Origin: Rhizobium terrae
GTDB taxonomy: Bacteria; Pseudomonadota; Alphaproteobacteria; Rhizobiales; Rhizobiaceae
NCBI RefSeq assembly: GCF_003425685.1
Contig: NZ_QJKM01000003.1
Span: 124,001 to 188,000, forward strand
DNA: 64,000 nucleotides
Reading direction: 5' to 3'
Shown here: positions 1 through 64,000 of the stretch, in pieces
Numbering within the stretch: the first letter of the stretch is position 1
Layout of the letters: every line of letters starts with the position of its first letter
The notes under the pieces: model-generated
What the model saw: only the letters and a program-made list of their open reading frames with translations
Told to the model about the DNA's origin: nothing
Databases searched by the model: none
Position numbers and translations under genes: made by a program

Positions 1-875
1 GACTGCGGCTCACCGCAAAGGGCATTTCCCCGCATATGCTGGTGATGACCGCGACGCCCATTCCGCGCACGCTGGTGCTCGCCGCCTTCGGCGATATGGA
101 CGTGTCAAAACTCACGGAAAAGCCGGCCGGCCGCAAACCGATCCAGACCGTCACCATTCCGACCGAGCGGATCGGCGATATCGTCGCCAGGCTGAGAAGC
201 GCGATCGAGGAAGGAAAAAAAGCCTATTGGATCTGCCCACTTGTGGAGGAATCCGATGTATCCGAGCTGATGTCGGCAGAGGAGCGGCATTCTGTGCTTG
301 TTCGGGAACTCGGACGTGACAATGTCGGCCTGATCCACGGGCGGATGAGCGGCCCGGAAAAGGATGCGGTCATGACCGCCTTCAAGAACGGCGAAATCAG
401 GCTCCTGGTCGCCACCACCGTGGTGGAAGTCGGCGTCGACGTGCCGGACGCGACGATCATGGTGATCGAGCATGCGGAACGGTTCGGGCTTGCCCAGCTC
501 CACCAGCTGCGCGGTCGGGTCGGCCGCGGCGATGAGGCTTCGACCTGCATCCTGCTCTACAAAGGCCCTTTGAGCGAAACAGGCCGTGCGAGACTTTCGA
601 TCCTCCGCGACAGCGAGGACGGGTTCCTGATCGCCGAAGAGGATCTCAAGCTGCGCGGCGAAGGCGAGTTGCTGGGCACGCGCCAGTCCGGCACACCGGG
701 TTTTCGGATTGCCAGCCTCGAGGCGCATGCCGATCTCCTGGAAATCGCCCGCAAGGATGCGGCTTATCTCCTGGAGCGCGACCCGGACCTTGTGAGCGAG
801 CGCGGGCAGAACATCCGTGTGCTTCTCTATCTGCACCGCAGAGACGAGGCGATCCGCTTCCTGAGAGCCGGATAG
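1..875 (+). CDS. recG: ATP-dependent DNA helicase RecG (C-terminal part)
   Basis: The last 290 or so codons of RecG, the superfamily 2 helicase that regresses stalled forks and branch-migrates Holliday junctions. The reading frame is open from base 3; the wedge domain and Walker A lie left of the window. Visible motifs in order: MTATPIPRT, a GLIHGRM segment, LVATTVVEVGVDVP, and the arginine-finger motif QLHQLRGRVGRG, followed by a C-terminal GELLGTRQSG segment typical of RecG/Mfd. The first in-frame ATG (base 36) is internal, so it must not be taken as a start. The gene runs convergently into the DUF502 gene, with one base between the stop codons. Confidence 0.95.
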   Translation, partial: LRLTAKGISPHMLVMTATPIPRTLVLAAFGDMDVSKLTEKPAGRKPIQTVTIPTERIGDIVARLRSAIEEGKKAYWICPLVEESDVSELMSAEERHSVLVRELGRDNVGLIHGRMSGPEKDAVMTAFKNGEIRLLVATTVVEVGVDVPDATIMVIEHAERFGLAQLHQLRGRVGRGDEASTCILLYKGPLSETGRARLSILRDSEDGFLIAEEDLKLRGEGELLGTRQSGTPGFRIASLEAHADLLEIARKDAAYLLERDPDLVSERGQNIRVLLYLHRRDEAIRFLRAG

Positions 876-876
876 A

Positions 877-1572
877 TCAAGACTGGATGGCCGGCGGCGG
901 CAGGACAGCGGTCGGCGCACCGGGAACCGGCTTGTAATCCGGTGCGATGAGGCCGCCGGAGATCAGGAGCTTGGCGCCTTCTTCCGGTGTCATGTCGAGC
1001 ATGACGATCTTACTCTTCGGCACGAACATCAGGAAACCCGCCGTCGGGACCGGTGTCGGCGGCAGGAAGACGCCGACCATTTCCTCGCCGTCCGCATTGA
1101 GCTTTGCAGCGATCTCCCCCTGCGCGTCTCCGGAGATGAAAACCAGCGCCCACATGCCGGGGCTCGGGAACTCGATCAGGCCACATTTCTTGAAGGAGGT
1201 CGACTGCTCCTTCAGGACCGTCTCGAAGATCTGCTTCAGGCTTTTGTAGATGGTGCGGACCAGCGGCATGCGGTGCAGGATCGATTCGCCGAAATTAACG
1301 ATCGACCGGCCGATCAGGTTCTTGCCGAGAAAGCCGATGATGGTGATGAACAGGACGGCGATCAGCAGGCCGCTGCCCGGAATGGTGATATTGAAATAAT
1401 ATTGCGGATCATAACGCTGGGGAATGTAGGGCGTCACCCAGCTGTCGGCCCAGTCGATAAATGTGAACGTCAGCCAGATGGTGATGGCGAGCGGCGCGCA
1501 GATGATCAGCCCGGTAAGGAAGTTATTCCTGAGGCGGCCGGCCAGCGATATTCGCTCTGCACTGTCGCTCAT
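877..1572 (-). CDS. DUF502 family inner-membrane protein
   Basis: A 231-residue membrane protein of the DUF502 family, function unknown. Two hydrophobic segments are seen at about residues 15-37 (FLTGLIICAPLAITIWLTF) and 65-90, followed by a conserved soluble part with the family-like HRMPLVRTIYKSLKQ stretch and a Pro-rich tail. I chose the ATG that gives MSDSAERIS because the longer frame adds 24 residues without family character, and a GGGAAA sits just upstream of this ATG. The gene follows glmS by about 90 bases in the same direction and may be co-transcribed with it; recG-DUF502-glmS is a common rhizobial arrangement. Confidence 0.85.
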   Translation of the reverse strand: MSDSAERISLAGRLRNNFLTGLIICAPLAITIWLTFTFIDWADSWVTPYIPQRYDPQYYFNITIPGSGLLIAVLFITIIGFLGKNLIGRSIVNFGESILHRMPLVRTIYKSLKQIFETVLKEQSTSFKKCGLIEFPSPGMWALVFISGDAQGEIAAKLNADGEEMVGVFLPPTPVPTAGFLMFVPKSKIVMLDMTPEEGAKLLISGGLIAPDYKPVPGAPTAVLPPPAIQS

Positions 1573-1660
1573 CCGTTTCCCTGCATCACCTAAGCATCGC
1601 ACCAAATCTGATGCGACAATGCCGGATGCGATGCTGCGATGCAAGGAAAAGCGGCGAAGA

Positions 1661-3487
1661 TCACTCCACAGTGACGGATTTCGCGAGGTTGCGCGGCTGG
1701 TCGACGTCGGTGCCCATGAAGACCGCCGTATGATAGGCGAGAAGCTGGATCGGCAGCGAGAAGATCATCGGCGCGATGATCTCGTCGACATTCGGCAGGG
1801 TGATCGTCGCCATGGTCGGCAGTTTGGAGGCGGCGGCGCCCTTTTCGTCGGTGATGAAGATGATCTTGCCGCCGCGTGCTGCCACTTCCTGCATGTTGGA
1901 GACCGTCTTGTCGAAGAACCGGTCGTGCGGCGCGATGACGATGACCGGCATATGCTCGTCGATCAGCGCGATCGGCCCGTGCTTCAATTCGCCGGCGGCG
2001 TAACCTTCCGCGTGGATATAGGAGATTTCCTTGAGCTTCAGCGCGCCTTCGAGCGCCAGCGGGAAACTCGTTCCGCGGCCGAGATAAAGCACGTCCTTGA
2101 ACCGGGAAAGCTCCCGTGAGAGCGTCTCGATCTCCGGCTGGATATCGTTCAGCACCCGGCTCATGATGCGCGGCATCTCGGCAAGGTGTTTCACCATCGC
2201 CTTCTCGTCGCCTGCGGTTACCGTGCCACGGGCGCGTCCGGCGCCGATTGCAAGCGACGCCAGCACGGCAAGCTGGCAGGTGAAGGCCTTCGTCGAGGCG
2301 ACGCCGATTTCGGGGCCGGCGAGGATCGGGAAGATCGCGTCGGATTCCCGGGCGATGGTCGATTCCCTGACATTCACCACCGCACCGATCTTGAGGCCTT
2401 CATCCTTGCAATAACGCAACGAGGCGAGCGTATCGGCAGTCTCCCCGGACTGGGAGATGAAAAGCGCCGCCTGGTTCGGCGACAGCGGCAGTTCGCGATA
2501 GCGGAATTCAGAGGCCACGTCGATCTCGACCGGGAGGCGGGCATAACGCTCGAACCAGTATTTGCCGATCAGGCCGGAGAGGTAGGCGGTGCCGCAGGCG
2601 GAGATGGCGAGGCCGGACAGCTTGCTGAAATCGATTGCCGTCCGGTTCGGCTTCACCGTGTGGGCGGTAAAATCGATATAGTGGCCGAGGGCATGGGAAA
2701 TGATCTCCGGCTGCTCGTAGATTTCCTTTTCCATGAAATGGCGGTGGTTGCCCTTGTCGACCATGAAGGCGGCGGCTTGGGAAATCTGGCTTTTCCGCTT
2801 CAGCGGCTTGCCGTCGTAATCGATGATCTCGACGCCCCTGCCGGTCATGACGGCGCAATCGCCGTCGACCAGATAGGTGATCTCGTTCGTGAAGGGCGAC
2901 AGCGCGATCGCGTCCGAGCCCAAAAACATCTCGCCGCGACCGTGGCCGACGGCAAGCGGCGGTCCGAAACGGGCGGCCATCACGGTGCCGGGATCGTCCT
3001 CAAACATCACCACCAGCGCGTAGGCGCCGGAGATCCGGTTCAGCATGGCGAGCATGGCGGCGCGGTGGTCGAGCCCCTGGCGGGTATATTTGGCCAGCAG
3101 ATGCGCGACGACTTCCGTGTCTGTCTGGCTTTCGAAGACCGCCCCCTCGGCGATCAGCTCGTCCTTCAACTCGGAAAAATTCTCGATAATGCCGTTGTGG
3201 ACGACGGCCACGCCATCGACGAAATGGGGATGGGCATTCGCTTCATTTGGCACGCCATGGGTGGCCCAGCGGGTATGGGCGATGCCGATCGTGCCGGGCA
3301 GCGGCTCCTGATCAAGCTTCTTTTCGAGATTGTAGAGCTTGCCCTCGGCACGGCGGCGATCCAGCCGGCCCTCGTGTATGGTGGCGACACCGGCGGAATC
3401 ATACCCGCGATATTCAAGCCGCCGCAACGCATCGACGAGCCGCGCAGCGACCGGCTCCACACCGACGATTCCGACAATGCCGCACAT
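1661..3487 (-). CDS. glmS: Glutamine--fructose-6-phosphate aminotransferase (isomerizing)
   Basis: GlmS makes glucosamine-6-phosphate from fructose-6-phosphate and glutamine, the first step to UDP-GlcNAc for peptidoglycan and lipid A. The 608 residues match the family. The start is fixed by the catalytic cysteine, which must be residue 2 after Met removal (MCGIVGIVG); the 21 residues upstream in frame are not part of the protein. The N-terminal glutaminase domain has RGYDSAG and HTRWATHG; two SIS sugar-isomerase domains follow (SQSGETADT near residue 350), and the C-terminus ends in the family's AKSVTVE. It lies directly downstream of glmU, the enzyme two steps later in the same pathway, in the same orientation. 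Confidence 0.97.
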   Translation of the reverse strand: MCGIVGIVGVEPVAARLVDALRRLEYRGYDSAGVATIHEGRLDRRRAEGKLYNLEKKLDQEPLPGTIGIAHTRWATHGVPNEANAHPHFVDGVAVVHNGIIENFSELKDELIAEGAVFESQTDTEVVAHLLAKYTRQGLDHRAAMLAMLNRISGAYALVVMFEDDPGTVMAARFGPPLAVGHGRGEMFLGSDAIALSPFTNEITYLVDGDCAVMTGRGVEIIDYDGKPLKRKSQISQAAAFMVDKGNHRHFMEKEIYEQPEIISHALGHYIDFTAHTVKPNRTAIDFSKLSGLAISACGTAYLSGLIGKYWFERYARLPVEIDVASEFRYRELPLSPNQAALFISQSGETADTLASLRYCKDEGLKIGAVVNVRESTIARESDAIFPILAGPEIGVASTKAFTCQLAVLASLAIGAGRARGTVTAGDEKAMVKHLAEMPRIMSRVLNDIQPEIETLSRELSRFKDVLYLGRGTSFPLALEGALKLKEISYIHAEGYAAGELKHGPIALIDEHMPVIVIAPHDRFFDKTVSNMQEVAARGGKIIFITDEKGAAASKLPTMATITLPNVDEIIAPMIFSLPIQLLAYHTAVFMGTDVDQPRNLAKSVTVE

Positions 3488-3528
3488 GAACAGCCCCTTC
3501 CCGCTCGTTGAACCCGGGCGAATTCCTA

Positions 3529-3555
3529 GCCGATTGCCTGTTTTGCGCAATCGGC
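3529..3555 (-). other. Inverted repeat between glmU and glmS
   Basis: GCCGATTGC and GCAATCGGC form a 9-bp perfect stem around a short A/T-containing loop, in the 120-base gap between the glmU stop and the glmS ATG. There is no T-run after it on the minus strand, so it is not a typical terminator. It could be an intercistronic processing or attenuation hairpin in the glmS leader. A Gram-positive type glmS ribozyme is not expected here and I see no sign of one. Confidence 0.45.
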
Positions 3556-3610
3556 GCGCCGGTCACTTTCGGTGACGGAAAGTAATGGTCCGCAGTTAAG
3601 GGGCCGTTGT

Positions 3611-4972
3611 CTATTTCGCCTGCTTTTTAGCGGCCTTGAATGCAAGCGCACGTTCGCGGATCACTTTGGCACGTTCCGGTTTCACCTCCTGCCGCGCGCG
3701 GCCGAAGGCGAGCGCCTCGGCGGGGACGTCCTCGGTGATGACGCTGCCGGAGGCGACATAAGCGCCGTCGCCGATCGACACCGGTGCTACAAGCGACGAA
3801 TTGGAGCCGACAAAGGCGTTGGCTCCGATCCTCGTCTCGTGCTTGTTAACCCCGTCATAGTTGCAGGTGATCGTCCCGGCACCGATATTGGAATGCGCGC
3901 CGACGGATGCGTCGCCGATATAGGTGAGATGGTTGACCTTGGCCCCCTCGCCGATCGTGGCGTTCTTCACCTCGCAGAAATTGCCGACCTTGGAACCGGG
4001 AGCAAGATCGGCTCCGGGGCGGAGCCGCGCAAAAGGCCCGACGGTTGCGCCGGCATGCACATGCGCGCCTTCGATATGGGAGAAGGCGTGGATGACGACG
4101 CCACTTTCGATCGTCACGCCAGGCCCGAAGACCACATTCGGTTCGATCAGAGAATCCTGGCCGATCTGCGTATCGTAGGAGAGAAACACGGTTTCCGGTG
4201 CAATCATGCTCACCCCCGAAACCATCAGCTCGTGGCGCCGGCGTTCCTGCCAGAGCTTTTCCAGCACCGCGAGTTCGGCGCGGTTGTTGCAGCCCGCGAC
4301 CTCGGTCTCCGGCGCATCGACCGCCACGACCCTGCCGCCAGCCGCACGGGCGATCTCCACCAGATCCGTAAGGTAATACTCACCCTTCGCGTTGTTATTG
4401 CTGATCTTTTCGAGAAATTCCAGCGCTTTGCGACCATCGATCGCCATCAGCCCGCTATTGCACCAGGTGATCTTACGCTCCTCGTCGCTCGCATCCTTCT
4501 CCTCGCGGATGGCGATGAGCTCGCCACCTTCGACCAGCAGCCGGCCATAACCCGCGGGCTTGTCCGTATGGAAGCCGATGACGACCACGTCGGCGCCCTC
4601 CGCCAGCTTCTTTCGCGCTGCAGCAAAAGGCTGCGAGGTGACAAGAGGGACATCGCCATACGCCACCAGGATGTCGTCGTAACCTCTGGCGATGGCATCC
4701 TTTGCCGCCAGGACAGCATGGCCGGTGCCGCGACGCTCGGTCTGCAGAAAGCTCTGAACGGAGATGCCGTCAACCGCGCCCGCCTTCGCGACCCCCTCTG
4801 CATCGCGGCCGACCACGAGCGCGGCGTCGCTCACTCCGGTCGATGCGACCGCCGCCATGACATGCGAAATCATCGGCCGGCCGGCAATCGGATGCAGCAC
4901 TTTCGACATCGACGATTTCATGCGGGTGCTGTCGCCGGCGGCCAAAATCACGGCAAGGCAGGAACGGCTCAT
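3611..4972 (-). CDS. glmU: Bifunctional UDP-GlcNAc pyrophosphorylase / GlcN-1-P acetyltransferase
   Basis: GlmU acetylates glucosamine-1-phosphate and then couples it to UTP, giving UDP-GlcNAc. The 453-residue length is normal. The N-terminal uridyltransferase domain starts with the nucleotide-binding [11 protein letters not shown]...[11 protein letters not shown] loop (family form LAAGxGTRM). The C-terminal half, from about residue 250, is a left-handed beta-helix made of hexapeptide repeats (for example [19 protein letters not shown]) with the acetyl-CoA site region [16 protein letters not shown]. It is the first gene of the glmU-glmS unit; a terminator just upstream separates it from the BMP transporter operon. 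Confidence 0.97.
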
Positions 4973-5051
4973 CTCGAATCTCCTTCATGCTTTCGCGCTT
5001 CTTATCAGCAAGTTTCTTGAGGCGCGATAAACGGCGTGTCTGGCCGGGAAC

Positions 5052-5074
5052 AAAAAGGGCGCCCGGAGGCGCCC
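5052..5074 (-). terminator. Rho-independent terminator of the BMP transporter operon
   Basis: On the minus strand GGGCGCC-TCCG-GGCGCCC is followed by TTTTTG, a seven-pair GC stem with a U-run. It starts about 20 bases after the stop codon of the BMP-family binding protein, the last gene of that operon, and insulates glmU from it. Confidence 0.85.
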
Positions 5075-5095
5075 TGTTCCTTCCCTTGAGAGGAA

Positions 5096-6169
5096 TTACT
5101 GAGGAAGCTTGTCGTCCACGCCTTCGATATAAAAATTCATGCCGAGCAGGACGCCGTCCTGCGCCTTCTCGCCAGCCTTCAGCCAGGCAGAACCGTCCTG
5201 CTTGTTGATCGGGCCGGTGAACGGATGCAGCTCGCCCGACTTGATCTTGGCTTCGGTCTCTTCGGCCATCGCCTTCACGTCGTCCGGCATGTTGGTATAG
5301 GGCGCCATGGTGAGGATGCCGTCCTTCAGGCCGTCCCAGATCTGCTCGGACTTCCAGGTGCCGTCGAGAAGTGCCTGGGCGCGCTTGATGTAATAGGCGC
5401 CCCAGGTATCGACGATCGCGGTCAGCTGCGTCTTCGGGCCGGCGGCGATCATGTCCGAGGCCTGGCCGAAGGCGAGAATGCCGCGCTCTGCTGCCACCTG
5501 CATCGGCGCGGTCGTGTCGGTGTGCTGGGTCAGGATATCGACGCCCTGGTCGATCAGCGCCTTGGCGGCATCGGCTTCCTTGCCCGGATCGAACCAGGTA
5601 TTGGCCCAGACCACCTTCAGCTTGAAGTTCGGGTTGACCGACTTGGCCCCGAGTTCGAAGGCGTTGATGCCCATCACCACTTCCGGGATCGGGAAGGAGG
5701 CGATGTAGCCGGCAAGCCCCTTCTTCGACATCTTGGCGGCGATCTGGCCCTGGATGTAACGGCCTTCATAGAATCGCGAATTGTAGGTCGCGAGGTTCGG
5801 AGCGGCTTTGAAACCGGTCGCGTGCTCGAACTTGATGTCCGGGAATTTCGCAGCGACCTTGACGGTCGCGTCCATGAAGCCGAACGAGGTGGTGAAGACC
5901 ATGGCGCAACCGGAACGGGCCATGCGCTCGATGGCACGCTCGGCATCCGGGCCTTCCGGAACGTTTTCGAGGAAAGGCGTCTCGACCTTGGCGCCGAGCG
6001 CCTTGTCGAGCTGCTGGCGGCCAAGGTCGTGCGCCTGTGTCCAGCCGCCGTCCGTGCGCGAACCAACGTAAATGAAACAGACCTTCTTCTTTTCCTGGGC
6101 CTGAGCACCGCTCGTAAACCCGCCCAGGAGAGCAGCCGATGCGGCAAGTGCGATAATCAGTTTCTTCAT
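5096..6169 (-). CDS. BMP family ABC transporter substrate-binding protein
   Basis: Periplasmic ligand-binding protein of the Bmp (basic membrane protein / Med) family, which in characterised cases binds nucleosides. The 357 residues begin with a clear Sec signal peptide (LIIALAASAALLGGFTSGAQA, cleavage likely after AQA near residue 24); there is no lipobox cysteine, as expected for a Gram-negative free periplasmic form. Internal family segments include CFIYVGSRTDGGWTQAHDLG and IEGVDDKLPQ at the end. It is the last gene of a minus-strand operon ATPase-permease-permease-binding protein, 45 bases after the second permease. The exact ligand cannot be read from the sequence. Confidence 0.92.
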   Translation of the reverse strand: MKKLIIALAASAALLGGFTSGAQAQEKKKVCFIYVGSRTDGGWTQAHDLGRQQLDKALGAKVETPFLENVPEGPDAERAIERMARSGCAMVFTTSFGFMDATVKVAAKFPDIKFEHATGFKAAPNLATYNSRFYEGRYIQGQIAAKMSKKGLAGYIASFPIPEVVMGINAFELGAKSVNPNFKLKVVWANTWFDPGKEADAAKALIDQGVDILTQHTDTTAPMQVAAERGILAFGQASDMIAAGPKTQLTAIVDTWGAYYIKRAQALLDGTWKSEQIWDGLKDGILTMAPYTNMPDDVKAMAEETEAKIKSGELHPFTGPINKQDGSAWLKAGEKAQDGVLLGMNFYIEGVDDKLPQ

Positions 6170-6214
6170 TTCCTAACCTCTATTGGCTTGAAGGCGTTTG
6201 TTCTTGTAGCGCGG

Positions 6215-7129
6215 TCACCGGTCGGGGACAAAGGGTTTCCCGAGCGAGGCCGGCGTGTTGATGAGCGTCGTGCGGCGATTATGCGAGATGATGATCAGCA
6301 CGACAATAGTAGCCGCATAAGGAAGTGCGGAGAGCAGTTGCGAGGGCACGCCGATACCGAATGCCTGGGCATGCAGCTGGCCGATGGTGACGGCGCCGAA
6401 CAGATAGCCGCCGGCGAGCACCCGCCAGGGTCGCCAGGAGGCGAAAACCACCAGCGCCAACGCGATCCAGCCGCGGCCCGCCGACATGTTTTCCACCCAT
6501 TGCGGCGTATAGACGAGCGAGAGCTGGGCGCCGGCAAGACCTGCACAGGCACCGCCGAACATGACCGCCAGATAACGGGTGCGGATGACGTTGATGCCGA
6601 GTGCATGGGCGGAGGCGTGGCTGTCGCCGATCGCGCGGAGCTTCAGCCCCGCGCGGCTTTTGAACAGGAACCAGCCGATGCCGAAGACAAGTGCCATCGA
6701 AAGGTAGAAGGTGAGATCCTGCGCGAAAAGGACCCGGCCGACGAACGGGATATCCGAGAGCAGCGGAATGGCGATCGGCTGCAGCTTGATACCCGGCTTT
6801 CCAACGAAACTCTCGCCGATCTGGCCGGAGAGGCCGAGACCCAGAATGGTGAGCGCGAGGCCCGTCGCGACCTGATTGGCGACCAGGGTCAGGGTGAGGA
6901 AACCGAAGAGCAATGAAAAGGCCGCGCCGCCGAAGACGCCGCCGAGGAGGCCGAGATAGGGCGAGCCGGTGAGCTGCGCGGTGGCAAAGGCGCAGACGGC
7001 GCCCATGATCATCATGCCCTCGACGCCGAGGTTCAGTACGCCGGCGCGTTCGGTGACGAGCTCGCCAAGCGCTGCGATGACGAGCGGGGTTGAGGCGGTG
7101 ATGACGGTGAGAAGAATCGCTTCGAACAT
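6215..7129 (-). CDS. ABC transporter permease (BMP/nucleoside type, second permease)
   Basis: A 304-residue hydrophobic inner-membrane permease of the BPD_transp_2 family (relatives of NupQ in the B. subtilis NupNOPQ guanosine importer). The start is the ATG of MFEAILLTVITASTPL, which overlaps the stop of the upstream permease by one base (TGATG), indicating translational coupling; a longer frame adds Arg-rich, out-of-frame-like sequence and is rejected. The family segment TERAGVLNLGVEGMMIMGA is near the N-terminus, and the EAA-like loop LGINVIRTRYLAVMFGGACAG is near residue 190. Confidence 0.92.
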   Translation of the reverse strand: MFEAILLTVITASTPLVIAALGELVTERAGVLNLGVEGMMIMGAVCAFATAQLTGSPYLGLLGGVFGGAAFSLLFGFLTLTLVANQVATGLALTILGLGLSGQIGESFVGKPGIKLQPIAIPLLSDIPFVGRVLFAQDLTFYLSMALVFGIGWFLFKSRAGLKLRAIGDSHASAHALGINVIRTRYLAVMFGGACAGLAGAQLSLVYTPQWVENMSAGRGWIALALVVFASWRPWRVLAGGYLFGAVTIGQLHAQAFGIGVPSQLLSALPYAATIVVLIIISHNRRTTLINTPASLGKPFVPDR

Positions 7130-8217
7130 CAGCCCTTTGCCTCCACCGTCCTTACGTCGGAAAACACCAGCTTGATCCGATAATGGATGAGCGTGTCGCA
7201 GGAGAGCACGAAGAAGAGCAGCAGGCCCTGGAAGACGCGGCTGACCTTGTCGGAAATGCCGATGGAAAGCTGTGCCGCCTCGCCGCCAAGATAGGTCAGC
7301 GCCAGGACCAGGCCCGATGCGACGATGCCGAGCGGATTGAGCCGACCGAGGAACGCGACGATGATCGCCGTGAAGCCGTAGCCGGGAGAGATACTCGGCT
7401 GTACATGGCCGATGGAGCCGGAGACTTCCGAAATGCCGGCAAGGCCTGCCAGCGCACCGGAAAGCAGCATGGCGAACCACACCATGCGGCGGGCGGAAAA
7501 TCCGGCGAATCTCCCTGCCCGCTCGGATTGCCCCAGTACCGAGACTTCAAAACCTTTCAGCATGAAGCGCATCATGAACCACAGCGCCACGGCCGCGACG
7601 ATCGCGAAGACAAAAGCCCAATGCGCCCGGCCGGACGCCAGCATCTCCGGCAGGACGGCTTCGACCTGGAAACTCTTGGTCTGCGGAAAGTTGTAGCCCT
7701 GCGGGTCGCGCCAGGGACCGCGCACCAACCAGTCGAGAAAAAGCTGGGCGATATAGACCAGCATCAGGCTCGTCAGGATTTCGTTGGTGTTGAAGCGGGT
7801 CTTCAGGAGAGCGGGAATGCCGGCATAAAGCGCGCCGCCCGCCATGCCCATGACCAGCATCAGCGGCAGGATGATCCAGGAATGCCATTGCGGATAAAGG
7901 ACGGGCAGGATCGAGCCGGCGATGGCGCCGATCGTGAACTGGCCTTCAGCGCCGATATTCCAGTTGTTGGAGCGATAGCAGACGGCCAGCCCGACGCCGA
8001 TGAGGATCAACGGCGCGGCCTTGATCGCCAACTCGTGCAGCGACCAGACTTCGAGCAGCGGCTCGACGAAATAGACGTAGAGCGCGTTGAGCGGGCTTTT
8101 GCCCAGCAGCCAGAACATGATGGCGCCGAAAACGAGCGTCAGAACGAGAGCCAGCAACGGCGAAAGCACGGAGAACAGCAGCGAGACACGGGGGCGCTTT
8201 TCGAGCTCAATGCGCAT
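7129..8217 (-). CDS. ABC transporter permease (BMP/nucleoside type, first permease)
   Basis: A 362-residue multi-pass permease, the longer of the two channel subunits (NupP-like). A cytoplasmic N-terminus (MRIELEKRPR) precedes the first membrane helix, and the family segment CYRSNNWNIGAEGQFTIGAI lies near residue 80-100. Its start overlaps the end of the ATPase gene by 11 bases, and its stop overlaps the next permease start, so the three genes are translationally coupled. Two different permeases with one double ATPase is the normal layout of this transporter class. Confidence 0.92.
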   Translation of the reverse strand: MRIELEKRPRVSLLFSVLSPLLALVLTLVFGAIMFWLLGKSPLNALYVYFVEPLLEVWSLHELAIKAAPLILIGVGLAVCYRSNNWNIGAEGQFTIGAIAGSILPVLYPQWHSWIILPLMLVMGMAGGALYAGIPALLKTRFNTNEILTSLMLVYIAQLFLDWLVRGPWRDPQGYNFPQTKSFQVEAVLPEMLASGRAHWAFVFAIVAAVALWFMMRFMLKGFEVSVLGQSERAGRFAGFSARRMVWFAMLLSGALAGLAGISEVSGSIGHVQPSISPGYGFTAIIVAFLGRLNPLGIVASGLVLALTYLGGEAAQLSIGISDKVSRVFQGLLLFFVLSCDTLIHYRIKLVFSDVRTVEAKG

Positions 8218-9781
8218 GCGCAGCCTCCGGGATAGAATGGCTGTCGTGGATCCCGCCCATCATCAGGCCGATCCGCTCGAGCGTCAGGCTGCCCGCCGGA
8301 TGCGGCTCGGACAACCGGCCTTCGGAAATCACGGCGATGTTCGTCGCCACTTCGAAAATCTCGTCGAGATCCTGGCTGATGACGACGACCGCCGAGCCCG
8401 CCTTGGCGAGATCGATCAGCGCCTGGCGGATGCGGCTTGCGGCACCCGCATCGACGCCCCAGGTCGGCTGGTTGACGATGAGCACCGACGGCTGGCGGTC
8501 GAGCTCGCGGCCGACGATGAATTTCTGGAGATTGCCGCCCGAGAGCGAGCCGGCAATCGGATCCTCGCCGCTCTTGCGCACATCCATCGCCTCGCAGATG
8601 CGGCGCGCGGCAGAGCGGATCGCATCGTGGCGAACGATCGAGGCGAAACCGCCGGAAAGAAAAGCCTTTTTGTCCGACCGGCTGCGGGCGAGCAGGAGAT
8701 TGTCGGAAAGCGGCATGGCCGAGACCGCCGCGTGGCCGTGACGCTCCTCCGGCACGAAACCGGCGCCGAGGAGCCTGCGGCCATTGATGCCGGTTTTGCC
8801 GACCGCCTTGCCGCGGATGCGGACCGCCTCATCGTCCGCCACCGGATATTCACCTGACAGCGCATCGAAAAGCTCGCTCTGGCCGTTGCCGGCAACGCCG
8901 GCGATCGCCAGCACTTCGCCGGCCCGAACCTTTATGGCGATGTTCCTGAGGGATATCGCAAAGGGCGTGCGGGCCGGCACGGAAAGGTTGCTGACTTCGA
9001 GGCGGATGTCACCGGGTGCCACCGAGCCGTCGCGATGCACCTCCGCCACGTCGGAGCCGACCATCATGCGGGCGAGCGAGGCCGGTGTTTCCTGCTTCGG
9101 GTCGCAGGCGCCGGTCACCTTGCCGTGCCGCAGAACCGTCGCCCGATCGCAGATGCGGCGCACTTCTTCCAGCCTATGGCTGATGTAGAGAACCGAACGG
9201 CCTTCCGCCTTCAGCTTGAACAGCGTCTCGAACAGCCGGTCCGCCTCCTGAGGCGTCAGAACCGAGGTCGGCTCGTCGAGGATGATCAGCTTGGGGTTCT
9301 GCAAGAGCGCGCGGACGATCTCGATGCGCTGGCGTTCGCCGACCGACAGGTCTGCCACATGCGCGTTCGGATCAAGCGGCAGGCCGTAAGCCTTCGAAAG
9401 CGATGCCGCCTCATCGGAAATCCTGGCGAGCGAAATCTTCGGATCGAGCGACAGCGCGATGTTTTCGCCGACCGTCAGTGCCTCGAACAGGGAGAAATGC
9501 TGGAAGACCATGCCGATGCCAAGCCGGCGGGCCTCGCCCGGCGAGGCGATCGTCACCGGTTGTCCCTCCCAGAGAATCCGGCCGGCACTCGGCTGCAATA
9601 CGCCGAACAGCATCTTGACCAGCGTCGACTTGCCGGCGCCGTTCTCGCCCAGAAGCGCGTGTATCTCCCCCGGCGCGATATCCAGGTCGATCGCATTGCA
9701 GGCTGCGAAACTGCCGAAAAGCTTGGTCAGACCTTCAACCGACAGAAGCGGGACGGTCGCCGGACCTGCGGATAGTGTCAC
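8207..9781 (-). CDS. ABC transporter ATP-binding protein with two ATPase domains (BMP/nucleoside type)
   Basis: A fused double ATPase of about 524 residues, the energy subunit of the importer. The first domain is canonical: Walker A GENGAGKST, signature LSVGERQR, Walker B LIILDEPTSVLTP. The second is degenerate at Walker A (GVAGNGQSE) but keeps SLSGGNLQK and the VLIVNQPTWGVD region, as usual for sugar/nucleoside double ATPases. Start choice: the GTG giving VTLSAGPATVP has a strong AAGAAGGGGG ribosome site; a GTG 30 bases upstream (end at 9811) also has AGAAGG but almost touching it. The gene leads the four-gene operon. Confidence 0.93.
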   Translation of the reverse strand: MTLSAGPATVPLLSVEGLTKLFGSFAACNAIDLDIAPGEIHALLGENGAGKSTLVKMLFGVLQPSAGRILWEGQPVTIASPGEARRLGIGMVFQHFSLFEALTVGENIALSLDPKISLARISDEAASLSKAYGLPLDPNAHVADLSVGERQRIEIVRALLQNPKLIILDEPTSVLTPQEADRLFETLFKLKAEGRSVLYISHRLEEVRRICDRATVLRHGKVTGACDPKQETPASLARMMVGSDVAEVHRDGSVAPGDIRLEVSNLSVPARTPFAISLRNIAIKVRAGEVLAIAGVAGNGQSELFDALSGEYPVADDEAVRIRGKAVGKTGINGRRLLGAGFVPEERHGHAAVSAMPLSDNLLLARSRSDKKAFLSGGFASIVRHDAIRSAARRICEAMDVRKSGEDPIAGSLSGGNLQKFIVGRELDRQPSVLIVNQPTWGVDAGAASRIRQALIDLAKAGSAVVVISQDLDEIFEVATNIAVISEGRLSEPHPAGSLTLERIGLMMGGIHDSHSIPEAAHAH

Positions 9782-9957
9782 TGAACCCCCTTCTTCACAG
9801 CCTTTGCTCACCTTCTCGCGAGGCTTTCATAGCATGGCAGCGCATTGTTTTTACGAACGCTTCGCGGGAAAAATGCCCGAGCGGGCGGCTGTCATATTGA
9901 TACCGGTTTTGTTGCTGCGCACAACATGAAAGACGCGGGCCGGCCGGTCGTGCCGGA

Positions 9958-10686
9958 CTATTTTCCGAGGCCGGGGAAAAGCTGCAGCACGCCGCCGATG
10001 CAAAAGAGATAGATGCCGCTCGCCACCACGCCCCAGATGACCCAGTCGGGTGTCTCGAAATGGAGCAACAGCGAATAACCGCCGAGCGCGCACCAGACGG
10101 CACAGACTGCCAGGTTGAGCGGGCGAAGCCGCTTTACCCGCACGGGGTGCAGGAAATTGATGGGGAGAAAGGTGAGGATGACGGCGACGGTCACGACGGC
10201 GATTGCCGCCGCCGCACTGGCATCGATGACGAACAGCGTGAAGATCACCATGTTCCAGACGACGGGAAAACCGGAGAAGAAATATTCGTCCGTCTTCATG
10301 CCCATGTCGGCGTAATATACGGCGCTCGATACGACGATTGCCCCGGCCGCCACGAAGGACCACGGTTCGCCGATCATGCCGCTCTGATAAAGCGCGAAAG
10401 CGGGCAGCAGGACATAGGTCACGTAGTCGATGATGTTGTCGAGCGTATCGCCCGACCAGTTGGGCAGGACTTCCTTGACCCGCACCTTGCGGGCGATCGG
10501 CCCGTCGATGCCATCGACCAGAAGCGCCAAGCCAAGCCACCAGAACATATCGACGAACCGGCGCTCGGCGGCGGCCACGACGCCAAGAAAGGCGAGAAAA
10601 GAGCCGGAGGCGGTCAGGAGATGAACCGAAAAGGCGCGGATTTCCGCATAGGGCACTTTCCGGTAGTTGAAGATTCGCCTTATCAC
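9958..10686 (-). CDS. pcs: Phosphatidylcholine synthase
   Basis: Pcs condenses choline with CDP-diacylglycerol to give phosphatidylcholine in one step (EC 2.7.8.24), an inner-membrane enzyme typical of rhizobia, Agrobacterium and Brucella. The CDP-alcohol phosphotransferase signature is complete: DG-PI-AR, then 12 residues, then G-DTL-D-NII-D (in LVDGIDGPIAR ... WSGDTLDNIIDY). About seven membrane helices follow. The GTG start giving VIRRIFNYRKVPYAEIRAF is chosen: it gives 242 residues, the length I recall for characterised rhizobial Pcs, and has a GAGAGAGGTGG ribosome site; the frame is open a further 26 codons upstream without family character. Confidence 0.93.
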   Translation of the reverse strand: MIRRIFNYRKVPYAEIRAFSVHLLTASGSFLAFLGVVAAAERRFVDMFWWLGLALLVDGIDGPIARKVRVKEVLPNWSGDTLDNIIDYVTYVLLPAFALYQSGMIGEPWSFVAAGAIVVSSAVYYADMGMKTDEYFFSGFPVVWNMVIFTLFVIDASAAAAIAVVTVAVILTFLPINFLHPVRVKRLRPLNLAVCAVWCALGGYSLLLHFETPDWVIWGVVASGIYLFCIGGVLQLFPGLGK

Positions 10687-10872
10687 GCCGTTCGTCCACC
10701 TCTCTCTGGTCGGGCAGGTATGCGGCCAATCACGATGTATTGCAACCGGCTCCGGGCGGAGCACGGGGACAAAGCCTTGCTTTTTCTATGCTGCGCCGCG
10801 ATGTCCCATGGATATGCTCAGGCCGAAGTTCTAGATTACGTAGACGGATATCGGCAGGACAGGACGACGGAC

Positions 10873-12078
10873 ATGCAACATTTCGAGATCGCCGTGGTGG
10901 GCGGAGGGCTGGCCGGATCGATCGCCGCCCTGGCGCTGGCACGCGCCGGCCGCAAGGTGGCGTCGATCGCGCCGGCATCCGGAAAGGCCGACGAGCGCAC
11001 CACGGCGCTGATGGACCAGTCCATCCGCTTCTTGGAACGGCTCGGCGTGTGGGAGGATATCGCGCCTTCCGCCGCTCCGCTTTCCATCATGCAGATCATC
11101 GATGGCACGAAGCGCCTGCTGCGCGCACCCACGGCGCAGTTTCGGGCACAGGACGTCGGCCTTTACGCCTTCGGCTACAATATTCCGAACCGGGCGCTTT
11201 CCGAAACGCTGGATGCGGCGGTGATGGCCGAACCCAATGTGACAACGATCGGTCAAAGTGTCGAAACCTACGACTTTGCGGAGGAGAGAGCGCTGCTGAC
11301 GCTTTCCGACGGCACGATGACCAGCGCGGATTTCGTGGTCGGGGCGGACGGCCGCAAATCGAAGGCACGCGATGCCGCCGGCATCGGTGTACGGCGCTGG
11401 TCCTATCCGCAATCGGCACTTGTGCTGAATTTCGTCCATACATTGCCGCACGGCAATGTTTCGACGGAATTCCACACCGAGACGGGGCCGTTCACCCAGG
11501 TTCCCCTGCCCGGACTGCGGTCCAGCCTCGTCTGGGTGGTGAAGCCGGACGAAGCCCGGCGTCTTCTGGACCTTCCGGTCGACGAGCTTTCGCGACGCGT
11601 CGAGGACCGCATGCAGTCGATGCTCGGCAAGGTGACCGTGGAAGGTGTGCCACAGGCCTGGCCGCTTTCCAGCCTGATGGCTGACCGGTTCGGCAAGGGG
11701 CGGCTTGCCCTGGTCGGCGAGGCGGCACATGCCTTCCCGCCGATCGGCGCACAGGGGCTCAACCTGTCCCTGAGGGACATCATCACACTTTCGGACCTGT
11801 TGGCCGCGACCGGAACCGACCGGCCCATACCGGCCGATGCGGGAGAACGGTTCAACCGGCGTCGCCGGGCGGACGTCATGAGCCGCACATTCGGCGTCGA
11901 TCTTCTCAATCGCTCGCTGCTTTCGGATTTCCTGCCGGTGCAGATGCTGCGCGCCGCCGGCCTGCACGTCCTCGCCAGTGCGCCGCCGCTTCGCAACCTG
12001 CTGATGCGCGAGGGGATCGAGCCAGGCCGCGGTTTTCGAGCCGTCGTCAATGCGTTACGGAACGAGATCCGGCGGTAA
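10873..12078 (+). CDS. FAD-dependent monooxygenase of the UbiH/UbiF family
   Basis: A 401-residue flavoprotein hydroxylase of the UbiH/VisC family, which in characterised members hydroxylates the ubiquinone ring. The FAD dinucleotide fold is at the N-terminus (VVGGGLAGSIAALALARAG), the DG motif is FVVGADGRKSKAR near residue 155, and the second FAD motif LVGEAAHAFPPIGAQGLN is near residue 280. The frame is open far upstream, but the family N-terminus fixes the ATG of MQHFEIAVVGGG; AGGACGACGG lies in front. The gene overlaps the convergent AEC transporter gene by 24 bases. Which ring position it acts on cannot be decided here. Confidence 0.9.
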   Translation: MQHFEIAVVGGGLAGSIAALALARAGRKVASIAPASGKADERTTALMDQSIRFLERLGVWEDIAPSAAPLSIMQIIDGTKRLLRAPTAQFRAQDVGLYAFGYNIPNRALSETLDAAVMAEPNVTTIGQSVETYDFAEERALLTLSDGTMTSADFVVGADGRKSKARDAAGIGVRRWSYPQSALVLNFVHTLPHGNVSTEFHTETGPFTQVPLPGLRSSLVWVVKPDEARRLLDLPVDELSRRVEDRMQSMLGKVTVEGVPQAWPLSSLMADRFGKGRLALVGEAAHAFPPIGAQGLNLSLRDIITLSDLLAATGTDRPIPADAGERFNRRRRADVMSRTFGVDLLNRSLLSDFLPVQMLRAAGLHVLASAPPLRNLLMREGIEPGRGFRAVVNALRNEIRR

Positions 12079-13017
12079 CAGGCCGGAATGGATGAGATAG
12101 AGCACGATGGGTAAGGTCGCGACCGAAAGGATCGTGGTGATCAGGATACTGGCCGAGGCCCTCTCCTGCCACACGCCGTATTGCTGGCCGATCACGAAGA
12201 CATTGGTCGCCGCCGGCAGAGCCGACAGAAGCGTCGCCGAGTAGATCCATACGGGATCGAAGTTGCCGATCAGCGAAAGCACCACATAGGTCGTCGCCGG
12301 CAGAAGGATCAGCTTGAAGACCGATATATAACCGATCTCCACCGGTACGCGCCTGATCGGCCGGAGCGCCAGCGTGACGCCCATGGCGAAGAGCGCGCAG
12401 GGCGCCGCAGCCTGGGCGAGATAATCGATCAGCCGCTGAAAGGCGTCCGGGGGCCTCACTGAAAAAACAGCAAAGCAGAAGCCGAGTGCCGTCGAGACGA
12501 TGAAGGGGTGCAGACCGACCTTCTTGGCGATATCGACGGCCACCTGAGCGGCCGGACGCTTGTCGCCGCCTGCAACGGCCATCATCGCCGGCGCGACGAT
12601 GAAATGAGTTGCGTTTTCAAAACAGACGATAAGCGCCACCGGCACCGCCGCAGCCTCGCCGAAGGCGAGCAATGCCAATCCCGGCCCCATATAGCCGATA
12701 TTGCCGTAGGCGCCGGCGAAAGACTGGATCGTGCAATCGGCGAAGGAGTTGCGGCGGATGAAGAAGCCGATCAGGAAGAGCACAGAAAAGACGAGATATG
12801 TCGCGCCGATCTCGCCGAAGATGAAATCGGCTTGAGTCAGCTGCTCGACGGGCGTGCGGGAGACGAGCTTGAAGAACAGAGCGGGAAGTGCGGCATAGAT
12901 GATGAACGTGTTCATCCAGCCGAGCGCTTCGGCGGGTTGTTTCGTCACCTTCGCAGCAATGTAGCCGATGAGGATCAGCCCGAAGAAGGGCAGAAGCAAT
13001 GCAATGATATCGGCCAT
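12055..13017 (-). CDS. AEC family transporter (auxin efflux carrier type)
   Basis: A 320-residue inner-membrane protein of the AEC/Mem_trans family, bacterial relatives of which export or take up organic acids such as malate. About ten hydrophobic helices are seen in two halves joined by a cytoplasmic loop; typical stretches are PFFGLILIGYIAAK at the N-terminus, a FIIYAALPALFF helix, and GAYGNIGYMGPGLAL near residue 110. The C-terminus overlaps the end of the convergent monooxygenase gene. The substrate is unknown. Confidence 0.88.
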   Translation of the reverse strand: MADIIALLLPFFGLILIGYIAAKVTKQPAEALGWMNTFIIYAALPALFFKLVSRTPVEQLTQADFIFGEIGATYLVFSVLFLIGFFIRRNSFADCTIQSFAGAYGNIGYMGPGLALLAFGEAAAVPVALIVCFENATHFIVAPAMMAVAGGDKRPAAQVAVDIAKKVGLHPFIVSTALGFCFAVFSVRPPDAFQRLIDYLAQAAAPCALFAMGVTLALRPIRRVPVEIGYISVFKLILLPATTYVVLSLIGNFDPVWIYSATLLSALPAATNVFVIGQQYGVWQERASASILITTILSVATLPIVLYLIHSGLLPPDLVP

Positions 13018-13065
13018 CGTTTCCTTGGCCCATAAAAACCGGGCATATGATCAGACGCTTTTCCG

Positions 13066-13824
13066 TTAGCCGATTTGCATCAGGATTGGAAATGTCTGCT
13101 GGAACCAGATCGCCGCGGAAGTGACGAAGCCGAAGATGAAGGCAAGCCCCGTGAGGATCAGGAACACGCCCATGACCTTTTCGACCAGACCGAGATGGCG
13201 GCGGAACCGGGTCAGGAAGCGCATGAAGGCCCCGGAGAACCCTGCGGCGATCCAGAAGGGTACGGCAAGGCCGAGCGAATAGATGGCGAGCAACGCGGCC
13301 CCTTCGCCCACCGTATCGCGCGATGCGGCAACGCCGAGGATCGCGCCAAGCACCGGCCCGATGCAAGGCGTCCATCCGAATGCGAAGGCCAGGCCCATCA
13401 CATAGGCCCCCGACAGCGTCGCCGGCCGCCCTCCGCCCTGGAAGCGCGCCTCGCGCGCCAGCAATCCGATCCGGAAGACACCCAGAAAATTCAAACCCAT
13501 GACGATGATGATCAGGCCGCCGATCTTGGAAAGGAGATCGAGGTGTTGACGCAGCAGCACGCCGATCGTCGAGGCGCCGGCGCCGAGCGCCACGAAGACG
13601 GTGGCGAAACCGAGGGTGAAGAACAGAGCGGACATGAGCACTGCCCGGCGTGTTCCCCCGCTCGAATCAACGACCGCCGCACCGCCGCCATCGCGGAACT
13701 GTTCGACCGAAATGCCCGCCATATAGCAGAGATAGGGCGGTACGAGCGGCAGCACGCAAGGAGAAAGAAAGGACAGGGCGCCGGCGAGCAGCGCGCTCAG
13801 CAGGGATATTTCGGCTATCGACAC
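13066..13824 (-). CDS. ccdA: Cytochrome c biogenesis protein CcdA family
   Basis: A 252-residue, roughly six-helix membrane thiol-disulfide carrier that passes electrons from cytoplasmic thioredoxin to periplasmic partners for cytochrome c maturation. Both redox cysteines are present: one in LSPCVLPLVPPYLC near residue 25 and one in GWTPCIGPVLG near residue 155. I use the GTG that gives VSIAEISLLSALLAG, with GGAG six bases before it; a longer frame adds 25 residues. It is alone on its strand, with tRNA-Lys upstream in the opposite direction. No thioredoxin-like partner gene is adjacent. Confidence 0.9.
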   Translation of the reverse strand: MSIAEISLLSALLAGALSFLSPCVLPLVPPYLCYMAGISVEQFRDGGGAAVVDSSGGTRRAVLMSALFFTLGFATVFVALGAGASTIGVLLRQHLDLLSKIGGLIIIVMGLNFLGVFRIGLLAREARFQGGGRPATLSGAYVMGLAFAFGWTPCIGPVLGAILGVAASRDTVGEGAALLAIYSLGLAVPFWIAAGFSGAFMRFLTRFRRHLGLVEKVMGVFLILTGLAFIFGFVTSAAIWFQQTFPILMQIG

Positions 13825-13925
13825 GTATGGCTCCGATCGGCAGGCCTTTGCGGGACCTCTATCTGCGCTCAGGTAACGGCCTGAGGCGGCAAATGCCAAT
13901 CACCTTTTCGCATCTACGGGGAAAA

Positions 13926-13946
13926 GCGGCAAGAAGCCGCATTTTT
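13926..13946. other. GC hairpin with flanking A/T runs upstream of ccdA
   Basis: GCGGC-AAGAA-GCCGC followed by ATTTTT on the plus strand and by CTTTTCC on the minus strand. No gene ends here on either strand, so it is either a leader hairpin of ccdA or a block between the divergent ccdA and tRNA-Lys units. Confidence 0.4.
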
Positions 13947-13960
13947 GCTGTTTTTGCGGG

Positions 13961-13989
13961 TTGACCGAAGGGGGGCACCTGCATATGTT
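13961..13989 (+). promoter_or_regulatory. Housekeeping sigma promoter of tRNA-Lys
   Basis: A TTGACC -35 box, a 17-base spacer and a TATGTT -10 box, ending 37 bases before the mature tRNA. Spacing and position fit a rhizobial sigma-70 type promoter. Confidence 0.7.
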
Positions 13990-14026
13990 CCGCGCACTTT
14001 CAAGGACGCGCTTCGCGGCCGCGGGA

Positions 14027-14102
14027 GAGCGCGTAGCTCAGTCGGTAGAGCAACTGACTTTTAATCAGTAGGTCCTGGGTTCGAATCCCAGCGCGCTCAC
14101 CA
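14027..14102 (+). tRNA. tRNA-Lys (anticodon TTT)
   Basis: The 76 bases fold as a standard tRNA. The acceptor stem pairs GAGCGCG with CGCGCTC, the D-arm is GCTC...GAGC, the anticodon stem-loop is ACTGA-CTTTTAA-TCAGT with anticodon TTT, and the T-arm is CTGGG-TTCGAAT-CCCAG. The discriminator A is followed by an encoded CCA. No integrase or duplicated 3' end is seen nearby, so there is no sign that this tRNA has been used as an integration site. Confidence 0.97.
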
Positions 14103-14257
14103 AAATTATCTTGCGAAACCAACTGGATGAGCTGGATAATCGGTGAAATCGTCGGCGGGTTTGCCGTATTTTGGCGGATACGAACGGCCCAAGACATGCG
14201 GCTGACAGGCCGTCGATCTCTTCCATCGCGACACGCAAGTTCGAGACAGGATTCCGC

Positions 14258-14503
14258 ATGAACACCCCCTGGAAAAAACCTGTCGTCGTCAAGCTCGGCG
14301 AACCTGCCGCCGAAACCGTCATAGAGACGACGCAAGCCGCGGCCTGGGCGATGATCGAGGACTGGCCGGTCGAAGACGGTACCCTCCTCGATCGTGCTCT
14401 TGTGATTTGTGCCGCAGTCGATGCCGGCAAGCGCAAGCCGGAAGAGGCCCGCCATGCATTCGTAGACGCCGCGGCCGAGGCCGGAATCCTGGTCCGGGCT
14501 TAG
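14258..14503 (+). CDS. DUF982 domain-containing small protein
   Basis: An 81-residue protein with the DUF982 pattern common in rhizobia: a beta-strand start (PVVVKLG), the AAWAMIEDWPVEDG stretch near residue 30, and a helical end (RALVICAAVDAGKRKPEEAR, then AFVDAAAEAGI). Function unknown. The ATG of MNTPWKKPV is chosen because the family fold begins there and AGGA precedes it. It stands alone downstream of tRNA-Lys, with a long gap behind it. Confidence 0.75.
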   Translation: MNTPWKKPVVVKLGEPAAETVIETTQAAAWAMIEDWPVEDGTLLDRALVICAAVDAGKRKPEEARHAFVDAAAEAGILVRA

Positions 14504-15165
14504 ATCATCCGCCGTATGACAGCCTCTTCCCCGGGATGTCGTCGAGCCGCATTACAAATTCCTCATCTTTGCCGCGGAAAATCGTTTATTACAGGTGCGT
14601 TAGGTTGAGGCCGGCACCGCCGGGCGGTCGAGCGGCGCCATGTTCTGGCCAAGCCATTGAAAGATCGAGGCTATATAGAACCCGCGTCAGGCCGAGCCTC
14701 AGGATTTGGCCGAAAATTCGGCAAAGCGCCCGGCAACAACCTTATTTATATTTAAGCTGACCGGCTGAGAGGGCGAGAGTATTTTTCGTCTCGGGACTGA
14801 ATGCCGCCGGCGGTGAACGATGCCGCGACGCGACGGTGTGAGACAGTCCTGCAATCGATTGTCACGGAGCTGCATCATGCGCCCGTTCATGGCGAAAGAC
14901 CTGCATCCGTCCGCACGGCAGGCGCCCTCCTCCATCCGCCCGATTACCGGTCCGCCCGCCCGATTGCGATCGTGACGGACCTACCGGAGCGCCCGCCTCC
15001 AGCGACCCCGCTTCGCAACGCCAGCGACCTGGCGCCCTCGACCACCAAGCATAAAACGCAACGATCTGCCGCGGGTGACGCTTTCCCCGGCAGCGATTTT
15101 TCCTGCCCTGAAGGATCGCCCCTCCCAGACCTTCATGGCGCCAGCACACGAAAGGAAGACCTATC
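14504..15165. other. 660-base gap upstream of the DegP-like gene
   Basis: No convincing gene. The left half is A/T-richer (TTATTTATATTTAAGC near 14740-14757) and may hold the promoter of the protease gene. The right half is GC-rich, with a 32-codon ATG frame near 14877 (MRPFMAKDLHPSARQ...) that ends in TGA and has only a poor ribosome site. A GCCGAAAATTCGGC inverted repeat lies near 14706-14719. Confidence 0.4.
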
Positions 15166-16695
15166 ATGTCCGTTATCCTCCGCAGACACCGTATCGCAGC
15201 CCTCGTCGGCGCCGCCATTCTCGCCATCCCGCTCGCCATGCCCGTCATCGCCGGCAACAATGCGGCTCTTGCCGCGTCGACGGCGACTGCCGTGCCGGGC
15301 ATCGTTGCCCCCGGCGGCTCCTTTGCGCCGATCGTCTCGGCCGACAAGCCGGCAGTCGTGACGATCACCACGACGATGAAAGTCGACAATGCAAACTCCG
15401 ACGACAGTTCCCCGTTCGGCGACGATTCACCATTCGATGAGCAGTTCCGGCAGTTTTTCGGTCAGCAGGGCATTCCGATCCCCCGCCAGATGCCTCAGCA
15501 GCGGCAGGCTCCGCGCGCAGAGGCGCTGGGCTCCGGCTTCGTCATCACCGCCGACGGGTACATCGTCACCAATAACCACGTGATCGACCATGCGATCGGC
15601 ATCAAGGTGACGCTCGACGACGGGACCGAAGTACCGGCCAAGCTCGTCGGCACCGATCCGAAATCTGATCTGGCGGTGATCAAGATCGCCGCGCCAAAGC
15701 CGCTCCCGACCGTCGCCTGGGGCGATTCGGACAGGTTGAACGCCGGCGACCAGATCCTTGCGATCGGCAATCCGTTCGGCATCGGCACCACGGTCACCGC
15801 CGGCATCGTCTCGGCCCGCGGCCGCGACCTGCACAGCGGTCCCTATGACGACTTCATCCAGATCGACGCGCCGATCAACCACGGCAATTCCGGCGGCCCG
15901 CTGGTCGATCTGGAAGGCAAGGTGGTCGGCATCAACACGGCAATCTACTCCCCGAACGGCGGCAGCGTCGGCGTCGGTTTCGCCATCCCGTCCGATCAGG
16001 CCCAGAAGGTCGTGGCCAAGCTGATGAAGGACGGCTCGATCGAACACGGCTTTATCGGCGTGCAGATCCAGCCGATCACCGCGGATGTCGCAGGCGCGAT
16101 CGGCCTCGACAAACCGGAAGGCGCACTGGTCGCCAGTGTGAACGACGACACGCCCGCCGCCAGGGCCGGGATCGAAACCGGCGACGTCATCAGCTCGCTC
16201 GGAGGTCAGCCGGTCAAGTCGCCCAAGGACCTTTCGCGCATGGTCGCCGACCTGACGCCCGGTATGAAGGAAAACCTCACTGTCTGGCGGCGAGGCGAAT
16301 CCAAGGATCTGCGTATCACCATCGGTGGAAACGAGGCGGACCGGCAGCAGGCTTCGGCCGACAAAGGCGACAAATCCGTCCCGGTGGCTCAGCGCGTTCC
16401 GACCATCGGCGTCGGACTTGCCGATCTCACGCCGGATGTCCGCCAGGCGCTCAACCTGCCCCGCCGCGAAAGCGGCGCGGTGATCGAAACCGTGGCGCCC
16501 GACAAGCCGGCCGCCGATGCCGGTCTCCAGCCGGGAGACGTCATCGTCTCGGTCAACCAGCAGCCGGTCAAATCCGCGCGGGAAGCGAAGGCCGTGTTTG
16601 CGGAAGCCGGCAAGGCGGGCCACAAGTCGGTGCTACTCCTGATCCAGCGCGGCGACAACCAGACCTTCGTTGCCGTTCCCTTCTCGGTCGGCTGA
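15166..16695 (+). CDS. DegP/HtrA-like periplasmic serine protease (Do family)
   Basis: A 509-residue trypsin-like protease and chaperone for misfolded envelope proteins. A signal peptide (about residues 1-37, hydrophobic IAALVGAAILAIPLAMPVIA) is followed by a disordered, Gln-rich linker. The protease domain has the full triad: His138 in TNNHVID, Asp168 in SDLAVIK and Ser242 in HGNSGGPLV. Two PDZ domains follow, at about 280-370 and 400-500 (both with DVI motifs such as AGIETGDVIS and AGLQPGDVIVS). A good AAAGGAAG ribosome site precedes the ATG. DegP, DegQ and MucD-type members cannot be told apart with certainty. Confidence 0.95.
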   Translation: MSVILRRHRIAALVGAAILAIPLAMPVIAGNNAALAASTATAVPGIVAPGGSFAPIVSADKPAVVTITTTMKVDNANSDDSSPFGDDSPFDEQFRQFFGQQGIPIPRQMPQQRQAPRAEALGSGFVITADGYIVTNNHVIDHAIGIKVTLDDGTEVPAKLVGTDPKSDLAVIKIAAPKPLPTVAWGDSDRLNAGDQILAIGNPFGIGTTVTAGIVSARGRDLHSGPYDDFIQIDAPINHGNSGGPLVDLEGKVVGINTAIYSPNGGSVGVGFAIPSDQAQKVVAKLMKDGSIEHGFIGVQIQPITADVAGAIGLDKPEGALVASVNDDTPAARAGIETGDVISSLGGQPVKSPKDLSRMVADLTPGMKENLTVWRRGESKDLRITIGGNEADRQQASADKGDKSVPVAQRVPTIGVGLADLTPDVRQALNLPRRESGAVIETVAPDKPAADAGLQPGDVIVSVNQQPVKSAREAKAVFAEAGKAGHKSVLLLIQRGDNQTFVAVPFSVG

Positions 16696-17013
16696 CCATC
16701 GCCGGGACATCATCAGCCCGTCGGCATCGCCCGGTTTTCGCGACCGATTGTCGCAGCGGCGGTGTCCGGACGCCCGTCTGACTATCGGATGCCGCGATCG
16801 CTTCAGCAAAACATCCTCCAGGCAAGGATCAAGAATACCGGCACGAGGTGTCGATCACGCCAAGCACGGTCCCGACCCGCCCTGCGCGGCAGTTTGACAT
16901 CCTGGAGCGGAAGGCCGCGTTGTCCGCATCGGGGGAAACTCGATCACGCCTCCATGTCTGCACCGGGAACCTTGCAGCCTCGCTCCTCGTTACAGCCGCC
17001 GAAGGAGCAATCC
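16696..17013. other. 318-base gap between the protease gene and a small membrane protein
   Basis: No gene supported. The only structure recognised is the EcfG-like promoter at its right end. A rho-independent terminator for the protease gene is not evident. Confidence 0.4.
16966..16991 (+). promoter_or_regulatory. EcfG-like (general stress response) promoter
   Basis: GGAAC, 17 bases, CGTT: matches the alphaproteobacterial EcfG/RpoE2 promoter pattern (GGAAC, 16-18 bases, CGTT/GTT). It ends 22 bases before the ATG of the 41-residue membrane protein. The call is by pattern only. Confidence 0.6.
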
Positions 17014-17139
17014 ATGCGGATCATCTTTGTCATTCTGGTCGGATCGGTGCTGAGCATTCTCGCATTCAAATATGCGGATCAATCGCTTGGCGACGCGGAT
17101 ATCATGGCTTCGCCGACGGAACTCTCCGCACAGAACTGA
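17014..17139 (+). CDS. Small single-pass membrane protein (41 residues)
   Basis: An unrecognised 41-residue protein: one N-terminal hydrophobic segment (IIFVILVGSVLSILAFKY) and a short acidic periplasmic tail (DQSLGDADIMASPTELSAQN). Support for it being real: a GAAGGAG ribosome site nine bases before the ATG and a well-placed EcfG-like promoter. Upstream codons in the same frame do not look coding. It may be a stress-induced small protein; no function can be named. Confidence 0.6.
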   Translation: MRIIFVILVGSVLSILAFKYADQSLGDADIMASPTELSAQN

Positions 17140-17196
17140 TGCCTACGCAAAGACGATCGCATCAGGCGAGGTCCGGTCCACCCCTCTCTCTCCCGC

Positions 17197-17225
17197 TTGA
17201 CCGCCCCGGCCAGCAGCCATATTCG
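17197..17225 (+). promoter_or_regulatory. Housekeeping promoter of the FMN reductase gene
   Basis: TTGACC, a 17-base spacer, TATTCG, about 40 bases before the ATG of the flavodoxin-like reductase. Confidence 0.55.
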
Positions 17226-17266
17226 TTCGGTCCATCAATCCATTTTCCGAACAAGAGAGGATTTCC

Positions 17267-17845
17267 ATGGCCAAGCCCAAGATTGCGATCATCATCACCA
17301 GCACGCGCGATGTCCGTTTCGGCGAAAAGCCGGCCAGATGGATCTACGAAACGGCTTCGCAGCGCGACGACATGGACTTCGAGATCGTCGATCTACGGGA
17401 TTTTCCGCTGCCGTTCTTCAACGAGAAGGCGTCCAATGCCTGGGTTCCCACCGAAAACGAAGTCGGTCAGGCGTGGCAGAAGAAGATTGCAGAATTCGAC
17501 GGCTACATCTTCATCGTGGCCGAGTATAACCGCTCGATCACCGGCGTCCTCAAGAATGCGCTCGATTATTCCTATAAGGAATGGAACCGCAAGCCGGCCG
17601 CTGCGGTGGGTTACGGCAGCGTTGGTGGCGCCCGTGCGGTCGAGCATCTGCGCAACATCGCCGTCGAACTCCAGATGGCGCCGACCCGCCCCGGCGTGCA
17701 CATTCAGGGCGCCGATTTCTTCGCCGTCTGGCAGCAGGGCAAGGACCTCAAGGAACTCACCCATCTCGAAGCCGGCGTGAAGACGATGCTCGACGATCTT
17801 TCCTGGTGGGCGACGGCGTTGAAAACGGCCCGCGAACAGGCCTGA
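17267..17845 (+). CDS. NADPH-dependent FMN reductase family oxidoreductase
   Basis: A 192-residue flavodoxin-like protein of the NADPH_dep_FMN_red family (chromate, azo or quinone reductase relatives). The FMN phosphate-binding start is IAIIITSTRDVRFGEKPA, and the isoalloxazine-contact region is FIVAEYNRSITGVLKNALDY near residue 85-105, followed by the conserved GYGSVGGARAVEHLR. AGAGAGGAT stands before the ATG. The physiological substrate is not decidable; a role against quinone or metal stress is usual for relatives. Confidence 0.9.
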   Translation: MAKPKIAIIITSTRDVRFGEKPARWIYETASQRDDMDFEIVDLRDFPLPFFNEKASNAWVPTENEVGQAWQKKIAEFDGYIFIVAEYNRSITGVLKNALDYSYKEWNRKPAAAVGYGSVGGARAVEHLRNIAVELQMAPTRPGVHIQGADFFAVWQQGKDLKELTHLEAGVKTMLDDLSWWATALKTAREQA

Positions 17846-17887
17846 TCGCACTTCACGCGAGCTTGATGGGGAGGTTTCTGTCCAACC

Positions 17888-17912
17888 GGAACCTTCCGTC
17901 TTCATAGGGGTT
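17888..17912 (+). promoter_or_regulatory. EcfG-like promoter before a 59-residue protein
   Basis: GGAAC, 17 bases, GTTTT, ending 27 bases before the start of the small protein at 17939. It is the second such motif within 1 kb. The -10 lacks the preferred C before GTT, so the call is weaker than the one at 16966. Confidence 0.5.
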
Positions 17913-17938
17913 TTCCGGCTATAGAGGAGTGTATAGCC

Positions 17939-18118
17939 ATGAATGCCCGAAATGCTTTGATAGCCTTGGGTTCGGCGATCGCCGGCGGGCTCGTCGTCGC
18001 TCTTCTGATGCATCCGGCCGGGCCGACGGTGACTGCCAAATCCGACCGCCTCAGCGGCCCGCCGGCGGAGACGGCGTTCCTGCCGGAGCGCTTCGGAGTC
18101 CCCGCTTCGACCCAATAG
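17939..18118 (+). CDS. Small membrane-anchored protein (59 residues)
   Basis: Reads MNARNALIALGSAIAGGLVV...: one hydrophobic segment (about residues 6-24, with a GxxxG-like AGG) and a Pro-rich, probably periplasmic tail ending in FGVPASTQ. A strong AGAGGAG ribosome site lies ten bases before the ATG, and a bidirectional terminator follows 28 bases after the stop, so the unit is well delimited. No family recognised. Together with the EcfG-like promoter it looks like a stress-regulated small membrane protein; that is inference. Confidence 0.6.
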   Translation: MNARNALIALGSAIAGGLVVALLMHPAGPTVTAKSDRLSGPPAETAFLPERFGVPASTQ

Positions 18119-18145
18119 AGTCCCGATCACAGAATGCAAAAGAGA

Positions 18146-18176
18146 CCGGCGCCCCGTAAGAGACGCCGGCTTTTTC
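18146..18176. terminator. Terminator between convergent small genes
   Basis: CCGGCG and CGCCGG pair across a short loop; TTTTT follows on the plus strand and TCTCTTTT on the minus strand. It can serve both the 59-residue gene and the convergent DUF2171 gene, although the DUF2171 stop codon lies just eight bases away. Confidence 0.75.
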
Positions 18177-18183
18177 TACCCGT

Positions 18184-18444
18184 TCAATGTACGGCCTTGC
18201 CGCCTTCCTCCTCTTCGAAGGAGACCGCGACGGCGCCATCGGCTGACAGGCGTACCCGTCCGCTCTCGATTTCGGCGACGAGTTCGAGCGGGATGAAGTG
18301 GTGATGGCCTTCGTGGCTACCCTCGCCGCTATCCTTCCTGGTCAGCTTGATACGGCTCCCCTCGACGCGGTCGACGGTTCCGACATGGACGCCGTCCGCA
18401 CCGATCACCTCGGCATGTTCCTTGATTCTCGCAGCATCGATCAT
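18184..18444 (-). CDS. DUF2171 domain-containing protein
   Basis: An 86-residue protein of the DUF2171 (PRC-barrel-like) type: MIDAARIKEHAEVIGADGVHVG, then VDRVEGSRIKLTRKD and a HHHFIPLELVAEI segment before an acidic end. The ATG is chosen for its excellent AAGGAGATTTCCC leader; a longer frame adds nine residues. Function is unknown; relatives are frequent in stress-regulated sets of rhizobia. It is monocistronic. Confidence 0.85.
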   Translation of the reverse strand: MIDAARIKEHAEVIGADGVHVGTVDRVEGSRIKLTRKDSGEGSHEGHHHFIPLELVAEIESGRVRLSADGAVAVSFEEEEGGKAVH

Positions 18445-18728
18445 GGGAAATCTCCTTTCCTGCGTTTCCACAACGCATGAGGCCGCATATTGATGCAGTC
18501 CTTTGAAAAGAAGGCGTTCTCGAAACCTGCGATCGGTTTCGGCCCTTTCAGATACTACCTTACCGATATTTAAGTGGGCACCGATTGCGTTTCATGTCAT
18601 TGAAAAACCCTTGCAAATCGATCCGCCGACATGGTTCCGGCGGATTCGTGCCGCATGACGGCGAGAAAGCGCGCCGGCGCAACATCTTGGCGCCCGCGCA
18701 ACACAATCCGCCAGCAGAGGACCCGACC

Positions 18729-20015
18729 TTGAACGTGCAGAACACATCCGATCCGGCAGCGGGCAAAAGCGAGGCACCGGACCTCGCCGCGATCCTGGCG
18801 ACGTCGGGCGGACGGCGCGGGAAGAGCCGCTTCCTCTGGCCGGTGCTGGTCATCCTGCTCGCGGCCGGCGCCGCCGGCGCCTATTCCTATTTCGGCAGTG
18901 ACGGACCTCGCTTCGACTACACGACGCGGCCCGCCAAGCGCGGCGATCTTTCGGTCGTCGTCACCGCCACGGGCTCGGTCCAGCCGACCGACCAGGTGGA
19001 TATTTCGAGCGAGCTTTCCGGCACGGTGCGCAAGGTCAACGTGACCTATAACAGCGCCGTCAAGCAGGGAGACGTTCTGGCGGAACTGGATACCAACAAG
19101 CAGGAGGCCGACGTGCAGAGCGCCCGCGCGCAGCTCGCCTCGGCGCGCGCCAACGTCCTGAAGGCGGAAGCCGAAGCGGCATCGGCGAAAAACTCGCTTG
19201 ACCGGCTGACGGGTCTCGTCAGCAACCGCATCTCCAGCCAGCAGGAACTCGATGCGGCGAAATTCGCTTACGACTCGGCGCTCGCCACGAAGTCGGTGAA
19301 CGAGGCATCGGTCCTCTCCGCCCAGGCCAATCTGCGACTTGCCGAGGTCAACCTCTCGAAGCTCAAGGTCGTCTCGCCGATCGACGGCATCGTGCTCACC
19401 CGCGATGTCGATCCCGGCCAGACGGTCGCCTCCTCGCTCAACGCGCCGGTGCTCTTCACCATTGCCGGCGACCTGAAGCGGATGGAGCTGCAGGTCGCTG
19501 TCGATGAGGCGGATGTCGGCCAGGTCCAACAGGGGCAGATGGCGAAATTTTCAGTCGATGCCTATCCCGAACGCGATTTTCCCGCGACCATCCAGACGGT
19601 GCGCTTCGCCTCCGAGACCGTTTCCAACGTCGTCACCTACAAGGCGATCCTGACGGTCGACAATGCCGATCTGCTGCTGCGCCCTGGTATGACGGCAACC
19701 GCCGACATCACCGTACAAGCGGTGTCCGACGCGCTGCTCGTGCCGAATGCGGCGCTGCGTTATGCGCCGCCGGCCACGGCCCGCAACCGTGGCAGCTTTC
19801 TGACCCGGCTTTTTTCGCCGCCGCGTCCGCGGGGCAATCGCGGCGCGGACGAAGCCTCCGGCGCCGGCCGAGCCGTCTATGTGCTGCGCAACGGAGTGCC
19901 GCAGCGGGTGGGCGTCGAGACTGGGCCGACCGACGGTCAGTTCACCGTCATCCGGTCCGGCGAGGTCAAGGCTGGCGATCTGCTGGTTACGGACGCCGTG
20001 GCGCGCGCGAGCTGA
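18729..20015 (+). CDS. MacA-like periplasmic adaptor (HlyD/RND membrane-fusion type)
   Basis: Membrane-fusion subunit of a MacAB-type tripartite system, linking the inner-membrane ABC subunit to an outer-membrane channel. A cytoplasmic N-terminus precedes one membrane anchor (FLWPVLVILLAAGAAGAYSYF); then a lipoyl half (VTATGSVQPTDQVDISSELSG), an alpha-helical hairpin (about residues 110-185, Ala/Gln-rich) and the beta-barrel (VSPIDGIVLTRDVDPGQTV, then LRPGMTATADI). The start is uncertain: the TTG giving LNVQNTSDPAAG has AGAGGA before it; an ATG frame opens 144 bases upstream. It heads a three-gene unit with the ATPase and permease. Confidence 0.88.
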   Translation: MNVQNTSDPAAGKSEAPDLAAILATSGGRRGKSRFLWPVLVILLAAGAAGAYSYFGSDGPRFDYTTRPAKRGDLSVVVTATGSVQPTDQVDISSELSGTVRKVNVTYNSAVKQGDVLAELDTNKQEADVQSARAQLASARANVLKAEAEAASAKNSLDRLTGLVSNRISSQQELDAAKFAYDSALATKSVNEASVLSAQANLRLAEVNLSKLKVVSPIDGIVLTRDVDPGQTVASSLNAPVLFTIAGDLKRMELQVAVDEADVGQVQQGQMAKFSVDAYPERDFPATIQTVRFASETVSNVVTYKAILTVDNADLLLRPGMTATADITVQAVSDALLVPNAALRYAPPATARNRGSFLTRLFSPPRPRGNRGADEASGAGRAVYVLRNGVPQRVGVETGPTDGQFTVIRSGEVKAGDLLVTDAVARAS

Positions 20016-20024
20016 GGTGATGCC

Positions 20025-20741
20025 GTGACGCTGCCTCCCCTCATCGCATTCAGACAGGTCTCGAAATTCTACGGCCGCGGCGAAGCGACGATCCGGGCGC
20101 TCGACCGTGTCGACCTCTCCATCTCGGCGGGCGAATTCGTGTCGATCATGGGACCGTCAGGTTCCGGCAAATCGACGGCGATGAACATCATCGGCGGGCT
20201 CGACGTGCCCTCCTCCGGCGAATATCTGTTCCAGGGCATTCCGACGAGCGGCTTCGATCGCGCCCAACTGACGCTGCTGCGGCGGCACATGCTGGGCTTC
20301 GTCTTCCAGGGGTTCAATCTGCTTGCTCGGACATCCGCCGTCGAGAATGTCGAATTGCCCCTCGTCTATCGCGGCATGGACCATCGCGAGCGGCGCAAGC
20401 GTGCGCTCATCGCGCTCGAACAGGTGGGCCTCAAGGGACGCGAAGGGCATACGACCCAGGAATTGTCCGGCGGCCAGCAACAACGCGTGGCGATTGCCCG
20501 TGCGATCGTCACCGATCCGGCCGTGCTGCTCGCCGACGAGCCGACCGGCAATCTCGACACCAAGACCAGCATTGAGATCATGGAGCTGATCACCCGCCTC
20601 AACCGTGAGAACGGCATTACGGTCATCATGGTCACCCATGAGGAGGACATTGCCGCCTATGGCAGGCGCCTCTTGCGTTTCGTCGACGGGCGCCTCTCCG
20701 CCGACCAATCGCAGATCAGGGAGCCGGACCATGTTTCTTGA
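20025..20741 (+). CDS. MacB-type ABC transporter ATPase (separate subunit)
   Basis: A 238-residue ATPase of the LolD/MacB/FtsE group. Walker A GPSGSGKST, Q-loop VFQGFNLLARTSAVENVELP, signature LSGGQQQRVAIARA, Walker B VLLADEPTGNLD and the switch His in VTHEED are all present. The start is a GTG nine bases after the adaptor gene. In MacB the ATPase and permease are fused; here they are two genes overlapping by 11 bases. The partners suggest export of a peptide, lipid or macrolide-like compound; the cargo is unknown. Confidence 0.95.
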   Translation: MTLPPLIAFRQVSKFYGRGEATIRALDRVDLSISAGEFVSIMGPSGSGKSTAMNIIGGLDVPSSGEYLFQGIPTSGFDRAQLTLLRRHMLGFVFQGFNLLARTSAVENVELPLVYRGMDHRERRKRALIALEQVGLKGREGHTTQELSGGQQQRVAIARAIVTDPAVLLADEPTGNLDTKTSIEIMELITRLNRENGITVIMVTHEEDIAAYGRRLLRFVDGRLSADQSQIREPDHVS

Positions 20742-21936
20742 GACGGCGAAACTGGCCTGGCGGGCGATCCGCCGCAATATCCTGCGCTCCTTCCTCACCG
20801 TGCTCGGCGTCGTGATCGGCGTAGCGGCCGTCATCGCCATGGTGACGGTCGGCAACGGCACGACGGCGCGCGTACAGTCAGAGCTTTCGCGGCTCGGCAC
20901 CAACACGCTTTTCGTGCGGCCCGGACAGTTCGGGCCCGGCCGCGCCAGCACTGAGGCGAAGCGTTTCAACGATAAGGACATCCTGGCGATCCAGGAGCAG
21001 GTGCCGGGCCTGAGAGCCGTCGCGCCGATGAACCGCGGCACGGCGACCGTGATCGCTGGAGGCGCCAACCATTCATCGAGCGTCATCGGCACCACCAACG
21101 ACTATCTGGTCGCCCAGGACTGGGACCTGTCGCTCGGCCGCAACTTCCTGCCCAACGAGGATCGCGGCAGCCAGGCGGCCTGCATCATCGGTGAGACGGT
21201 GCGCAAGGAACTGTTCGGCTCGGCCAACCCTGTCGGCCAGAACATCCGCGTCAGCAATGTCGCCTGTCCGGTGGTCGGCGTATTGGCCGTCAAGGGTCAG
21301 TCGGGCCTCGGCGACGATCAGGACGACACGGTAATCATGCCTCTGAAACTGCACCAGCGGCGGATCGGCGGCACGACGACGATCGGCAGCATCATCCTTT
21401 CGGCGCAGGACGGGGTGGCGACATCCAAGGTACAGTCGGACGTGGAAGATCTGCTGCGCGAACGCCGCCGCATCGCGATCGGACGGGAAGACGATTTCTC
21501 CGTCAACGACATGTCGCAGATCGCCGCCGCCATGACCGGCACGACCGTGCTCCTGACCGGCCTGCTCGGCGCGGTGGCGGCCGTCAGCCTGCTCGTCGGC
21601 GGCATCGGCATCATGAACATCATGCTGGTATCGGTCACGGAGCGAACCCGCGAGATCGGCATCCGGCTGGCGATCGGTGCGCTGGAAAGACAGGTGCTGA
21701 CGCAATTCCTTGTCGAAGCGGTGATGCTGTCGATCTTCGGCGGCGTGACCGGCATCGTTACCGGCCTTTTGCTCGCCTTCGGCGTGGTGAATTTCCTCGG
21801 CGTGCCCTTCGTGGCGAGCCCGACGATCATCCTGCTCGCCTTCGCCTTTTCCGCGGCGATCGGCATGGTGTTCGGTTATTTCCCGGCCCGGCGGGCAGCG
21901 CAGCTCAATCCGATCGAGGCGCTACGACACGAGTAA
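20731..21936 (+). CDS. MacB-like ABC permease (FtsX superfamily)
   Basis: A 401-residue inner-membrane subunit of the type VII ABC (mechanotransmission) class. An N-terminal helix (about residues 20-42, SFLTVLGVVIGVAAVIAMVTVGNG) is followed by a periplasmic MacB core domain (about 45-270) and three C-terminal helices, including the highly conserved GGIGIMNIMLVSVTERTREI and IGMVFGYFPARRAAQLNP. The start overlaps the ATPase gene. No outer-membrane TolC gene is adjacent, so a shared channel is expected. Confidence 0.93.
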   Translation: MFLETAKLAWRAIRRNILRSFLTVLGVVIGVAAVIAMVTVGNGTTARVQSELSRLGTNTLFVRPGQFGPGRASTEAKRFNDKDILAIQEQVPGLRAVAPMNRGTATVIAGGANHSSSVIGTTNDYLVAQDWDLSLGRNFLPNEDRGSQAACIIGETVRKELFGSANPVGQNIRVSNVACPVVGVLAVKGQSGLGDDQDDTVIMPLKLHQRRIGGTTTIGSIILSAQDGVATSKVQSDVEDLLRERRRIAIGREDDFSVNDMSQIAAAMTGTTVLLTGLLGAVAAVSLLVGGIGIMNIMLVSVTERTREIGIRLAIGALERQVLTQFLVEAVMLSIFGGVTGIVTGLLLAFGVVNFLGVPFVASPTIILLAFAFSAAIGMVFGYFPARRAAQLNPIEALRHE

Positions 21937-21969
21937 CATCGGGGTGCCGAGGCTGGCACCACACTCGAA

Positions 21970-22057
21970 CGTCATGCTCGAGGGCCTGTCCCGAGCATCT
22001 GCATCGGCCTGATGTGTTGAAGGGGCCTAGATCCTCGGGACGAGCCCGAGGATGACG
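21970..22057. repeat. Intergenic mosaic repeat, copy A (RIME-like)
   Basis: Two palindromes separated by about 26 bases: CATGCTCGAGGGCCTGTCCC followed by GAGCATC, and GATCCTCGGGACGAGCCCGA followed by GGATGACG. The reverse complement lines up with copy B at 24264-24368 through CGTCAT, CCGAGGATCTA, GCAGATGCTCGG and GAGCATGACG. It fills the space between the MacB-like permease gene and the end of the suf operon. The architecture resembles known rhizobial intergenic mosaic elements; exact family not assigned. Confidence 0.7.
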
Positions 22058-22089
22058 AAAATGCGCGAAATGCCGACCACTGTGAGCGG

Positions 22090-22479
22090 TCAAACCCGCG
22101 CTTCCGCTTCGCGCTGTCTGGCCAGCGCTGCCAGATCCGCTGGCTTCAGTTCAACGGATTCCCCGCAGCCGCAGGCGGAGGTCTGGTTCGGGTTCACGAA
22201 GGTGAAGCCCGAGCGCATCTTGGTGACCTCGAAATCCATCTGGGTGCCGAGGAGATAGAGCACGGCAGACGGCTCGACCCAGACCCTTGCACCATCGCGC
22301 TCGATCAGGTCGTCCTTGGCATTCGGCTCGGTGACGAGATCGATCGTATATTCCATACCGGCGCAGCCGCCCTTTTTTATCCCGACACGGATGCCCTTGG
22401 CCTCCGGCCCGGAACTGGCGACGATCTGCTTGACGCGGATCGCGGCGGCATCGGTCATGGTCATCACTGCAAAGCCCAT
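22090..22479 (-). CDS. sufA: SufA: A-type iron-sulfur carrier
   Basis: A 129-residue HesB/IscA-fold protein that receives an Fe-S cluster from SufBCD and hands it to apo-proteins. The three cluster-binding cysteines are present: one in GGCAGMEY near residue 43 and two in the ACGCGES motif near residue 110. The ATG giving MGFAVMTMTDAAA follows AAGGAGA by nine bases; the longer frame is not coding. It is the last gene of the suf operon, about 75 bases after sufT. Confidence 0.93.
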   Translation of the reverse strand: MGFAVMTMTDAAAIRVKQIVASSGPEAKGIRVGIKKGGCAGMEYTIDLVTEPNAKDDLIERDGARVWVEPSAVLYLLGTQMDFEVTKMRSGFTFVNPNQTSACGCGESVELKPADLAALARQREAEARV

Positions 22480-22556
22480 GGGCACATTCTCCTTCCACAG
22501 CAGGGGTAAAGGCCCTGAGTTTCTAGAATCCAATGTAATACCGGCCACTTGACCGA

Positions 22557-22937
22557 TCAATACCAGCCGACGGCAACCTGAGCCTCTTCGGACATGCGCT
22601 CGGGGGTCCACGGCGGATCGAAGGTCATTTCCACTTCGACACCGGAAACACCTTCGATAGAGCCAACGGCATTCTCGACCCAGCCCGGCATCTCGCCGGC
22701 CACCGGGCAACCTGGCGCCGTCAGGGTCATGACGATCTTCACCATGCGGTCGTCTTCGATATCGATCTTGTAGATCAGGCCGAGTTCGAAAATGTCGGCC
22801 GGGATTTCCGGATCGTAGACCGTCTTCAGCGCTCCGATGATGTCGTCGCTCAAACGCGCCAGTTCATCGGCCGGGATGGCGGATTGGATGATCCCCTCCC
22901 GGGCGTCCCACTTCAGTTCCGTTTCGTCGACAGCCAT
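22557..22937 (-). CDS. sufT: SufT-type Fe-S assembly protein (DUF59/MIP18 family)
   Basis: A 126-residue DUF59 (MIP18) protein, a helper in maturation of Fe-S proteins; as I recall, the homologous Agrobacterium gene is called sufX. The family core is TVYDPEIPADIFELGLIYKI and LTAPGCPVAGEMP, with one conserved Cys, and ends in VEMTFDPPWTPERMSEEA. The ATG of MAVDETELKW is preferred over a TTG five codons upstream, which itself lies in the ribosome-site region (GGGGA). It sits 24 bases after sufS in the operon. Confidence 0.92.
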   Translation of the reverse strand: MAVDETELKWDAREGIIQSAIPADELARLSDDIIGALKTVYDPEIPADIFELGLIYKIDIEDDRMVKIVMTLTAPGCPVAGEMPGWVENAVGSIEGVSGVEVEMTFDPPWTPERMSEEAQVAVGWY

Positions 22938-22961
22938 GGCAAGCGTCCCCAAATAGCGAAT

Positions 22962-24206
22962 TCAGGCAAAGAAATTGCGCGCATATTCCAGCGCGTCAGC
23001 CAGCGCGTCCACTTCCGCGCGGGTATTGTACATGCCGAACGATGCCCGGCATGTGGAGGTGACGCCGAAGCGTTTCAAGAGCGGCATGGCGCAATGGGTG
23101 CCGGCACGCACCGCGACGCCCCTGCGGTCGATCACCATCGATACGTCATGGGCATGGATGCCGGCAAGCTCGAAAGAGAAGATGCCGCCCTTGCCGGGTG
23201 CATTGCCGATGATGCGCAGCGAGTTGACCGCCCGCAGGCGCTCCGCCGCATAGGCCGCCAGATCCGCCTCGTGGCGAGCGATCGCCGCGCGCCCGACCTT
23301 GTCCATGTAATCAAGGGCATAACCCAGCCCGATCGCCTGGACGATCGGCGGCGTGCCGGCCTCGAAACGGTGCGGCGGATCGTTGTAGGTGACGACGTCT
23401 TCCGTTACGTCGATAATCATCTCGCCGCCACCCTGGAACGGCCGCATCTCCTTCAGCCGATCCGCCTTGCCGTAGAGTACGCCGATACCCGACGGACCAT
23501 AGAGCTTGTGGCCGGTCATCACATACCAGTCGCAGTCGATATCGCGGACATCGACCGGCATGTGCACCGCGCCCTGGCTTCCGTCGATCAGCACCGGAAT
23601 GCCGCGCTCATGGGCGATGCGGCAGACTTCCTTGACCGGCACGATCGTGCCAAGCGCGTTCGACATATGGGTGATGGCGACGAGCCTGGTCTTTTCCGTC
23701 AGCGACTTTTCGAAGTCCTCGATATGGAAAGCGCCCTCGTCGTCGATCGGCACCCAGACGAGCCTGGCGCCCTGCCGTTCGCGAATGAAATGCCAGGGCA
23801 CGATATTGGAGTGATGCTCCATGATCGTCACGACGATCTCGTCGTCCGCGCCGATATTCGGCATGCCCCAGCCGTAGGCGACCGTGTTGATCGCCTCGGT
23901 CGAATTTTTGGTGAAGACGATCTCGTCGACCGAGCCGGCATTCAGGAACCGGCGCACCTTTTCGCGCGCCGCTTCATAAGCGTCCGTGGCCGCGTTCGAA
24001 AGATAGTGCAGGCCGCGGTGGACGTTCGCATATTCATTGGAATAAGCGTGGCTGATCGCGTCGATCACCACCTGCGGCTTCTGCGCGGAGGCGCCATTGT
24101 CCAGGTACACAAGCGGCTTGTTGCCATGCACCATGGTCGACAGGATCGGGAAATCCCGCCGGATGGCTTCGACGTCATAGGCGGTAACCGGTGTTGTCTG
24201 GTCCAT
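22962..24206 (-). CDS. sufS: Cysteine desulfurase SufS (group II)
   Basis: A 414-residue PLP enzyme that takes sulfur from cysteine for the SufBCD scaffold. The PLP lysine is in YVMTGHKLYGPSGIGVLYGK and the persulfide cysteine is in RAGTHCAMPLLKRFG, the compact group II (SufS) loop. The N-terminal IRRDFPIL...LVYLDNGASAQKP is typical. It is the second desulfurase gene of the operon; the other, group I-like, is the first gene. It is separated from sufD by about 190 bases holding repeat copy B. Confidence 0.96.
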   Translation of the reverse strand: MDQTTPVTAYDVEAIRRDFPILSTMVHGNKPLVYLDNGASAQKPQVVIDAISHAYSNEYANVHRGLHYLSNAATDAYEAAREKVRRFLNAGSVDEIVFTKNSTEAINTVAYGWGMPNIGADDEIVVTIMEHHSNIVPWHFIRERQGARLVWVPIDDEGAFHIEDFEKSLTEKTRLVAITHMSNALGTIVPVKEVCRIAHERGIPVLIDGSQGAVHMPVDVRDIDCDWYVMTGHKLYGPSGIGVLYGKADRLKEMRPFQGGGEMIIDVTEDVVTYNDPPHRFEAGTPPIVQAIGLGYALDYMDKVGRAAIARHEADLAAYAAERLRAVNSLRIIGNAPGKGGIFSFELAGIHAHDVSMVIDRRGVAVRAGTHCAMPLLKRFGVTSTCRASFGMYNTRAEVDALADALEYARNFFA

Positions 24207-24263
24207 TGCAGACCCTTTCGATTGTCGCCCGCGGACTATCGACGAGCGTCACCACTTGTTCCA

Positions 24264-24368
24264 CGTCATCTTCGGCCTTGTGCCGAGGATCTATTCACGT
24301 CGCAACGAAATCAACCGTGCGCAGATGCTCGGTACACCCTCGGGTTTAACCCGGGGGCGAGCATGACG
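24264..24368. repeat. Intergenic mosaic repeat, copy B (RIME-like), inside the suf operon
   Basis: CGTCATCTTCGGCC, a GTGCCGAGGATC arm, an A/C-rich middle, then GATGCTCGG and CGAGCATGACG around an inner CCCTCGGGTTTAACCCGGGG hairpin. It matches the reverse complement of copy A, so the two lie in opposite orientation about 2.2 kb apart. It lies between sufD and sufS and would be transcribed as a double hairpin within the operon mRNA. Confidence 0.7.
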
Positions 24369-24398
24369 GAGGAGAGGTTGCGCCTCTCGCCCGTAATC

Positions 24399-25673
24399 TC
24401 AGGCATGCTTTTCCAGCCAGGCGGAGATGACGCCTTCGAGCGCCTCGACCAGCTTCTCGTCTTCCAGCTCCTCGACGATCTCCGCCACGAAGGCGTTGAC
24501 CAGCATGGCGCGCGCCTTCTTTTCCGGAACGCCACGGGCCATCAGGTAGAAGAGATGGCTTTTTTCGATGTCGGCAACGGTAGCGCCGTGGCCACAAACC
24601 ACGTCGTCGGCAAAGATTTCGAGCTCCGGCTTGGCCGAGAATCCACCCTCATCGGACAGAAGCAACGTGTTGCACGACATCTTCGCATCGGTCTTCTGGG
24701 CGTCGGGAGCAACCCGGATCATGCCCTGGAAGACGCCGCTCGCCTTGTCGAACACGACGTTGCGGATAATTTCCGTCGAGTTGGTATGCGGCACGTTGTG
24801 GCCGAGCACCAGCGTCACGTCCGTATGGCTGTCGCCGCCGAGCAGGTTGACGCCGCGCAACGTCAGCTCGGCCCCCTCGCCTTCGACGGCGATCCTGAGC
24901 TCCTGGCGCACCAGCTTGCCGCCGGCATTAACGACGAAGAGCCGCAGCTTGGCGTCCTTGCCGAGATTGACACGGATCTGACCAAGATGGGTGTCGGCCG
25001 CGCCCTGACGCTGCAGGATGATCCAAGTGACGTCGGCACCGTCTTCCAGCGCGATGTCGCTGATCGAGGATACGAGCGCCGCGCCGTCCGCCACCGACTG
25101 GTGACGCTCGACGATCGTTGCCTTGGAAGCAGCCCCGAAGGATGCCGGGAAGCGGGTATGGACCTGTCCGGCTGCATGCAGCGCCTGCAGTTCGATTGGC
25201 TCTTCGATTTCGGCATTGGCCGGGATGGCAAGTGCGAAACCATCGCGCACAAAGGAACCGTTGATGCGGCCGATCACATCGTCCTTGTCGAGCGCCGTCA
25301 GGCCGGCCGCGGCCGAACCATCTGCCAGCTTTTCCTTAAAAGCTTCGATCTGCACGCCTTCAACGGTCGCCCTGGCATCTGCCGCGCCCTGCAGCACGGA
25401 CAGCACGCTCGAACCTTCGACCAGCGCCGCGACCGGATCGATCACCGATGCCGGCACCGCTTCCGGGACCATGCGAAGCAGGGTCTTGAGATCGGTATAG
25501 TGCCAGGCCTCGATACGACGGGTCGGCAGGCCGGCCTTCTTGAGGTCGTCCAGAAGCCGGTCGCGCGTGCCGATCACGGCGCCATTGCCCGGCAGTTCGC
25601 CGATCTGTGAGGCGAATGCCTCGACCAGAGCGGTTTCGGCGGCGGTCAGCCGCGTTGTCGTCTGCATGTTCAT
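24399..25673 (-). CDS. sufD: SufD: Fe-S cluster scaffold subunit
   Basis: A 424-residue beta-helix protein, partner of SufB in the SufBC2D scaffold. The N-terminal helical part is followed by the SUF core with VFQGMIRVAPDAQKTDAKMSC near residue 315 and the conserved His region DDVVCGHGATVADIEKSHLFYL near residue 360. The C-terminus carries the SufB/D-type helical end (ARAMLVNAFVAEIVEELED). It follows sufC by 21 bases. Confidence 0.95.
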   Translation of the reverse strand: MNMQTTTRLTAAETALVEAFASQIGELPGNGAVIGTRDRLLDDLKKAGLPTRRIEAWHYTDLKTLLRMVPEAVPASVIDPVAALVEGSSVLSVLQGAADARATVEGVQIEAFKEKLADGSAAAGLTALDKDDVIGRINGSFVRDGFALAIPANAEIEEPIELQALHAAGQVHTRFPASFGAASKATIVERHQSVADGAALVSSISDIALEDGADVTWIILQRQGAADTHLGQIRVNLGKDAKLRLFVVNAGGKLVRQELRIAVEGEGAELTLRGVNLLGGDSHTDVTLVLGHNVPHTNSTEIIRNVVFDKASGVFQGMIRVAPDAQKTDAKMSCNTLLLSDEGGFSAKPELEIFADDVVCGHGATVADIEKSHLFYLMARGVPEKKARAMLVNAFVAEIVEELEDEKLVEALEGVISAWLEKHA

Positions 25674-25694
25674 GACAGCATCCTTCCCCGCGCC

Positions 25695-26450
25695 TTAGGC
25701 CGCTTCCCCGATGATGTCCGCATAACCGTTCTCTTCCAGCTGAAGCGCCAGCGACTTGTCGCCGGAGCGGATGATCTGGCCCTTGTAGAGGACGTGAACG
25801 CTATCAGGCACGATGTATTCGAGCAGACGCTGGTAATGGGTGATGACGATGACGGCGCGATCCGGCGACTTCAACGCATTGACGCCGTCTGCAACGATCT
25901 TCAGTGCGTCGATGTCGAGGCCTGAGTCCGTCTCGTCAAGGATGCAGAGCTTCGGTTCGAGCAGCGCCATCTGCAGGATTTCGGCGCGCTTTTTTTCACC
26001 GCCGGAGAAACCGACGTTCAGCGGGCGGCGCAGCATGGCCTGATCGATCTTCAGCTTCTCGGCCGCTTCCTTGACGCGGCGGATGAAGTCCGGCGTTGTC
26101 AGCTCGGCCTCTCCGCGCGCCTTGCGCTGCTCGTTCATCGCGACCTTGAGGAATTGCATAGTGGCGACGCCTGGGATTTCCAACGGATACTGGAACGCGA
26201 GGAAAATGCCCTTGGAGGCACGCTCGGCCGGATCGAGTTCCAGGATGCTCTCGCCGTTATAGAGGATGTCACCCTCGGTGACCTCGTAGTCTTCGCGGCC
26301 GGAAAGGATGTAGGACAGCGTCGACTTGCCGGATCCGTTCGGGCCCATGATCGCGGCGATCTCGCCCGCCTTCACGGTGAGATTCAGGCCGCGGATGATT
26401 TCGGTGCCGTCTTCGGCGATACGGGCGTGCAGGTTCTTGATCTCAAGCAT
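25695..26450 (-). CDS. sufC: SufC: Fe-S assembly ATPase
   Basis: A 251-residue cytoplasmic ABC ATPase that drives conformational change in SufB-SufD. Walker A GPNGSGKST, signature FSGGEKKRAEILQMALLEP, Walker B LCILDETDSGLDIDALK and the switch His in VITHYQRLL are intact. The gene is separated from sufB by a small coiled-coil gene, unlike most suf operons, where sufB and sufC are adjacent. Confidence 0.97.
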   Translation of the reverse strand: MLEIKNLHARIAEDGTEIIRGLNLTVKAGEIAAIMGPNGSGKSTLSYILSGREDYEVTEGDILYNGESILELDPAERASKGIFLAFQYPLEIPGVATMQFLKVAMNEQRKARGEAELTTPDFIRRVKEAAEKLKIDQAMLRRPLNVGFSGGEKKRAEILQMALLEPKLCILDETDSGLDIDALKIVADGVNALKSPDRAVIVITHYQRLLEYIVPDSVHVLYKGQIIRSGDKSLALQLEENGYADIIGEAA

Positions 26451-26490
26451 GGTAAAATCTCTTATCTGTTTGCAAAGAACGGGCGGCGAA

Positions 26491-26712
26491 TTATTCGCTC
26501 AGCTCCATCCGTTTTTCGGGGCGGTCGAGGCGCACTTTGATGCTCGCAAGTTCGCCGTCATGAAGCACCTGAGAGCCAAGCAGCCCAGCCATGTGCTGGC
26601 GCATGACCAGCATTTCCGCTCGCACGCCGCCCATTTCTTCCTTCAACGAACTCATATCAGCGCGCATGACACGAAGATGTTCCAGAATGAGGTTTTCGAC
26701 CTTCTCGTTCAT
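26491..26712 (-). CDS. Small coiled-coil protein inserted between sufB and sufC
   Basis: A 73-residue, Met/Glu/Arg-rich helical protein ([19 protein letters not shown] ... IKVRLDRPEKRMELSE) with heptad-like leucine and methionine spacing. Its start overlaps the sufB stop by one base (TGATG), so it is translationally coupled, and sufC follows 40 bases later. It aligns without gaps over 66 residues with the small protein at 58585-58842 in the purine operon, most clearly at the C-terminal RLDR-E-R-EL-E. A proline in the last heptad should bend the helix. Function unknown; it may be a mobile-like or accessory small-protein family rather than a Suf component. Confidence 0.7.
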   Translation of the reverse strand: MNEKVENLILEHLRVMRADMSSLKEEMGGVRAEMLVMRQHMAGLLGSQVLHDGELASIKVRLDRPEKRMELSE

Positions 26713-28181
26713 CAGCCGACACTCCCCTCCAGCGAAATGCCGATCAGCTTCTGCGCCTCAACGGCAAATTCCATCGGCAGTTCCTGGATGACGTCCTTGA
26801 CGAAGCCATTGACGATCAGCGCGATGGCTTCCTCTTCCGGAATGCCGCGCTGCATCACGTAGAACTTCTGGTCCTCGGAAATCTTCGATGTCGTCGCTTC
26901 GTGTTCGACCTGCGCGGAGGCGTTCTTCACGTCGATATAAGGCACGGTATGTGCGCCGCATTTGTCGCCGATCAGCAGCGAGTCGCAATTGGTGAAATTG
27001 CGCGCGTTCTCCGCCCGGCGATGCACCGAGACCTGACCCCGATAGGTGTTGTTCGACTTACCGGCGGAAATGCCCTTGGAGATGATGCGGCTCGACGTGT
27101 TCTTGCCGAGATGGATCATCTTGGTGCCCGAATCGATCTGCTGATGGCCGTTGGAAACGGCGATCGAATAGAATTCGCCGCGGCTCTCGTCGCCGCGCAG
27201 GATGCAGCTCGGGTATTTCCAGGTGATCGCCGAACCGGTCTCCACCTGTGTCCAGGAGATCTTCGAACGGGCGCCGCGGCAATCGCCACGCTTGGTGACG
27301 AAGTTGTAGATGCCGCCCTTACCTTCCTTGTCGCCCGGAAACCAGTTCTGGACGGTCGAATACTTGATCTCGGCGTCGTCCAGCGCAACGAGCTCGACGA
27401 CCGCCGCATGCAGCTGGTTCTCGTCCCGTTGCGGCGCGGTGCAGCCTTCGAGGTAGGAGACATAGGCACCCTCCTCGGCGATGATCAGCGTGCGCTCGAA
27501 CTGGCCGGTATTCTTCTCGTTGATGCGGAAATAGGTGGAAAGTTCCATCGGGCACCGCACGCCCTTGGGCACGAAGACGAAGGAGCCGTCGGTGAAGACC
27601 GCCGAATTCAGCGTCGCATAGAAATTGTCGGACTGCGGAACGACGGAGCCCAGGTATTTCTGCACCAGTTCCGGGTATTCGCGGATGGCCTCCGAGATCG
27701 ACATGAAGATCACGCCAGCCTTCTGCAATTCCTTCTTGAACGTGGTCACGACCGAGACGGAATCGAATACCGCATCGACGGCCACTTTCGAGGTCTTCAC
27801 TCCGGCGAGGATTTCCTGTTCCTTCAGCGGGATGCCGAGCTTCTCATAGGTCCTGAGAAGCTCCGGATCGACCTCGTCCAGCGATTTCGGACCGGTGACG
27901 TTCTTCGGCGCGGCATAATAATAGAGGTCGTTGAAGTCGATCTTCGGATAATCGACGCGCGCCCAGGTCGGCTCTTCCATGGTGAGCCAGCGCCTATAGG
28001 CTTCCAGCCGCCATTCCAGCATCCATTCCGGCTCCTGTTTCTTGGCCGAAATGAAGCGAATGATCTCTTCCGAAAGCCCCTTGGGCGCCTTGTCCACTTC
28101 GATGACGGTCTCGAAACCGTATTTGTACTGATCGATATCGATCCCTCGGACCTGATCGATCGTTTCCTGGACAGCAGGCAT
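26712..28181 (-). CDS. sufB: SufB: Fe-S cluster scaffold subunit
   Basis: A 489-residue core scaffold on which the cluster is built with sulfur from SufS. The ATG giving [11 protein letters not shown] has TTGGAG before it; nine further upstream residues are open but not typical. Family landmarks include [20 protein letters not shown] near residue 225, the Cys-bearing [18 protein letters not shown], and the C-terminal [18 protein letters not shown] with the proposed cluster-ligand Cys. Its stop is coupled to the small coiled-coil gene. Confidence 0.97.
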
Positions 28182-28213
28182 GTCATTCTCCAAATCTTGC
28201 CGGTTCAAATTCC

Positions 28214-28225
28214 GACAATTCTGTC
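28214..28225. promoter_or_regulatory. Small palindrome upstream of sufB
   Basis: GACA-ATTC-TGTC, about 35 bases before the sufB start, in a 145-base gap inside the operon. It could mark an internal promoter or regulator site for sufB; no regulator can be assigned from the sequence. Confidence 0.3.
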
Positions 28226-28327
28226 ATCTTGTCAGGGGGACATCAGCCACCCCTATGTAGGCGCCAGAAGGATGTTTTCACACCGTTTGGCAAGCGGAAA
28301 TTTGTGTTTCCGCAATTTAAGCGCAGG

Positions 28328-29494
28328 TCACGCCGCCGCTCCTGCCGGCTTTCTTCGGCCGGCGATCTTGGCGAAGGCCGCGATCGCCTGTTCGATATCC
28401 GTTTCCGTCGTTTCGGGACCGAGCGAAATCCTGAGGGCGCCGAGCTTCGGATCGTGGCCCATGGCGGTCAGCACATGGCTTTCGCCGACCTTTCCCGACG
28501 AGCAGGCCGAGCCCGCCGAAATCGCCACCCCTTCGAGATCGAAGGCGATCTGCCCGGTCTCCGACCTCAGGCCCGACAAAGTGAAGAAGCAGGTATTCGC
28601 CACGCGCAAGGCATACTCGCCATGGATGATCACATCGGGCGCCGCCTGGCGCATGCCTCGCTCCAGACGCTCGCGCAGCAAGCCGATCGCAACATTGCGC
28701 TCGTCGAGGTTTTCGCGGGCAGCCTCCGCCGCCGCGCCAAACCCCGCGATCGCGTGGAAATTCTCCGTGCCGGAACGATGACCCTTTTCCTGGCCGCCGC
28801 CGCGAATGAGCGGTTTCGGCATCAGCACCTCACCGCGTGAAACCAGAGCACCAACGCCTTTCGGGCCGCCGATCTTGTGGGAAGACAGGATCAGGAAATC
28901 CGCATCCAGGCCATTGATATCCACCGGAATGCGACCGACCGCCTGCACCGCGTCGACCACCATCAGCCCGCCATGGGCATGGGCAAGCCCCGCCGCTTCC
29001 GCCACCGGCTGGACGATCCCGGTCTCGTTGTTGACCAGCATGACGGCGACCATCGGCATGCCGGTGCCGCGATCGTGCTCCGCGAGCAGGATTTCGAGCC
29101 CCTTGAGATCGAGGATTCCATCACGCGTGACCGGAACTTCCGCAACGTCGGAGGGATCGAAACGCCCCCCTTCGCGGATCGCCGGATGTTCGATCGCCGA
29201 AACGTAAAGCCGACCGACGGTCAAGGGCGCCCGGCCCATCCTGAACTCCGGCGTCAGAACGTGATTGGCCGCTTCCGTCGCTCCGCTGACAAAAGTGACA
29301 TGCGCAGCCTCGGCGCCAACCAGCGACGCGACCTGCCGGCGGGCCCTGTCGATGGCGGACCGCGCCGCCCTGCCCTCGCCGTGGACGGAGGAGGCATTGC
29401 CCGGCAATTGCAGCGCATCGAGCATGGCGGCGCGGGCCGGCGCGCTCAAGGGCGCCGTCGCGTTCCAGTCCAGATATATGCGTTCACGCGCCAT
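28328..29494 (-). CDS. sufS2: Cysteine desulfurase, IscS/NifS-like (first gene of the suf operon)
   Basis: A 388-residue PLP enzyme of the group I (IscS/NifS) kind. It starts RIYLDWNATAPLSAPAR, has the PLP lysine in LILSSHKIGGPKGVGALV, and carries its catalytic cysteine in the longer loop SAGSACSSGKVGESHVLTAMG. The order S2-B-C-D-S-T-A agrees with what I recall of the Agrobacterium suf operon, where this gene is called sufS2. Division of labour with sufS is not shown by the sequence. It starts the operon; the upstream divergent region carries an ICE-like palindrome cluster. Confidence 0.92.
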   Translation of the reverse strand: MARERIYLDWNATAPLSAPARAAMLDALQLPGNASSVHGEGRAARSAIDRARRQVASLVGAEAAHVTFVSGATEAANHVLTPEFRMGRAPLTVGRLYVSAIEHPAIREGGRFDPSDVAEVPVTRDGILDLKGLEILLAEHDRGTGMPMVAVMLVNNETGIVQPVAEAAGLAHAHGGLMVVDAVQAVGRIPVDINGLDADFLILSSHKIGGPKGVGALVSRGEVLMPKPLIRGGGQEKGHRSGTENFHAIAGFGAAAEAARENLDERNVAIGLLRERLERGMRQAAPDVIIHGEYALRVANTCFFTLSGLRSETGQIAFDLEGVAISAGSACSSGKVGESHVLTAMGHDPKLGALRISLGPETTETDIEQAIAAFAKIAGRRKPAGAAA

Positions 29495-29629
29495 TGCCTT
29501 TTGAAGTTCCGTTCCCAGATAGCAGTTGCGTTTGCAGATAGCAGGCCAGAGCCCCGCATTTTCCTTGAAATTTCCTTGAGCCTTGCCTTATGAGACATGG
29601 CACCGGGCGCTGATCGAGATGCGCCCAAA

Positions 29630-29660
29630 GTTTCGAATGGTTCTAAACTGTGTTTTAGAA
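29630..29660. promoter_or_regulatory. ICE-like (Irr box) palindrome cluster upstream of the suf operon
   Basis: GTTTCGAA-TGG-TTCTAAAC is a near-perfect palindrome (one mismatch) matching the iron control element bound by Irr in rhizobia (TTTAGAA-N3-TTCTAAA). A further half-site TTTTAGAA follows four bases later, so three half-sites are stacked. It lies about 140 bases before the desulfurase start and about 90 bases before the divergent hydrolase ATG, so either or both promoters could be controlled by iron/haem status. Confidence 0.6.
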
Positions 29661-29734
29661 AAGCTGAGCCGCTTCGTCAAGTCAAACTCGACGTGATGAC
29701 CGGTTTGGAACCTGACACGTTGACCGGAGTACCA

Positions 29735-30412
29735 ATGCCCGAAGTCATTTTCAACGGCCCCGCCGGCCGCCTGGAGGGACGTTACCAGCCTTCCAAGGAA
29801 AAGAGCGCCCCGATCGCCATCATCCTGCATCCGCATCCGCAGTTCGGCGGCACGATGAACAACCAGATCGTCTACCAGCTGTTCTACATGTTCCAGAAGC
29901 GCGGATTTACCACGCTCCGGTTCAATTTCCGCGGCATCGGGCGCAGCCAGGGCGAGTTCGACCACGGCGCCGGCGAGCTTTCGGATGCGGCTTCCGCCCT
30001 CGACTGGGTGCAGAGCCTGCATCCCGATTCGAAGAGCTGCTGGGTGGCGGGTTATTCCTTCGGCGCCTGGATCGGCATGCAGCTTCTGATGCGTCGTCCG
30101 GAAATCGAGGGTTTCATGTCGATCGCACCGCAGCCGAACATCTACGACTTCTCCTTCCTTGCCCCCTGTCCGTCATCCGGTCTGATCATCAACGGCGACA
30201 GCGACAAAGTGGCGCCGGAGAAGGATGTCAACGGGCTGGTCGAAAAGCTGAAGACCCAGAAAGGCATCCTCATCACCCACCGCACGGTCGACGGCGCCAA
30301 CCATTTCTTCAATGGGCAGGTGGAAACGCTGATGGCCGAATGCGAGGACTATCTCGACCGCCGGCTGAACGGCGAACTGGTGCCGGAGCCGGCCGCCAAA
30401 CGCATCCGCTGA
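29735..30412 (+). CDS. Alpha/beta hydrolase
   Basis: A 225-residue serine hydrolase of unknown substrate. The nucleophile elbow GYSFGAW (Ser about 105), an acid in INGDSDKVAPEKD and the catalytic His in VDGANHFFNG form a complete triad; PHPQFGGTMNNQIVYQL gives the oxyanion-hole region and GIGRSQGEFDHG the next strand. The ATG of MPEVIFNGPAG, preceded by GGAG, is chosen; 46 upstream residues in frame overlap the ICE-like site and are not coding. It is divergent from the suf operon. Confidence 0.9.
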   Translation: MPEVIFNGPAGRLEGRYQPSKEKSAPIAIILHPHPQFGGTMNNQIVYQLFYMFQKRGFTTLRFNFRGIGRSQGEFDHGAGELSDAASALDWVQSLHPDSKSCWVAGYSFGAWIGMQLLMRRPEIEGFMSIAPQPNIYDFSFLAPCPSSGLIINGDSDKVAPEKDVNGLVEKLKTQKGILITHRTVDGANHFFNGQVETLMAECEDYLDRRLNGELVPEPAAKRIR

Positions 30413-30433
30413 AGCGGATTTCCGAGAATACAG

Positions 30434-30460
30434 ACGGCCGCAGAAGCGGCCGTTTTCATT
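30434..30460 (+). terminator. Rho-independent terminator after the alpha/beta hydrolase
   Basis: ACGGCCGC-AGAA-GCGGCCGT followed by TTTTCATTT: an eight-pair stem 21 bases after the hydrolase stop. It overlaps the last codons of the convergent diguanylate cyclase gene. Confidence 0.85.
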
Positions 30461-31643
30461 TCACGGATCTGATTGCCGTCACACCTGCGAAGCCCGGCGG
30501 TCGAGCCTGCTTTACCCGGTTGCGCCCCGAACGCTTGGCCTCGTAGAGCGCCATATCCGCATCACGCATGGCGTCCGCGAAGTTTCCATCGCTTCCGAGT
30601 TCCGCCACGCCGAAGCTCGCGGTGATTGCAAAGGAATCGGGTAATGCGCCGATGGCGATCCTCATCGTCCCGCCCCGGAGAGCCTGGGCGAACAGCACGG
30701 CCATGTCGATCGTCGTGTTTGGCAGGAAGATTACGAATTCCTCGCCGCCCACCCGGCCGACGACCGCATTCTTCGGAGCACTCGCCTGCAGCAGTTCCCC
30801 GAAGGCCCGGATCACCAGGTCGCCGCCATGATGGCCGTAAGTGTCGTTGACGTTCTTGAAATGGTCGAGATCGCAGATCACGACCGCATGCGCGGTCTTC
30901 GGCGCCAGCGCCAGCGCCGTCTTCACGCCATTTTCGAAGCCCCGGCGATTGGCGAGGCCCGAGAGCGCGTCCTTTTCTGAATTGCTGCGTTCGTCGGCCA
31001 TGATTTCCAGGACCAGAACCGACAGAAGCGTCAGACCGACGGCGACGATGAGCACCGCCGTCGAGCTTTGCGAGATCAGCGCGTAGTTCGTGTGTATGTA
31101 GTCCTTGGCAGTCGTCCCGGCGCCGGCCAGAACCGCAAATCCGGCCTTGACGAAAAAATGCAGCCCCGTCACGGCGAGCAGACCGCCGAGAGCCCGATCG
31201 ATCGGCAGGCGGCGGCCGGAGGAAAAAACGGCTGCCGCGCTCGTCAAGACCACCAATGCGAACGGCGTCTGGTAAGAAAAGGAATGCATGAGGGTGCCGC
31301 GCGGCAGATCGTATATCAATATGTCGAGTAAAGTCGCGGCCACGAGGAAACTGCCGGCCCAGGGAAGATTGGCCTTCACGCCATACAGGTCCCCAATGCC
31401 GACCCGCAGCAGGATCAAGCCGCCGAGGACGGAGGCGAAGGCGCCGATCGCCCAGAATTTCGCGAAGTCCGTGTAGGCGACCAGAAGCTCGCAGATTGCC
31501 GAGAGCGACGCTACGGCAAATCCTGCAGCAAACCAGAGGGCTGCGGTTCGGGAGCGGCTGCGGGTCGAAACTACGGCAAACATCGCCGCGAATGACGCGG
31601 CGATGACGAAATTCACCGCCAGGAAAAAAGCTGCCCCGTTCAT
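30456..31643 (-). CDS. Membrane-bound diguanylate cyclase (GGDEF)
   Basis: A 395-residue protein. The N-terminal half (about 1-220) has six or seven membrane helices forming an unassigned sensor; the C-terminal GGDEF domain makes cyclic di-GMP. The active-site loop is RVGGEEFVIF (GGEEF form, active in known enzymes), preceded by DLDHFKNVNDTYGHHGGD. The sequence RDADMALYEAKRSGRNRV near the end is typical. No RxxD inhibitory site is obvious five residues before the GGEEF. The start is the ATG; a TTG one codon earlier is not needed. Confidence 0.92.
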   Translation of the reverse strand: MNGAAFFLAVNFVIAASFAAMFAVVSTRSRSRTAALWFAAGFAVASLSAICELLVAYTDFAKFWAIGAFASVLGGLILLRVGIGDLYGVKANLPWAGSFLVAATLLDILIYDLPRGTLMHSFSYQTPFALVVLTSAAAVFSSGRRLPIDRALGGLLAVTGLHFFVKAGFAVLAGAGTTAKDYIHTNYALISQSSTAVLIVAVGLTLLSVLVLEIMADERSNSEKDALSGLANRRGFENGVKTALALAPKTAHAVVICDLDHFKNVNDTYGHHGGDLVIRAFGELLQASAPKNAVVGRVGGEEFVIFLPNTTIDMAVLFAQALRGGTMRIAIGALPDSFAITASFGVAELGSDGNFADAMRDADMALYEAKRSGRNRVKQARPPGFAGVTAIRSVK

Positions 31644-31804
31644 CAACCCATCAACGCAGGCGGCCTGTACGCCACCCTTTTAGCGTGTCCCGGCCGGATG
31701 TTAGGGGTACATGAAACAAGAAAACGTTAATGCCTGGGATATTGGTCCACAATTGATGCAGAAGATCCCGGCAGGAGGCATTCGCGGCGCTGATCCAACC
31801 GAGC

Positions 31805-31821
31805 ATCACTTTTGAAGTGAT
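31805..31821. promoter_or_regulatory. Perfect palindrome upstream of tyrS
   Basis: ATCACTT-TTG-AAGTGAT has two perfect seven-base arms, 65-80 bases before the tyrS ATG, in the divergent gap with the diguanylate cyclase gene. The size and symmetry fit a dimeric repressor or activator site; no T-run follows, so it is not a terminator. Confidence 0.45.
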
Positions 31822-31885
31822 TACCGTCCAAAACAGTGGTAGACGCGCGGCATTACAGCAAAACACATCCTGCCAGAGATAGGTC

Positions 31886-33136
31886 ATGTCCAGGTTCAAG
31901 TCCGATTTCCTCCGCATCCTCGACGAACGCGGCTTCATTCACCAGATCTCCGATCCGGAGGGTCTGGACAAGCTCGCCGCCACGAGCCGCATCAGCGGAT
32001 ATGTCGGTTACGATGCGACGGCGACCTCGATCCATATCGGCAATCTCATCACCGTCACGATGCTCTACTGGCTGCAGGAGACCGGCCACCAGGCGATCAG
32101 TCTGATGGGCGGCGGCACGTCGATGGTCGGCGATCCGTCCTTCCGCGACGACCAGCGCCAGCTTCTGACGCCTGAGAAGATCGCCACCAATATCGAGAGC
32201 ATCAAGAAGGTCTACTCGAACATCCTTCGCTACGACGGATCCAATCCGGCCATCATGGTCAACAATGCCGACTGGCTGCTGGAGCTGAAGTATGTGGAAT
32301 TCCTGCGCGACGTCGGCCGCCATTTCTCGGTCAACCGCATGCTCTCCTTCGACAGCGTCAAGCTGAGGCTCGACCGCGAGCAGTCGCTGTCCTTCCTCGA
32401 ATTCAACTACATGATCATGCAGGGTTACGATTTCACCGAGCTCAACCGGCGCTACGGTACCGTGCTGCAGATGGGAGGGTCGGACCAGTGGGGTAATATC
32501 ATCAACGGCGTCGACCTGTCGCACCGCATGGGCGGCCCGCAGCTCTACGCCGTCACGACCCCGCTCCTGACGAAATCCTCGGGCGAGAAGATGGGCAAGT
32601 CGGCGTCGGGCGCCGTGTGGCTCAACGGCGATCTCTTCAGCCCCTACGATTTCTGGCAATATTGGCGCAACACGGAGGATGACGACGTCACCCGGTTCCT
32701 GAAGATCTTCACGCGCCTGCCGCTCGACGAGATCGCCAGGCTCGGCGCGCTCGGCGGTTCGGAAATCAACGAGGCGAAGAAGGTTCTCGCCACCGAAACG
32801 ACGGCGATCGTCCATGGCCGGGCAGCTGCGGAAGCAGCCGCCGCGACGGCCCGGACCACCTTCGAGGAAGGCAGGGTTGCCGAGAACCTTCCGTCGATCG
32901 ATGTGCCCTCCGCCGAACTCGAATCCGGCCTCGGCCTGCTGTCGCTGATCGTGCGCGCCGGCCTTGCGGCTTCGAACGGCGAAGCACGCCGCCATGTGCA
33001 GGGCGGTGCGGTGCGCATCAACGACGAGGCGGTCAGCGACGAGCGCAAGATGGTCGGCAGCGGCGAGATCACCGGCGACGGCGTCATCAAGCTGTCGCTC
33101 GGCAAGAAGAAACACATCCTGGTGCGTCCGGCTTGA
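31886..33136 (+). CDS. tyrS: Tyrosyl-tRNA synthetase
   Basis: A 416-residue class I synthetase that charges tRNA-Tyr. The HIGH motif is in ATSIHIGNL near residue 53, the tyrosine/ATP site includes GYDATATS and [11 protein letters not shown], and the KMSKS motif is present as EKMGKSASG near residue 240. A C-terminal S4 RNA-binding domain ([19 protein letters not shown]) ends the protein. It is monocistronic between a palindrome-containing leader and a good terminator. Confidence 0.97.
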
Positions 33137-33161
33137 CGGATATCGGCACTTGACGGCAGGA

Positions 33162-33182
33162 GGGCCGCGTTGCGGCCCTTTT
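33162..33182 (+). terminator. Rho-independent terminator of tyrS
   Basis: GGGCCGC-GTT-GCGGCCC followed by TTTT, 25 bases after the tyrS stop; seven GC-rich pairs. Confidence 0.88.
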
Positions 33183-33200
33183 GCATTCCACAGTCATGGA

Positions 33201-33566
33201 TCAACCGCCTGGCGGCATCATCACGGTAACACCGATGGAGCCGGCTTTTCCGATATCCGACGCGAGGCGTTCGGCCAGATCTTTGTTCATGTTGGAAAGA
33301 AGGAAGTATCGATTGGTAATCGGTGCCGTGATCACCGGCAACCAGACCGCCTTGCCGTTGAGTTCGATCGACATATTGCGGCCGACATTTCCGGTTGTCA
33401 GACGCTCGATGATCTCGCCTGAAGGTGCGGACAGGTAGATCATTACGCCATAGGAGCCGTTGTCCGGGTCGTTTTTGACTTTGGCATCAAGAACATCAAG
33501 GGTCTCAGCTCCGGCTAGGCCGGCCGATGCAATGAACAATGCCAATGCAAAAGGTACTCTCTTCAT
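33201..33566 (-). CDS. Exported hypothetical protein
   Basis: A 121-residue protein with a Sec signal peptide (MKRVPFALALFIASAGLAGAE, cleavage after AGA). The mature part is about 100 residues without a family I recognise: VKNDPDNGSYGVMIYLSAPS, a NMSIELNGKAVWLPV strand region and a Pro-Gly-Gly end. The ATG is chosen because it creates the signal peptide and has GGAG eight bases upstream; the longer frame starts in basic, non-typical sequence. It is probably periplasmic. It lies convergent with tyrS and 108 bases downstream of the AsmA-like gene start-to-stop direction, so it could be co-transcribed with it. Confidence 0.75.
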   Translation of the reverse strand: MKRVPFALALFIASAGLAGAETLDVLDAKVKNDPDNGSYGVMIYLSAPSGEIIERLTTGNVGRNMSIELNGKAVWLPVITAPITNRYFLLSNMNKDLAERLASDIGKAGSIGVTVMMPPGG

Positions 33567-33674
33567 CACCCGTTCTCCGCTACGACCTCGGCAAGATAGC
33601 GCGCCGCCGATGATTGGCAACGAACGAGATTTTACCCTCCGGTTTCGCAAACCGGCGGGTTCGGCGGGCCACGG

Positions 33675-36600
33675 TTACTGGAACTCGAAAATCTGCCGGA
33701 AGATGCCTGGAGCGATCAGGGACAGGGGATTGACGGTCAGTTTCGGCTTGTCGAACTGCCCCTCGAGCTTGAACGTGATGCCGACGAGGCCGCGGTCACG
33801 GCCGTTGCCGAGGATCTCGCCGATCAGCGGCAGTTCGCCGAACAGGCGGTTCAGCCCATAGGCCGGCATGAACGTTCCCGTCATGTCCATGTTGCCCTTC
33901 GCATCGCGCACCAGGCCCTGGAACGTCGCGCCGATCTGTTCGCCGCGAACGACGCCGTTTTCGATCGCGAGCGCCCCGTTGCGGTAGAGAAGGCTTGCAA
34001 ATCCGCGCTGGAATTTTGCGGAAGTCACGTCGATGTTGCGCCTGGTGGCGGTGTTCAGGCTGCGTCCTTCCTGATCGGCGGTGGAAACCAGCGATTCGAG
34101 CTTCTGTTCGTTGACGAGGGAGAAGCTGCGCAGATCGACTGAACCGGCCCAGGCGTCGCCCTGTTCCTTCAGGCGCAGGTTCAGGAGACCGCCGCGCATG
34201 TTACCGTAGAGGTTCATGAAGCGGATGAACGCGCCGGCATCGCCGCTGGTGATCGAAATCGTGTCGCCGCCTGTCATCTGACTGACAACCGCCTGCCCAC
34301 TCTCCGTCACCCCGGAAAAATCAGCCGTCGCGATATCGCCTCCGCGGCTCGAAAAGAGCAAGGACACGTTGGAGAGCGCCTGATCGTTGAAGCCTATCAT
34401 GCGGTCGATCCTGGCGCGCACCGTCGCGTTGCCGTTGTCGTCGCCGCCGGGTTTGCCGCCGCCTTTTCCACCCGCGCGAAGCTTGGTGATCACCGGGCGA
34501 AGGTCTACGACGGAACCGGTTATCGACACGTCGAAGTTTCCCTTGGCGCGCTTGACCGAAACCGCATAATTGTCGGAAGGCGAAAGCTGCATATGCGAGA
34601 AATCCGCCGAATTCAGCGAACCTCCGTTGAGCGCCAGGGCGCCCTTGGCCCCGAAACCGTCGCCGGAAAGTTCGAAATTGCGGATCTCGGTATGCTCCCC
34701 CTCCCCGGAAAGTTCGAACTGCGCCTTGGCGGGAATGCCGCCGCCCTTGGTCCAGCCGACCCACGGCACGGAAAGCGTCGCGCGGCCGAGATCCAGGGAG
34801 ACGGCCTGGCGGGTCTCGTCGATCCGCGTCAGCTGCGCGGTTACCGTGCCGTCGATCATGTCGGAAAGGCCAGGCGCCAGCTTCTCCCGCTGGTCGTTGT
34901 TGAGCACGGTCCTAATGATCCGTTCCCGCTTCACGGGAGACGCGTTATCGACCGGTTCGACGACCATGAGATCGGCCGGCACGTCGTCGATCGTACCCTT
35001 GGCGACAAGACGCGCGGCCTTCGTGTCGATGTCGAGCGTCCCGTCCAAGGCCCCGATCCTGTGGCCGGAGAACTGCGGTGCGAGGTTTACCTTGTCGAGA
35101 TCGATATGGGCGTTCCAGGTGGGCTTCGGCGGATTGTGCGCGTTGATGAGGCCCATGCGCGCCTTGAGATCGATGCGAGCATGTCCGGAAAAATCCTCGG
35201 GCTTGAAACCGGTCCCCTTGAGTGCGTTGATGGGGCGGAAATTCGACAGTTCCGTCACCGCATCGGCGGGGCCGGCCAGATTCAGCGCCAGGTCGGCCAT
35301 CAGCGGCTTGGCGTAGGTCGAAGGGATGGAGAAGCGGCCTCCCTCCACGGCGACGAAACGGCCCGAAGGGAAAAAAGACGCGGCGCGCGCGACATCGACC
35401 TGCATTGCCTCGCCCTTCAGATCGAACCGGCCGTCGATATCGCGCAGCGGCGGAACGTCGCCGGGCAGATTGATGCGCACGTCCGCCATATCGAAGCTGA
35501 TCTGCAGCTCGTTGCGGTTAAGCTCCATCGGAATGCCAGGCCCCTTCATCCGGCCGGCCGGAATGAAGACGGCAATCGAACCGTTGGTTACGGTGCCGCC
35601 GAACATGTTGTCCATGACCCATTCGCGCGGCTTGCGCGCCATCCAGAAGGGCCAGAGCTGCTTGACGCCCGTCACCTGCATGTGCGGCAGCTGCGCGCCG
35701 AAACTGATCTCCGGCGACTGGTCGCCGAAACGGACCTTCAGCGCACCCGCCATCCGGCCAAGCGGGCTCGAAACGCCCATTTCGTCGAACTGCAGCTCCC
35801 GGTCGGCGGCAAGGTAACGGCCGTTTGCCTTCAGATCGAAGCGGGCCGGTTGCTCGCTTGCCGTGGCTCCCACCGCGGTGCCGCCGCTGATCAGGAGATC
35901 GAGGCCGAAGCCGATCCGCTTGTCATCGGGATTGAGCCGGTTCAGGTCGATCACCGCACCGGTAAACGGAAGGATGGTCGGCCCGAAACGGGCTTCGGAT
36001 TTCAGCAGCTCGACCGAGTTCTTGGCGAAATCATACGCGATGTTGATATCGGCGCCGGTGAAAGTCTGCTCGAGCCCGTCGAAATAGAAGCGACCGGGAG
36101 ATTGACGCAGTTTGGCGGTGATGGAGGGCTTGGTCGTCTCGCGGGAGCGCACCGCCGCCAATTCCAGGTCGAGCGTACCCTCGATGCCCTCGCGAGGCTG
36201 GCCGCCATCTGTCCGCTGCAGCAGGAACGGCGTCATTTCAAGCCCCGTCAACGTCGCGGAGAGAGATGTGGTAACCCCGTCCACGGCCTTGGAGGCCACC
36301 ACCAACGTGGCTTTGCGGTCGTTGAGGCGGATCTCGCCGTTGATCTCGACCTCCCCCTCGGCGCTGCGGGCGAGTTCCAGATCATCGACGACAAGGCTGA
36401 TGGGTTTGCGGCCCGGCGCCGCCGGCAGCAGGACCTCGATGCCGGAAATGCTGACAGAACCGGTGCCAGTCCGTTCGATCAGGCCTTTCGCCTCATCGAG
36501 ACGCTGGAAGGCTTGTTCCAGAACGGCCGGCATGGCATCGACGCGCACTTCCGAGAGCGGCATCGGATCGCCGGAGGGCAGTTGCGCGGTGTAGAGGCGG

Positions 36601-37070
36601 ATATCTTCCGCCTCCATATGCTTGATCGAGATACGGCCGCTCAGAAGCGCCAACGGATCGACCGCCATCCGCATGGCACCGGTGCGACTTAAATGCTCGC
36701 CGGTTGCCTGTTCGATCACGTCGACGTCGCGCGCCTCCAGCGCCAGGCGAAACCCCGAATCGAAACGTATCGCCGTCGAGCCGAGCGAAGCCTTATAACG
36801 CGGGCCGATGGCGTCGTTGAGGGCGCTCTGCGCCCGGGCCGACAACGTACCGTCCACAATGCCGGTTTCTATGGCGAAAACCGCGCTGCCGGCGGCGAGA
36901 ATCACCAGCATCAGAAACAGCACGACGGTCTTGCCCAGCCTTCTCATCCGCGAACGCGGCGGCGGGCAATGGACGATGACCGGATCCTCCACCTGAGCGG
37001 AGGGAAGTTCATGCAGCGGAACGATTTCCTTCCTGTTGAAACTGACCCTTTCTCCGCGAATTTCCGCCAT
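33675..37070 (-). CDS. Large AsmA-like / DUF3971 inner-membrane-anchored periplasmic protein
   Basis: A 1131-residue protein of the AsmA/YhdP superfamily, bridge-like lipid-transfer proteins thought to move phospholipid between inner and outer membrane. A cytoplasmic N-terminus of about 43 residues precedes one helix (VVLFLMLVILAAGSAVFAIE); then comes a very long beta-rich periplasmic body with DUF3971-type repeats (about 300-750) and an AsmA-type C-terminal part (GMRG-like NLYGNMRGGLLNLRLKEQG near residue 965) ending close to the stop in LSLIAPGIFRQIFEFQ. The gene is divergent from bcp. The role is inferred from the family. Confidence 0.87.
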   Translation of the reverse strand: MAEIRGERVSFNRKEIVPLHELPSAQVEDPVIVHCPPPRSRMRRLGKTVVLFLMLVILAAGSAVFAIETGIVDGTLSARAQSALNDAIGPRYKASLGSTAIRFDSGFRLALEARDVDVIEQATGEHLSRTGAMRMAVDPLALLSGRISIKHMEAEDIRLYTAQLPSGDPMPLSEVRVDAMPAVLEQAFQRLDEAKGLIERTGTGSVSISGIEVLLPAAPGRKPISLVVDDLELARSAEGEVEINGEIRLNDRKATLVVASKAVDGVTTSLSATLTGLEMTPFLLQRTDGGQPREGIEGTLDLELAAVRSRETTKPSITAKLRQSPGRFYFDGLEQTFTGADINIAYDFAKNSVELLKSEARFGPTILPFTGAVIDLNRLNPDDKRIGFGLDLLISGGTAVGATASEQPARFDLKANGRYLAADRELQFDEMGVSSPLGRMAGALKVRFGDQSPEISFGAQLPHMQVTGVKQLWPFWMARKPREWVMDNMFGGTVTNGSIAVFIPAGRMKGPGIPMELNRNELQISFDMADVRINLPGDVPPLRDIDGRFDLKGEAMQVDVARAASFFPSGRFVAVEGGRFSIPSTYAKPLMADLALNLAGPADAVTELSNFRPINALKGTGFKPEDFSGHARIDLKARMGLINAHNPPKPTWNAHIDLDKVNLAPQFSGHRIGALDGTLDIDTKAARLVAKGTIDDVPADLMVVEPVDNASPVKRERIIRTVLNNDQREKLAPGLSDMIDGTVTAQLTRIDETRQAVSLDLGRATLSVPWVGWTKGGGIPAKAQFELSGEGEHTEIRNFELSGDGFGAKGALALNGGSLNSADFSHMQLSPSDNYAVSVKRAKGNFDVSITGSVVDLRPVITKLRAGGKGGGKPGGDDNGNATVRARIDRMIGFNDQALSNVSLLFSSRGGDIATADFSGVTESGQAVVSQMTGGDTISITSGDAGAFIRFMNLYGNMRGGLLNLRLKEQGDAWAGSVDLRSFSLVNEQKLESLVSTADQEGRSLNTATRRNIDVTSAKFQRGFASLLYRNGALAIENGVVRGEQIGATFQGLVRDAKGNMDMTGTFMPAYGLNRLFGELPLIGEILGNGRDRGLVGITFKLEGQFDKPKLTVNPLSLIAPGIFRQIFEFQ

Positions 37071-37197
37071 CAGGTTGAGAACTCATCTTTCCGCAGCCGC
37101 GACCGATCCGGCCACGACTGATCTGGACGTCGTCACGGCCAATATATACCGATTGCTTCGATTATCACCCAGGATGCCGGCAAAAGAAAGGAAATCC

Positions 37198-37665
37198 ATG
37201 TCTGCTCTGACTATTGGCGACATCGCACCGGACTTCGAAATTCCGCGCGACGGCGGCGGCACGGTGTCTTTGAGCGCATTTTCCGGCAGGCCGGTCGTGC
37301 TTTATTTCTATCCCAAGGACGACACCGAGGCCTGCACCAAGGAGGCCGTCTCGTTCACCGCGCTTCTGCCGGAATTCCAGAAGGCGGGCGTCCCGGTGAT
37401 CGGCGTTTCCCCGGACAGCGTCAAGAAACACGACAGGTTCGCCAGGAAACACGCGCTTTCGATCATCCTCGGATCGGACGAGGATACCGCCCTTGCCAAT
37501 CTCTACGGCGTCTGGAAGGAAAAGATGATGTACGGCCGCACCTATATGGGCGTGGAACGCACCACCTTCCTGATCGGCGCAGATGGAAAGATCGCCAGGA
37601 TCTGGCCGAAGGTGAAGGTCGCGGGCCATGTCGAGGAGGTGCTGGAAAACGTCAGGGCGCTTTAG
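37198..37665 (+). CDS. bcp: Bcp-type thioredoxin-dependent peroxiredoxin
   Basis: A 155-residue peroxiredoxin (PrxQ/BCP group) reducing hydroperoxides. The peroxidatic cysteine is Cys46 in YPKDDTEACTKEA (usual form DDTPGCT). The position five residues on, where many BCPs carry the resolving cysteine, is Val51, so this is probably a one-Cys form needing an external thiol. The ATG giving MSALTIGDIAPDF has AAAGGAAA before it; earlier in-frame ATGs are not supported. The DUF455 gene follows after 12 bases, likely in the same transcript. Confidence 0.94.
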   Translation: MSALTIGDIAPDFEIPRDGGGTVSLSAFSGRPVVLYFYPKDDTEACTKEAVSFTALLPEFQKAGVPVIGVSPDSVKKHDRFARKHALSIILGSDEDTALANLYGVWKEKMMYGRTYMGVERTTFLIGADGKIARIWPKVKVAGHVEEVLENVRAL

Positions 37666-37677
37666 GCGGGGAATGCG

Positions 37678-38505
37678 ATGGCGGACGAATTTGCGATCAC
37701 GTCACTGAGAGGCGGTGCGACCGGGGCCATCCTGTCGGCCGATCTCGACACCAAGACACGTCTGGCGCAGGAGACCGCCACACGGTGGTTCGAGCGCCGG
37801 CTTTCGCTGCGTTCTCCCCTCGATCCGCCGCTGCCGGACCGTCCCGGCCGGCCGGCCAAACCCGAACTCGTACCTCCGAAGGCGGTGGCGAAGCGGTCGC
37901 TGCATACGCAGCAGGGCCGAATCGCCCTCCTCCACTCGATCGCCCATATCGAACTCAATGCGGTCGACCTGGCGCTCGACATCGTCGCCCGCTTCGCGAC
38001 GGAACCGGTGCCGAACTCGTTTTTCGACGGCTGGATGCAGGTCGCCTTCGAGGAAGCCAAGCACTTTCGCATGGTGCGCGCCCGCCTGAACGACATGAGG
38101 GCCGACTATGGCGACATGCCGGCTCATGACGGGTTGTGGCAGGCGGCGCATTCGACCCGCAACGACCTGACGGCGCGGCTTGCGGTCGTGCCGCTCATCC
38201 TCGAGGCGCGCGGTCTCGACGTCACGCCCTCGCTACAGGCCAAGATGCGGGAAACGGGCGATCTCGAAAGCGCGGCCGTCCTCGACGTCATCTACAACGA
38301 CGAGAAAGGCCATGTGGCGATCGGCGCGAAATGGTTCCGCTTTCTCTGCGCCCGCGAGCGCAAGGATCCGGCCGCCACCTTCCAGCAGCTGGTCCGCGCC
38401 AATTTCCGCGGATCGCTGAAGGCGCCTTTCAATGATGTCGCCCGCGCGGAGGCCGGTCTTACCCCTTCCTTCTATCGATCGCTGACGTCGACCAGCAACG
38501 GCTGA
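37678..38505 (+). CDS. DUF455 family ferritin-like protein
   Basis: A 275-residue protein of the DUF455 (ferritin-like helical bundle) family. Carboxylate/His pairs that could bind a di-iron centre are visible: SIAHIELNAVDLALD near residue 88, AFEEAKHF near residue 123 and YNDEKGHVAIG near residue 207. It follows bcp by 12 bases, so both are probably expressed together, suggesting a link with oxidative stress or iron; the reaction is unknown. Confidence 0.85.
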   Translation: MADEFAITSLRGGATGAILSADLDTKTRLAQETATRWFERRLSLRSPLDPPLPDRPGRPAKPELVPPKAVAKRSLHTQQGRIALLHSIAHIELNAVDLALDIVARFATEPVPNSFFDGWMQVAFEEAKHFRMVRARLNDMRADYGDMPAHDGLWQAAHSTRNDLTARLAVVPLILEARGLDVTPSLQAKMRETGDLESAAVLDVIYNDEKGHVAIGAKWFRFLCARERKDPAATFQQLVRANFRGSLKAPFNDVARAEAGLTPSFYRSLTSTSNG

Positions 38506-38527
38506 ACAGCCGGAAATAAAGCAATCG

Positions 38528-38535
38528 TTAACCAT
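38528..38535 (+). promoter_or_regulatory. CtrA-type half-site before the M23 peptidase gene
   Basis: TTAACCAT, the alphaproteobacterial CtrA half-site pattern, 64 bases before the GTG start of the cell-wall peptidase. A single short motif, so chance occurrence is possible. Confidence 0.35.
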
Positions 38536-38598
38536 ATCCATGTGTAATCCCGAAAAAGGGAATGGCGGCGAAACGAGTCGCACCTCCGGGAGAATCTC

Positions 38599-39900
38599 GT
38601 GGCGAAGGGAACCGAAAACCGGGTGTTTGGGAGGCGGACGTCTCAGCACGTTCTCATTCTCGCCAGCGGCGAAAAGATCCGCCACATGACCGTCCGCCCA
38701 TGGATGGCGGCGCTGACTTTCTGCTTCTTCGGGGTTTTCGCCATCGGCTATCTGGCGGCGACCTCCTATCTCGTCATCCGCGACGACCTGATCGGCGCCA
38801 CCATGGCCCGTCAGGCGCGTATGCAGCACGATTACGAGGATCGCATTTCCGCCCTGCGGGCGCAGTTGGACCGCATCACTTCCAGGCAGTTGCTGGATCA
38901 GCAGGTGGTCGAGCAGAAGGTCGAAAAACTGCTCGAACAGCAGAACGCCCTCTTCTCCCGGCATGGCAAGCTCGGCTCGCTCCTGAACCGCGCGGAAGAG
39001 TCGGGGCTGACCAGTCCCGAGGCTCCGGCGTCCCAGCCGAACACCAAGGAACGCCAGGCGTCGCTCACTGGCGGCAGCGGCTTGAACGCGATCGAGAAGC
39101 TTCTTTCCGGAGAAACCTTCGCAGCCCCTCTCGAAAGCAGCCGCGCACTTGGTTATGCACCCTTGCGTGAAAATATCGCCGATCGGGCCGACCGGGTCTT
39201 TTCGAAAGTCACCTTGTCCCTCAAGAACATCGAGAAGGAACAGCTCGGCAAGATCGCCAGCCTGACCACAGATGCCTCCGAGACGGCGGATGCCATGGCT
39301 GCGATCATCCGCCGGACCGGCGTCGATGTCGCGGAGGCCGACAAGCCGGCCGGTCCGGCCGCCGACGGCGTAGGCGGCCCCTATATGGCACCTCAGCTCA
39401 ATGTCAACGGCTTCGACGCCTCGCTGGACGAACTCGACGCCGCGCTGAGCCGGCTCGAAAGCGTTCGCGAGACCGCGCGGGACCTCCCCTTCGGCAACCC
39501 TGCACCCGGCCACCCCGTCACAAGCCGCTACGGCAACCGGATCGATCCCTTCCTCGGCCGGCTCGCCCTGCACGCCGGCATCGATTTTCAGGCATCGACC
39601 GGCGACGAAGTCCGGAGCACGGGCGCCGGCAAGGTGATTTCCGCCGGTCCGACCAGCGGTTACGGCAACATGGTGGAGATCGATCACGGCCAGGGCATCA
39701 CCACCCGTTACGGGCACATGTCGAAAATCCTCGTCAAGGAAGGTGACGCCGTTTCAGCCGCCGATGTGATCGGCCGTGCCGGTTCCACCGGCCGCTCGAC
39801 CGGCCCGCATGTGCATTACGAGGTGCGACGCGACGGCAATCCGATCGATCCCGTTCATTTCCTGAATGCCGGAATGAAGCTCACGACCTATCTCAACTGA
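38599..39900 (+). CDS. Membrane-anchored M23 family metallopeptidase (LytM type, RgsM-like)
   Basis: A 433-residue envelope protein. A short basic N-terminus (MAKGTENRVFGRRTSQHVLI) and one membrane helix (about 38-58, ALTFCFFGVFAIGYLAATSYL) are followed by a periplasmic coiled coil (about 75-125) and a C-terminal LytM domain with all zinc/catalytic elements: LHAGIDF (HxxxD), YGHMSK, and GPHVHYEV (HxH). The layout is that of the S. meliloti RgsM-type polar-growth peptidase, a likely orthologue by architecture. The start is GTG with GGGAG in front. Confidence 0.9.
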   Translation: MAKGTENRVFGRRTSQHVLILASGEKIRHMTVRPWMAALTFCFFGVFAIGYLAATSYLVIRDDLIGATMARQARMQHDYEDRISALRAQLDRITSRQLLDQQVVEQKVEKLLEQQNALFSRHGKLGSLLNRAEESGLTSPEAPASQPNTKERQASLTGGSGLNAIEKLLSGETFAAPLESSRALGYAPLRENIADRADRVFSKVTLSLKNIEKEQLGKIASLTTDASETADAMAAIIRRTGVDVAEADKPAGPAADGVGGPYMAPQLNVNGFDASLDELDAALSRLESVRETARDLPFGNPAPGHPVTSRYGNRIDPFLGRLALHAGIDFQASTGDEVRSTGAGKVISAGPTSGYGNMVEIDHGQGITTRYGHMSKILVKEGDAVSAADVIGRAGSTGRSTGPHVHYEVRRDGNPIDPVHFLNAGMKLTTYLN

Positions 39901-40005
39901 ACGGCTCCTGCGCAGAAAGGCAACGGCTTTGCCGCGGGAACGATAGCCGGCTTGCCGATTTAGCATCTTCATTCACCAATCCGCCAGCGGAATTGCCTGT
40001 ATTCC

Positions 40006-40034
40006 TTGACTTTCGGGCATTTTGGTCCTATGTC
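40006..40034 (+). promoter_or_regulatory. Housekeeping promoter of the DEAD-box helicase gene
   Basis: TTGACT, a 17-base spacer, TATGTC. Transcription from it would start near 40041, downstream of the first in-frame ATG of the helicase frame (39993) and upstream of the TTG at 40110, supporting the later start. Confidence 0.6.
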
Positions 40035-40109
40035 GCGGGCCAGTTGCCGGCCGTCCGAGGCCGACTCTCACAGTGTTCGCACAGAACCGGAACGGAAACA
40101 GAATTCCCT

Positions 40110-41654
<1,545 letters not shown>

Positions 41655-41670
41655 CAGCCAGAGTTTTCTG

Positions 41671-42087
41671 ATGTCTGCAAAACCTGGCATCGATTTTCCG
41701 GGTGTCGGCGCGGGGCTCGTCATCATGCGCGATGACGGCAGGGTCCTGCTCTGCCGTCGGCTGAAGGCGCCGGAAGCGGGCTGCTGGAGCATTGTCGGCG
41801 GCAAGGTCGATCTGATGGAACCCTCTTCCGAAGCCGCGCGTCGCGAAGCGGAAGAGGAAAGCGGCCTCCGCATCGGCCAAGTCGACTATCTCTGCACGGT
41901 CGAGGAAATCGTCGAGGCCGACCGGCAACACTGGGTTTCGCTGATCTATGTCACGCGCGATTTTTCCGGCGAGCCAAGCCTCCTCGAACCCGACAAATTA
42001 TCGGAAATCGGCTGGTTCGACCTTGGCGACCTGCCGCAGCCGCTATCAGCCTTCGCGACAAAAGCCTTCGCACATCTTCTGAAATGA
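41671..42087 (+). CDS. Nudix hydrolase
   Basis: A 138-residue pyrophosphohydrolase for nucleoside-diphosphate derivatives. The Nudix box is exact: G-KVDLM-E-PSSEAAR-RE-A-E-EE-S-GL. A long loop GRVLLCRRLKAPEAGCWSIVGG precedes it. It begins 16 bases after the helicase stop and may be co-transcribed; a weak hairpin (AGCCGT...ACGGCT at about 42098-42122) follows. The substrate is unknown. Confidence 0.92.
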   Translation: MSAKPGIDFPGVGAGLVIMRDDGRVLLCRRLKAPEAGCWSIVGGKVDLMEPSSEAARREAEEESGLRIGQVDYLCTVEEIVEADRQHWVSLIYVTRDFSGEPSLLEPDKLSEIGWFDLGDLPQPLSAFATKAFAHLLK

Positions 42088-42271
42088 TAGAAAGAGAAAG
42101 CCGTCCCGGTTGTCCGGAACGGCTATCTTGATGAAATCATTTGGTTCTAATCCTGGACGCAACCTCTACCGAAAAGTCGGCAACCCACGTCCCCAGTACG
42201 AGTTGATACTAAGCTTCCCTTAGCATTTGGGGCAACCCGCTAAATCTTACACTGTGACGCATCTGCATCCG

Positions 42272-42598
42272 TCAAGCCTTCGCGTTGGCGCGAATTGCAG
42301 CATCATAAGCGAGCCTTACCCATTTGCGCATCTCATCGGGATCGTCGAAAGCTTCCTCCGGGATCGACCAGTAGGGCATGAGAACCGGCTTGCCCTTCTT
42401 GTTCTCGTAAGCCCATTGGCGCGCGCCGGCCGCGGCAAATTCGGGACCGCTGAGATCGTCCGCCTTCAGCATGATCTCGTCGCGCAGATCGATCGCGACG
42501 ATCAGGCCCTGATGATAGATCCCCTTGCCGCCGAACATGCGGCGTATCGAAACGGGGCCAAGTCCTTCGAACATTTCTTCGATGCCGGCATTGTCCAT
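42272..42598 (-). CDS. TfoX N-terminal domain protein
   Basis: A 108-residue protein with only the TfoX/Sxy N-terminal domain: EEMFEGLGPVSIRRMFGGKGIYHQG, LVAIDLRDEIMLKADD and a PYWSIPEEAFDDPDEMRKW end. In Haemophilus and E. coli full-length Sxy co-activates competence genes; the short rhizobial form has no proven role. It is the last gene of the molybdoenzyme-maturation operon, seven bases after the MoeA/MobA fusion. Confidence 0.87.
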   Translation of the reverse strand: MDNAGIEEMFEGLGPVSIRRMFGGKGIYHQGLIVAIDLRDEIMLKADDLSGPEFAAAGARQWAYENKKGKPVLMPYWSIPEEAFDDPDEMRKWVRLAYDAAIRANAKA

Positions 42599-42605
42599 CT
42601 GTCTA

Positions 42606-44240
42606 CTACCCCTTCAAAATGCCGCCCGCCGCCGTCACCGCTTCCGGCGTATCCACATCGAGATGGGCCGCCGGACCGATATCGACATCGATCACCGCAA
42701 GCCCGGCGGTCTCGATGATGGCGCGGGCACCGACATCGCCTTCCAGCCGCAGGACTGCGTCATAGGCAATCCGCGGGAGAATGATCGGGTTGCCGCGTTT
42801 TCCATCCGAGACCGAACGCACCACGACGCCGCCACCCGCAGCACGGAAGGCGGAAACCAGCATGTCGACATGTTCCGTGGTCACGCCCGGCATGTCGGCG
42901 AGCATGACCAGGATGCCATCCTTCTCCGCGAGCTCCGGCGCGGAGAAACCGGCAACCAGGGAGCTTGCCATGCCGAGCGCGTAATCCGGGTTGAATCGTG
43001 TCCGCAGGGCGAGGCCCGAAAGCACCGCCTCGATCTCCTCGCGCCGATGGCCGGTGATCGCCACGACAGGCGCAGCCTGCGACGCAAGCAGGATCTCGGC
43101 CGACCGCCGGGCGAGCGGCACACCGCCGAATTCGGCAAGCAATTTGTGCGGGCCGTCCTTGCCCATTCGCCTTGCCTGGCCGGCGGCCAGCATCAATGCG
43201 CCGATGGAAAGTGCCGACGGCTTTTCGGGCGGATTGTCGCGCGGCCGCGGCCGGGTCGGAATCTCCATCAGCAGTCCTCCGACACCCATGCCGGTGATGT
43301 CGAACGAGGTCAGTGTCTCCCCGGCCATCAAGCGGTTCAGCACCCAATCGAAACCATTCTCCTTGGGAGAGCGGGCGCAGCCCGGCGCCCCGAGCACGGG
43401 CACGTCGCCGATTCGCCCGAGAACCAGGAGATTGCCGGGATCGACCGGCATGCCGACCTGCTCCACCTCGCCGCCTGCACGGCGGATAGCGGCGGGAATG
43501 ACATCGTCGGGATCGGCAACCGCCGAGGCTCCGAACACGATAATCATAGCCGGCTCATTAATTTTATGAGGTTCAAGCGCTTGAAGAACCTCAGTCAGCC
43601 GGTCGGACGAATGTGGAATGCGGATCTCTTTTATGAGCCGGCTACCGGATGGCGCCAGTCGTTGCTCGAGCAGTCTTGCGGTACGGTCCATGACCGATGC
43701 CTTGAGCGACGGAAGCTCCGTCGCAACCAGCGTCACCGCCCGGGGACTGAAGGCCTTCACCTCGAAAGCGACCGATTCCGTCAGCAGCGCGACCGCCTGC
43801 GCGACCTTCCCGCCGCCGACGGCGAGCGGAATGATCTTGACGGTCGCCACCATGTCGCCTGCCCGTACGGCCACGTGGTCGGCTAGACAGGCGAGCGTGA
43901 TCGCCGGATCAATGCGGTTCAGGGCATCGACCACCGCCCTGTCGGCGATGAAAAGCCCATCCACCTTGGCATAGACGTTGACGCGACCGGTGGTTGCTTC
44001 GGAAAAGCGCAGATTGTCCGGACTGATCGCAGCGGCGATCGCCTGAGCCGCCACGTCCTCCAGGAGATCACCTGGATCGAGCCGCACCGCAACGACGGAG
44101 CCGATACCCTCCTCAGCGAGCCGGGCGATATCGGCTTGCGACAATATTTCGCCTTTCGACAGGCGCCCGCCCGGCAGCCGGATGCTGTGGGCCAGCACTG
44201 TGCCTTCCGCTTCGGCGAGTTCAAACGTCCCGTATTTCAT
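42606..44240 (-). CDS. Molybdopterin-binding / MobA-like nucleotidyltransferase fusion protein
   Basis: A 544-residue two-domain protein. The N-terminal part (about 1-330) is a MoeA/MogA-like molybdopterin-binding domain (VNVYAKVDGLFIADR, IIVFGASAVADPDDVIPAAI, PGNLLVLGRIGDVPVLGAPG). The C-terminal part (about 345-540) is a MobA-like NTP transferase with ALMLAAGQARRMGKDGPHKLL and MLADMPGVTTEHVD, the kind that makes the cytosine dinucleotide cofactor for xanthine/CO dehydrogenase-type enzymes. The fusion and its place behind xdhC genes point to cofactor preparation for a molybdenum hydroxylase. The start ATG is four bases after the XdhC stop; the longer frame is overlap. Confidence 0.9.
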   Translation of the reverse strand: MKYGTFELAEAEGTVLAHSIRLPGGRLSKGEILSQADIARLAEEGIGSVVAVRLDPGDLLEDVAAQAIAAAISPDNLRFSEATTGRVNVYAKVDGLFIADRAVVDALNRIDPAITLACLADHVAVRAGDMVATVKIIPLAVGGGKVAQAVALLTESVAFEVKAFSPRAVTLVATELPSLKASVMDRTARLLEQRLAPSGSRLIKEIRIPHSSDRLTEVLQALEPHKINEPAMIIVFGASAVADPDDVIPAAIRRAGGEVEQVGMPVDPGNLLVLGRIGDVPVLGAPGCARSPKENGFDWVLNRLMAGETLTSFDITGMGVGGLLMEIPTRPRPRDNPPEKPSALSIGALMLAAGQARRMGKDGPHKLLAEFGGVPLARRSAEILLASQAAPVVAITGHRREEIEAVLSGLALRTRFNPDYALGMASSLVAGFSAPELAEKDGILVMLADMPGVTTEHVDMLVSAFRAAGGGVVVRSVSDGKRGNPIILPRIAYDAVLRLEGDVGARAIIETAGLAVIDVDIGPAAHLDVDTPEAVTAAGGILKG

Positions 44241-44244
44241 GTCA

Positions 44245-44940
44245 TCACCCGGCAGTGACAAGATCGCGGCGGCGGAAGGCCTGGACGATCTGGGCGAGCG
44301 TCGCGAGCGCGATCTCGGCGGGGCTTGCGGCACCGATGTCGACGCCGATCGGTGCCGCAATGCGGCCGATCTCGTTGTCCGTCCGCCCCATTTCCCTGAG
44401 CCGCTCGACGCGTTTCGCATGGGTTTTCCGGCTGCCCAACGCACCGACATAAAAACAGCCGACCCTCAGCGCCTCGGAGAGCGGAAAATCGTCGATCTTG
44501 GGGTCATGGGTCACGGCTGCCAGCGCCGTGTAGGCATCGAGCGGGCGATCCTTCAGCACGTCCTCGGGCCAATCGGCGATGAGTTCGACACCTTCGAAAC
44601 GTTCTTCGGTGGCAAACGCCGTGCGCGGGTCAATGATCGTCAGGTCATAACCCGCGACGGGGGCAATACGCGCCAGCGCCTGGCTGATATGCACGGCGCC
44701 GATCACCACGATGCGCGGCGGCGGCAGATGGGCATTGAGAAAGACCGATCTGCCTTCGATTTCGACCGTCCCCGCCTTGCCGCTGCGAAACGCCTTGGCG
44801 ACCTCCTCGCCGAGCGGACCGGCCACAGACTCGCCCTCGATGATCACGCGGACCTCGTTGCTGCCGAGATCGGTCACGACCATCGCGGCCCGCCGATCAC
44901 GCCGCGCGGCATTCAGCTTCGTCAGTGTTTCTAACTGCAT
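44245..44940 (-). CDS. XdhC family protein, C-terminal (Rossmann) part
   Basis: A 231-residue protein matching the C-terminal half of XdhC/CoxI: a Rossmann fold PRIVVIGAVHISQALARIA, then IIDPRTAFATEERFEG, AAVTHDPKIDDFPL and the family end YVGALGSRKTHAKRVERL ... IGVDIGAASPAEIALATLAQ. XdhC binds the molybdenum cofactor, helps sulfurate it and inserts it into xanthine dehydrogenase. The N-terminal half is encoded by the preceding gene with a one-base TGATG overlap, so the family's two parts are split here. Confidence 0.92.
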   Translation of the reverse strand: MQLETLTKLNAARRDRRAAMVVTDLGSNEVRVIIEGESVAGPLGEEVAKAFRSGKAGTVEIEGRSVFLNAHLPPPRIVVIGAVHISQALARIAPVAGYDLTIIDPRTAFATEERFEGVELIADWPEDVLKDRPLDAYTALAAVTHDPKIDDFPLSEALRVGCFYVGALGSRKTHAKRVERLREMGRTDNEIGRIAAPIGVDIGAASPAEIALATLAQIVQAFRRRDLVTAG

Positions 44941-45266
44941 CAGGAGAGCCTTTCGACGTAGACCCGGATGCGGCCGCCGCAGGAGAGGCCGACCCGCCAG
45001 GCCGTCTCGTCTGCGACACCGAATTCGAGCATCTTCGCCTCGCCGCTCTCGATCACGTCGAGTGCTTCGGTGATGACAGCGCCTTCGACGCAGCCCCCGG
45101 AGACGGAACCTTCGAAATTGCCCTCGCCGTCGATGACGAGATGGCTGCCCGCCGGGCGCGGCGCCGAGCCCCAGGTCTCGACGACGGTGGCGATCGCCAC
45201 GTCGCGACCGGCCCGTTTCCAGCTCTCGGCGGTCAGAAGCGGATCCAGAGTTTCGATAACAGTCAT
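44940..45266 (-). CDS. XdhC family protein, N-terminal (CoxI) part
   Basis: A 108-residue protein equal to the XdhC_CoxI N-terminal domain: VAIATVVETWGSAPRPAGSH, the Cys-bearing GSVSGGCVEGAV and LSCGGRIRVYVE. These conserved Cys residues are thought to bind molybdenum cofactor. Its start overlaps the CoxE gene stop by four bases and its stop overlaps the next gene's start, so all three are made in stoichiometric order. Confidence 0.93.
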   Translation of the reverse strand: MTVIETLDPLLTAESWKRAGRDVAIATVVETWGSAPRPAGSHLVIDGEGNFEGSVSGGCVEGAVITEALDVIESGEAKMLEFGVADETAWRVGLSCGGRIRVYVERLS

Positions 45267-46549
45267 GCCACCCTCCTCCTATCGAGATAACGCCGCGGAT
45301 CCGCGGCCTTTGCATGATCATCCGACAATGCGATCGCCAGATCGGCAATCGACTGCAGATTGTGGACGGCGCGAAACTCGTCCACATGCGGCAACATGGC
45401 GCGAACGCCGCGCGCCCTCGCCTCGAAACCGTCGAAGCGCAGCAGCGGATTCAGCCAGATCAGCCGCCGGCAGGAGCGGTGCAGCCGGTCCATCTCCTTT
45501 CCCAGTTCCTCCACACCCTCGCGCTCCAGGCCATCGGTGATCAGCAGCACGACGGCGCCCTGCCCCAGTACGCGGCGCGACCAGAGCCGGTTGAATTCGG
45601 CAAGCGTCGCACCGATCCGCGTTCCGCCGGACCAGTCGCGCACCGCGTCCGTGCAGCCGGCCAGCGCCTCGTCCGGATCGCGGCGGCGCATCTGGCGAGT
45701 CACATTGGTCAGCCGCGTGCCGAACAGGAACGTGTGCACCCTGGTCCGCTTTTCCGTCAACGCATGCAGGAAATGCAGGAAGATGCGGGTATACTGGCTC
45801 ATCGAGCCGGAAATATCGGCCAATACCACCAAAGGCGGCGGCGCCGTCCTGCGCCTGCGGAACCGCGGCAGGATCAGATCGCCGCCGCTCCGCATCGCCT
45901 GGCGCATGGTGGCGCGCGGATCGATGACCGGCGGACGGTTCGAGGCCCGGAAACGGCGGGTTGCGACCTTGTCGAGCGGCAAGGCCAGTTTCTGAAGCTC
46001 CCGCCGCGCCTGCGCCAGTTCGGCGGCGCTCATCTGGGCAAAATCCCGATGCTTGAGGATCTCACTTGCGGACGTCGTGAAGCGGGAGTCCACCTCGATC
46101 TCCGGCGGCTTGCGACCCGGCTTTTCCTGCCTGTCGGCAGTCAGAGCGTCGTTTACGCGGGTCGCTCCCGCCTTCTGCTTTTCCGTCTCGCGGTCGTCGG
46201 CCACCTTGGGGGACATCATCGCGATCATCTTGCCGACGAGATCACGCGAGCGCCAGAACAGCCGAAAGGCTTCGTCGAAGACGGGCTGCTCCTCGTGGCG
46301 TCTGACGAAGACGGCCGAAAGTGCCGCATGGAATTCCTCGCGCGAGCCGATGCCGATCGCGTCCACCGCGGCAATGGCATCCGCGGCAGCCGACGGCCCG
46401 TTCTTCAACCCGGCCCGGCGCAGGACGCGGGAAAAATAGACGAGATTTTCCGCAAGCCGGCCATCGCCGGAAGCGCTCGCGCGCACCGCTTCGCCGCCGG
46501 CGGGAGCCGGCGAGACGATCCATCCCTCCTCGCTGGAGCCTGCCGCCAT
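45263..46549 (-). CDS. CoxE-like VWA domain protein
   Basis: A 428-residue cytoplasmic protein of the CoxE family. The C-terminal half is a von Willebrand A domain with the metal-ion site DISGSMSQYTRIFLHFL (near residue 245), a threonine in DWSGGTRIGATL and the strand AVVLLITDGLEREG. The N-terminal half is helical with RRAGLKNGPSAAADAI. In the CO dehydrogenase system CoxE works with the MoxR ATPase CoxD to complete the Mo/Cu active site. It starts four bases after the MoxR gene stop. Confidence 0.93.
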   Translation of the reverse strand: MAAGSSEEGWIVSPAPAGGEAVRASASGDGRLAENLVYFSRVLRRAGLKNGPSAAADAIAAVDAIGIGSREEFHAALSAVFVRRHEEQPVFDEAFRLFWRSRDLVGKMIAMMSPKVADDRETEKQKAGATRVNDALTADRQEKPGRKPPEIEVDSRFTTSASEILKHRDFAQMSAAELAQARRELQKLALPLDKVATRRFRASNRPPVIDPRATMRQAMRSGGDLILPRFRRRRTAPPPLVVLADISGSMSQYTRIFLHFLHALTEKRTRVHTFLFGTRLTNVTRQMRRRDPDEALAGCTDAVRDWSGGTRIGATLAEFNRLWSRRVLGQGAVVLLITDGLEREGVEELGKEMDRLHRSCRRLIWLNPLLRFDGFEARARGVRAMLPHVDEFRAVHNLQSIADLAIALSDDHAKAADPRRYLDRRRVA

Positions 46550-46553
46550 CGTC

Positions 46554-47486
46554 TTATCCCGCCGCCAGAAGTTCCGCCTTCACGTCGGCGAGTACTCGTT
46601 CGCCCTCGCCGCCCTTGATGCGGGCAATGTCATCCTGGTATTTCAGAAGCGTGCAGAGCGTGTCGGCGACGGTTTCCGGATCGAGTGCGATCCGGTCGAG
46701 TTCCGTCAGCGCCGTTGCCCAGTCAATGGTTTCGGCGACACCCGGGTTCTTGAAGAGGTCGATCGTTCTGAGCTTCTGCACATAGGCGACCACCTGCCGC
46801 GACAGGGTCTCGGAACATTGCGGCACCTTGCGTCGGATGATCTCCAGTTCCTGGACCGCATCCGGATAATCCACCCAGTGGTAGAGGCAGCGCCGCTTCA
46901 GCGCGTCATGGATCTCGCGGGTGCGGTTGGTGGTGATGATCACGATCGGCGGCTCGTTCGCCTTGATCGTGCCGAGTTCGGGGATCGTCACTTGGAAATC
47001 GGAGAGCACCTCCAGCAGGAAGGCTTCGAAGGCCTCGTCGGTGCGGTCGAGTTCGTCGATCAGGAAGACCGGAGCCGGGCCGCCCTTCTCGCCGAGCGCC
47101 CGCAGTACCGGTCGGCGGATCAGGTGGCGTTCCGAGAAGAGATCGGATTCCAGCGCCTTGCGATCCTTGACGCCGGCGGCTTCCGAAAGCCGGATGTCCA
47201 GCATCTGGGCCGGGTAGTTCCATTCGTAGACGGCAGAGGAAATGTCGAGACCCTCGTAGCACTGCAGGCGGATCAGCGGCCGGTTTAGGGCCTTCGCCAG
47301 CGTCTTGGCGATCTCGGTTTTGCCGACCCCGGCTTCCCCTTCCAGGAATAGCGGCCGTTTCATCTTCAGTGCAAGGAAAACCACGGTGCCGAGCGCGCGG
47401 CCGGCGAGGTAATCCCCGGCACCGAGCATGGCGATCGTCTCATCAATGGAGGCGGGCAGAGCGCACGTCTTGTCTTCCGGCATCAT
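46554..47486 (-). CDS. MoxR-type AAA+ ATPase (CoxD-like)
   Basis: A 310-residue AAA+ ATPase acting as a chaperone with VWA partners. Walker A EGEAGVGKTEIAK near residue 53, Walker B FLIDELDRTDEAFEAFLLEVL near residue 140, sensor 1 IVIITTNRTRE and an arginine-finger region DALKRRCLYHWVDYP are visible. Pairing with the adjoining CoxE-like VWA gene is the standard MoxR-VWA module; next to split XdhC it fits the CoxD/E/F maturation set. Confidence 0.94.
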   Translation of the reverse strand: MMPEDKTCALPASIDETIAMLGAGDYLAGRALGTVVFLALKMKRPLFLEGEAGVGKTEIAKTLAKALNRPLIRLQCYEGLDISSAVYEWNYPAQMLDIRLSEAAGVKDRKALESDLFSERHLIRRPVLRALGEKGGPAPVFLIDELDRTDEAFEAFLLEVLSDFQVTIPELGTIKANEPPIVIITTNRTREIHDALKRRCLYHWVDYPDAVQELEIIRRKVPQCSETLSRQVVAYVQKLRTIDLFKNPGVAETIDWATALTELDRIALDPETVADTLCTLLKYQDDIARIKGGEGERVLADVKAELLAAG

Positions 47487-47507
47487 GACACCCTTTCAAA
47501 CGGCGTT

Positions 47508-48008
47508 CTACAAAGTCCGAAAGCCGCGGTCCAGATAGATGAGCGAGGGATTGGCTTCGCCGAAATGCATGGCCTCGACCTCGCCGAACATGACGAAATG
47601 CGTGGAAACCGGCTTGATGTCGGTCAGCCGGCAATCGAAGCTGACGACGGCATCTGCCAGCACCGGCGCCCCGGTCTCCAGCGTCTTCCAGGTCGCGAGC
47701 GAAAACCGTTCCCCGGCCGGAACACCGCTCAGGCCCGCAAACGCCGTCGCCAGCGCCTGATGATGCGCCGCCAGCGAATTCAGCGCAAAGACGCCGCTCT
47801 TCTCGAAGATCGCATTGTTGGCATTGCTGCTGTTCAGGCAGACGAGCACCGTCGGCGGATCGTCGGAGACCGAGCAGGCAGCCGTCACCGTCACGCCGCG
47901 CCGCATCCCTTGAAATTCCGTCGTCACGATCTGAACATGGCCGGCATAACGTGCCATGCCGTTGCGGTAGCGGACGGGATCGAGAAGAGGCTGGTCCGTC
48001 AAGATCAT
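47508..48008 (-). CDS. Flavin reductase domain protein
   Basis: A 166-residue FMN-binding split-barrel protein of the flavin-reductase (HpaC/RutF-like) family: YAGHVQIVTTEFQGMRRGVT, SVSDDPPTVLVCLNSSNANN and the FSLATWKTLETGAPVLADA region, ending in GEANPSLIYLDRGFRTL. It supplies reduced flavin to a partner monooxygenase or acts on its own. It stands 21 bases before the MoxR gene, so it may be the first gene of the molybdoenzyme-maturation operon; that link is by position only. Confidence 0.88.
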   Translation of the reverse strand: MILTDQPLLDPVRYRNGMARYAGHVQIVTTEFQGMRRGVTVTAACSVSDDPPTVLVCLNSSNANNAIFEKSGVFALNSLAAHHQALATAFAGLSGVPAGERFSLATWKTLETGAPVLADAVVSFDCRLTDIKPVSTHFVMFGEVEAMHFGEANPSLIYLDRGFRTL

Positions 48009-48182
48009 CTCGCGAAAGGCATCCGGAGACCGACGTCAGTCTCGCATTACAGTGGAGATATGGTGGTAAAGCCGCTTGATGTCCACCGGACTTGCGGCTT
48101 TTTACATCGATGAGCTGATTCTCTTTGACGGCTGAGATCAGAAAGCTAAATGTCACTCCAAGGACGGAACGCCAGGAAAAGC

Positions 48183-49256
48183 ATGACAGCACGACGTTTC
48201 ATCATCGCCGGGTTGCTGGCGTCGTTTTTCGGATGCCAGCCGGCATCGGCGGCGGTGATCGGCGTCGTGGCCCCGCGGTCCGGCCCTTATGCCTCTCTCG
48301 GTGCCCAGGTCTTCCAGGGCGCGCGCGCGGCAGCGGAAGCGTCCGGCGATACGGTGATCGAAATCGATGAAAGCTGCGACGAAAACGGCGGCGCTCTTGC
48401 CGCCAGGGGCCTGGCCGATGCCAAGGCCACGGCAGCGATCGGCTTCCTCTGCGTCGAAACGCTTTCCACGGCACTGCCGGCCTTGAAGGCGGCGCATATC
48501 CCCGCCGTTACCGTCTCCGTGCGTTCGAAGATCCTCATGGAAGATACGCTGCGCAACGGTTGGCCGTTCTTTCGCATGGCCCCCGCGGAAGGCGACGAGG
48601 CGGAGAAGCTGTCGGAAACCATCCTGAGCATCTGGAAGGCCGAGCCGATCGCACTTGTCGAGGATGGCACGATCTACGGCCGCGAGTTGGCAAGCGCCAT
48701 CCGCCAGCATCTCGAGCCCATGGGCATGACCCCGATCTTCACGGATACATTCCGACCGGGCCAGGAGCAGCAGGTGGCGCTGGTGCGCCGCCTTGCCAAG
48801 GCGGGAGCCACGCATGTCTTCGTCGGCGGCGACCGCAACGACATGGCGATCATCGCCCGCGACGGCGCTTCGGAGAACATTTCCCTGGTCCTGCTCGGCG
48901 GCGATGCGATGCGGGCGGCCAACCGCCCCGTGCCGCTGCGCGACGGCGTTCTGGCGGTCGCCCTGCCCGATTATGCGGCCCTGCCTTCCGCAACCGCGGC
49001 GGTCGCGGCGCTGCGGGCGAAAAACATCGATCCGGACGGCTATATGCTGCCGGCCTATGCCGCCGTCGAATTGATTCACCAGTCGGCGACCGCCGCCGCC
49101 GGGCGTCCGCTCGCAACGGTCATCGGCGGCGGATCCTTCAGCACCGCCCTCGGCACGATCCGTTTCGACAAGAACCATGAGCTCATCGACAATCCCTTCC
49201 GCCTGCTCGAATGGCGTGGCTCGTCGTTTGTCCTGTCCCGGCCGGTCACCGAGTGA
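48183..49256 (+). CDS. Periplasmic binding protein of the branched-chain amino acid (Peripla_BP_6) type
   Basis: A 357-residue exported protein with a signal peptide (MTARRFIIAGLLASFFGCQPASA). The mature part follows the LivJ-like fold: VIGVVAPRSGPYASLGAQVFQG, EIDESCDENGGALAARGL, and a hinge-proximal NIDPDGYMLPAYAAVELIH. The SP contains FFGCQ but it is not a clean lipobox. The ATG is used for the signal peptide and AGGAAAAG leader. No permease or ATPase genes are adjacent, so it is an orphan receptor for an unknown amino-acid-like ligand. Confidence 0.87.
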   Translation: MTARRFIIAGLLASFFGCQPASAAVIGVVAPRSGPYASLGAQVFQGARAAAEASGDTVIEIDESCDENGGALAARGLADAKATAAIGFLCVETLSTALPALKAAHIPAVTVSVRSKILMEDTLRNGWPFFRMAPAEGDEAEKLSETILSIWKAEPIALVEDGTIYGRELASAIRQHLEPMGMTPIFTDTFRPGQEQQVALVRRLAKAGATHVFVGGDRNDMAIIARDGASENISLVLLGGDAMRAANRPVPLRDGVLAVALPDYAALPSATAAVAALRAKNIDPDGYMLPAYAAVELIHQSATAAAGRPLATVIGGGSFSTALGTIRFDKNHELIDNPFRLLEWRGSSFVLSRPVTE

Positions 49257-49313
49257 CATTGTTCCCGCGCCGGCGGAATGTTAGAGGACGCCGGAAACGG
49301 AGATCTTCGACCC

Positions 49314-49991
49314 ATGACCCTGCCCGTCCGCATCGCACCTTCCATCCTCGCCGCCGATTTTTCCAGGCTGGGCCAGGAGGTCCGCGATGTCGTGGAGGCG
49401 GGAGCGGACTGGGTGCATCTCGACGTGATGGACGGGCATTTCGTGCCGAACATCTCCTTCGGGCCGGATGTCATCAAATCGCTGCGCCCCTATACGACGG
49501 CCTTTTTCGATTGCCACCTGATGATCTCCCCGGCCGATCCCTATCTCGAAGCCTTCGCGAAGGCCGGCTGCGACGGCATTACCGTGCACGTCGAGGCGGG
49601 GCCGCATCTGCACCGCTCGCTGCAGACGATCCGCGGGCTTGGCAAGAAGACCGGCGTCACGCTCAATCCGGCAACGCCGCTCTCCGCCATCGAAAACGTG
49701 CTTGACGATGTCGATCTGATCCTCATCATGAGCGTCAATCCCGGCTTCGGCGGCCAGAAATTCATCCCGGCGATGACGGACAAGATCCGCGCCGCCAAGG
49801 CGATGATCGGCGACCGGCCGATCGAGCTGGAAGTCGACGGCGGCATTACCGCGGAAACGATCGGTGCCGCCACGGCTGCCGGCGCCAATGTCTTCGTCGC
49901 CGGTTCGGCGGTTTACAAAGGCGACGGAATCGCGGCCTATCGTCAGAATATCGCGCAGCTCAGGCAGGCAGCGGAGGACGGACGCAGATGA
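49314..49991 (+). CDS. rpe: Ribulose-phosphate 3-epimerase
   Basis: A 225-residue TIM-barrel epimerase interconverting ribulose-5-P and xylulose-5-P in the pentose phosphate pathway. Catalytic/metal residues are in [17 protein letters not shown] (Asp, His), FDCHLMISP (His), and ELEVDGGI (Asp); the phosphate loop [11 protein letters not shown] is complete. The ATG is preceded by GGAGATCTT. The stop overlaps the next gene's start (ATGA), so the DUF2259 gene is coupled. Confidence 0.96.
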
Positions 49992-50749
49992 TATCGAACT
50001 CGCGATCTTCGGCCGTCGCCCTTGCGGCAATGCTTTCCGCAGGGCCTTTGGCCGCTTCTGCAGGTGCAGCCGATATCGCAAGCATCCATCCGATCGGCTT
50101 TTCCGCCGACGGCGCCGTTTTCGCCTTCGAGGAATACGGCGTGCAGGATGGCTCCGGTTTTCCCTACGCCAGCATTTTCGCGCTCGATCTCGCCAAGGAT
50201 GCCTATCTGCCGGGAACCCCTTTCCGGGTCAGGCTGGAGGATGACGGTGCGACGATCGCCAAGGCCCGCTGGCAGGTCCGCAACCAAGCCGAGACGATGA
50301 TCGAGACGCATGAACTCGCCAACCATCCGGGCGAACTGGTCGCATTCAATCCGATCACCGAACTTGACGACGACCCGCATAAGATACGCTATCGCAGCGT
50401 CGCCGTTCTGCCGCCGGTCGGCGAACCGAGCACGCTGGTGCTCGACGAAATCCCGGAGCCGCCGGATCCGGGTTGCGAGGGCGTAGTGGAGCGAAAGGTC
50501 TCCTTCCGGCTGCGCTTTACCGAGCGCGACGGCAAGCCGGTCAACGAGGTGGTCCATGACGACGAACGCATTCCGAGCTCGCGGCGTTGCGTCAACGGCT
50601 ACCGGCTGGGCGGGGTCGTCGCCGGCGAAGCGGCGGGCGGCGGCACGGTCGAGGTCGCGCTGGTTCTCGTCCTCAGCGCCGGTTTCGAGGGTCAGGACGG
50701 CCGCTGGATCGCCATTCCGATCAAGTCTCCGGCAGCCGATCGTCCCTGA
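49988..50749 (+). CDS. DUF2259 family exported protein
   Basis: A 253-residue secreted protein of the DUF2259 family, function unknown. A signal peptide ([21 protein letters not shown], cleavage before ADIAS) is followed by the family segment [19 protein letters not shown] and a Ca/acid-rich beta structure; a Cys pair (about 163 and 201, PDPGCEG and SSRRCVNGY) could form a disulfide. It is translationally coupled to rpe. Confidence 0.82.
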
Positions 50750-50822
50750 GCGACTCCCAAACTTGAGCTTGGGCGCGCTTCTTGCTACAGCGGCGGCAAT
50801 ATTCCCACAGGAACGAAAATTT

Positions 50823-52130
50823 ATGATCCCCCGTTATTCGCGGCCCGAAATGGTCGCCATCTGGTCGCCCGAAACCAAGTTCCGCATCTGGTTCGAGATC
50901 GAGGCGCATGCCTGCGACGCGCTGGCGGCGATCGGCGTGATCCCAAAGTCGGCGGCCGAGACCATCTGGGAAAAGGGCGGCAAGGCCGAGTTCAACGTCG
51001 CACGCATCGATGAGATCGAGGCGGTCACCAAGCATGACGTCATCGCCTTCCTCACCCACCTTGCCGAATTCGTCGGCCCCGACAGCCGCTTCGTCCATCA
51101 GGGCATGACGTCGTCCGACGTGCTCGACACCTGTTTCAATGTCCAGCTCGTGCGTGCCACCGACCTGCTGCTGGCCGACATGGACAAACTCCTGGACGCG
51201 CTGAAGCGCCGCGCCTTCGAACATAAGGACACGGTCACGATCGGCCGCAGCCACGGCATCCATGCGGAGCCGACCACGTTCGGCATCAAGCTCGCCCAGG
51301 CCTATGCGGAATTCGACCGCAACAAGACGCGCCTGCTCGAAGCCCGCGAGGAGATCGCCACCTGCGCGATTTCCGGCGCCGTCGGCACTTTCGCGAACAT
51401 CGATCCTCGCGTCGAAGAACATGTCGCGGCGGCCATGGGCCTGAAGCCCGAGCCGGTATCGACCCAGGTCATTCCGCGCGACCGGCACGCCATGTATTTT
51501 GCGATCCTCGGCGTCGTCGCCTCGTCGATCGAGCGCCTGGCGATCGAGATCCGCCATCTGCAGCGCACCGAAGTGCTGGAGGCCGAAGAGTATTTCTCGC
51601 CCGGCCAAAAGGGCTCGTCGGCCATGCCGCACAAGCGCAACCCTGTTCTGACCGAAAACCTGACGGGCCTTGCCCGCATGGTCCGTTCCTATGCGATGCC
51701 GGCGATGGAAAACGTAGCGCTCTGGCACGAACGGGACATTTCGCATTCCTCCGTCGAACGGATGATCGGGCCCGACGCGACGGTGACGCTCGACTTCGCC
51801 CTGGCGCGTCTCACCAGCGTCATCGACAAGCTGCTCGTCTATCCCGACAACATGATGAAGAACATGAACAAGTTCCGCGGGCTTGTTCATTCGCAGCGCG
51901 TTCTGCTTGCCTTGACGCAGGCCGGCGTGTCGCGCGAAGACGCCTATCGTCTCGTGCAGCGCAACGCGATGAAGGTCTGGGAAGAAGGCAAGGACTTCCT
52001 GGAGGAACTGCTCGCCGACCAGGAAGTCCGTGCAGCGCTTTCCGAAGCCGACATCCGAGAAAAATTCGATCTCGGTTATCATACCAAGCATGTGGATACG
52101 ATCTTCCGCCGGGTGTTCGGCGAAGTGTAG
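50823..52130 (+). CDS. purB: Adenylosuccinate lyase
   Basis: A 435-residue fumarase/aspartase-family lyase acting twice in purine synthesis (SAICAR to AICAR, adenylosuccinate to AMP). The signature GSSAMPHKRNP is near residue 263, the catalytic His region TIGRSHGIHAEPTTFG near 140, and HQGMTSSDVLDTC near 90. The ATG of MIPRYSRPEM is the family start; the frame continues upstream into the DUF2259 gene in another frame. It is followed by a strong terminator. It lies 5.4 kb from purC but is not in its operon. Confidence 0.97.
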   Translation: MIPRYSRPEMVAIWSPETKFRIWFEIEAHACDALAAIGVIPKSAAETIWEKGGKAEFNVARIDEIEAVTKHDVIAFLTHLAEFVGPDSRFVHQGMTSSDVLDTCFNVQLVRATDLLLADMDKLLDALKRRAFEHKDTVTIGRSHGIHAEPTTFGIKLAQAYAEFDRNKTRLLEAREEIATCAISGAVGTFANIDPRVEEHVAAAMGLKPEPVSTQVIPRDRHAMYFAILGVVASSIERLAIEIRHLQRTEVLEAEEYFSPGQKGSSAMPHKRNPVLTENLTGLARMVRSYAMPAMENVALWHERDISHSSVERMIGPDATVTLDFALARLTSVIDKLLVYPDNMMKNMNKFRGLVHSQRVLLALTQAGVSREDAYRLVQRNAMKVWEEGKDFLEELLADQEVRAALSEADIREKFDLGYHTKHVDTIFRRVFGEV

Positions 52131-52160
52131 GGCGCGGAACAGCAATCAATTCACTTCGGT

Positions 52161-52190
52161 CCCCGGTTGCCGCAGCAACCGGGGATTTTT
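52161..52190 (+). terminator. Rho-independent terminator of purB
   Basis: CCCCGGTTGC-CGCA-GCAACCGGGG followed by ATTTTT: ten-pair stem 30 bases after the purB stop, also pointing to the convergent membrane gene. Confidence 0.92.
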
Positions 52191-52202
52191 CATGGCCGCT
52201 CG

Positions 52203-53003
52203 TCAGCGAGCAGGCACGACCAGTTTGCGGTAGAGATGCCAGGTCGCATGGCCGAGGATCGGCATAATGACCGCCAGCCCCGCGAAGATCGGTATCGTGC
52301 CGATGACGAGAAGCGCTGCGACGATCAGCCCCCAGAGCGCCACCGGTCCCGGGTTGGCGATCGTCGCCCGCACGCTCGTGTCGATCGCGGCGGCGGCGCC
52401 GACGTCACGATCGAGCATCAGCGGAAAGGCGACCACCGTCGTCGCCAGCACGACGACAGCGAAGGCGAAGCCGGCGAGATTGCCGAGCACAATCAGCGCC
52501 AGCCCCCGCGAGGTCGTGAGGACATCGGACAGGAAGGACGAAACGGAAGCCGGCGCGGTCTCGCCGAAATAGGCGGTGTAAATTGCTTGCGCAACGAGCA
52601 GCCACGCGATGAACATCACGAACAGGAAAAAGCCGACCGCCAGGATGGACGGCAGCGCCCGCGAATGACGAACGTCGAGCGCGTGCCGCCAGGACGTGTC
52701 CTCGCCGCTTTCGCGCCGCCGACTGATCTCATAAAGGCCGATCGCGGCGATCGGTCCGAGAAGCGCGAAACCCGACATCAGCGGGAAAAGCAGCGGCAGC
52801 AGGTTTGCACCGGTGCTCCAGACCGTCAGAAAAATGCCGGCGACGGGATAGATCAGGCAGAGAAACACATAATGCGACGGCTTTTCACGAAAATCCCTGA
52901 GGCCCAGCTTCAGTGCGTCGGCGATATCCGCAAACCCGACCTTCCGTACCACCGGACGAACAAAATGCTCGCTCGCACCGGCCATGACATGAAATGCAGT
53001 CAT
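52203..53003 (-). CDS. DUF2189 family membrane protein
   Basis: A 266-residue inner-membrane protein of the DUF2189 family, function unknown. About six hydrophobic helices are seen, for example YVFLCLIYPVAGIFLTVW, LFPLMSGFALLGPIAAIGLY, ILAVGFFLFVMFIAWLLVA, and an end LYRKLVVPAR. The family motif DFREKPSHYVF lies before the first helix. The ATG has an excellent AAGGAGGAT leader. It is divergent from the RBBP9-type hydrolase gene. Confidence 0.87.
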   Translation of the reverse strand: MTAFHVMAGASEHFVRPVVRKVGFADIADALKLGLRDFREKPSHYVFLCLIYPVAGIFLTVWSTGANLLPLLFPLMSGFALLGPIAAIGLYEISRRRESGEDTSWRHALDVRHSRALPSILAVGFFLFVMFIAWLLVAQAIYTAYFGETAPASVSSFLSDVLTTSRGLALIVLGNLAGFAFAVVVLATTVVAFPLMLDRDVGAAAAIDTSVRATIANPGPVALWGLIVAALLVIGTIPIFAGLAVIMPILGHATWHLYRKLVVPAR

Positions 53004-53156
53004 CGAGCTTATCCTCCTTGGCTCATGCCACGGCGGCGCTCCCCCAGACGCAGATGACGACGTGGCAGCAATTGCACGAGGAAGCCTAGCAAATTTTATC
53101 GCGCCTGTCGCCTGCCGGCTTGACTTCGGTCCCTCCACTCCTCACATCGCGTCCTC

Positions 53157-53711
53157 ATGAAAGCATCCGACGCAGAAATATTGATCGTTCCCGGCTACAC
53201 GAATTCGGGGCCGCATCACTGGCAGACCCGCTGGGAACAGAAACTGACGACCGCCCGAAGGGTCGAGCAGGCGGAGTGGTCGAAGCCGGTTCGAGAGGAC
53301 TGGGTGGCGCGCGTGGCCGAAGAGGTCAATGCGGCGACGCGCCCGGTTGTCCTCGTCGCGCATTCGCTCGGCATTCCAACGGTCGTCCACGCCGTCCCGC
53401 TGTTTCGCAAGCCGATAGCCGGCGCCTTTTTCGTGGCTCCGCCGGAAGTGGACAATCCGTCGATCCGCCCGAAACACCTGATGACGTTCGGTCCCTATCC
53501 GCGCGATCCCCTGCCCTTCCCGTCGCTCACGGTGGCGAGCCGCAACGATCCGTTCGGCTCCTACGAGCATGCCGACGACATCACCGCCGCCTGGGGTTCG
53601 CTGCTCGTCGATGCCGGAGAGGCCGGCCATATCAACGCGGAATCCGGTCACGGTCCCTGGCCCGAGGGAACGATGGTCTTTGCGCAATTTCTGAGCCGCC
53701 TCAGGGTCTGA
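53157..53711 (+). CDS. RBBP9/YdeN family alpha/beta hydrolase
   Basis: A 184-residue small serine hydrolase. LIVPGYTNSGPHHWQTRWE begins the family, the nucleophile is in VAHSLGIP (Ser about 70), Asp in ASRNDPFGSYEHA and His in AGHINAESGHGPWPEG. Substrate unknown. Good family match in length and triad; the start ATG follows the divergent spacer. Confidence 0.9.
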   Translation: MKASDAEILIVPGYTNSGPHHWQTRWEQKLTTARRVEQAEWSKPVREDWVARVAEEVNAATRPVVLVAHSLGIPTVVHAVPLFRKPIAGAFFVAPPEVDNPSIRPKHLMTFGPYPRDPLPFPSLTVASRNDPFGSYEHADDITAAWGSLLVDAGEAGHINAESGHGPWPEGTMVFAQFLSRLRV

Positions 53712-53845
53712 GCCGTCCCTCGGCCCGCGAAACATCGGAAATGTCGATAGTTTTGAGGAGCGCAATTCGAACGGCTATTTTAAGCCGGATTTAATTGGCA
53801 ATTGCTAAGGTGTTCGCTCGTGTTGTTGTGAGTGATGCCGCGCCG

Positions 53846-56428
53846 ATGCCATCAAACGCCCTCCCGCGCCTTCTGGACCCAGGATATGGAGAGGATATCG
53901 GTGTCCTGGAGACGGTTTTCGAGGCGGTTCCCCTGGCCGTTGCGGTGATCGACGCCGGCGGTGCGCTTCTGTTTGCAAATTCCCCCTTTCGGCGTGAATG
54001 GATCGGCACAACATCCGATTTTCACGCCTGCATCCATCCCGATGATCGCTGCACGCTCGCAGAAACGCTGCGGCCCATGCGTGTGGACTCCGCTCCGCAG
54101 CATATGGATTTGCGGATAACGGCCCCCGATGGCCCTTTGCGCCGGGTCCTTGCCACGCTGACCCCGTTCACCAGAACTCTGAACGATCGGCTGCTGCTCA
54201 CCGTTCATTTGACGGATGTGACCGAACTGAAGCGGCATGCCGAAGAACTGGCCGAACGCGAAAGCCGCTGGAACAACGCGCTCGTCAGTTCCGTCTCGGG
54301 CGTCTGGGATCACAATTACGCAACCGGCCAGAAATACTACTCGCCGGTCTGGCGCCAGATCCGCGGCATGTCGGCCAGCGATCCACTTGCGGCAAGCACA
54401 CAGGAATGGCTGGAACTCGTGCATCCGGACGACCGGGCACGGGTCATCCATGCGATGGAACGGCAGAATGCCGGCGATCCTGCCTATGCCGTTTTCGAAT
54501 ATCGCGAGCGGCATAAACTCGGACACTGGATCTGGATCGAGTGCCGCGGCGCCTGTGTCGAATGGGATGCGCAGGGCAAAGCTACCCGTGTCGTGGGCAC
54601 GGATACGGACATCACCGCACGCAAGGCCGCCGAGGAGGCGACCGAGAGAATGTCGCGCCGGCTCGACATGGCGCTCGAAATCTCCGGCATCGGCGTCTTC
54701 GAATGTGATTTCACCACAGGCGAGGTCGATTGGGACGAGCGCATGTTCCGGATCTATGGCCTCGACAAGAACGAGGAGGTCTTCGTCGGCGGTCTCTGGG
54801 AAAGCCTGTTGCATCCCGAGGATGCCGACCGCGTGCAGGCCAATGTCGATGTGAACGTGCGCAACAACGAACGTTTCTCCGACCAATACCGCGTGATCCT
54901 GCGGGATGGATCCGAACGGATCGTGCGCACCCGGACGATGCCCTTTGTCGACGGCAATGGCCATCGGAAGATGGTCGGCGCCAACTGGGACGTGACGACG
55001 GACGTGTCACTCCACCGCGAGCTCGAGCGGGCCAAGACGCTCGCCGAGGCACGCAATCGCGAGCTCGAATCCGCCCGCAGCCGCATCGAACACAATGCGA
55101 TGCACGATTATCTGACCGATCTGCCCAACCGGCGCTATCTCGACGAGATGCTCGACCGCGTGGCGGCGGAATGCGCCCGGGAAGGTGGCGGCATCGCCAT
55201 CCTCCACATCGATCTCGACCGTTTCAAGCAGATCAACGATACGCTTGGCCACAGCGCCGGCGACACGATGTTGAAGCACGTCGCCAGGATCCTGAAAGGC
55301 ACGATCCGCAAGGGAGACTTCGTGGCTCGCATCGGCGGCGACGAGTTCGTCATCCTGTCGAAATTCCAGGGGTCGCCCCGCAAACTTTCGAACCTCGCCG
55401 AGCGGATCATCAAGGAACTGCGCAAACCGGTTTCCTACGAAGGGCACGACTGCCGGTTTGGCGCCAGCATCGGGATCGCCTGCGAAACGGCCATGCGGAT
55501 CGATCCGCGCCAGCTCCTTCTCAATGCCGATATCGCGCTCTACCGCGCCAAGAACAGCGGCCGCAACCGCCATGAATTCTTTTCGACGGATACCCAGAAC
55601 GAGATCATCAGCACCAAGAAGATGTCGGACGAGATCCTGCTCGGTCTCGAACGCAATGAATTCGTCCCCTTCTACCAGCTGCAGTTCGACGCGGCGACGC
55701 TGGAGGTCGCCGGCGTGGAGACGCTCGCGCGCTGGATGCATCCCGAACGGGGCATGCTGTCGCCCGACAAATTTCTCGAAACGGCCGAGGAACTGGATAC
55801 CGTCTCGGTGATCGACGGAATGATCTTCGACAGGGCGCTGGCGGATTTCCGCGAGTGGCGCCGGCAGGGCCTGTCAATCCCGAAATTCTCGGTGAACGTC
55901 TCGTCCCGTCGGCTTCACGACCCGTCGCTGGCGAAAAAGCTCAAGAAGCTGAAGATCGAGCCGGGAACGGTATCCTTCGAGCTTCTCGAATCGATCTTCC
56001 TCGATGATTGCGACGAGGAAGTGCGGAAAAATCTGACGCGGCTGAGGAAACTCGGCATCGAGATCGAGATCGACGATTTCGGCACCGGTCATGCGTCGAT
56101 CATCAGCCTCTTGAGGCTCAATCCGAGTGCGCTCAAGATCGACCGGGAACTGGTTCGTTGCGTTCCGCAGTCCCACGAACAGCGAAAGCTGGTGAGTTCG
56201 ATCATCGAAATTGGAAAGTCCCTGAATATTCGCGTGGTCGCCGAAGGCGTCGAAACCACCGACCATATCCGCATCCTGCGCGATCTCGGCTGCGATGTGC
56301 TGCAGGGTTATGCGCTGGCAAGGCCGATGCCGCGCGCCGGGATTTGCGACTTCATCCGGTCCCACCGCTGGCGTCCTGTCGAGGCCGCGCAGCATGAGGT
56401 TCGCGGGAAAACCCCGTTCCGCGGCTGA
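53846..56428 (+). CDS. PAS-GGDEF-EAL cyclic di-GMP turnover protein
   Basis: A protein of about 860 residues without membrane helices. Three PAS-like domains (about 25-130, 145-265, 280-405, with PAC ends such as GTDTDITARKAAEE) are followed by a GGDEF domain (ARIGGDEFVILSK) and an EAL domain. The EAL signature is ETL (GVETLARW) instead of EAL, but the other catalytic residues (VNVSS, DDFGTG, LKID, VAEGVET, LQGYALARPM) are all present, so both activities may be intact. The start is unsure: a TTG at 53795 is also open, neither having a strong ribosome site. Confidence 0.9.
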   Translation: MPSNALPRLLDPGYGEDIGVLETVFEAVPLAVAVIDAGGALLFANSPFRREWIGTTSDFHACIHPDDRCTLAETLRPMRVDSAPQHMDLRITAPDGPLRRVLATLTPFTRTLNDRLLLTVHLTDVTELKRHAEELAERESRWNNALVSSVSGVWDHNYATGQKYYSPVWRQIRGMSASDPLAASTQEWLELVHPDDRARVIHAMERQNAGDPAYAVFEYRERHKLGHWIWIECRGACVEWDAQGKATRVVGTDTDITARKAAEEATERMSRRLDMALEISGIGVFECDFTTGEVDWDERMFRIYGLDKNEEVFVGGLWESLLHPEDADRVQANVDVNVRNNERFSDQYRVILRDGSERIVRTRTMPFVDGNGHRKMVGANWDVTTDVSLHRELERAKTLAEARNRELESARSRIEHNAMHDYLTDLPNRRYLDEMLDRVAAECAREGGGIAILHIDLDRFKQINDTLGHSAGDTMLKHVARILKGTIRKGDFVARIGGDEFVILSKFQGSPRKLSNLAERIIKELRKPVSYEGHDCRFGASIGIACETAMRIDPRQLLLNADIALYRAKNSGRNRHEFFSTDTQNEIISTKKMSDEILLGLERNEFVPFYQLQFDAATLEVAGVETLARWMHPERGMLSPDKFLETAEELDTVSVIDGMIFDRALADFREWRRQGLSIPKFSVNVSSRRLHDPSLAKKLKKLKIEPGTVSFELLESIFLDDCDEEVRKNLTRLRKLGIEIEIDDFGTGHASIISLLRLNPSALKIDRELVRCVPQSHEQRKLVSSIIEIGKSLNIRVVAEGVETTDHIRILRDLGCDVLQGYALARPMPRAGICDFIRSHRWRPVEAAQHEVRGKTPFRG

Positions 56429-56486
56429 GCTTACGGCTTTCGCCGGGCTCACGCGGACGTGGATGCGGTGCTAAGGAGAAGCGGAG

Positions 56487-56801
56487 CTACTGCTTCTCGA
56501 TCTGGGTTACGGCTTCGCTCAGGAGATCGACCATCTTGACGCGGATATCCTGGTCCGAAACCGAAATACCGGCGGCGTCGAAATCGCCACGCAGCTTGCG
56601 GAAGACGTCCTCATCGCCGGCTTCCTCGAAATCGGCGGCAACGACTTCCTTGGCATAGGAGTCGGCATCCGCCTTGCCGAGAAGGCCGGCGGCCCACTGG
56701 CCGAGAAGCTTGTTGCGGCGAGCCAGCGCCTTGAACTTCAGTTCCTGATCCAGGGCGAACTTGTTTTCGAAGGCTTTTTCGCGATCGCTGATGCCGCTCA
56801 T
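56487..56801 (-). CDS. F1-ATPase inhibitor zeta subunit (DUF1476)
   Basis: A 104-residue helical protein of the DUF1476 family, which in Paracoccus and other alphaproteobacteria is the zeta inhibitor that plugs the F1 ATPase. The inhibitory N-terminus MSGISDREKAFENKFALDQE and the four-helix core (RRNKLLGQWAAGLLG, SYAKEVVAADFEEAGDEDVFRKL) are complete. It is in its own minus-strand unit. A decayed second copy lies just upstream in the same direction. Confidence 0.92.
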   Translation of the reverse strand: MSGISDREKAFENKFALDQELKFKALARRNKLLGQWAAGLLGKADADSYAKEVVAADFEEAGDEDVFRKLRGDFDAAGISVSDQDIRVKMVDLLSEAVTQIEKQ

Positions 56802-56958
56802 CTAGGGTCTCCCAAAAGTGGACTCGTGCCTGGACCCCTTAATCAAAACGTAAAGGAAGTGCAATCGGCGACCCAAGGAATCCGACGCCGCCGATCGTGA
56901 AATCTGCGTGACGTGCCATCCCCGGGACGAAGTGTCTCACACATGAGGAGGCACAGTG

Positions 56959-57286
56959 TCAGGCGCGTTCCATTTCCTTTACCAGCTCGATCAGGAGGTC
57001 GCGTGTCTTGGCCTGCAGGTCGTCGTCCAGAACCGGCACGCCGACGGTGTCGAAATCATGACGCAATTTACTGGCTATGTCTTACTGCCTATGTCGTGCA
57101 CAGACTTGCCGTCGAGCGTCGAAGACATCAGATCCTGCGCATGGATGGCAGCATAGACAGCCCCTATGGAGAAGTGACCAAAGACCGAGAAGCTCGTTAC
57201 GGCGCATTTGCACGAAATTGAAAAGCTTCGTCACAGGCGAATTCATCTTCCAGGGCTTCGGCCCGGTCACGAAGAGCGCACATCAT
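56959..57286 (-). pseudogene. Decayed second copy of the DUF1476 / zeta gene
   Basis: Reading the minus strand in three frames gives DRAEALEDEFACDEAFQF, then RRNELLGLW, then AVYAAIHAQD and finally KLRHDFDTVGVPVLDDDL...MERA before a stop, which lines up end to end with the intact zeta (DREKAFENKFALDQELKF, RRNKLLGQW, KLRGDFDAAGISVSDQDI). At least three frame breaks are needed. One is explained exactly by a 14-base tandem duplication (57068-57095): removing one copy restores VHDIASKLRHDFD. The copies are diverged, so this is an old paralogue that has recently lost its frame rather than a fresh duplication. Confidence 0.8.
57068..57095. repeat. 14-base tandem duplication in the zeta pseudogene
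   Basis: TTACTGGCTATGTC followed directly by TTACTGCCTATGTC, one mismatch. The length is not a multiple of three, so it shifts the frame of the pseudogene; one copy removed restores the DUF1476 reading frame at that point. Confidence 0.85.
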
Positions 57287-57527
57287 GGCCCCTGCTTTTG
57301 TTGTTCATTACTTGTCCCGTCCAAGAGGACACTATGATTGCTACGACAAAGATCTCAGAATCCGTGTACCCTGAGGCCGAATGATTCCTGATCGCGCTTC
57401 GTCGAGAGGCCCCTCGCCCACAAAGGTTTCGGAGGCCCGCATTGTGAAACCCGTTCTTTTCCGATAAGGGACCGCTCAAACATCATCCATTGCGCCCCTG
57501 AAGGGCGCCAACAACGAGACAAGAATC

Positions 57528-58292
57528 ATGAATCGTCGCCGCCGTATCTACGAAGGCAAGGCCAAGATCCTGTATGAAGGCCCGGAGCCCGGCACGCTGA
57601 TCCAGTTCTTCAAGGACGACGCCACCGCCTTCAACAAGAAGAAACATGACGTCATCGACGGCAAGGGCGTCCTCAACAACCGCATCAGCGAATACATCTT
57701 CACCCATCTCAACAAGATCGGCATCCCGACGCATTTCATCCGTCGGCTGAACATGCGCGAGCAGTTGATCAAGGAAGTGGAGATGATTCCGCTCGAGATC
57801 GTGGTGCGCAACGTCGCCGCCGGCTCGCTGTCGGAGCGACTCGGCATCGAGGAAGGCATGGTCCTGCCGCGCTCGATCATCGAATTCTACTACAAGTCCG
57901 ATGCGCTGGCTGATCCGATGGTCTCCGAGGAGCACATTACTGCCTTCGGCTGGGCGAACCCCGCCGAGCTCGACGACATCATGGCGCTCGCCATCCGCGT
58001 CAACGACTTCTTGTCGGGCCTCTTCCTCGGCGTTGGCATCCAGCTCGTCGATTTCAAGATCGAATGCGGCCGGCTCTTCGAAGGCGACATGATGCGCATC
58101 ATTCTCGCCGACGAGATTTCACCGGACAGCTGCCGCCTTTGGGACATCGAAACCAAGGAAAAGATGGACAAGGACCGTTTCCGGCGCGACCTGGGCGGGC
58201 TTCTGGAAGCCTATTCGGAAGTGGCTCGCCGTCTCGGCATCATCAATGAAAACGAACCGATCCGCGGGACCGGTCCGGTTCTCGTCAAGTAA
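57528..58292 (+). CDS. purC: SAICAR synthase
   Basis: A 254-residue ligase that adds aspartate to CAIR in purine synthesis. Family motifs: [20 protein letters not shown] at the start, [26 protein letters not shown] near residue 95, [10 protein letters not shown] and [13 protein letters not shown] near residue 200. It heads the plus-strand cluster purC-purS-coiled-coil-purQ. The 230-base leader shows no clear promoter pattern or purine riboswitch. Confidence 0.97.
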
Positions 58293-58324
58293 TGGTTTTG
58301 GCTCAGCAATTCGGGGGTAGATCA

Positions 58325-58567
58325 GTGATTAAGGCACGCGTGACGGTCACGCTCAAGAACGGCGTTCTCGATCCGCAGGGCAAGGCCATCGAAGGCGCAC
58401 TCGGCAGTCTCGGCTTTTCCGGTGTCGGCCAGGTGCGCCAGGGCAAGGTCTTCGACCTCGAACTCGACGGTGCCGACAAGGCCAAGGCCGAAGCCGACCT
58501 CAAGGCCATGTGCGAGAAGCTTCTGGCAAACACGGTCATCGAGAACTATACTATCGCTCTCGACTGA
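58325..58567 (+). CDS. purS: PurS subunit of FGAM synthase
   Basis: An 80-residue small subunit that ties PurQ to the short-form PurL in the ATP- and glutamine-dependent FGAM synthase. The family pattern KARVTVTLKNGVLDPQGKAI ... LGFSGVGQVRQGKVFDLEL ... CEKLLANTVIENYTI is complete. Start GTG (VIKARVTV) gives the family length; GGGGG stands nine bases before. It follows purC by 32 bases. Confidence 0.95.
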   Translation: MIKARVTVTLKNGVLDPQGKAIEGALGSLGFSGVGQVRQGKVFDLELDGADKAKAEADLKAMCEKLLANTVIENYTIALD

Positions 58568-58584
58568 CGGTTGCGGAGCAGGCG

Positions 58585-58842
58585 ATGGCTGAGATCACCA
58601 CCGAATTGATGTACGAGCTTCTGAAGAAGATCCACCGGCGGTTTGACAAAGTCGAACATTCGATTGGTGAGCTGCGTGCTGACAACATGACTTTGAGAGG
58701 ACAACTCCATGTCCTCCAAGGCGATGTGAACAATCTCCGCGTGACCGTTGGTCATATCGAAAACCGTCTCGACCGTATCGAAAACCGCCTCGAACTGCGC
58801 GAGCTGGCCGAGGCCCAGGCAAGGTTTGAACCGCATCCATGA
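58585..58842 (+). CDS. Small coiled-coil protein inserted between purS and purQ
   Basis: An 85-residue highly helical protein with heptad spacing ([20 protein letters not shown] ... [20 protein letters not shown]). It is 17 bases after purS and overlaps the purQ start by four bases (ATGA), so purQ translation is coupled to it. It aligns without gaps over 66 residues with the protein at 26491-26712 inside the suf operon. PurS-PurQ are normally adjacent, so this is an insertion into the operon. Function unknown. Confidence 0.75.
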
Positions 58843-59519
58843 AATCCGCCGTCGTTCAGCTCCCCGGTCTCAACCGCGATCGCGACATGATCGCGGCACT
58901 CACCAAGATTTCCGGCAAGGCGCCGGTCACCGTCTGGCAGACCGAGGCCGAGATCCCGGACGACGTCGACCTGATCGTCATTCCGGGCGGCTTCTCCTAC
59001 GGCGACTATCTGCGATGCGGCGCGATCGCCGCCCGCATGCCGGTGATGCAGGCGATCAAGGACAAGGCAGACAAGGGCGTGAAGGTGCTCGGCGTCTGCA
59101 ACGGTTTCCAGATCCTCGTCGAGGCCGGCATGCTGCCGGGCGCGCTGATGCGCAATTCCTCGCTGAAATTCGTCTGCAAGGAAGTGAAGCTCGAAGTGGT
59201 CAATGCCGAGACCGACTTCACCCGCGCCTATGAAAAGGGCCAGGTGATCCGCTGCCCGGTCGCCCATCACGATGGGAACTATTTCGTCGATCCGGAGACG
59301 CTCGCAGGCATGGAAGACCGCGGCGAGATCGTGTTCCGCTATGCCGAAGGCACGAACCCGAACGGATCTCTCGGCGACATCGCCGGCGTCATGAACAGGC
59401 GCGGCAACGTGCTTGGCATGATGCCGCATCCCGAGAACCTGATCGAAGCCGCTCATGGCGGCAGCGACGGTCGCGGCATTTTTGCTTCAGCCCTCGATGT
59501 GATCGCTGCAACTGCTTAA
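58839..59519 (+). CDS. purQ: PurQ: glutaminase subunit of FGAM synthase
   Basis: A 226-residue class I glutamine amidotransferase that passes ammonia to PurL. Catalytic Cys87 is in [11 protein letters not shown], and the His/Glu pair is in [10 protein letters not shown] near residue 195-200; the N-terminus [13 protein letters not shown] and [17 protein letters not shown] are typical. The start overlaps the small coiled-coil gene. purL follows after a 1.4 kb interruption by two envelope genes. Confidence 0.97.
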
Positions 59520-59578
59520 ATACTTGGTGTTATCGGCGCGTATCTCCAGATCGGCCGAAACCATTGTCAGGACATTCG

Positions 59579-59974
59579 ATGCCGCTTTCCCGTCGCCTTC
59601 CCGTGCTGCTTTCGATCACCGCACTCGGCACCGCACTTTCCGCCTGCCAGTCCGACCGTCCCGTTTCTGGTCCGAACCGCGCCGCCCTGCCGACCATGGA
59701 ACGCGTGGCGCTGGCGGCCAATACCTGCTGGTTCAAGTCTGGAGACGCGGCCTTCAGGCCGTACCGGCTGGCGCCGGAACTCAACTCGTTCTCGGGGCGC
59801 CCCCGCATTCTGGCCGTGCCGCGCAACAGCCCGGAGTCACGCCCGATGCTGGTCGTCCAGGCGGAAGGCAATCCCGCGCGCCTGGATGCATTCGGCCCGA
59901 TGATGAGCGGTCCGGAGGGTGAACGAATCAAACGCGACGTGTTGCGCTGGGCCAGCGGCACAAGCAGCTGTTGA
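59579..59974 (+). CDS. Putative lipoprotein
   Basis: A 131-residue protein with a lipoprotein signal: hydrophobic LLSITALGTALSAC with the lipobox LSAC (Cys about 22). The mature part has a Pro/Arg-rich strand (KSGDAAFRPYRLAPELNSFS) and ends in SGTSSC. No family recognised. The ATG of MPLSRRLPVL follows AGGA; a TTG five codons before is less likely. It lies between purQ and a PagL-like gene and is envelope-associated. Confidence 0.75.
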   Translation: MPLSRRLPVLLSITALGTALSACQSDRPVSGPNRAALPTMERVALAANTCWFKSGDAAFRPYRLAPELNSFSGRPRILAVPRNSPESRPMLVVQAEGNPARLDAFGPMMSGPEGERIKRDVLRWASGTSSC

Positions 59975-60033
59975 ACTTGCCGGCGGCACATTACAGTTTG
60001 ATGTAGAATTTGTTGCATGCCTGCACCGCACGC

Positions 60034-60052
60034 CGTGAATTTTCACGTTTTT
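60034..60052 (+). terminator. Possible terminator after the lipoprotein gene
   Basis: CGTGAA-TT-TTCACG followed by TTTTT. The loop is only two bases, so the stem probably opens at the top; the U-run is good. Confidence 0.5.
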
Positions 60053-60195
60053 CCAATCCGAATCAGCCCGTTCTGCGGAGATCGCTGGACGAGTTCCCCT
60101 CGCCGCGATAGCCCTTGATACAGACAACAAGGGCGAGCGTATCACGTATGGATCGTCCAACTGCCAGAATGGCAGCGATTGCAGGGACGGTGGGA

Positions 60196-60750
60196 ATGAG
60201 CAAGGCATTTCTGGGGTCTATGGTCGGAGCAATTATGATTGCTTCGATTTTCGCCTCATCGGCATCCGCCCAGGAACATCTGCTGGACGAAGTGCGTATC
60301 GGAGTTTCAGGGTCGATCCAGACCAAACGTACATTCGAACCGGGCGTATTCCCCTCCGCCACCGTCTTTTTCGATCCGTTCGACCAGCGCCACGCGCAAA
60401 GTTTCCTGGATCACATGCTGCGTCCGCGCGTCCATGTCGGTGCGATCGTCTCCACGACAGGCGGCGCCAATCAGGCCTATGCCGGGTTCACATGGACTGT
60501 ACCTCTCGGCGAGAAATTCTTCGTCGATCTGGGATTCGGCGGCTCGGTCACCGATGCAAGCCCGGATGACCCGAACAAGCGCCCGGTCGTCGGCTGCCGC
60601 CTTCAGTTCCACGAGTCCGCGGGCCTCGGCTACAACATCAATCAGAACTGGCGTGTTCTTGCGACGATCGAGCATTCCTCCAATGCCGATCTTTGCGACG
60701 AGAACGACGGCCTGAGCTATGCGGGCATCGCGGTCGGCTACAGGTTCTGA
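60196..60750 (+). CDS. Acyloxyacyl hydrolase / PagL-like outer-membrane protein
   Basis: A 184-residue protein with a signal peptide (FLGSMVGAIMIASIFASSASA, cut before QEHLL) and a small beta-barrel with alternating strands and a C-terminal aromatic (VGYRF), typical of outer-membrane insertion. The active-site-like IEHSSNADLCDENDGLSYAG matches the His-Ser-containing strand of PagL-type lipid A 3-O-deacylases; I cannot place the third catalytic residue with certainty. An alternative ATG lies 48 bases upstream. It would remodel lipid A if active. Confidence 0.75.
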   Translation: MSKAFLGSMVGAIMIASIFASSASAQEHLLDEVRIGVSGSIQTKRTFEPGVFPSATVFFDPFDQRHAQSFLDHMLRPRVHVGAIVSTTGGANQAYAGFTWTVPLGEKFFVDLGFGGSVTDASPDDPNKRPVVGCRLQFHESAGLGYNINQNWRVLATIEHSSNADLCDENDGLSYAGIAVGYRF

Positions 60751-60771
60751 ACGATCCGGGAGTGCATTTCG

Positions 60772-60803
60772 AGCGCCGGAGATTTCCGGCGCTTTTTGTT
60801 TTT
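60772..60803 (+). terminator. Rho-independent terminator after the PagL-like gene
   Basis: AGCGCCGGA-GATT-TCCGGCGCT followed by TTTTGTTTTT, 22 bases after the stop. A nine-pair GC stem, ahead of purL. Confidence 0.93.
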
Positions 60804-60908
60804 CAGAGACGATGCTGTAACCTTGCAGAGCAGCATTTTCCTGTCGCACCTTTCTGCGACATAGGCTAAAGAGCGGCCAAAGCTTGGCCCTTCAATCCAG
60901 AGAAGATC

Positions 60909-63116
<2,208 letters not shown>

Positions 63117-63472
63117 TCAACGGCAGGAGCCGCCTCAGCGGTGTGAGCGAAAGACGGCGGCAACCTTCGTGCGCCGTTTGAGTTTTTAGGCAACTTCTTC
63201 ATCGTCCTCCTCCCCCGGTTTCAACCCGGAGACGAAGACGACGGCGGTGGTGCGACCTCAGAATCTCTAATACGCGGCGCGATCTTTCAGATTCGCTTGC
63301 CACGCTTCAGCATGCCGTTGTCGCAAAACCGCCGGATACTTTTGCGCGACAGGCCTTAGACAACGCGCCCACACCATCGTTTTTGCACACGTATTCAAGT
63401 GCCGGGGATTGATGGATGGGTACCCGGCGCGTATGCATCTGGATCCACTGAAATAGAAAACTGGGCACAGAA
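63117..63472. other. 356-base gap after purL
   Basis: No supported gene. It holds the purL terminator and a hairpin-like CCCCCGG-TTTCAA-CCCGG near 63213-63229; the rest has no clear structure. The membrane-protein start follows at the right end. Confidence 0.4.
63154..63187 (+). terminator. Rho-independent terminator of purL
   Basis: ACGGCG and CGCCGT pair across a 12-base loop, followed by TTGAGTTTTT, about 38 bases after the stop codon. Confidence 0.65.
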
Positions 63473-64000
63473 ATGCACAAGCCGATTCTGACCTGGCTCA
63501 GGTCATCGGGCCCGACCTGGCAATACAAGCGCATCTGGCTGGACGCGCTGATCGCCACTCTCTGCCTGAATGTCCTCGCCTACGTGATCTTCTCGAAGAT
63601 GGGTTTCACCACTTTCGAGATTTTCGAGGAGGACGGGCCCATCGAGGACCTTCAGTCTCTGGTGCTTGCCATCACCGTGGTGCTTGCCGTGCTTGCGGCA
63701 TTCAGGACGCGGATACTGGCACGTTTCATTGCAATCACCACCGCCTGCATCGCCGTGGTCTTCTTCATGCGTGAAATGCCGATATGCCGTGGAGATGTAA
63801 CGGTATATTGCGTATCAAAGACCTCGCTGCCGATTGTTCTCGGGGCGACGGCGCTCGTGCTGCTGATCGCCACCGTCCTCTTCGAGCTGCGCCATCGCGG
63901 CGGCCTATCCCGCGCCATTCATCCGCGCCTTTCCTGGCCGCTCGCTCTCATCGCGCTCATCCTGGCGGCCGGTCAGGCGGCCGAGCATTTCGATATCGTC
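63473..64000 (+). CDS. Integral membrane protein (5' part, cut by the window edge)
   Basis: An ATG frame of 176 codons without a stop runs off the window. Product so far: MHKPILTWLRSSGPTWQYKR, then at least five hydrophobic segments (WLDALIATLCLNVLAYVIF, LVLAITVVLAVLAAF, FIAITTACIAVVFFM, LPIVLGATALVLLIATVLF, LALIALILAAGQAAEHF). An EDGPIEDLQ segment follows the first helix. I recognise no family. The next gene in many rhizobia after purL differs, so this is worth extending. No strong ribosome site is seen. Confidence 0.65.
   Translation, partial: MHKPILTWLRSSGPTWQYKRIWLDALIATLCLNVLAYVIFSKMGFTTFEIFEEDGPIEDLQSLVLAITVVLAVLAAFRTRILARFIAITTACIAVVFFMREMPICRGDVTVYCVSKTSLPIVLGATALVLLIATVLFELRHRGGLSRAIHPRLSWPLALIALILAAGQAAEHFDIV

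Follow-up and report, generated by a model that had tools for sequence, protein, structure and literature searches.

A conserved DNA stretch inside a decayed F1-ATPase zeta-subunit gene of Rhizobium terrae, a candidate cis-element of purC

Results

An intact and a decayed zeta-subunit gene beside purC

The analysed stretch of Rhizobium terrae DNA (64,000 nucleotides, referred to as the window) contains an intact gene for the F1-ATPase zeta subunit (DUF1476, PF07345), zeta-A, and, between this gene and purC, the frameshifted remains of a second one, zeta-B (Table 1). zeta-A scores 133 bits for PF07345, for which the curated cut-off is 25. In the minus-strand translation of 56949-57330, DUF1476-like pieces appear in all three frames, and a tblastn search of the 64-kb window with zeta-A returns the pieces 57283-57203 and 57204-56965 at a joint E of 1e-9, the next-best match after them reaching only E = 0.06. 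An HMM built from sequences of the genus recovers the remnant by hmmsearch in pieces of 25 and 37 bits, and its limits agree with the former start and stop codons. Within this genome zeta-A is the sole match to PF07345 above the curated cut-off, and zeta-B gives none. Judged from these matches, zeta-B is a relic of a PF07345 member and no longer a working member. The initial annotation of this locus had rebuilt a DUF1476 protein from pieces in three minus-strand frames, which the translation and the joint tblastn score bear out; its call of a decayed second copy between zeta and purC agrees with tblastn, the genus survey and the alignments described below. The 14-bp tandem duplication to which it pointed is also real (57068-57095): TTACTGGCTATGTC is followed directly by TTACTGCCTATGTC, which duplicates the CTA side of a conserved block. 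Measured against the copy of N. petrolearium, this 14-nt insertion is private to the present genome among 15 decayed copies.

Behind zeta-A lies a gene (53795-56428) for a protein whose domains we take, from its sequence, to be PAS/GGDEF/EAL-like. At or near the same place, some other genomes have a small hydrolase-like gene (MKASDAEILIVPGYTNSGP...).

Table 1. Features of the zeta-purC region (positions in the window)
Feature	Position	Strand	Basis or remark
zeta-A, intact F1-ATPase zeta subunit gene (DUF1476/PF07345)	56487..56801	-	open frame, 104 aa
zeta-B, second zeta gene, frameshifted relic, copy nearest purC	56959..57286	-	tblastn and genus-HMM pieces
Conserved DNA element within zeta-B, purC sense, GTGTCGAAATCATGACGCAATTTACTGGCTATGTC	57047..57081	+	cross-genome conservation
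Half-site 1, GNCGNANT (GTCGAAAT)	57049..57056	+	five fixed positions invariant in 28/28 defining sites
Half-site 2, GNCGNANT (GACGCAAT)	57060..57067	+	11 bp after half-site 1; five fixed positions invariant in 28/28
CTA	57075..57077	+	invariant in 28/28 defining sites
14-bp tandem duplication	57068-57081 and 57082-57095		13/14 identical
Conserved region before purC, conservation yardstick	57429..57515	+	promoter-like by position
purC, gene adjoining the element	57528..58292	+	TIGR00081, 229.3 bits (cut-off 189.9)

Repeated loss of zeta genes within the genus

The region upstream of purC was compared in 57 genomes of the genus, the present one included, and the copies were assigned to intact, decayed and absent classes by our own sorting of the survey hits. 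The initial annotation had suggested looking for an intact second copy in relatives, and there is one: it is near full-length beside an intact zeta-A in 7 of the 57 genomes and stands alone in 13. Fifteen genomes, the present one among them, combine an intact zeta-A with a decayed zeta-B, 16 have zeta-A only, and six (G004, G005, G014, G025, G031 and G047) have no zeta gene at purC. A genome-wide search found at least one zeta gene in 51 of the 57 genomes; since a control family was recovered in 57/57, the six absences do not reflect a general failure of the search. With the divergent copy B alone in 13 genomes and no zeta in six, paralogues of an ATP synthase subunit have been reciprocally lost within one genus. 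One genome (G011) has an additional zeta gene away from purC (G011:C4:514641-514937, 69.9 bits).

The closest named records include N. tomejilense, N. vignae and N. petrolearium. A zeta gene lies upstream of purC, on the opposite strand, in all 80 named loci, which are mostly alphaproteobacterial by title and were chosen for encoding zeta; zeta-B therefore holds the usual place of the gene, with zeta-A behind it. The zeta tree is built on about 100 columns, and many of its forks are weak; in it the B genes of this genus cluster together and are joined solely by the decayed B of G007, a copy that is still nearly open. Rhizobium sp. FKL33 and Rhizobium sp. G21 (L143 and L144) also have a tandem zeta pair before purC; it falls outside the genus B group, on few columns, and is probably a separate duplication.

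A tree built from purC, purQ and purL places the 15 decayed copies in one group, within which the intact counterpart in G020, taken here as N. petrolearium, is nested. If the intact N. petrolearium copy was inherited and not regained, zeta-B would have died at least four times in this group, a count that depends on two forks with support of 92 and 94. Unordered parsimony needs two changes for the decayed copies, namely a single loss and the return of intact B in N. petrolearium. Inheritance appears likelier than regain because lesions differ between the decayed copies: in a lesion list that depends on the alignment, the 15 have no frame break in common. Four genomes from two lineages appear to lack 32 nt at the 3' end of B, which may be due to the alignment.

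Outside the block, the B copy studied here differs from the intact N. petrolearium copy by 0.26, 0.20 and 0.51 at codon positions 1, 2 and 3. The corresponding values are 0.22, 0.09 and 0.44 for G021, whose B has a single 8-nt deletion, and a flat 0.35, 0.44 and 0.42 for G017, whose decay is older. The third-position excess that remains in the present copy partly supports the recent loss proposed by the initial annotation; the argument that it had drawn from 'protein-level' conservation of KLR-DFD fails, as described below.

According to passages of two published studies, zeta does not act as an inhibitor in S. meliloti, and in some symbionts it is diminished or can be dispensed with (PMC9317440, PMC10469736); a tandem second zeta copy, its repeated loss and the purC neighbourhood do not occur in these passages. 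The published dispensability of zeta fits the repeated loss of zeta genes, and the presence of zeta-A may have left B free to be lost.

A block of zeta-B conserved after the death of the gene

A block of about 31-35 bp (57047-57081) shows only 0-3 differences from the intact G020 copy over 29-30 positions in every one of the 15 decayed copies; its borders were drawn post hoc, since the block had been noticed before testing. Among five lineages with decayed copies, 25-28 of the 30 letters of 57047-57076 are identical, without gaps, in 10 of 10 pairs, whereas the rest of B (56962-57046 and 57091-57283) ranges in the same pairs from 55/235 to 198/278 identical letters, with 12-136 gapped columns. 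The region before purC has 76-80 of 87 letters identical in these pairs. In a conservation profile of 56789-57527, for which lineage weights were set by hand, the block scores 0.87-0.99, equal to the region before purC. In G052, G001, G013 and G045, the block stands nearly alone where the gene once stood, the rest of B being deleted or unalignable. Gene conversion from zeta-A is an unlikely source of this conservation because the block retains letters that are absent from A.

A weaker second conserved stretch is found in the decayed copies at 57094-57124 (0.73-0.81 in the profile), with additional GTCGA words in several genomes, and is perhaps part of a longer element. Three more stretches, 57284-57300, 57354-57365 and 57374-57390, which cover the zeta-B start and Shine-Dalgarno region and its upstream side, are fairly conserved (0.77-0.91). 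They may be a promoter still, or serve purC.

Silent sites of the block are held in living zeta-B genes

We then asked how often pairs of genes with an identical amino acid use the identical codon. In the 8 intact B genes of element-bearing genomes, the ten block codons agree in 191 of 203 such pairs, compared with 541 of 1113 outside the block. This codon identity was equalled in 0 of 100000 random draws of ten columns, and the top ten-codon windows of the B gene are the block window and its neighbour. Control gene sets show little or no codon excess at the block positions: 0.49 in the block codons versus 0.53 outside for 11 B genes lacking the element (a set that excludes G018, which carries it), 0.66 versus 0.55 for 37 zeta-A genes, and 0.65 versus 0.63 for 17 single zeta genes of other rhizobia. 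One codon position of the block uses ATA, TTA, GTA and CTA, so that only the letters TA are held there. These codons are generally rare in such genomes.

The results from dead and living genes bear on two explanations for the block that look to protein. If zeta-B were an ordinary recent pseudogene, the block would simply be the best-conserved protein motif of the family, still undecayed. KLR-DFD is indeed conserved in zeta-A as well, and the present copy retains its third-position excess of differences; however, the block stays where the remainder of B has been deleted or can no longer be aligned, is held at silent sites in eight intact genes and is kept in five of six zeta-less genomes, and we regard this explanation as highly improbable. 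The conservation of KLR-DFD, which the initial annotation had read at the protein level, is instead conservation of the DNA, seen in near-erased copies and at silent sites of intact ones. A recent loss read from the protein motif is ruled out by the silent-site and deletion evidence.

The second explanation, selection on a short gene that overlaps the block in a different frame or on the opposite strand, is scarcely credible unless the frame used differs between genomes. Although several frames are open in single genomes, each of the six meets a stop within the block in one or more of 23 non-coding carriers (23 of 24 were used; G046 was left out). The initial annotation had set against its own reading the prospect of frame breaks common to related strains, with purifying selection on another frame; the 15 decayed copies have no such common lesion, and none of the six frames is open across the block in all 23 carriers.

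Anatomy and distribution of the element

Over 28 sites, the invariant letters read G.CG.A.T at positions 3-10 and again at 14-21, followed by CTA at 29-31. The invariant positions 3, 5, 6, 8 and 10 recur at 14, 16, 17, 19 and 21, forming two direct half-sites that are 11 bp, or about one helical turn, apart. This phasing was matched by 155 of 200000 random placements of the invariant letters, in a test that, like the borders of the block, is post hoc. The main supports for the element are therefore the codon test, the carriers outside the definition of the skeleton and the control windows.

The exact skeleton, GNCGNANT-N3-GNCGNANT, occurs upstream of purC and in purC sense in 33 of the 57 genomes. 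It was defined from 28 of the 33; G002, G006, G012, G051 and G046 stand outside the definition, and the carriers with zeta-A only, while not used in defining the skeleton, had been seen before it was fixed. It was found in none of 171 control windows (600 bp, from the same fetched stretches, either strand) and in none of 69 loci outside the genus, these being the 80 named loci less 11 assigned to the genus. Of the six zeta-less genomes, five retain the skeleton, 223-260 bp before purC. The three examined (G004, G014 and G025) have no zeta-like frame ahead of it; in G004, the end of a hydrolase-like gene lies 302 bp before purC.

Before purC, the exact skeleton is absent in 24 of 57 genomes, and the element is thus dispensable in some lineages. 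At the purC place, 21 of the 57 have no match of at least 9/10 letters: ten genomes with zeta-A only, ten with intact B of the other clade, and G005. Nine of ten skeleton letters are reached in G040, G041 and G037, the match in G037 falling within a living B gene of the other clade; in G024 a 9/10 match lies elsewhere than at the purC place, and G019 stays below 9. A matrix scan was carried out with zeta-A masked, as its KLR-DFD codons mislead in genomes with zeta-A only and in G046. It gave matches at -237 to -267 in five genomes with zeta-A only that form a separate branch, four of them with the full skeleton. The matrix score lies above all 60 shuffles in G012, G040, G041 and G046, but not in G002, G006, G019 and G051 (22, 5, 20 and 6 of 60, respectively). 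In G022, G033 and G037, coding similarity alone puts it above all 60.

Regulation of the zeta genes, and not of purC, could be the role of such an element, which in 18 measured genomes begins at a distance of 198-280 bp upstream of zeta-A. Its retention in five zeta-less genomes, and its position inside B in the genomes that have only B, make this role very unlikely.

Searches of whole genomes with a 20-letter pattern, allowing at most one mismatch, gave 33 sites in 31 of the 57 genomes, 28 of them at purC, and none with the backward control. The exact pattern has no site in 394 genomes outside the genus. With one mismatch it has 25 sites in 24 of these 394, compared with 6 genomes for the backward control, an excess that counts against reading the element as one of purC. 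For the 19-bp core, the present genome has a single exact site and two more that differ at 3 positions. In a scan allowing up to 3 mismatches, it has 24 sites, unsorted, versus 9 with the backward control. Three sites of the narrower pattern GHCGVAWTNNNGHCGVAWT are among the matches listed for this genome, and the two away from purC lie in coding frames that, read by eye, are aminomethyltransferase-like and alcohol-dehydrogenase-like. The 19-mer GACGGAATCCAGCCGGATT recurs in several genomes among the matches listed, its copy here being the one in the aminomethyltransferase-like frame. The matches listed for this genome give no sign of a regulon, the other two sitting in coding frames.

A single-copy chromosomal site, used in recombination or segregation or bound by a nucleoid protein and lying by purC by chance, would suit the single exact site in the present genome, with two others at 3 mismatches to the core, and the variable distance to purC. 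On the other hand, the skeleton is missing before purC in the 24 genomes and 69 outside loci mentioned above, and even at E 10 no record of a plasmid or phage reaches 80% coverage of a 47-bp site query; we consider this alternative unlikely. The whole 731-bp region likewise gave no distant match in plasmids.

The purC side of the element

The element lies 223-479 bp from the purC start codon, a distance that varies among genomes. This is far for a classical activator, and purC has its own conserved region close by; the variable distance would suit DNA looping or a position-tolerant effect better than direct contact with the polymerase. The constancy of purC beside the element is partly a matter of choice, as the regions were fetched as purC-adjoining, and the association with purC was tested only by the genome-wide searches. 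No sigma-70 consensus hexamers of the E. coli type, with 16-18 nt spacing, were found in 56780-57560, a pattern that also misses the region before purC.

Could the block act as RNA, as a hairpin, a small RNA or part of a long purC leader? A 5-bp stem, GCGTC/GACGC, is possible in 17 of the 28 sites, but at least one of its pairs is broken in the other 11, and the conserved register is that of a direct repeat. Two terminator-like sites lie in the region, neither at the block. The region has no Rfam match at the gathering score, two chance-level matches having E values of 2.5 and 4.9, and over the window Rfam finds only a tRNA (14027-14099). An RNA role is thus quite unlikely.

Discussion

Constraint at the DNA level on about 31-35 bp, in living and dead zeta-B copies and in most zeta-less genomes, is well supported. 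The conserved stretch probably has a function of its own beside purC, because many relatives retain it with little change after the surrounding gene has decayed. We put the probability at about 0.6 that the wreck of zeta-B carries a protein-binding cis-element of purC that was embedded in the gene and has outlived it; the control of purC and the binding of a protein at the element are what we infer from the arrangement and placement of its letters.

If the element is such a site, a sequence-specific protein would bind the two half-sites from the same helical face and act on purC, and the binder would be a dimeric or tandem-binding regulator. Cells could do without zeta-B, since they manage with zeta-A or with no zeta gene; many lineages would not have tolerated losing the block. 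A further-reaching version is speculative, and we hold it possible but doubtful: an undescribed purC control element would have arisen in, or been captured by, a duplicated ATPase-inhibitor open reading frame, fixed its silent sites in this clade and survived several independent deaths of the gene. In that version the candidate regulator is possibly a response regulator, purine synthesis may be coupled to the energy state, and in several lineages the reading frame may have lingered partly as a carrier of the site.

The locus bears on some wider points. A pseudogene that still shows a conserved protein motif need not have been lost recently. The F1-ATPase zeta subunit can be duplicated, swapped or lost within one genus. 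Finally, the element is a candidate control site beside a purine biosynthesis gene in rhizobia; neither it nor the tandem zeta pair was found described in the literature searched.

Among known systems, the F1FO-ATPase zeta subunit (PF07345, ATPaseInh_sub_z) accounts for the host genes, zeta-A and the intact B genes of relatives scoring over the family cut-off. The element itself recalls the sites of OmpR/PhoB-type response regulators in having a pair of direct half-sites, spaced by about one turn and placed upstream of a gene. The published passages on CenR give its site as TGA-N8-TGA, an OmpR-family direct repeat, with motifs less than 100 bp upstream of 31 transcription units (PMC9275681). 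Compared with CenR sites as described there, the present element has other letters and sits 223-479 bp from the start codon. Its phasing is like that of OmpR/PhoB-type sites, with the half-sites of this putative site recurring within the 10-11 bp phase, on a comparison made post hoc; no set of target genes emerged for it among the matches listed for this genome.

Regulatory sites inside coding sequence, with codons in dual use, and cis-elements that survive in pseudogenes are both known. The likeness here lies in the silent-site constraint in a live gene and in a constraint that outlives the gene. Within a coding sequence, selection on the protein hides regulatory DNA and makes it difficult to demonstrate. 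The present case offers live, freshly broken, badly decayed and erased host genes for comparison within one genus, and since the site is kept through many of these, the function of the DNA can be separated from that of the protein.
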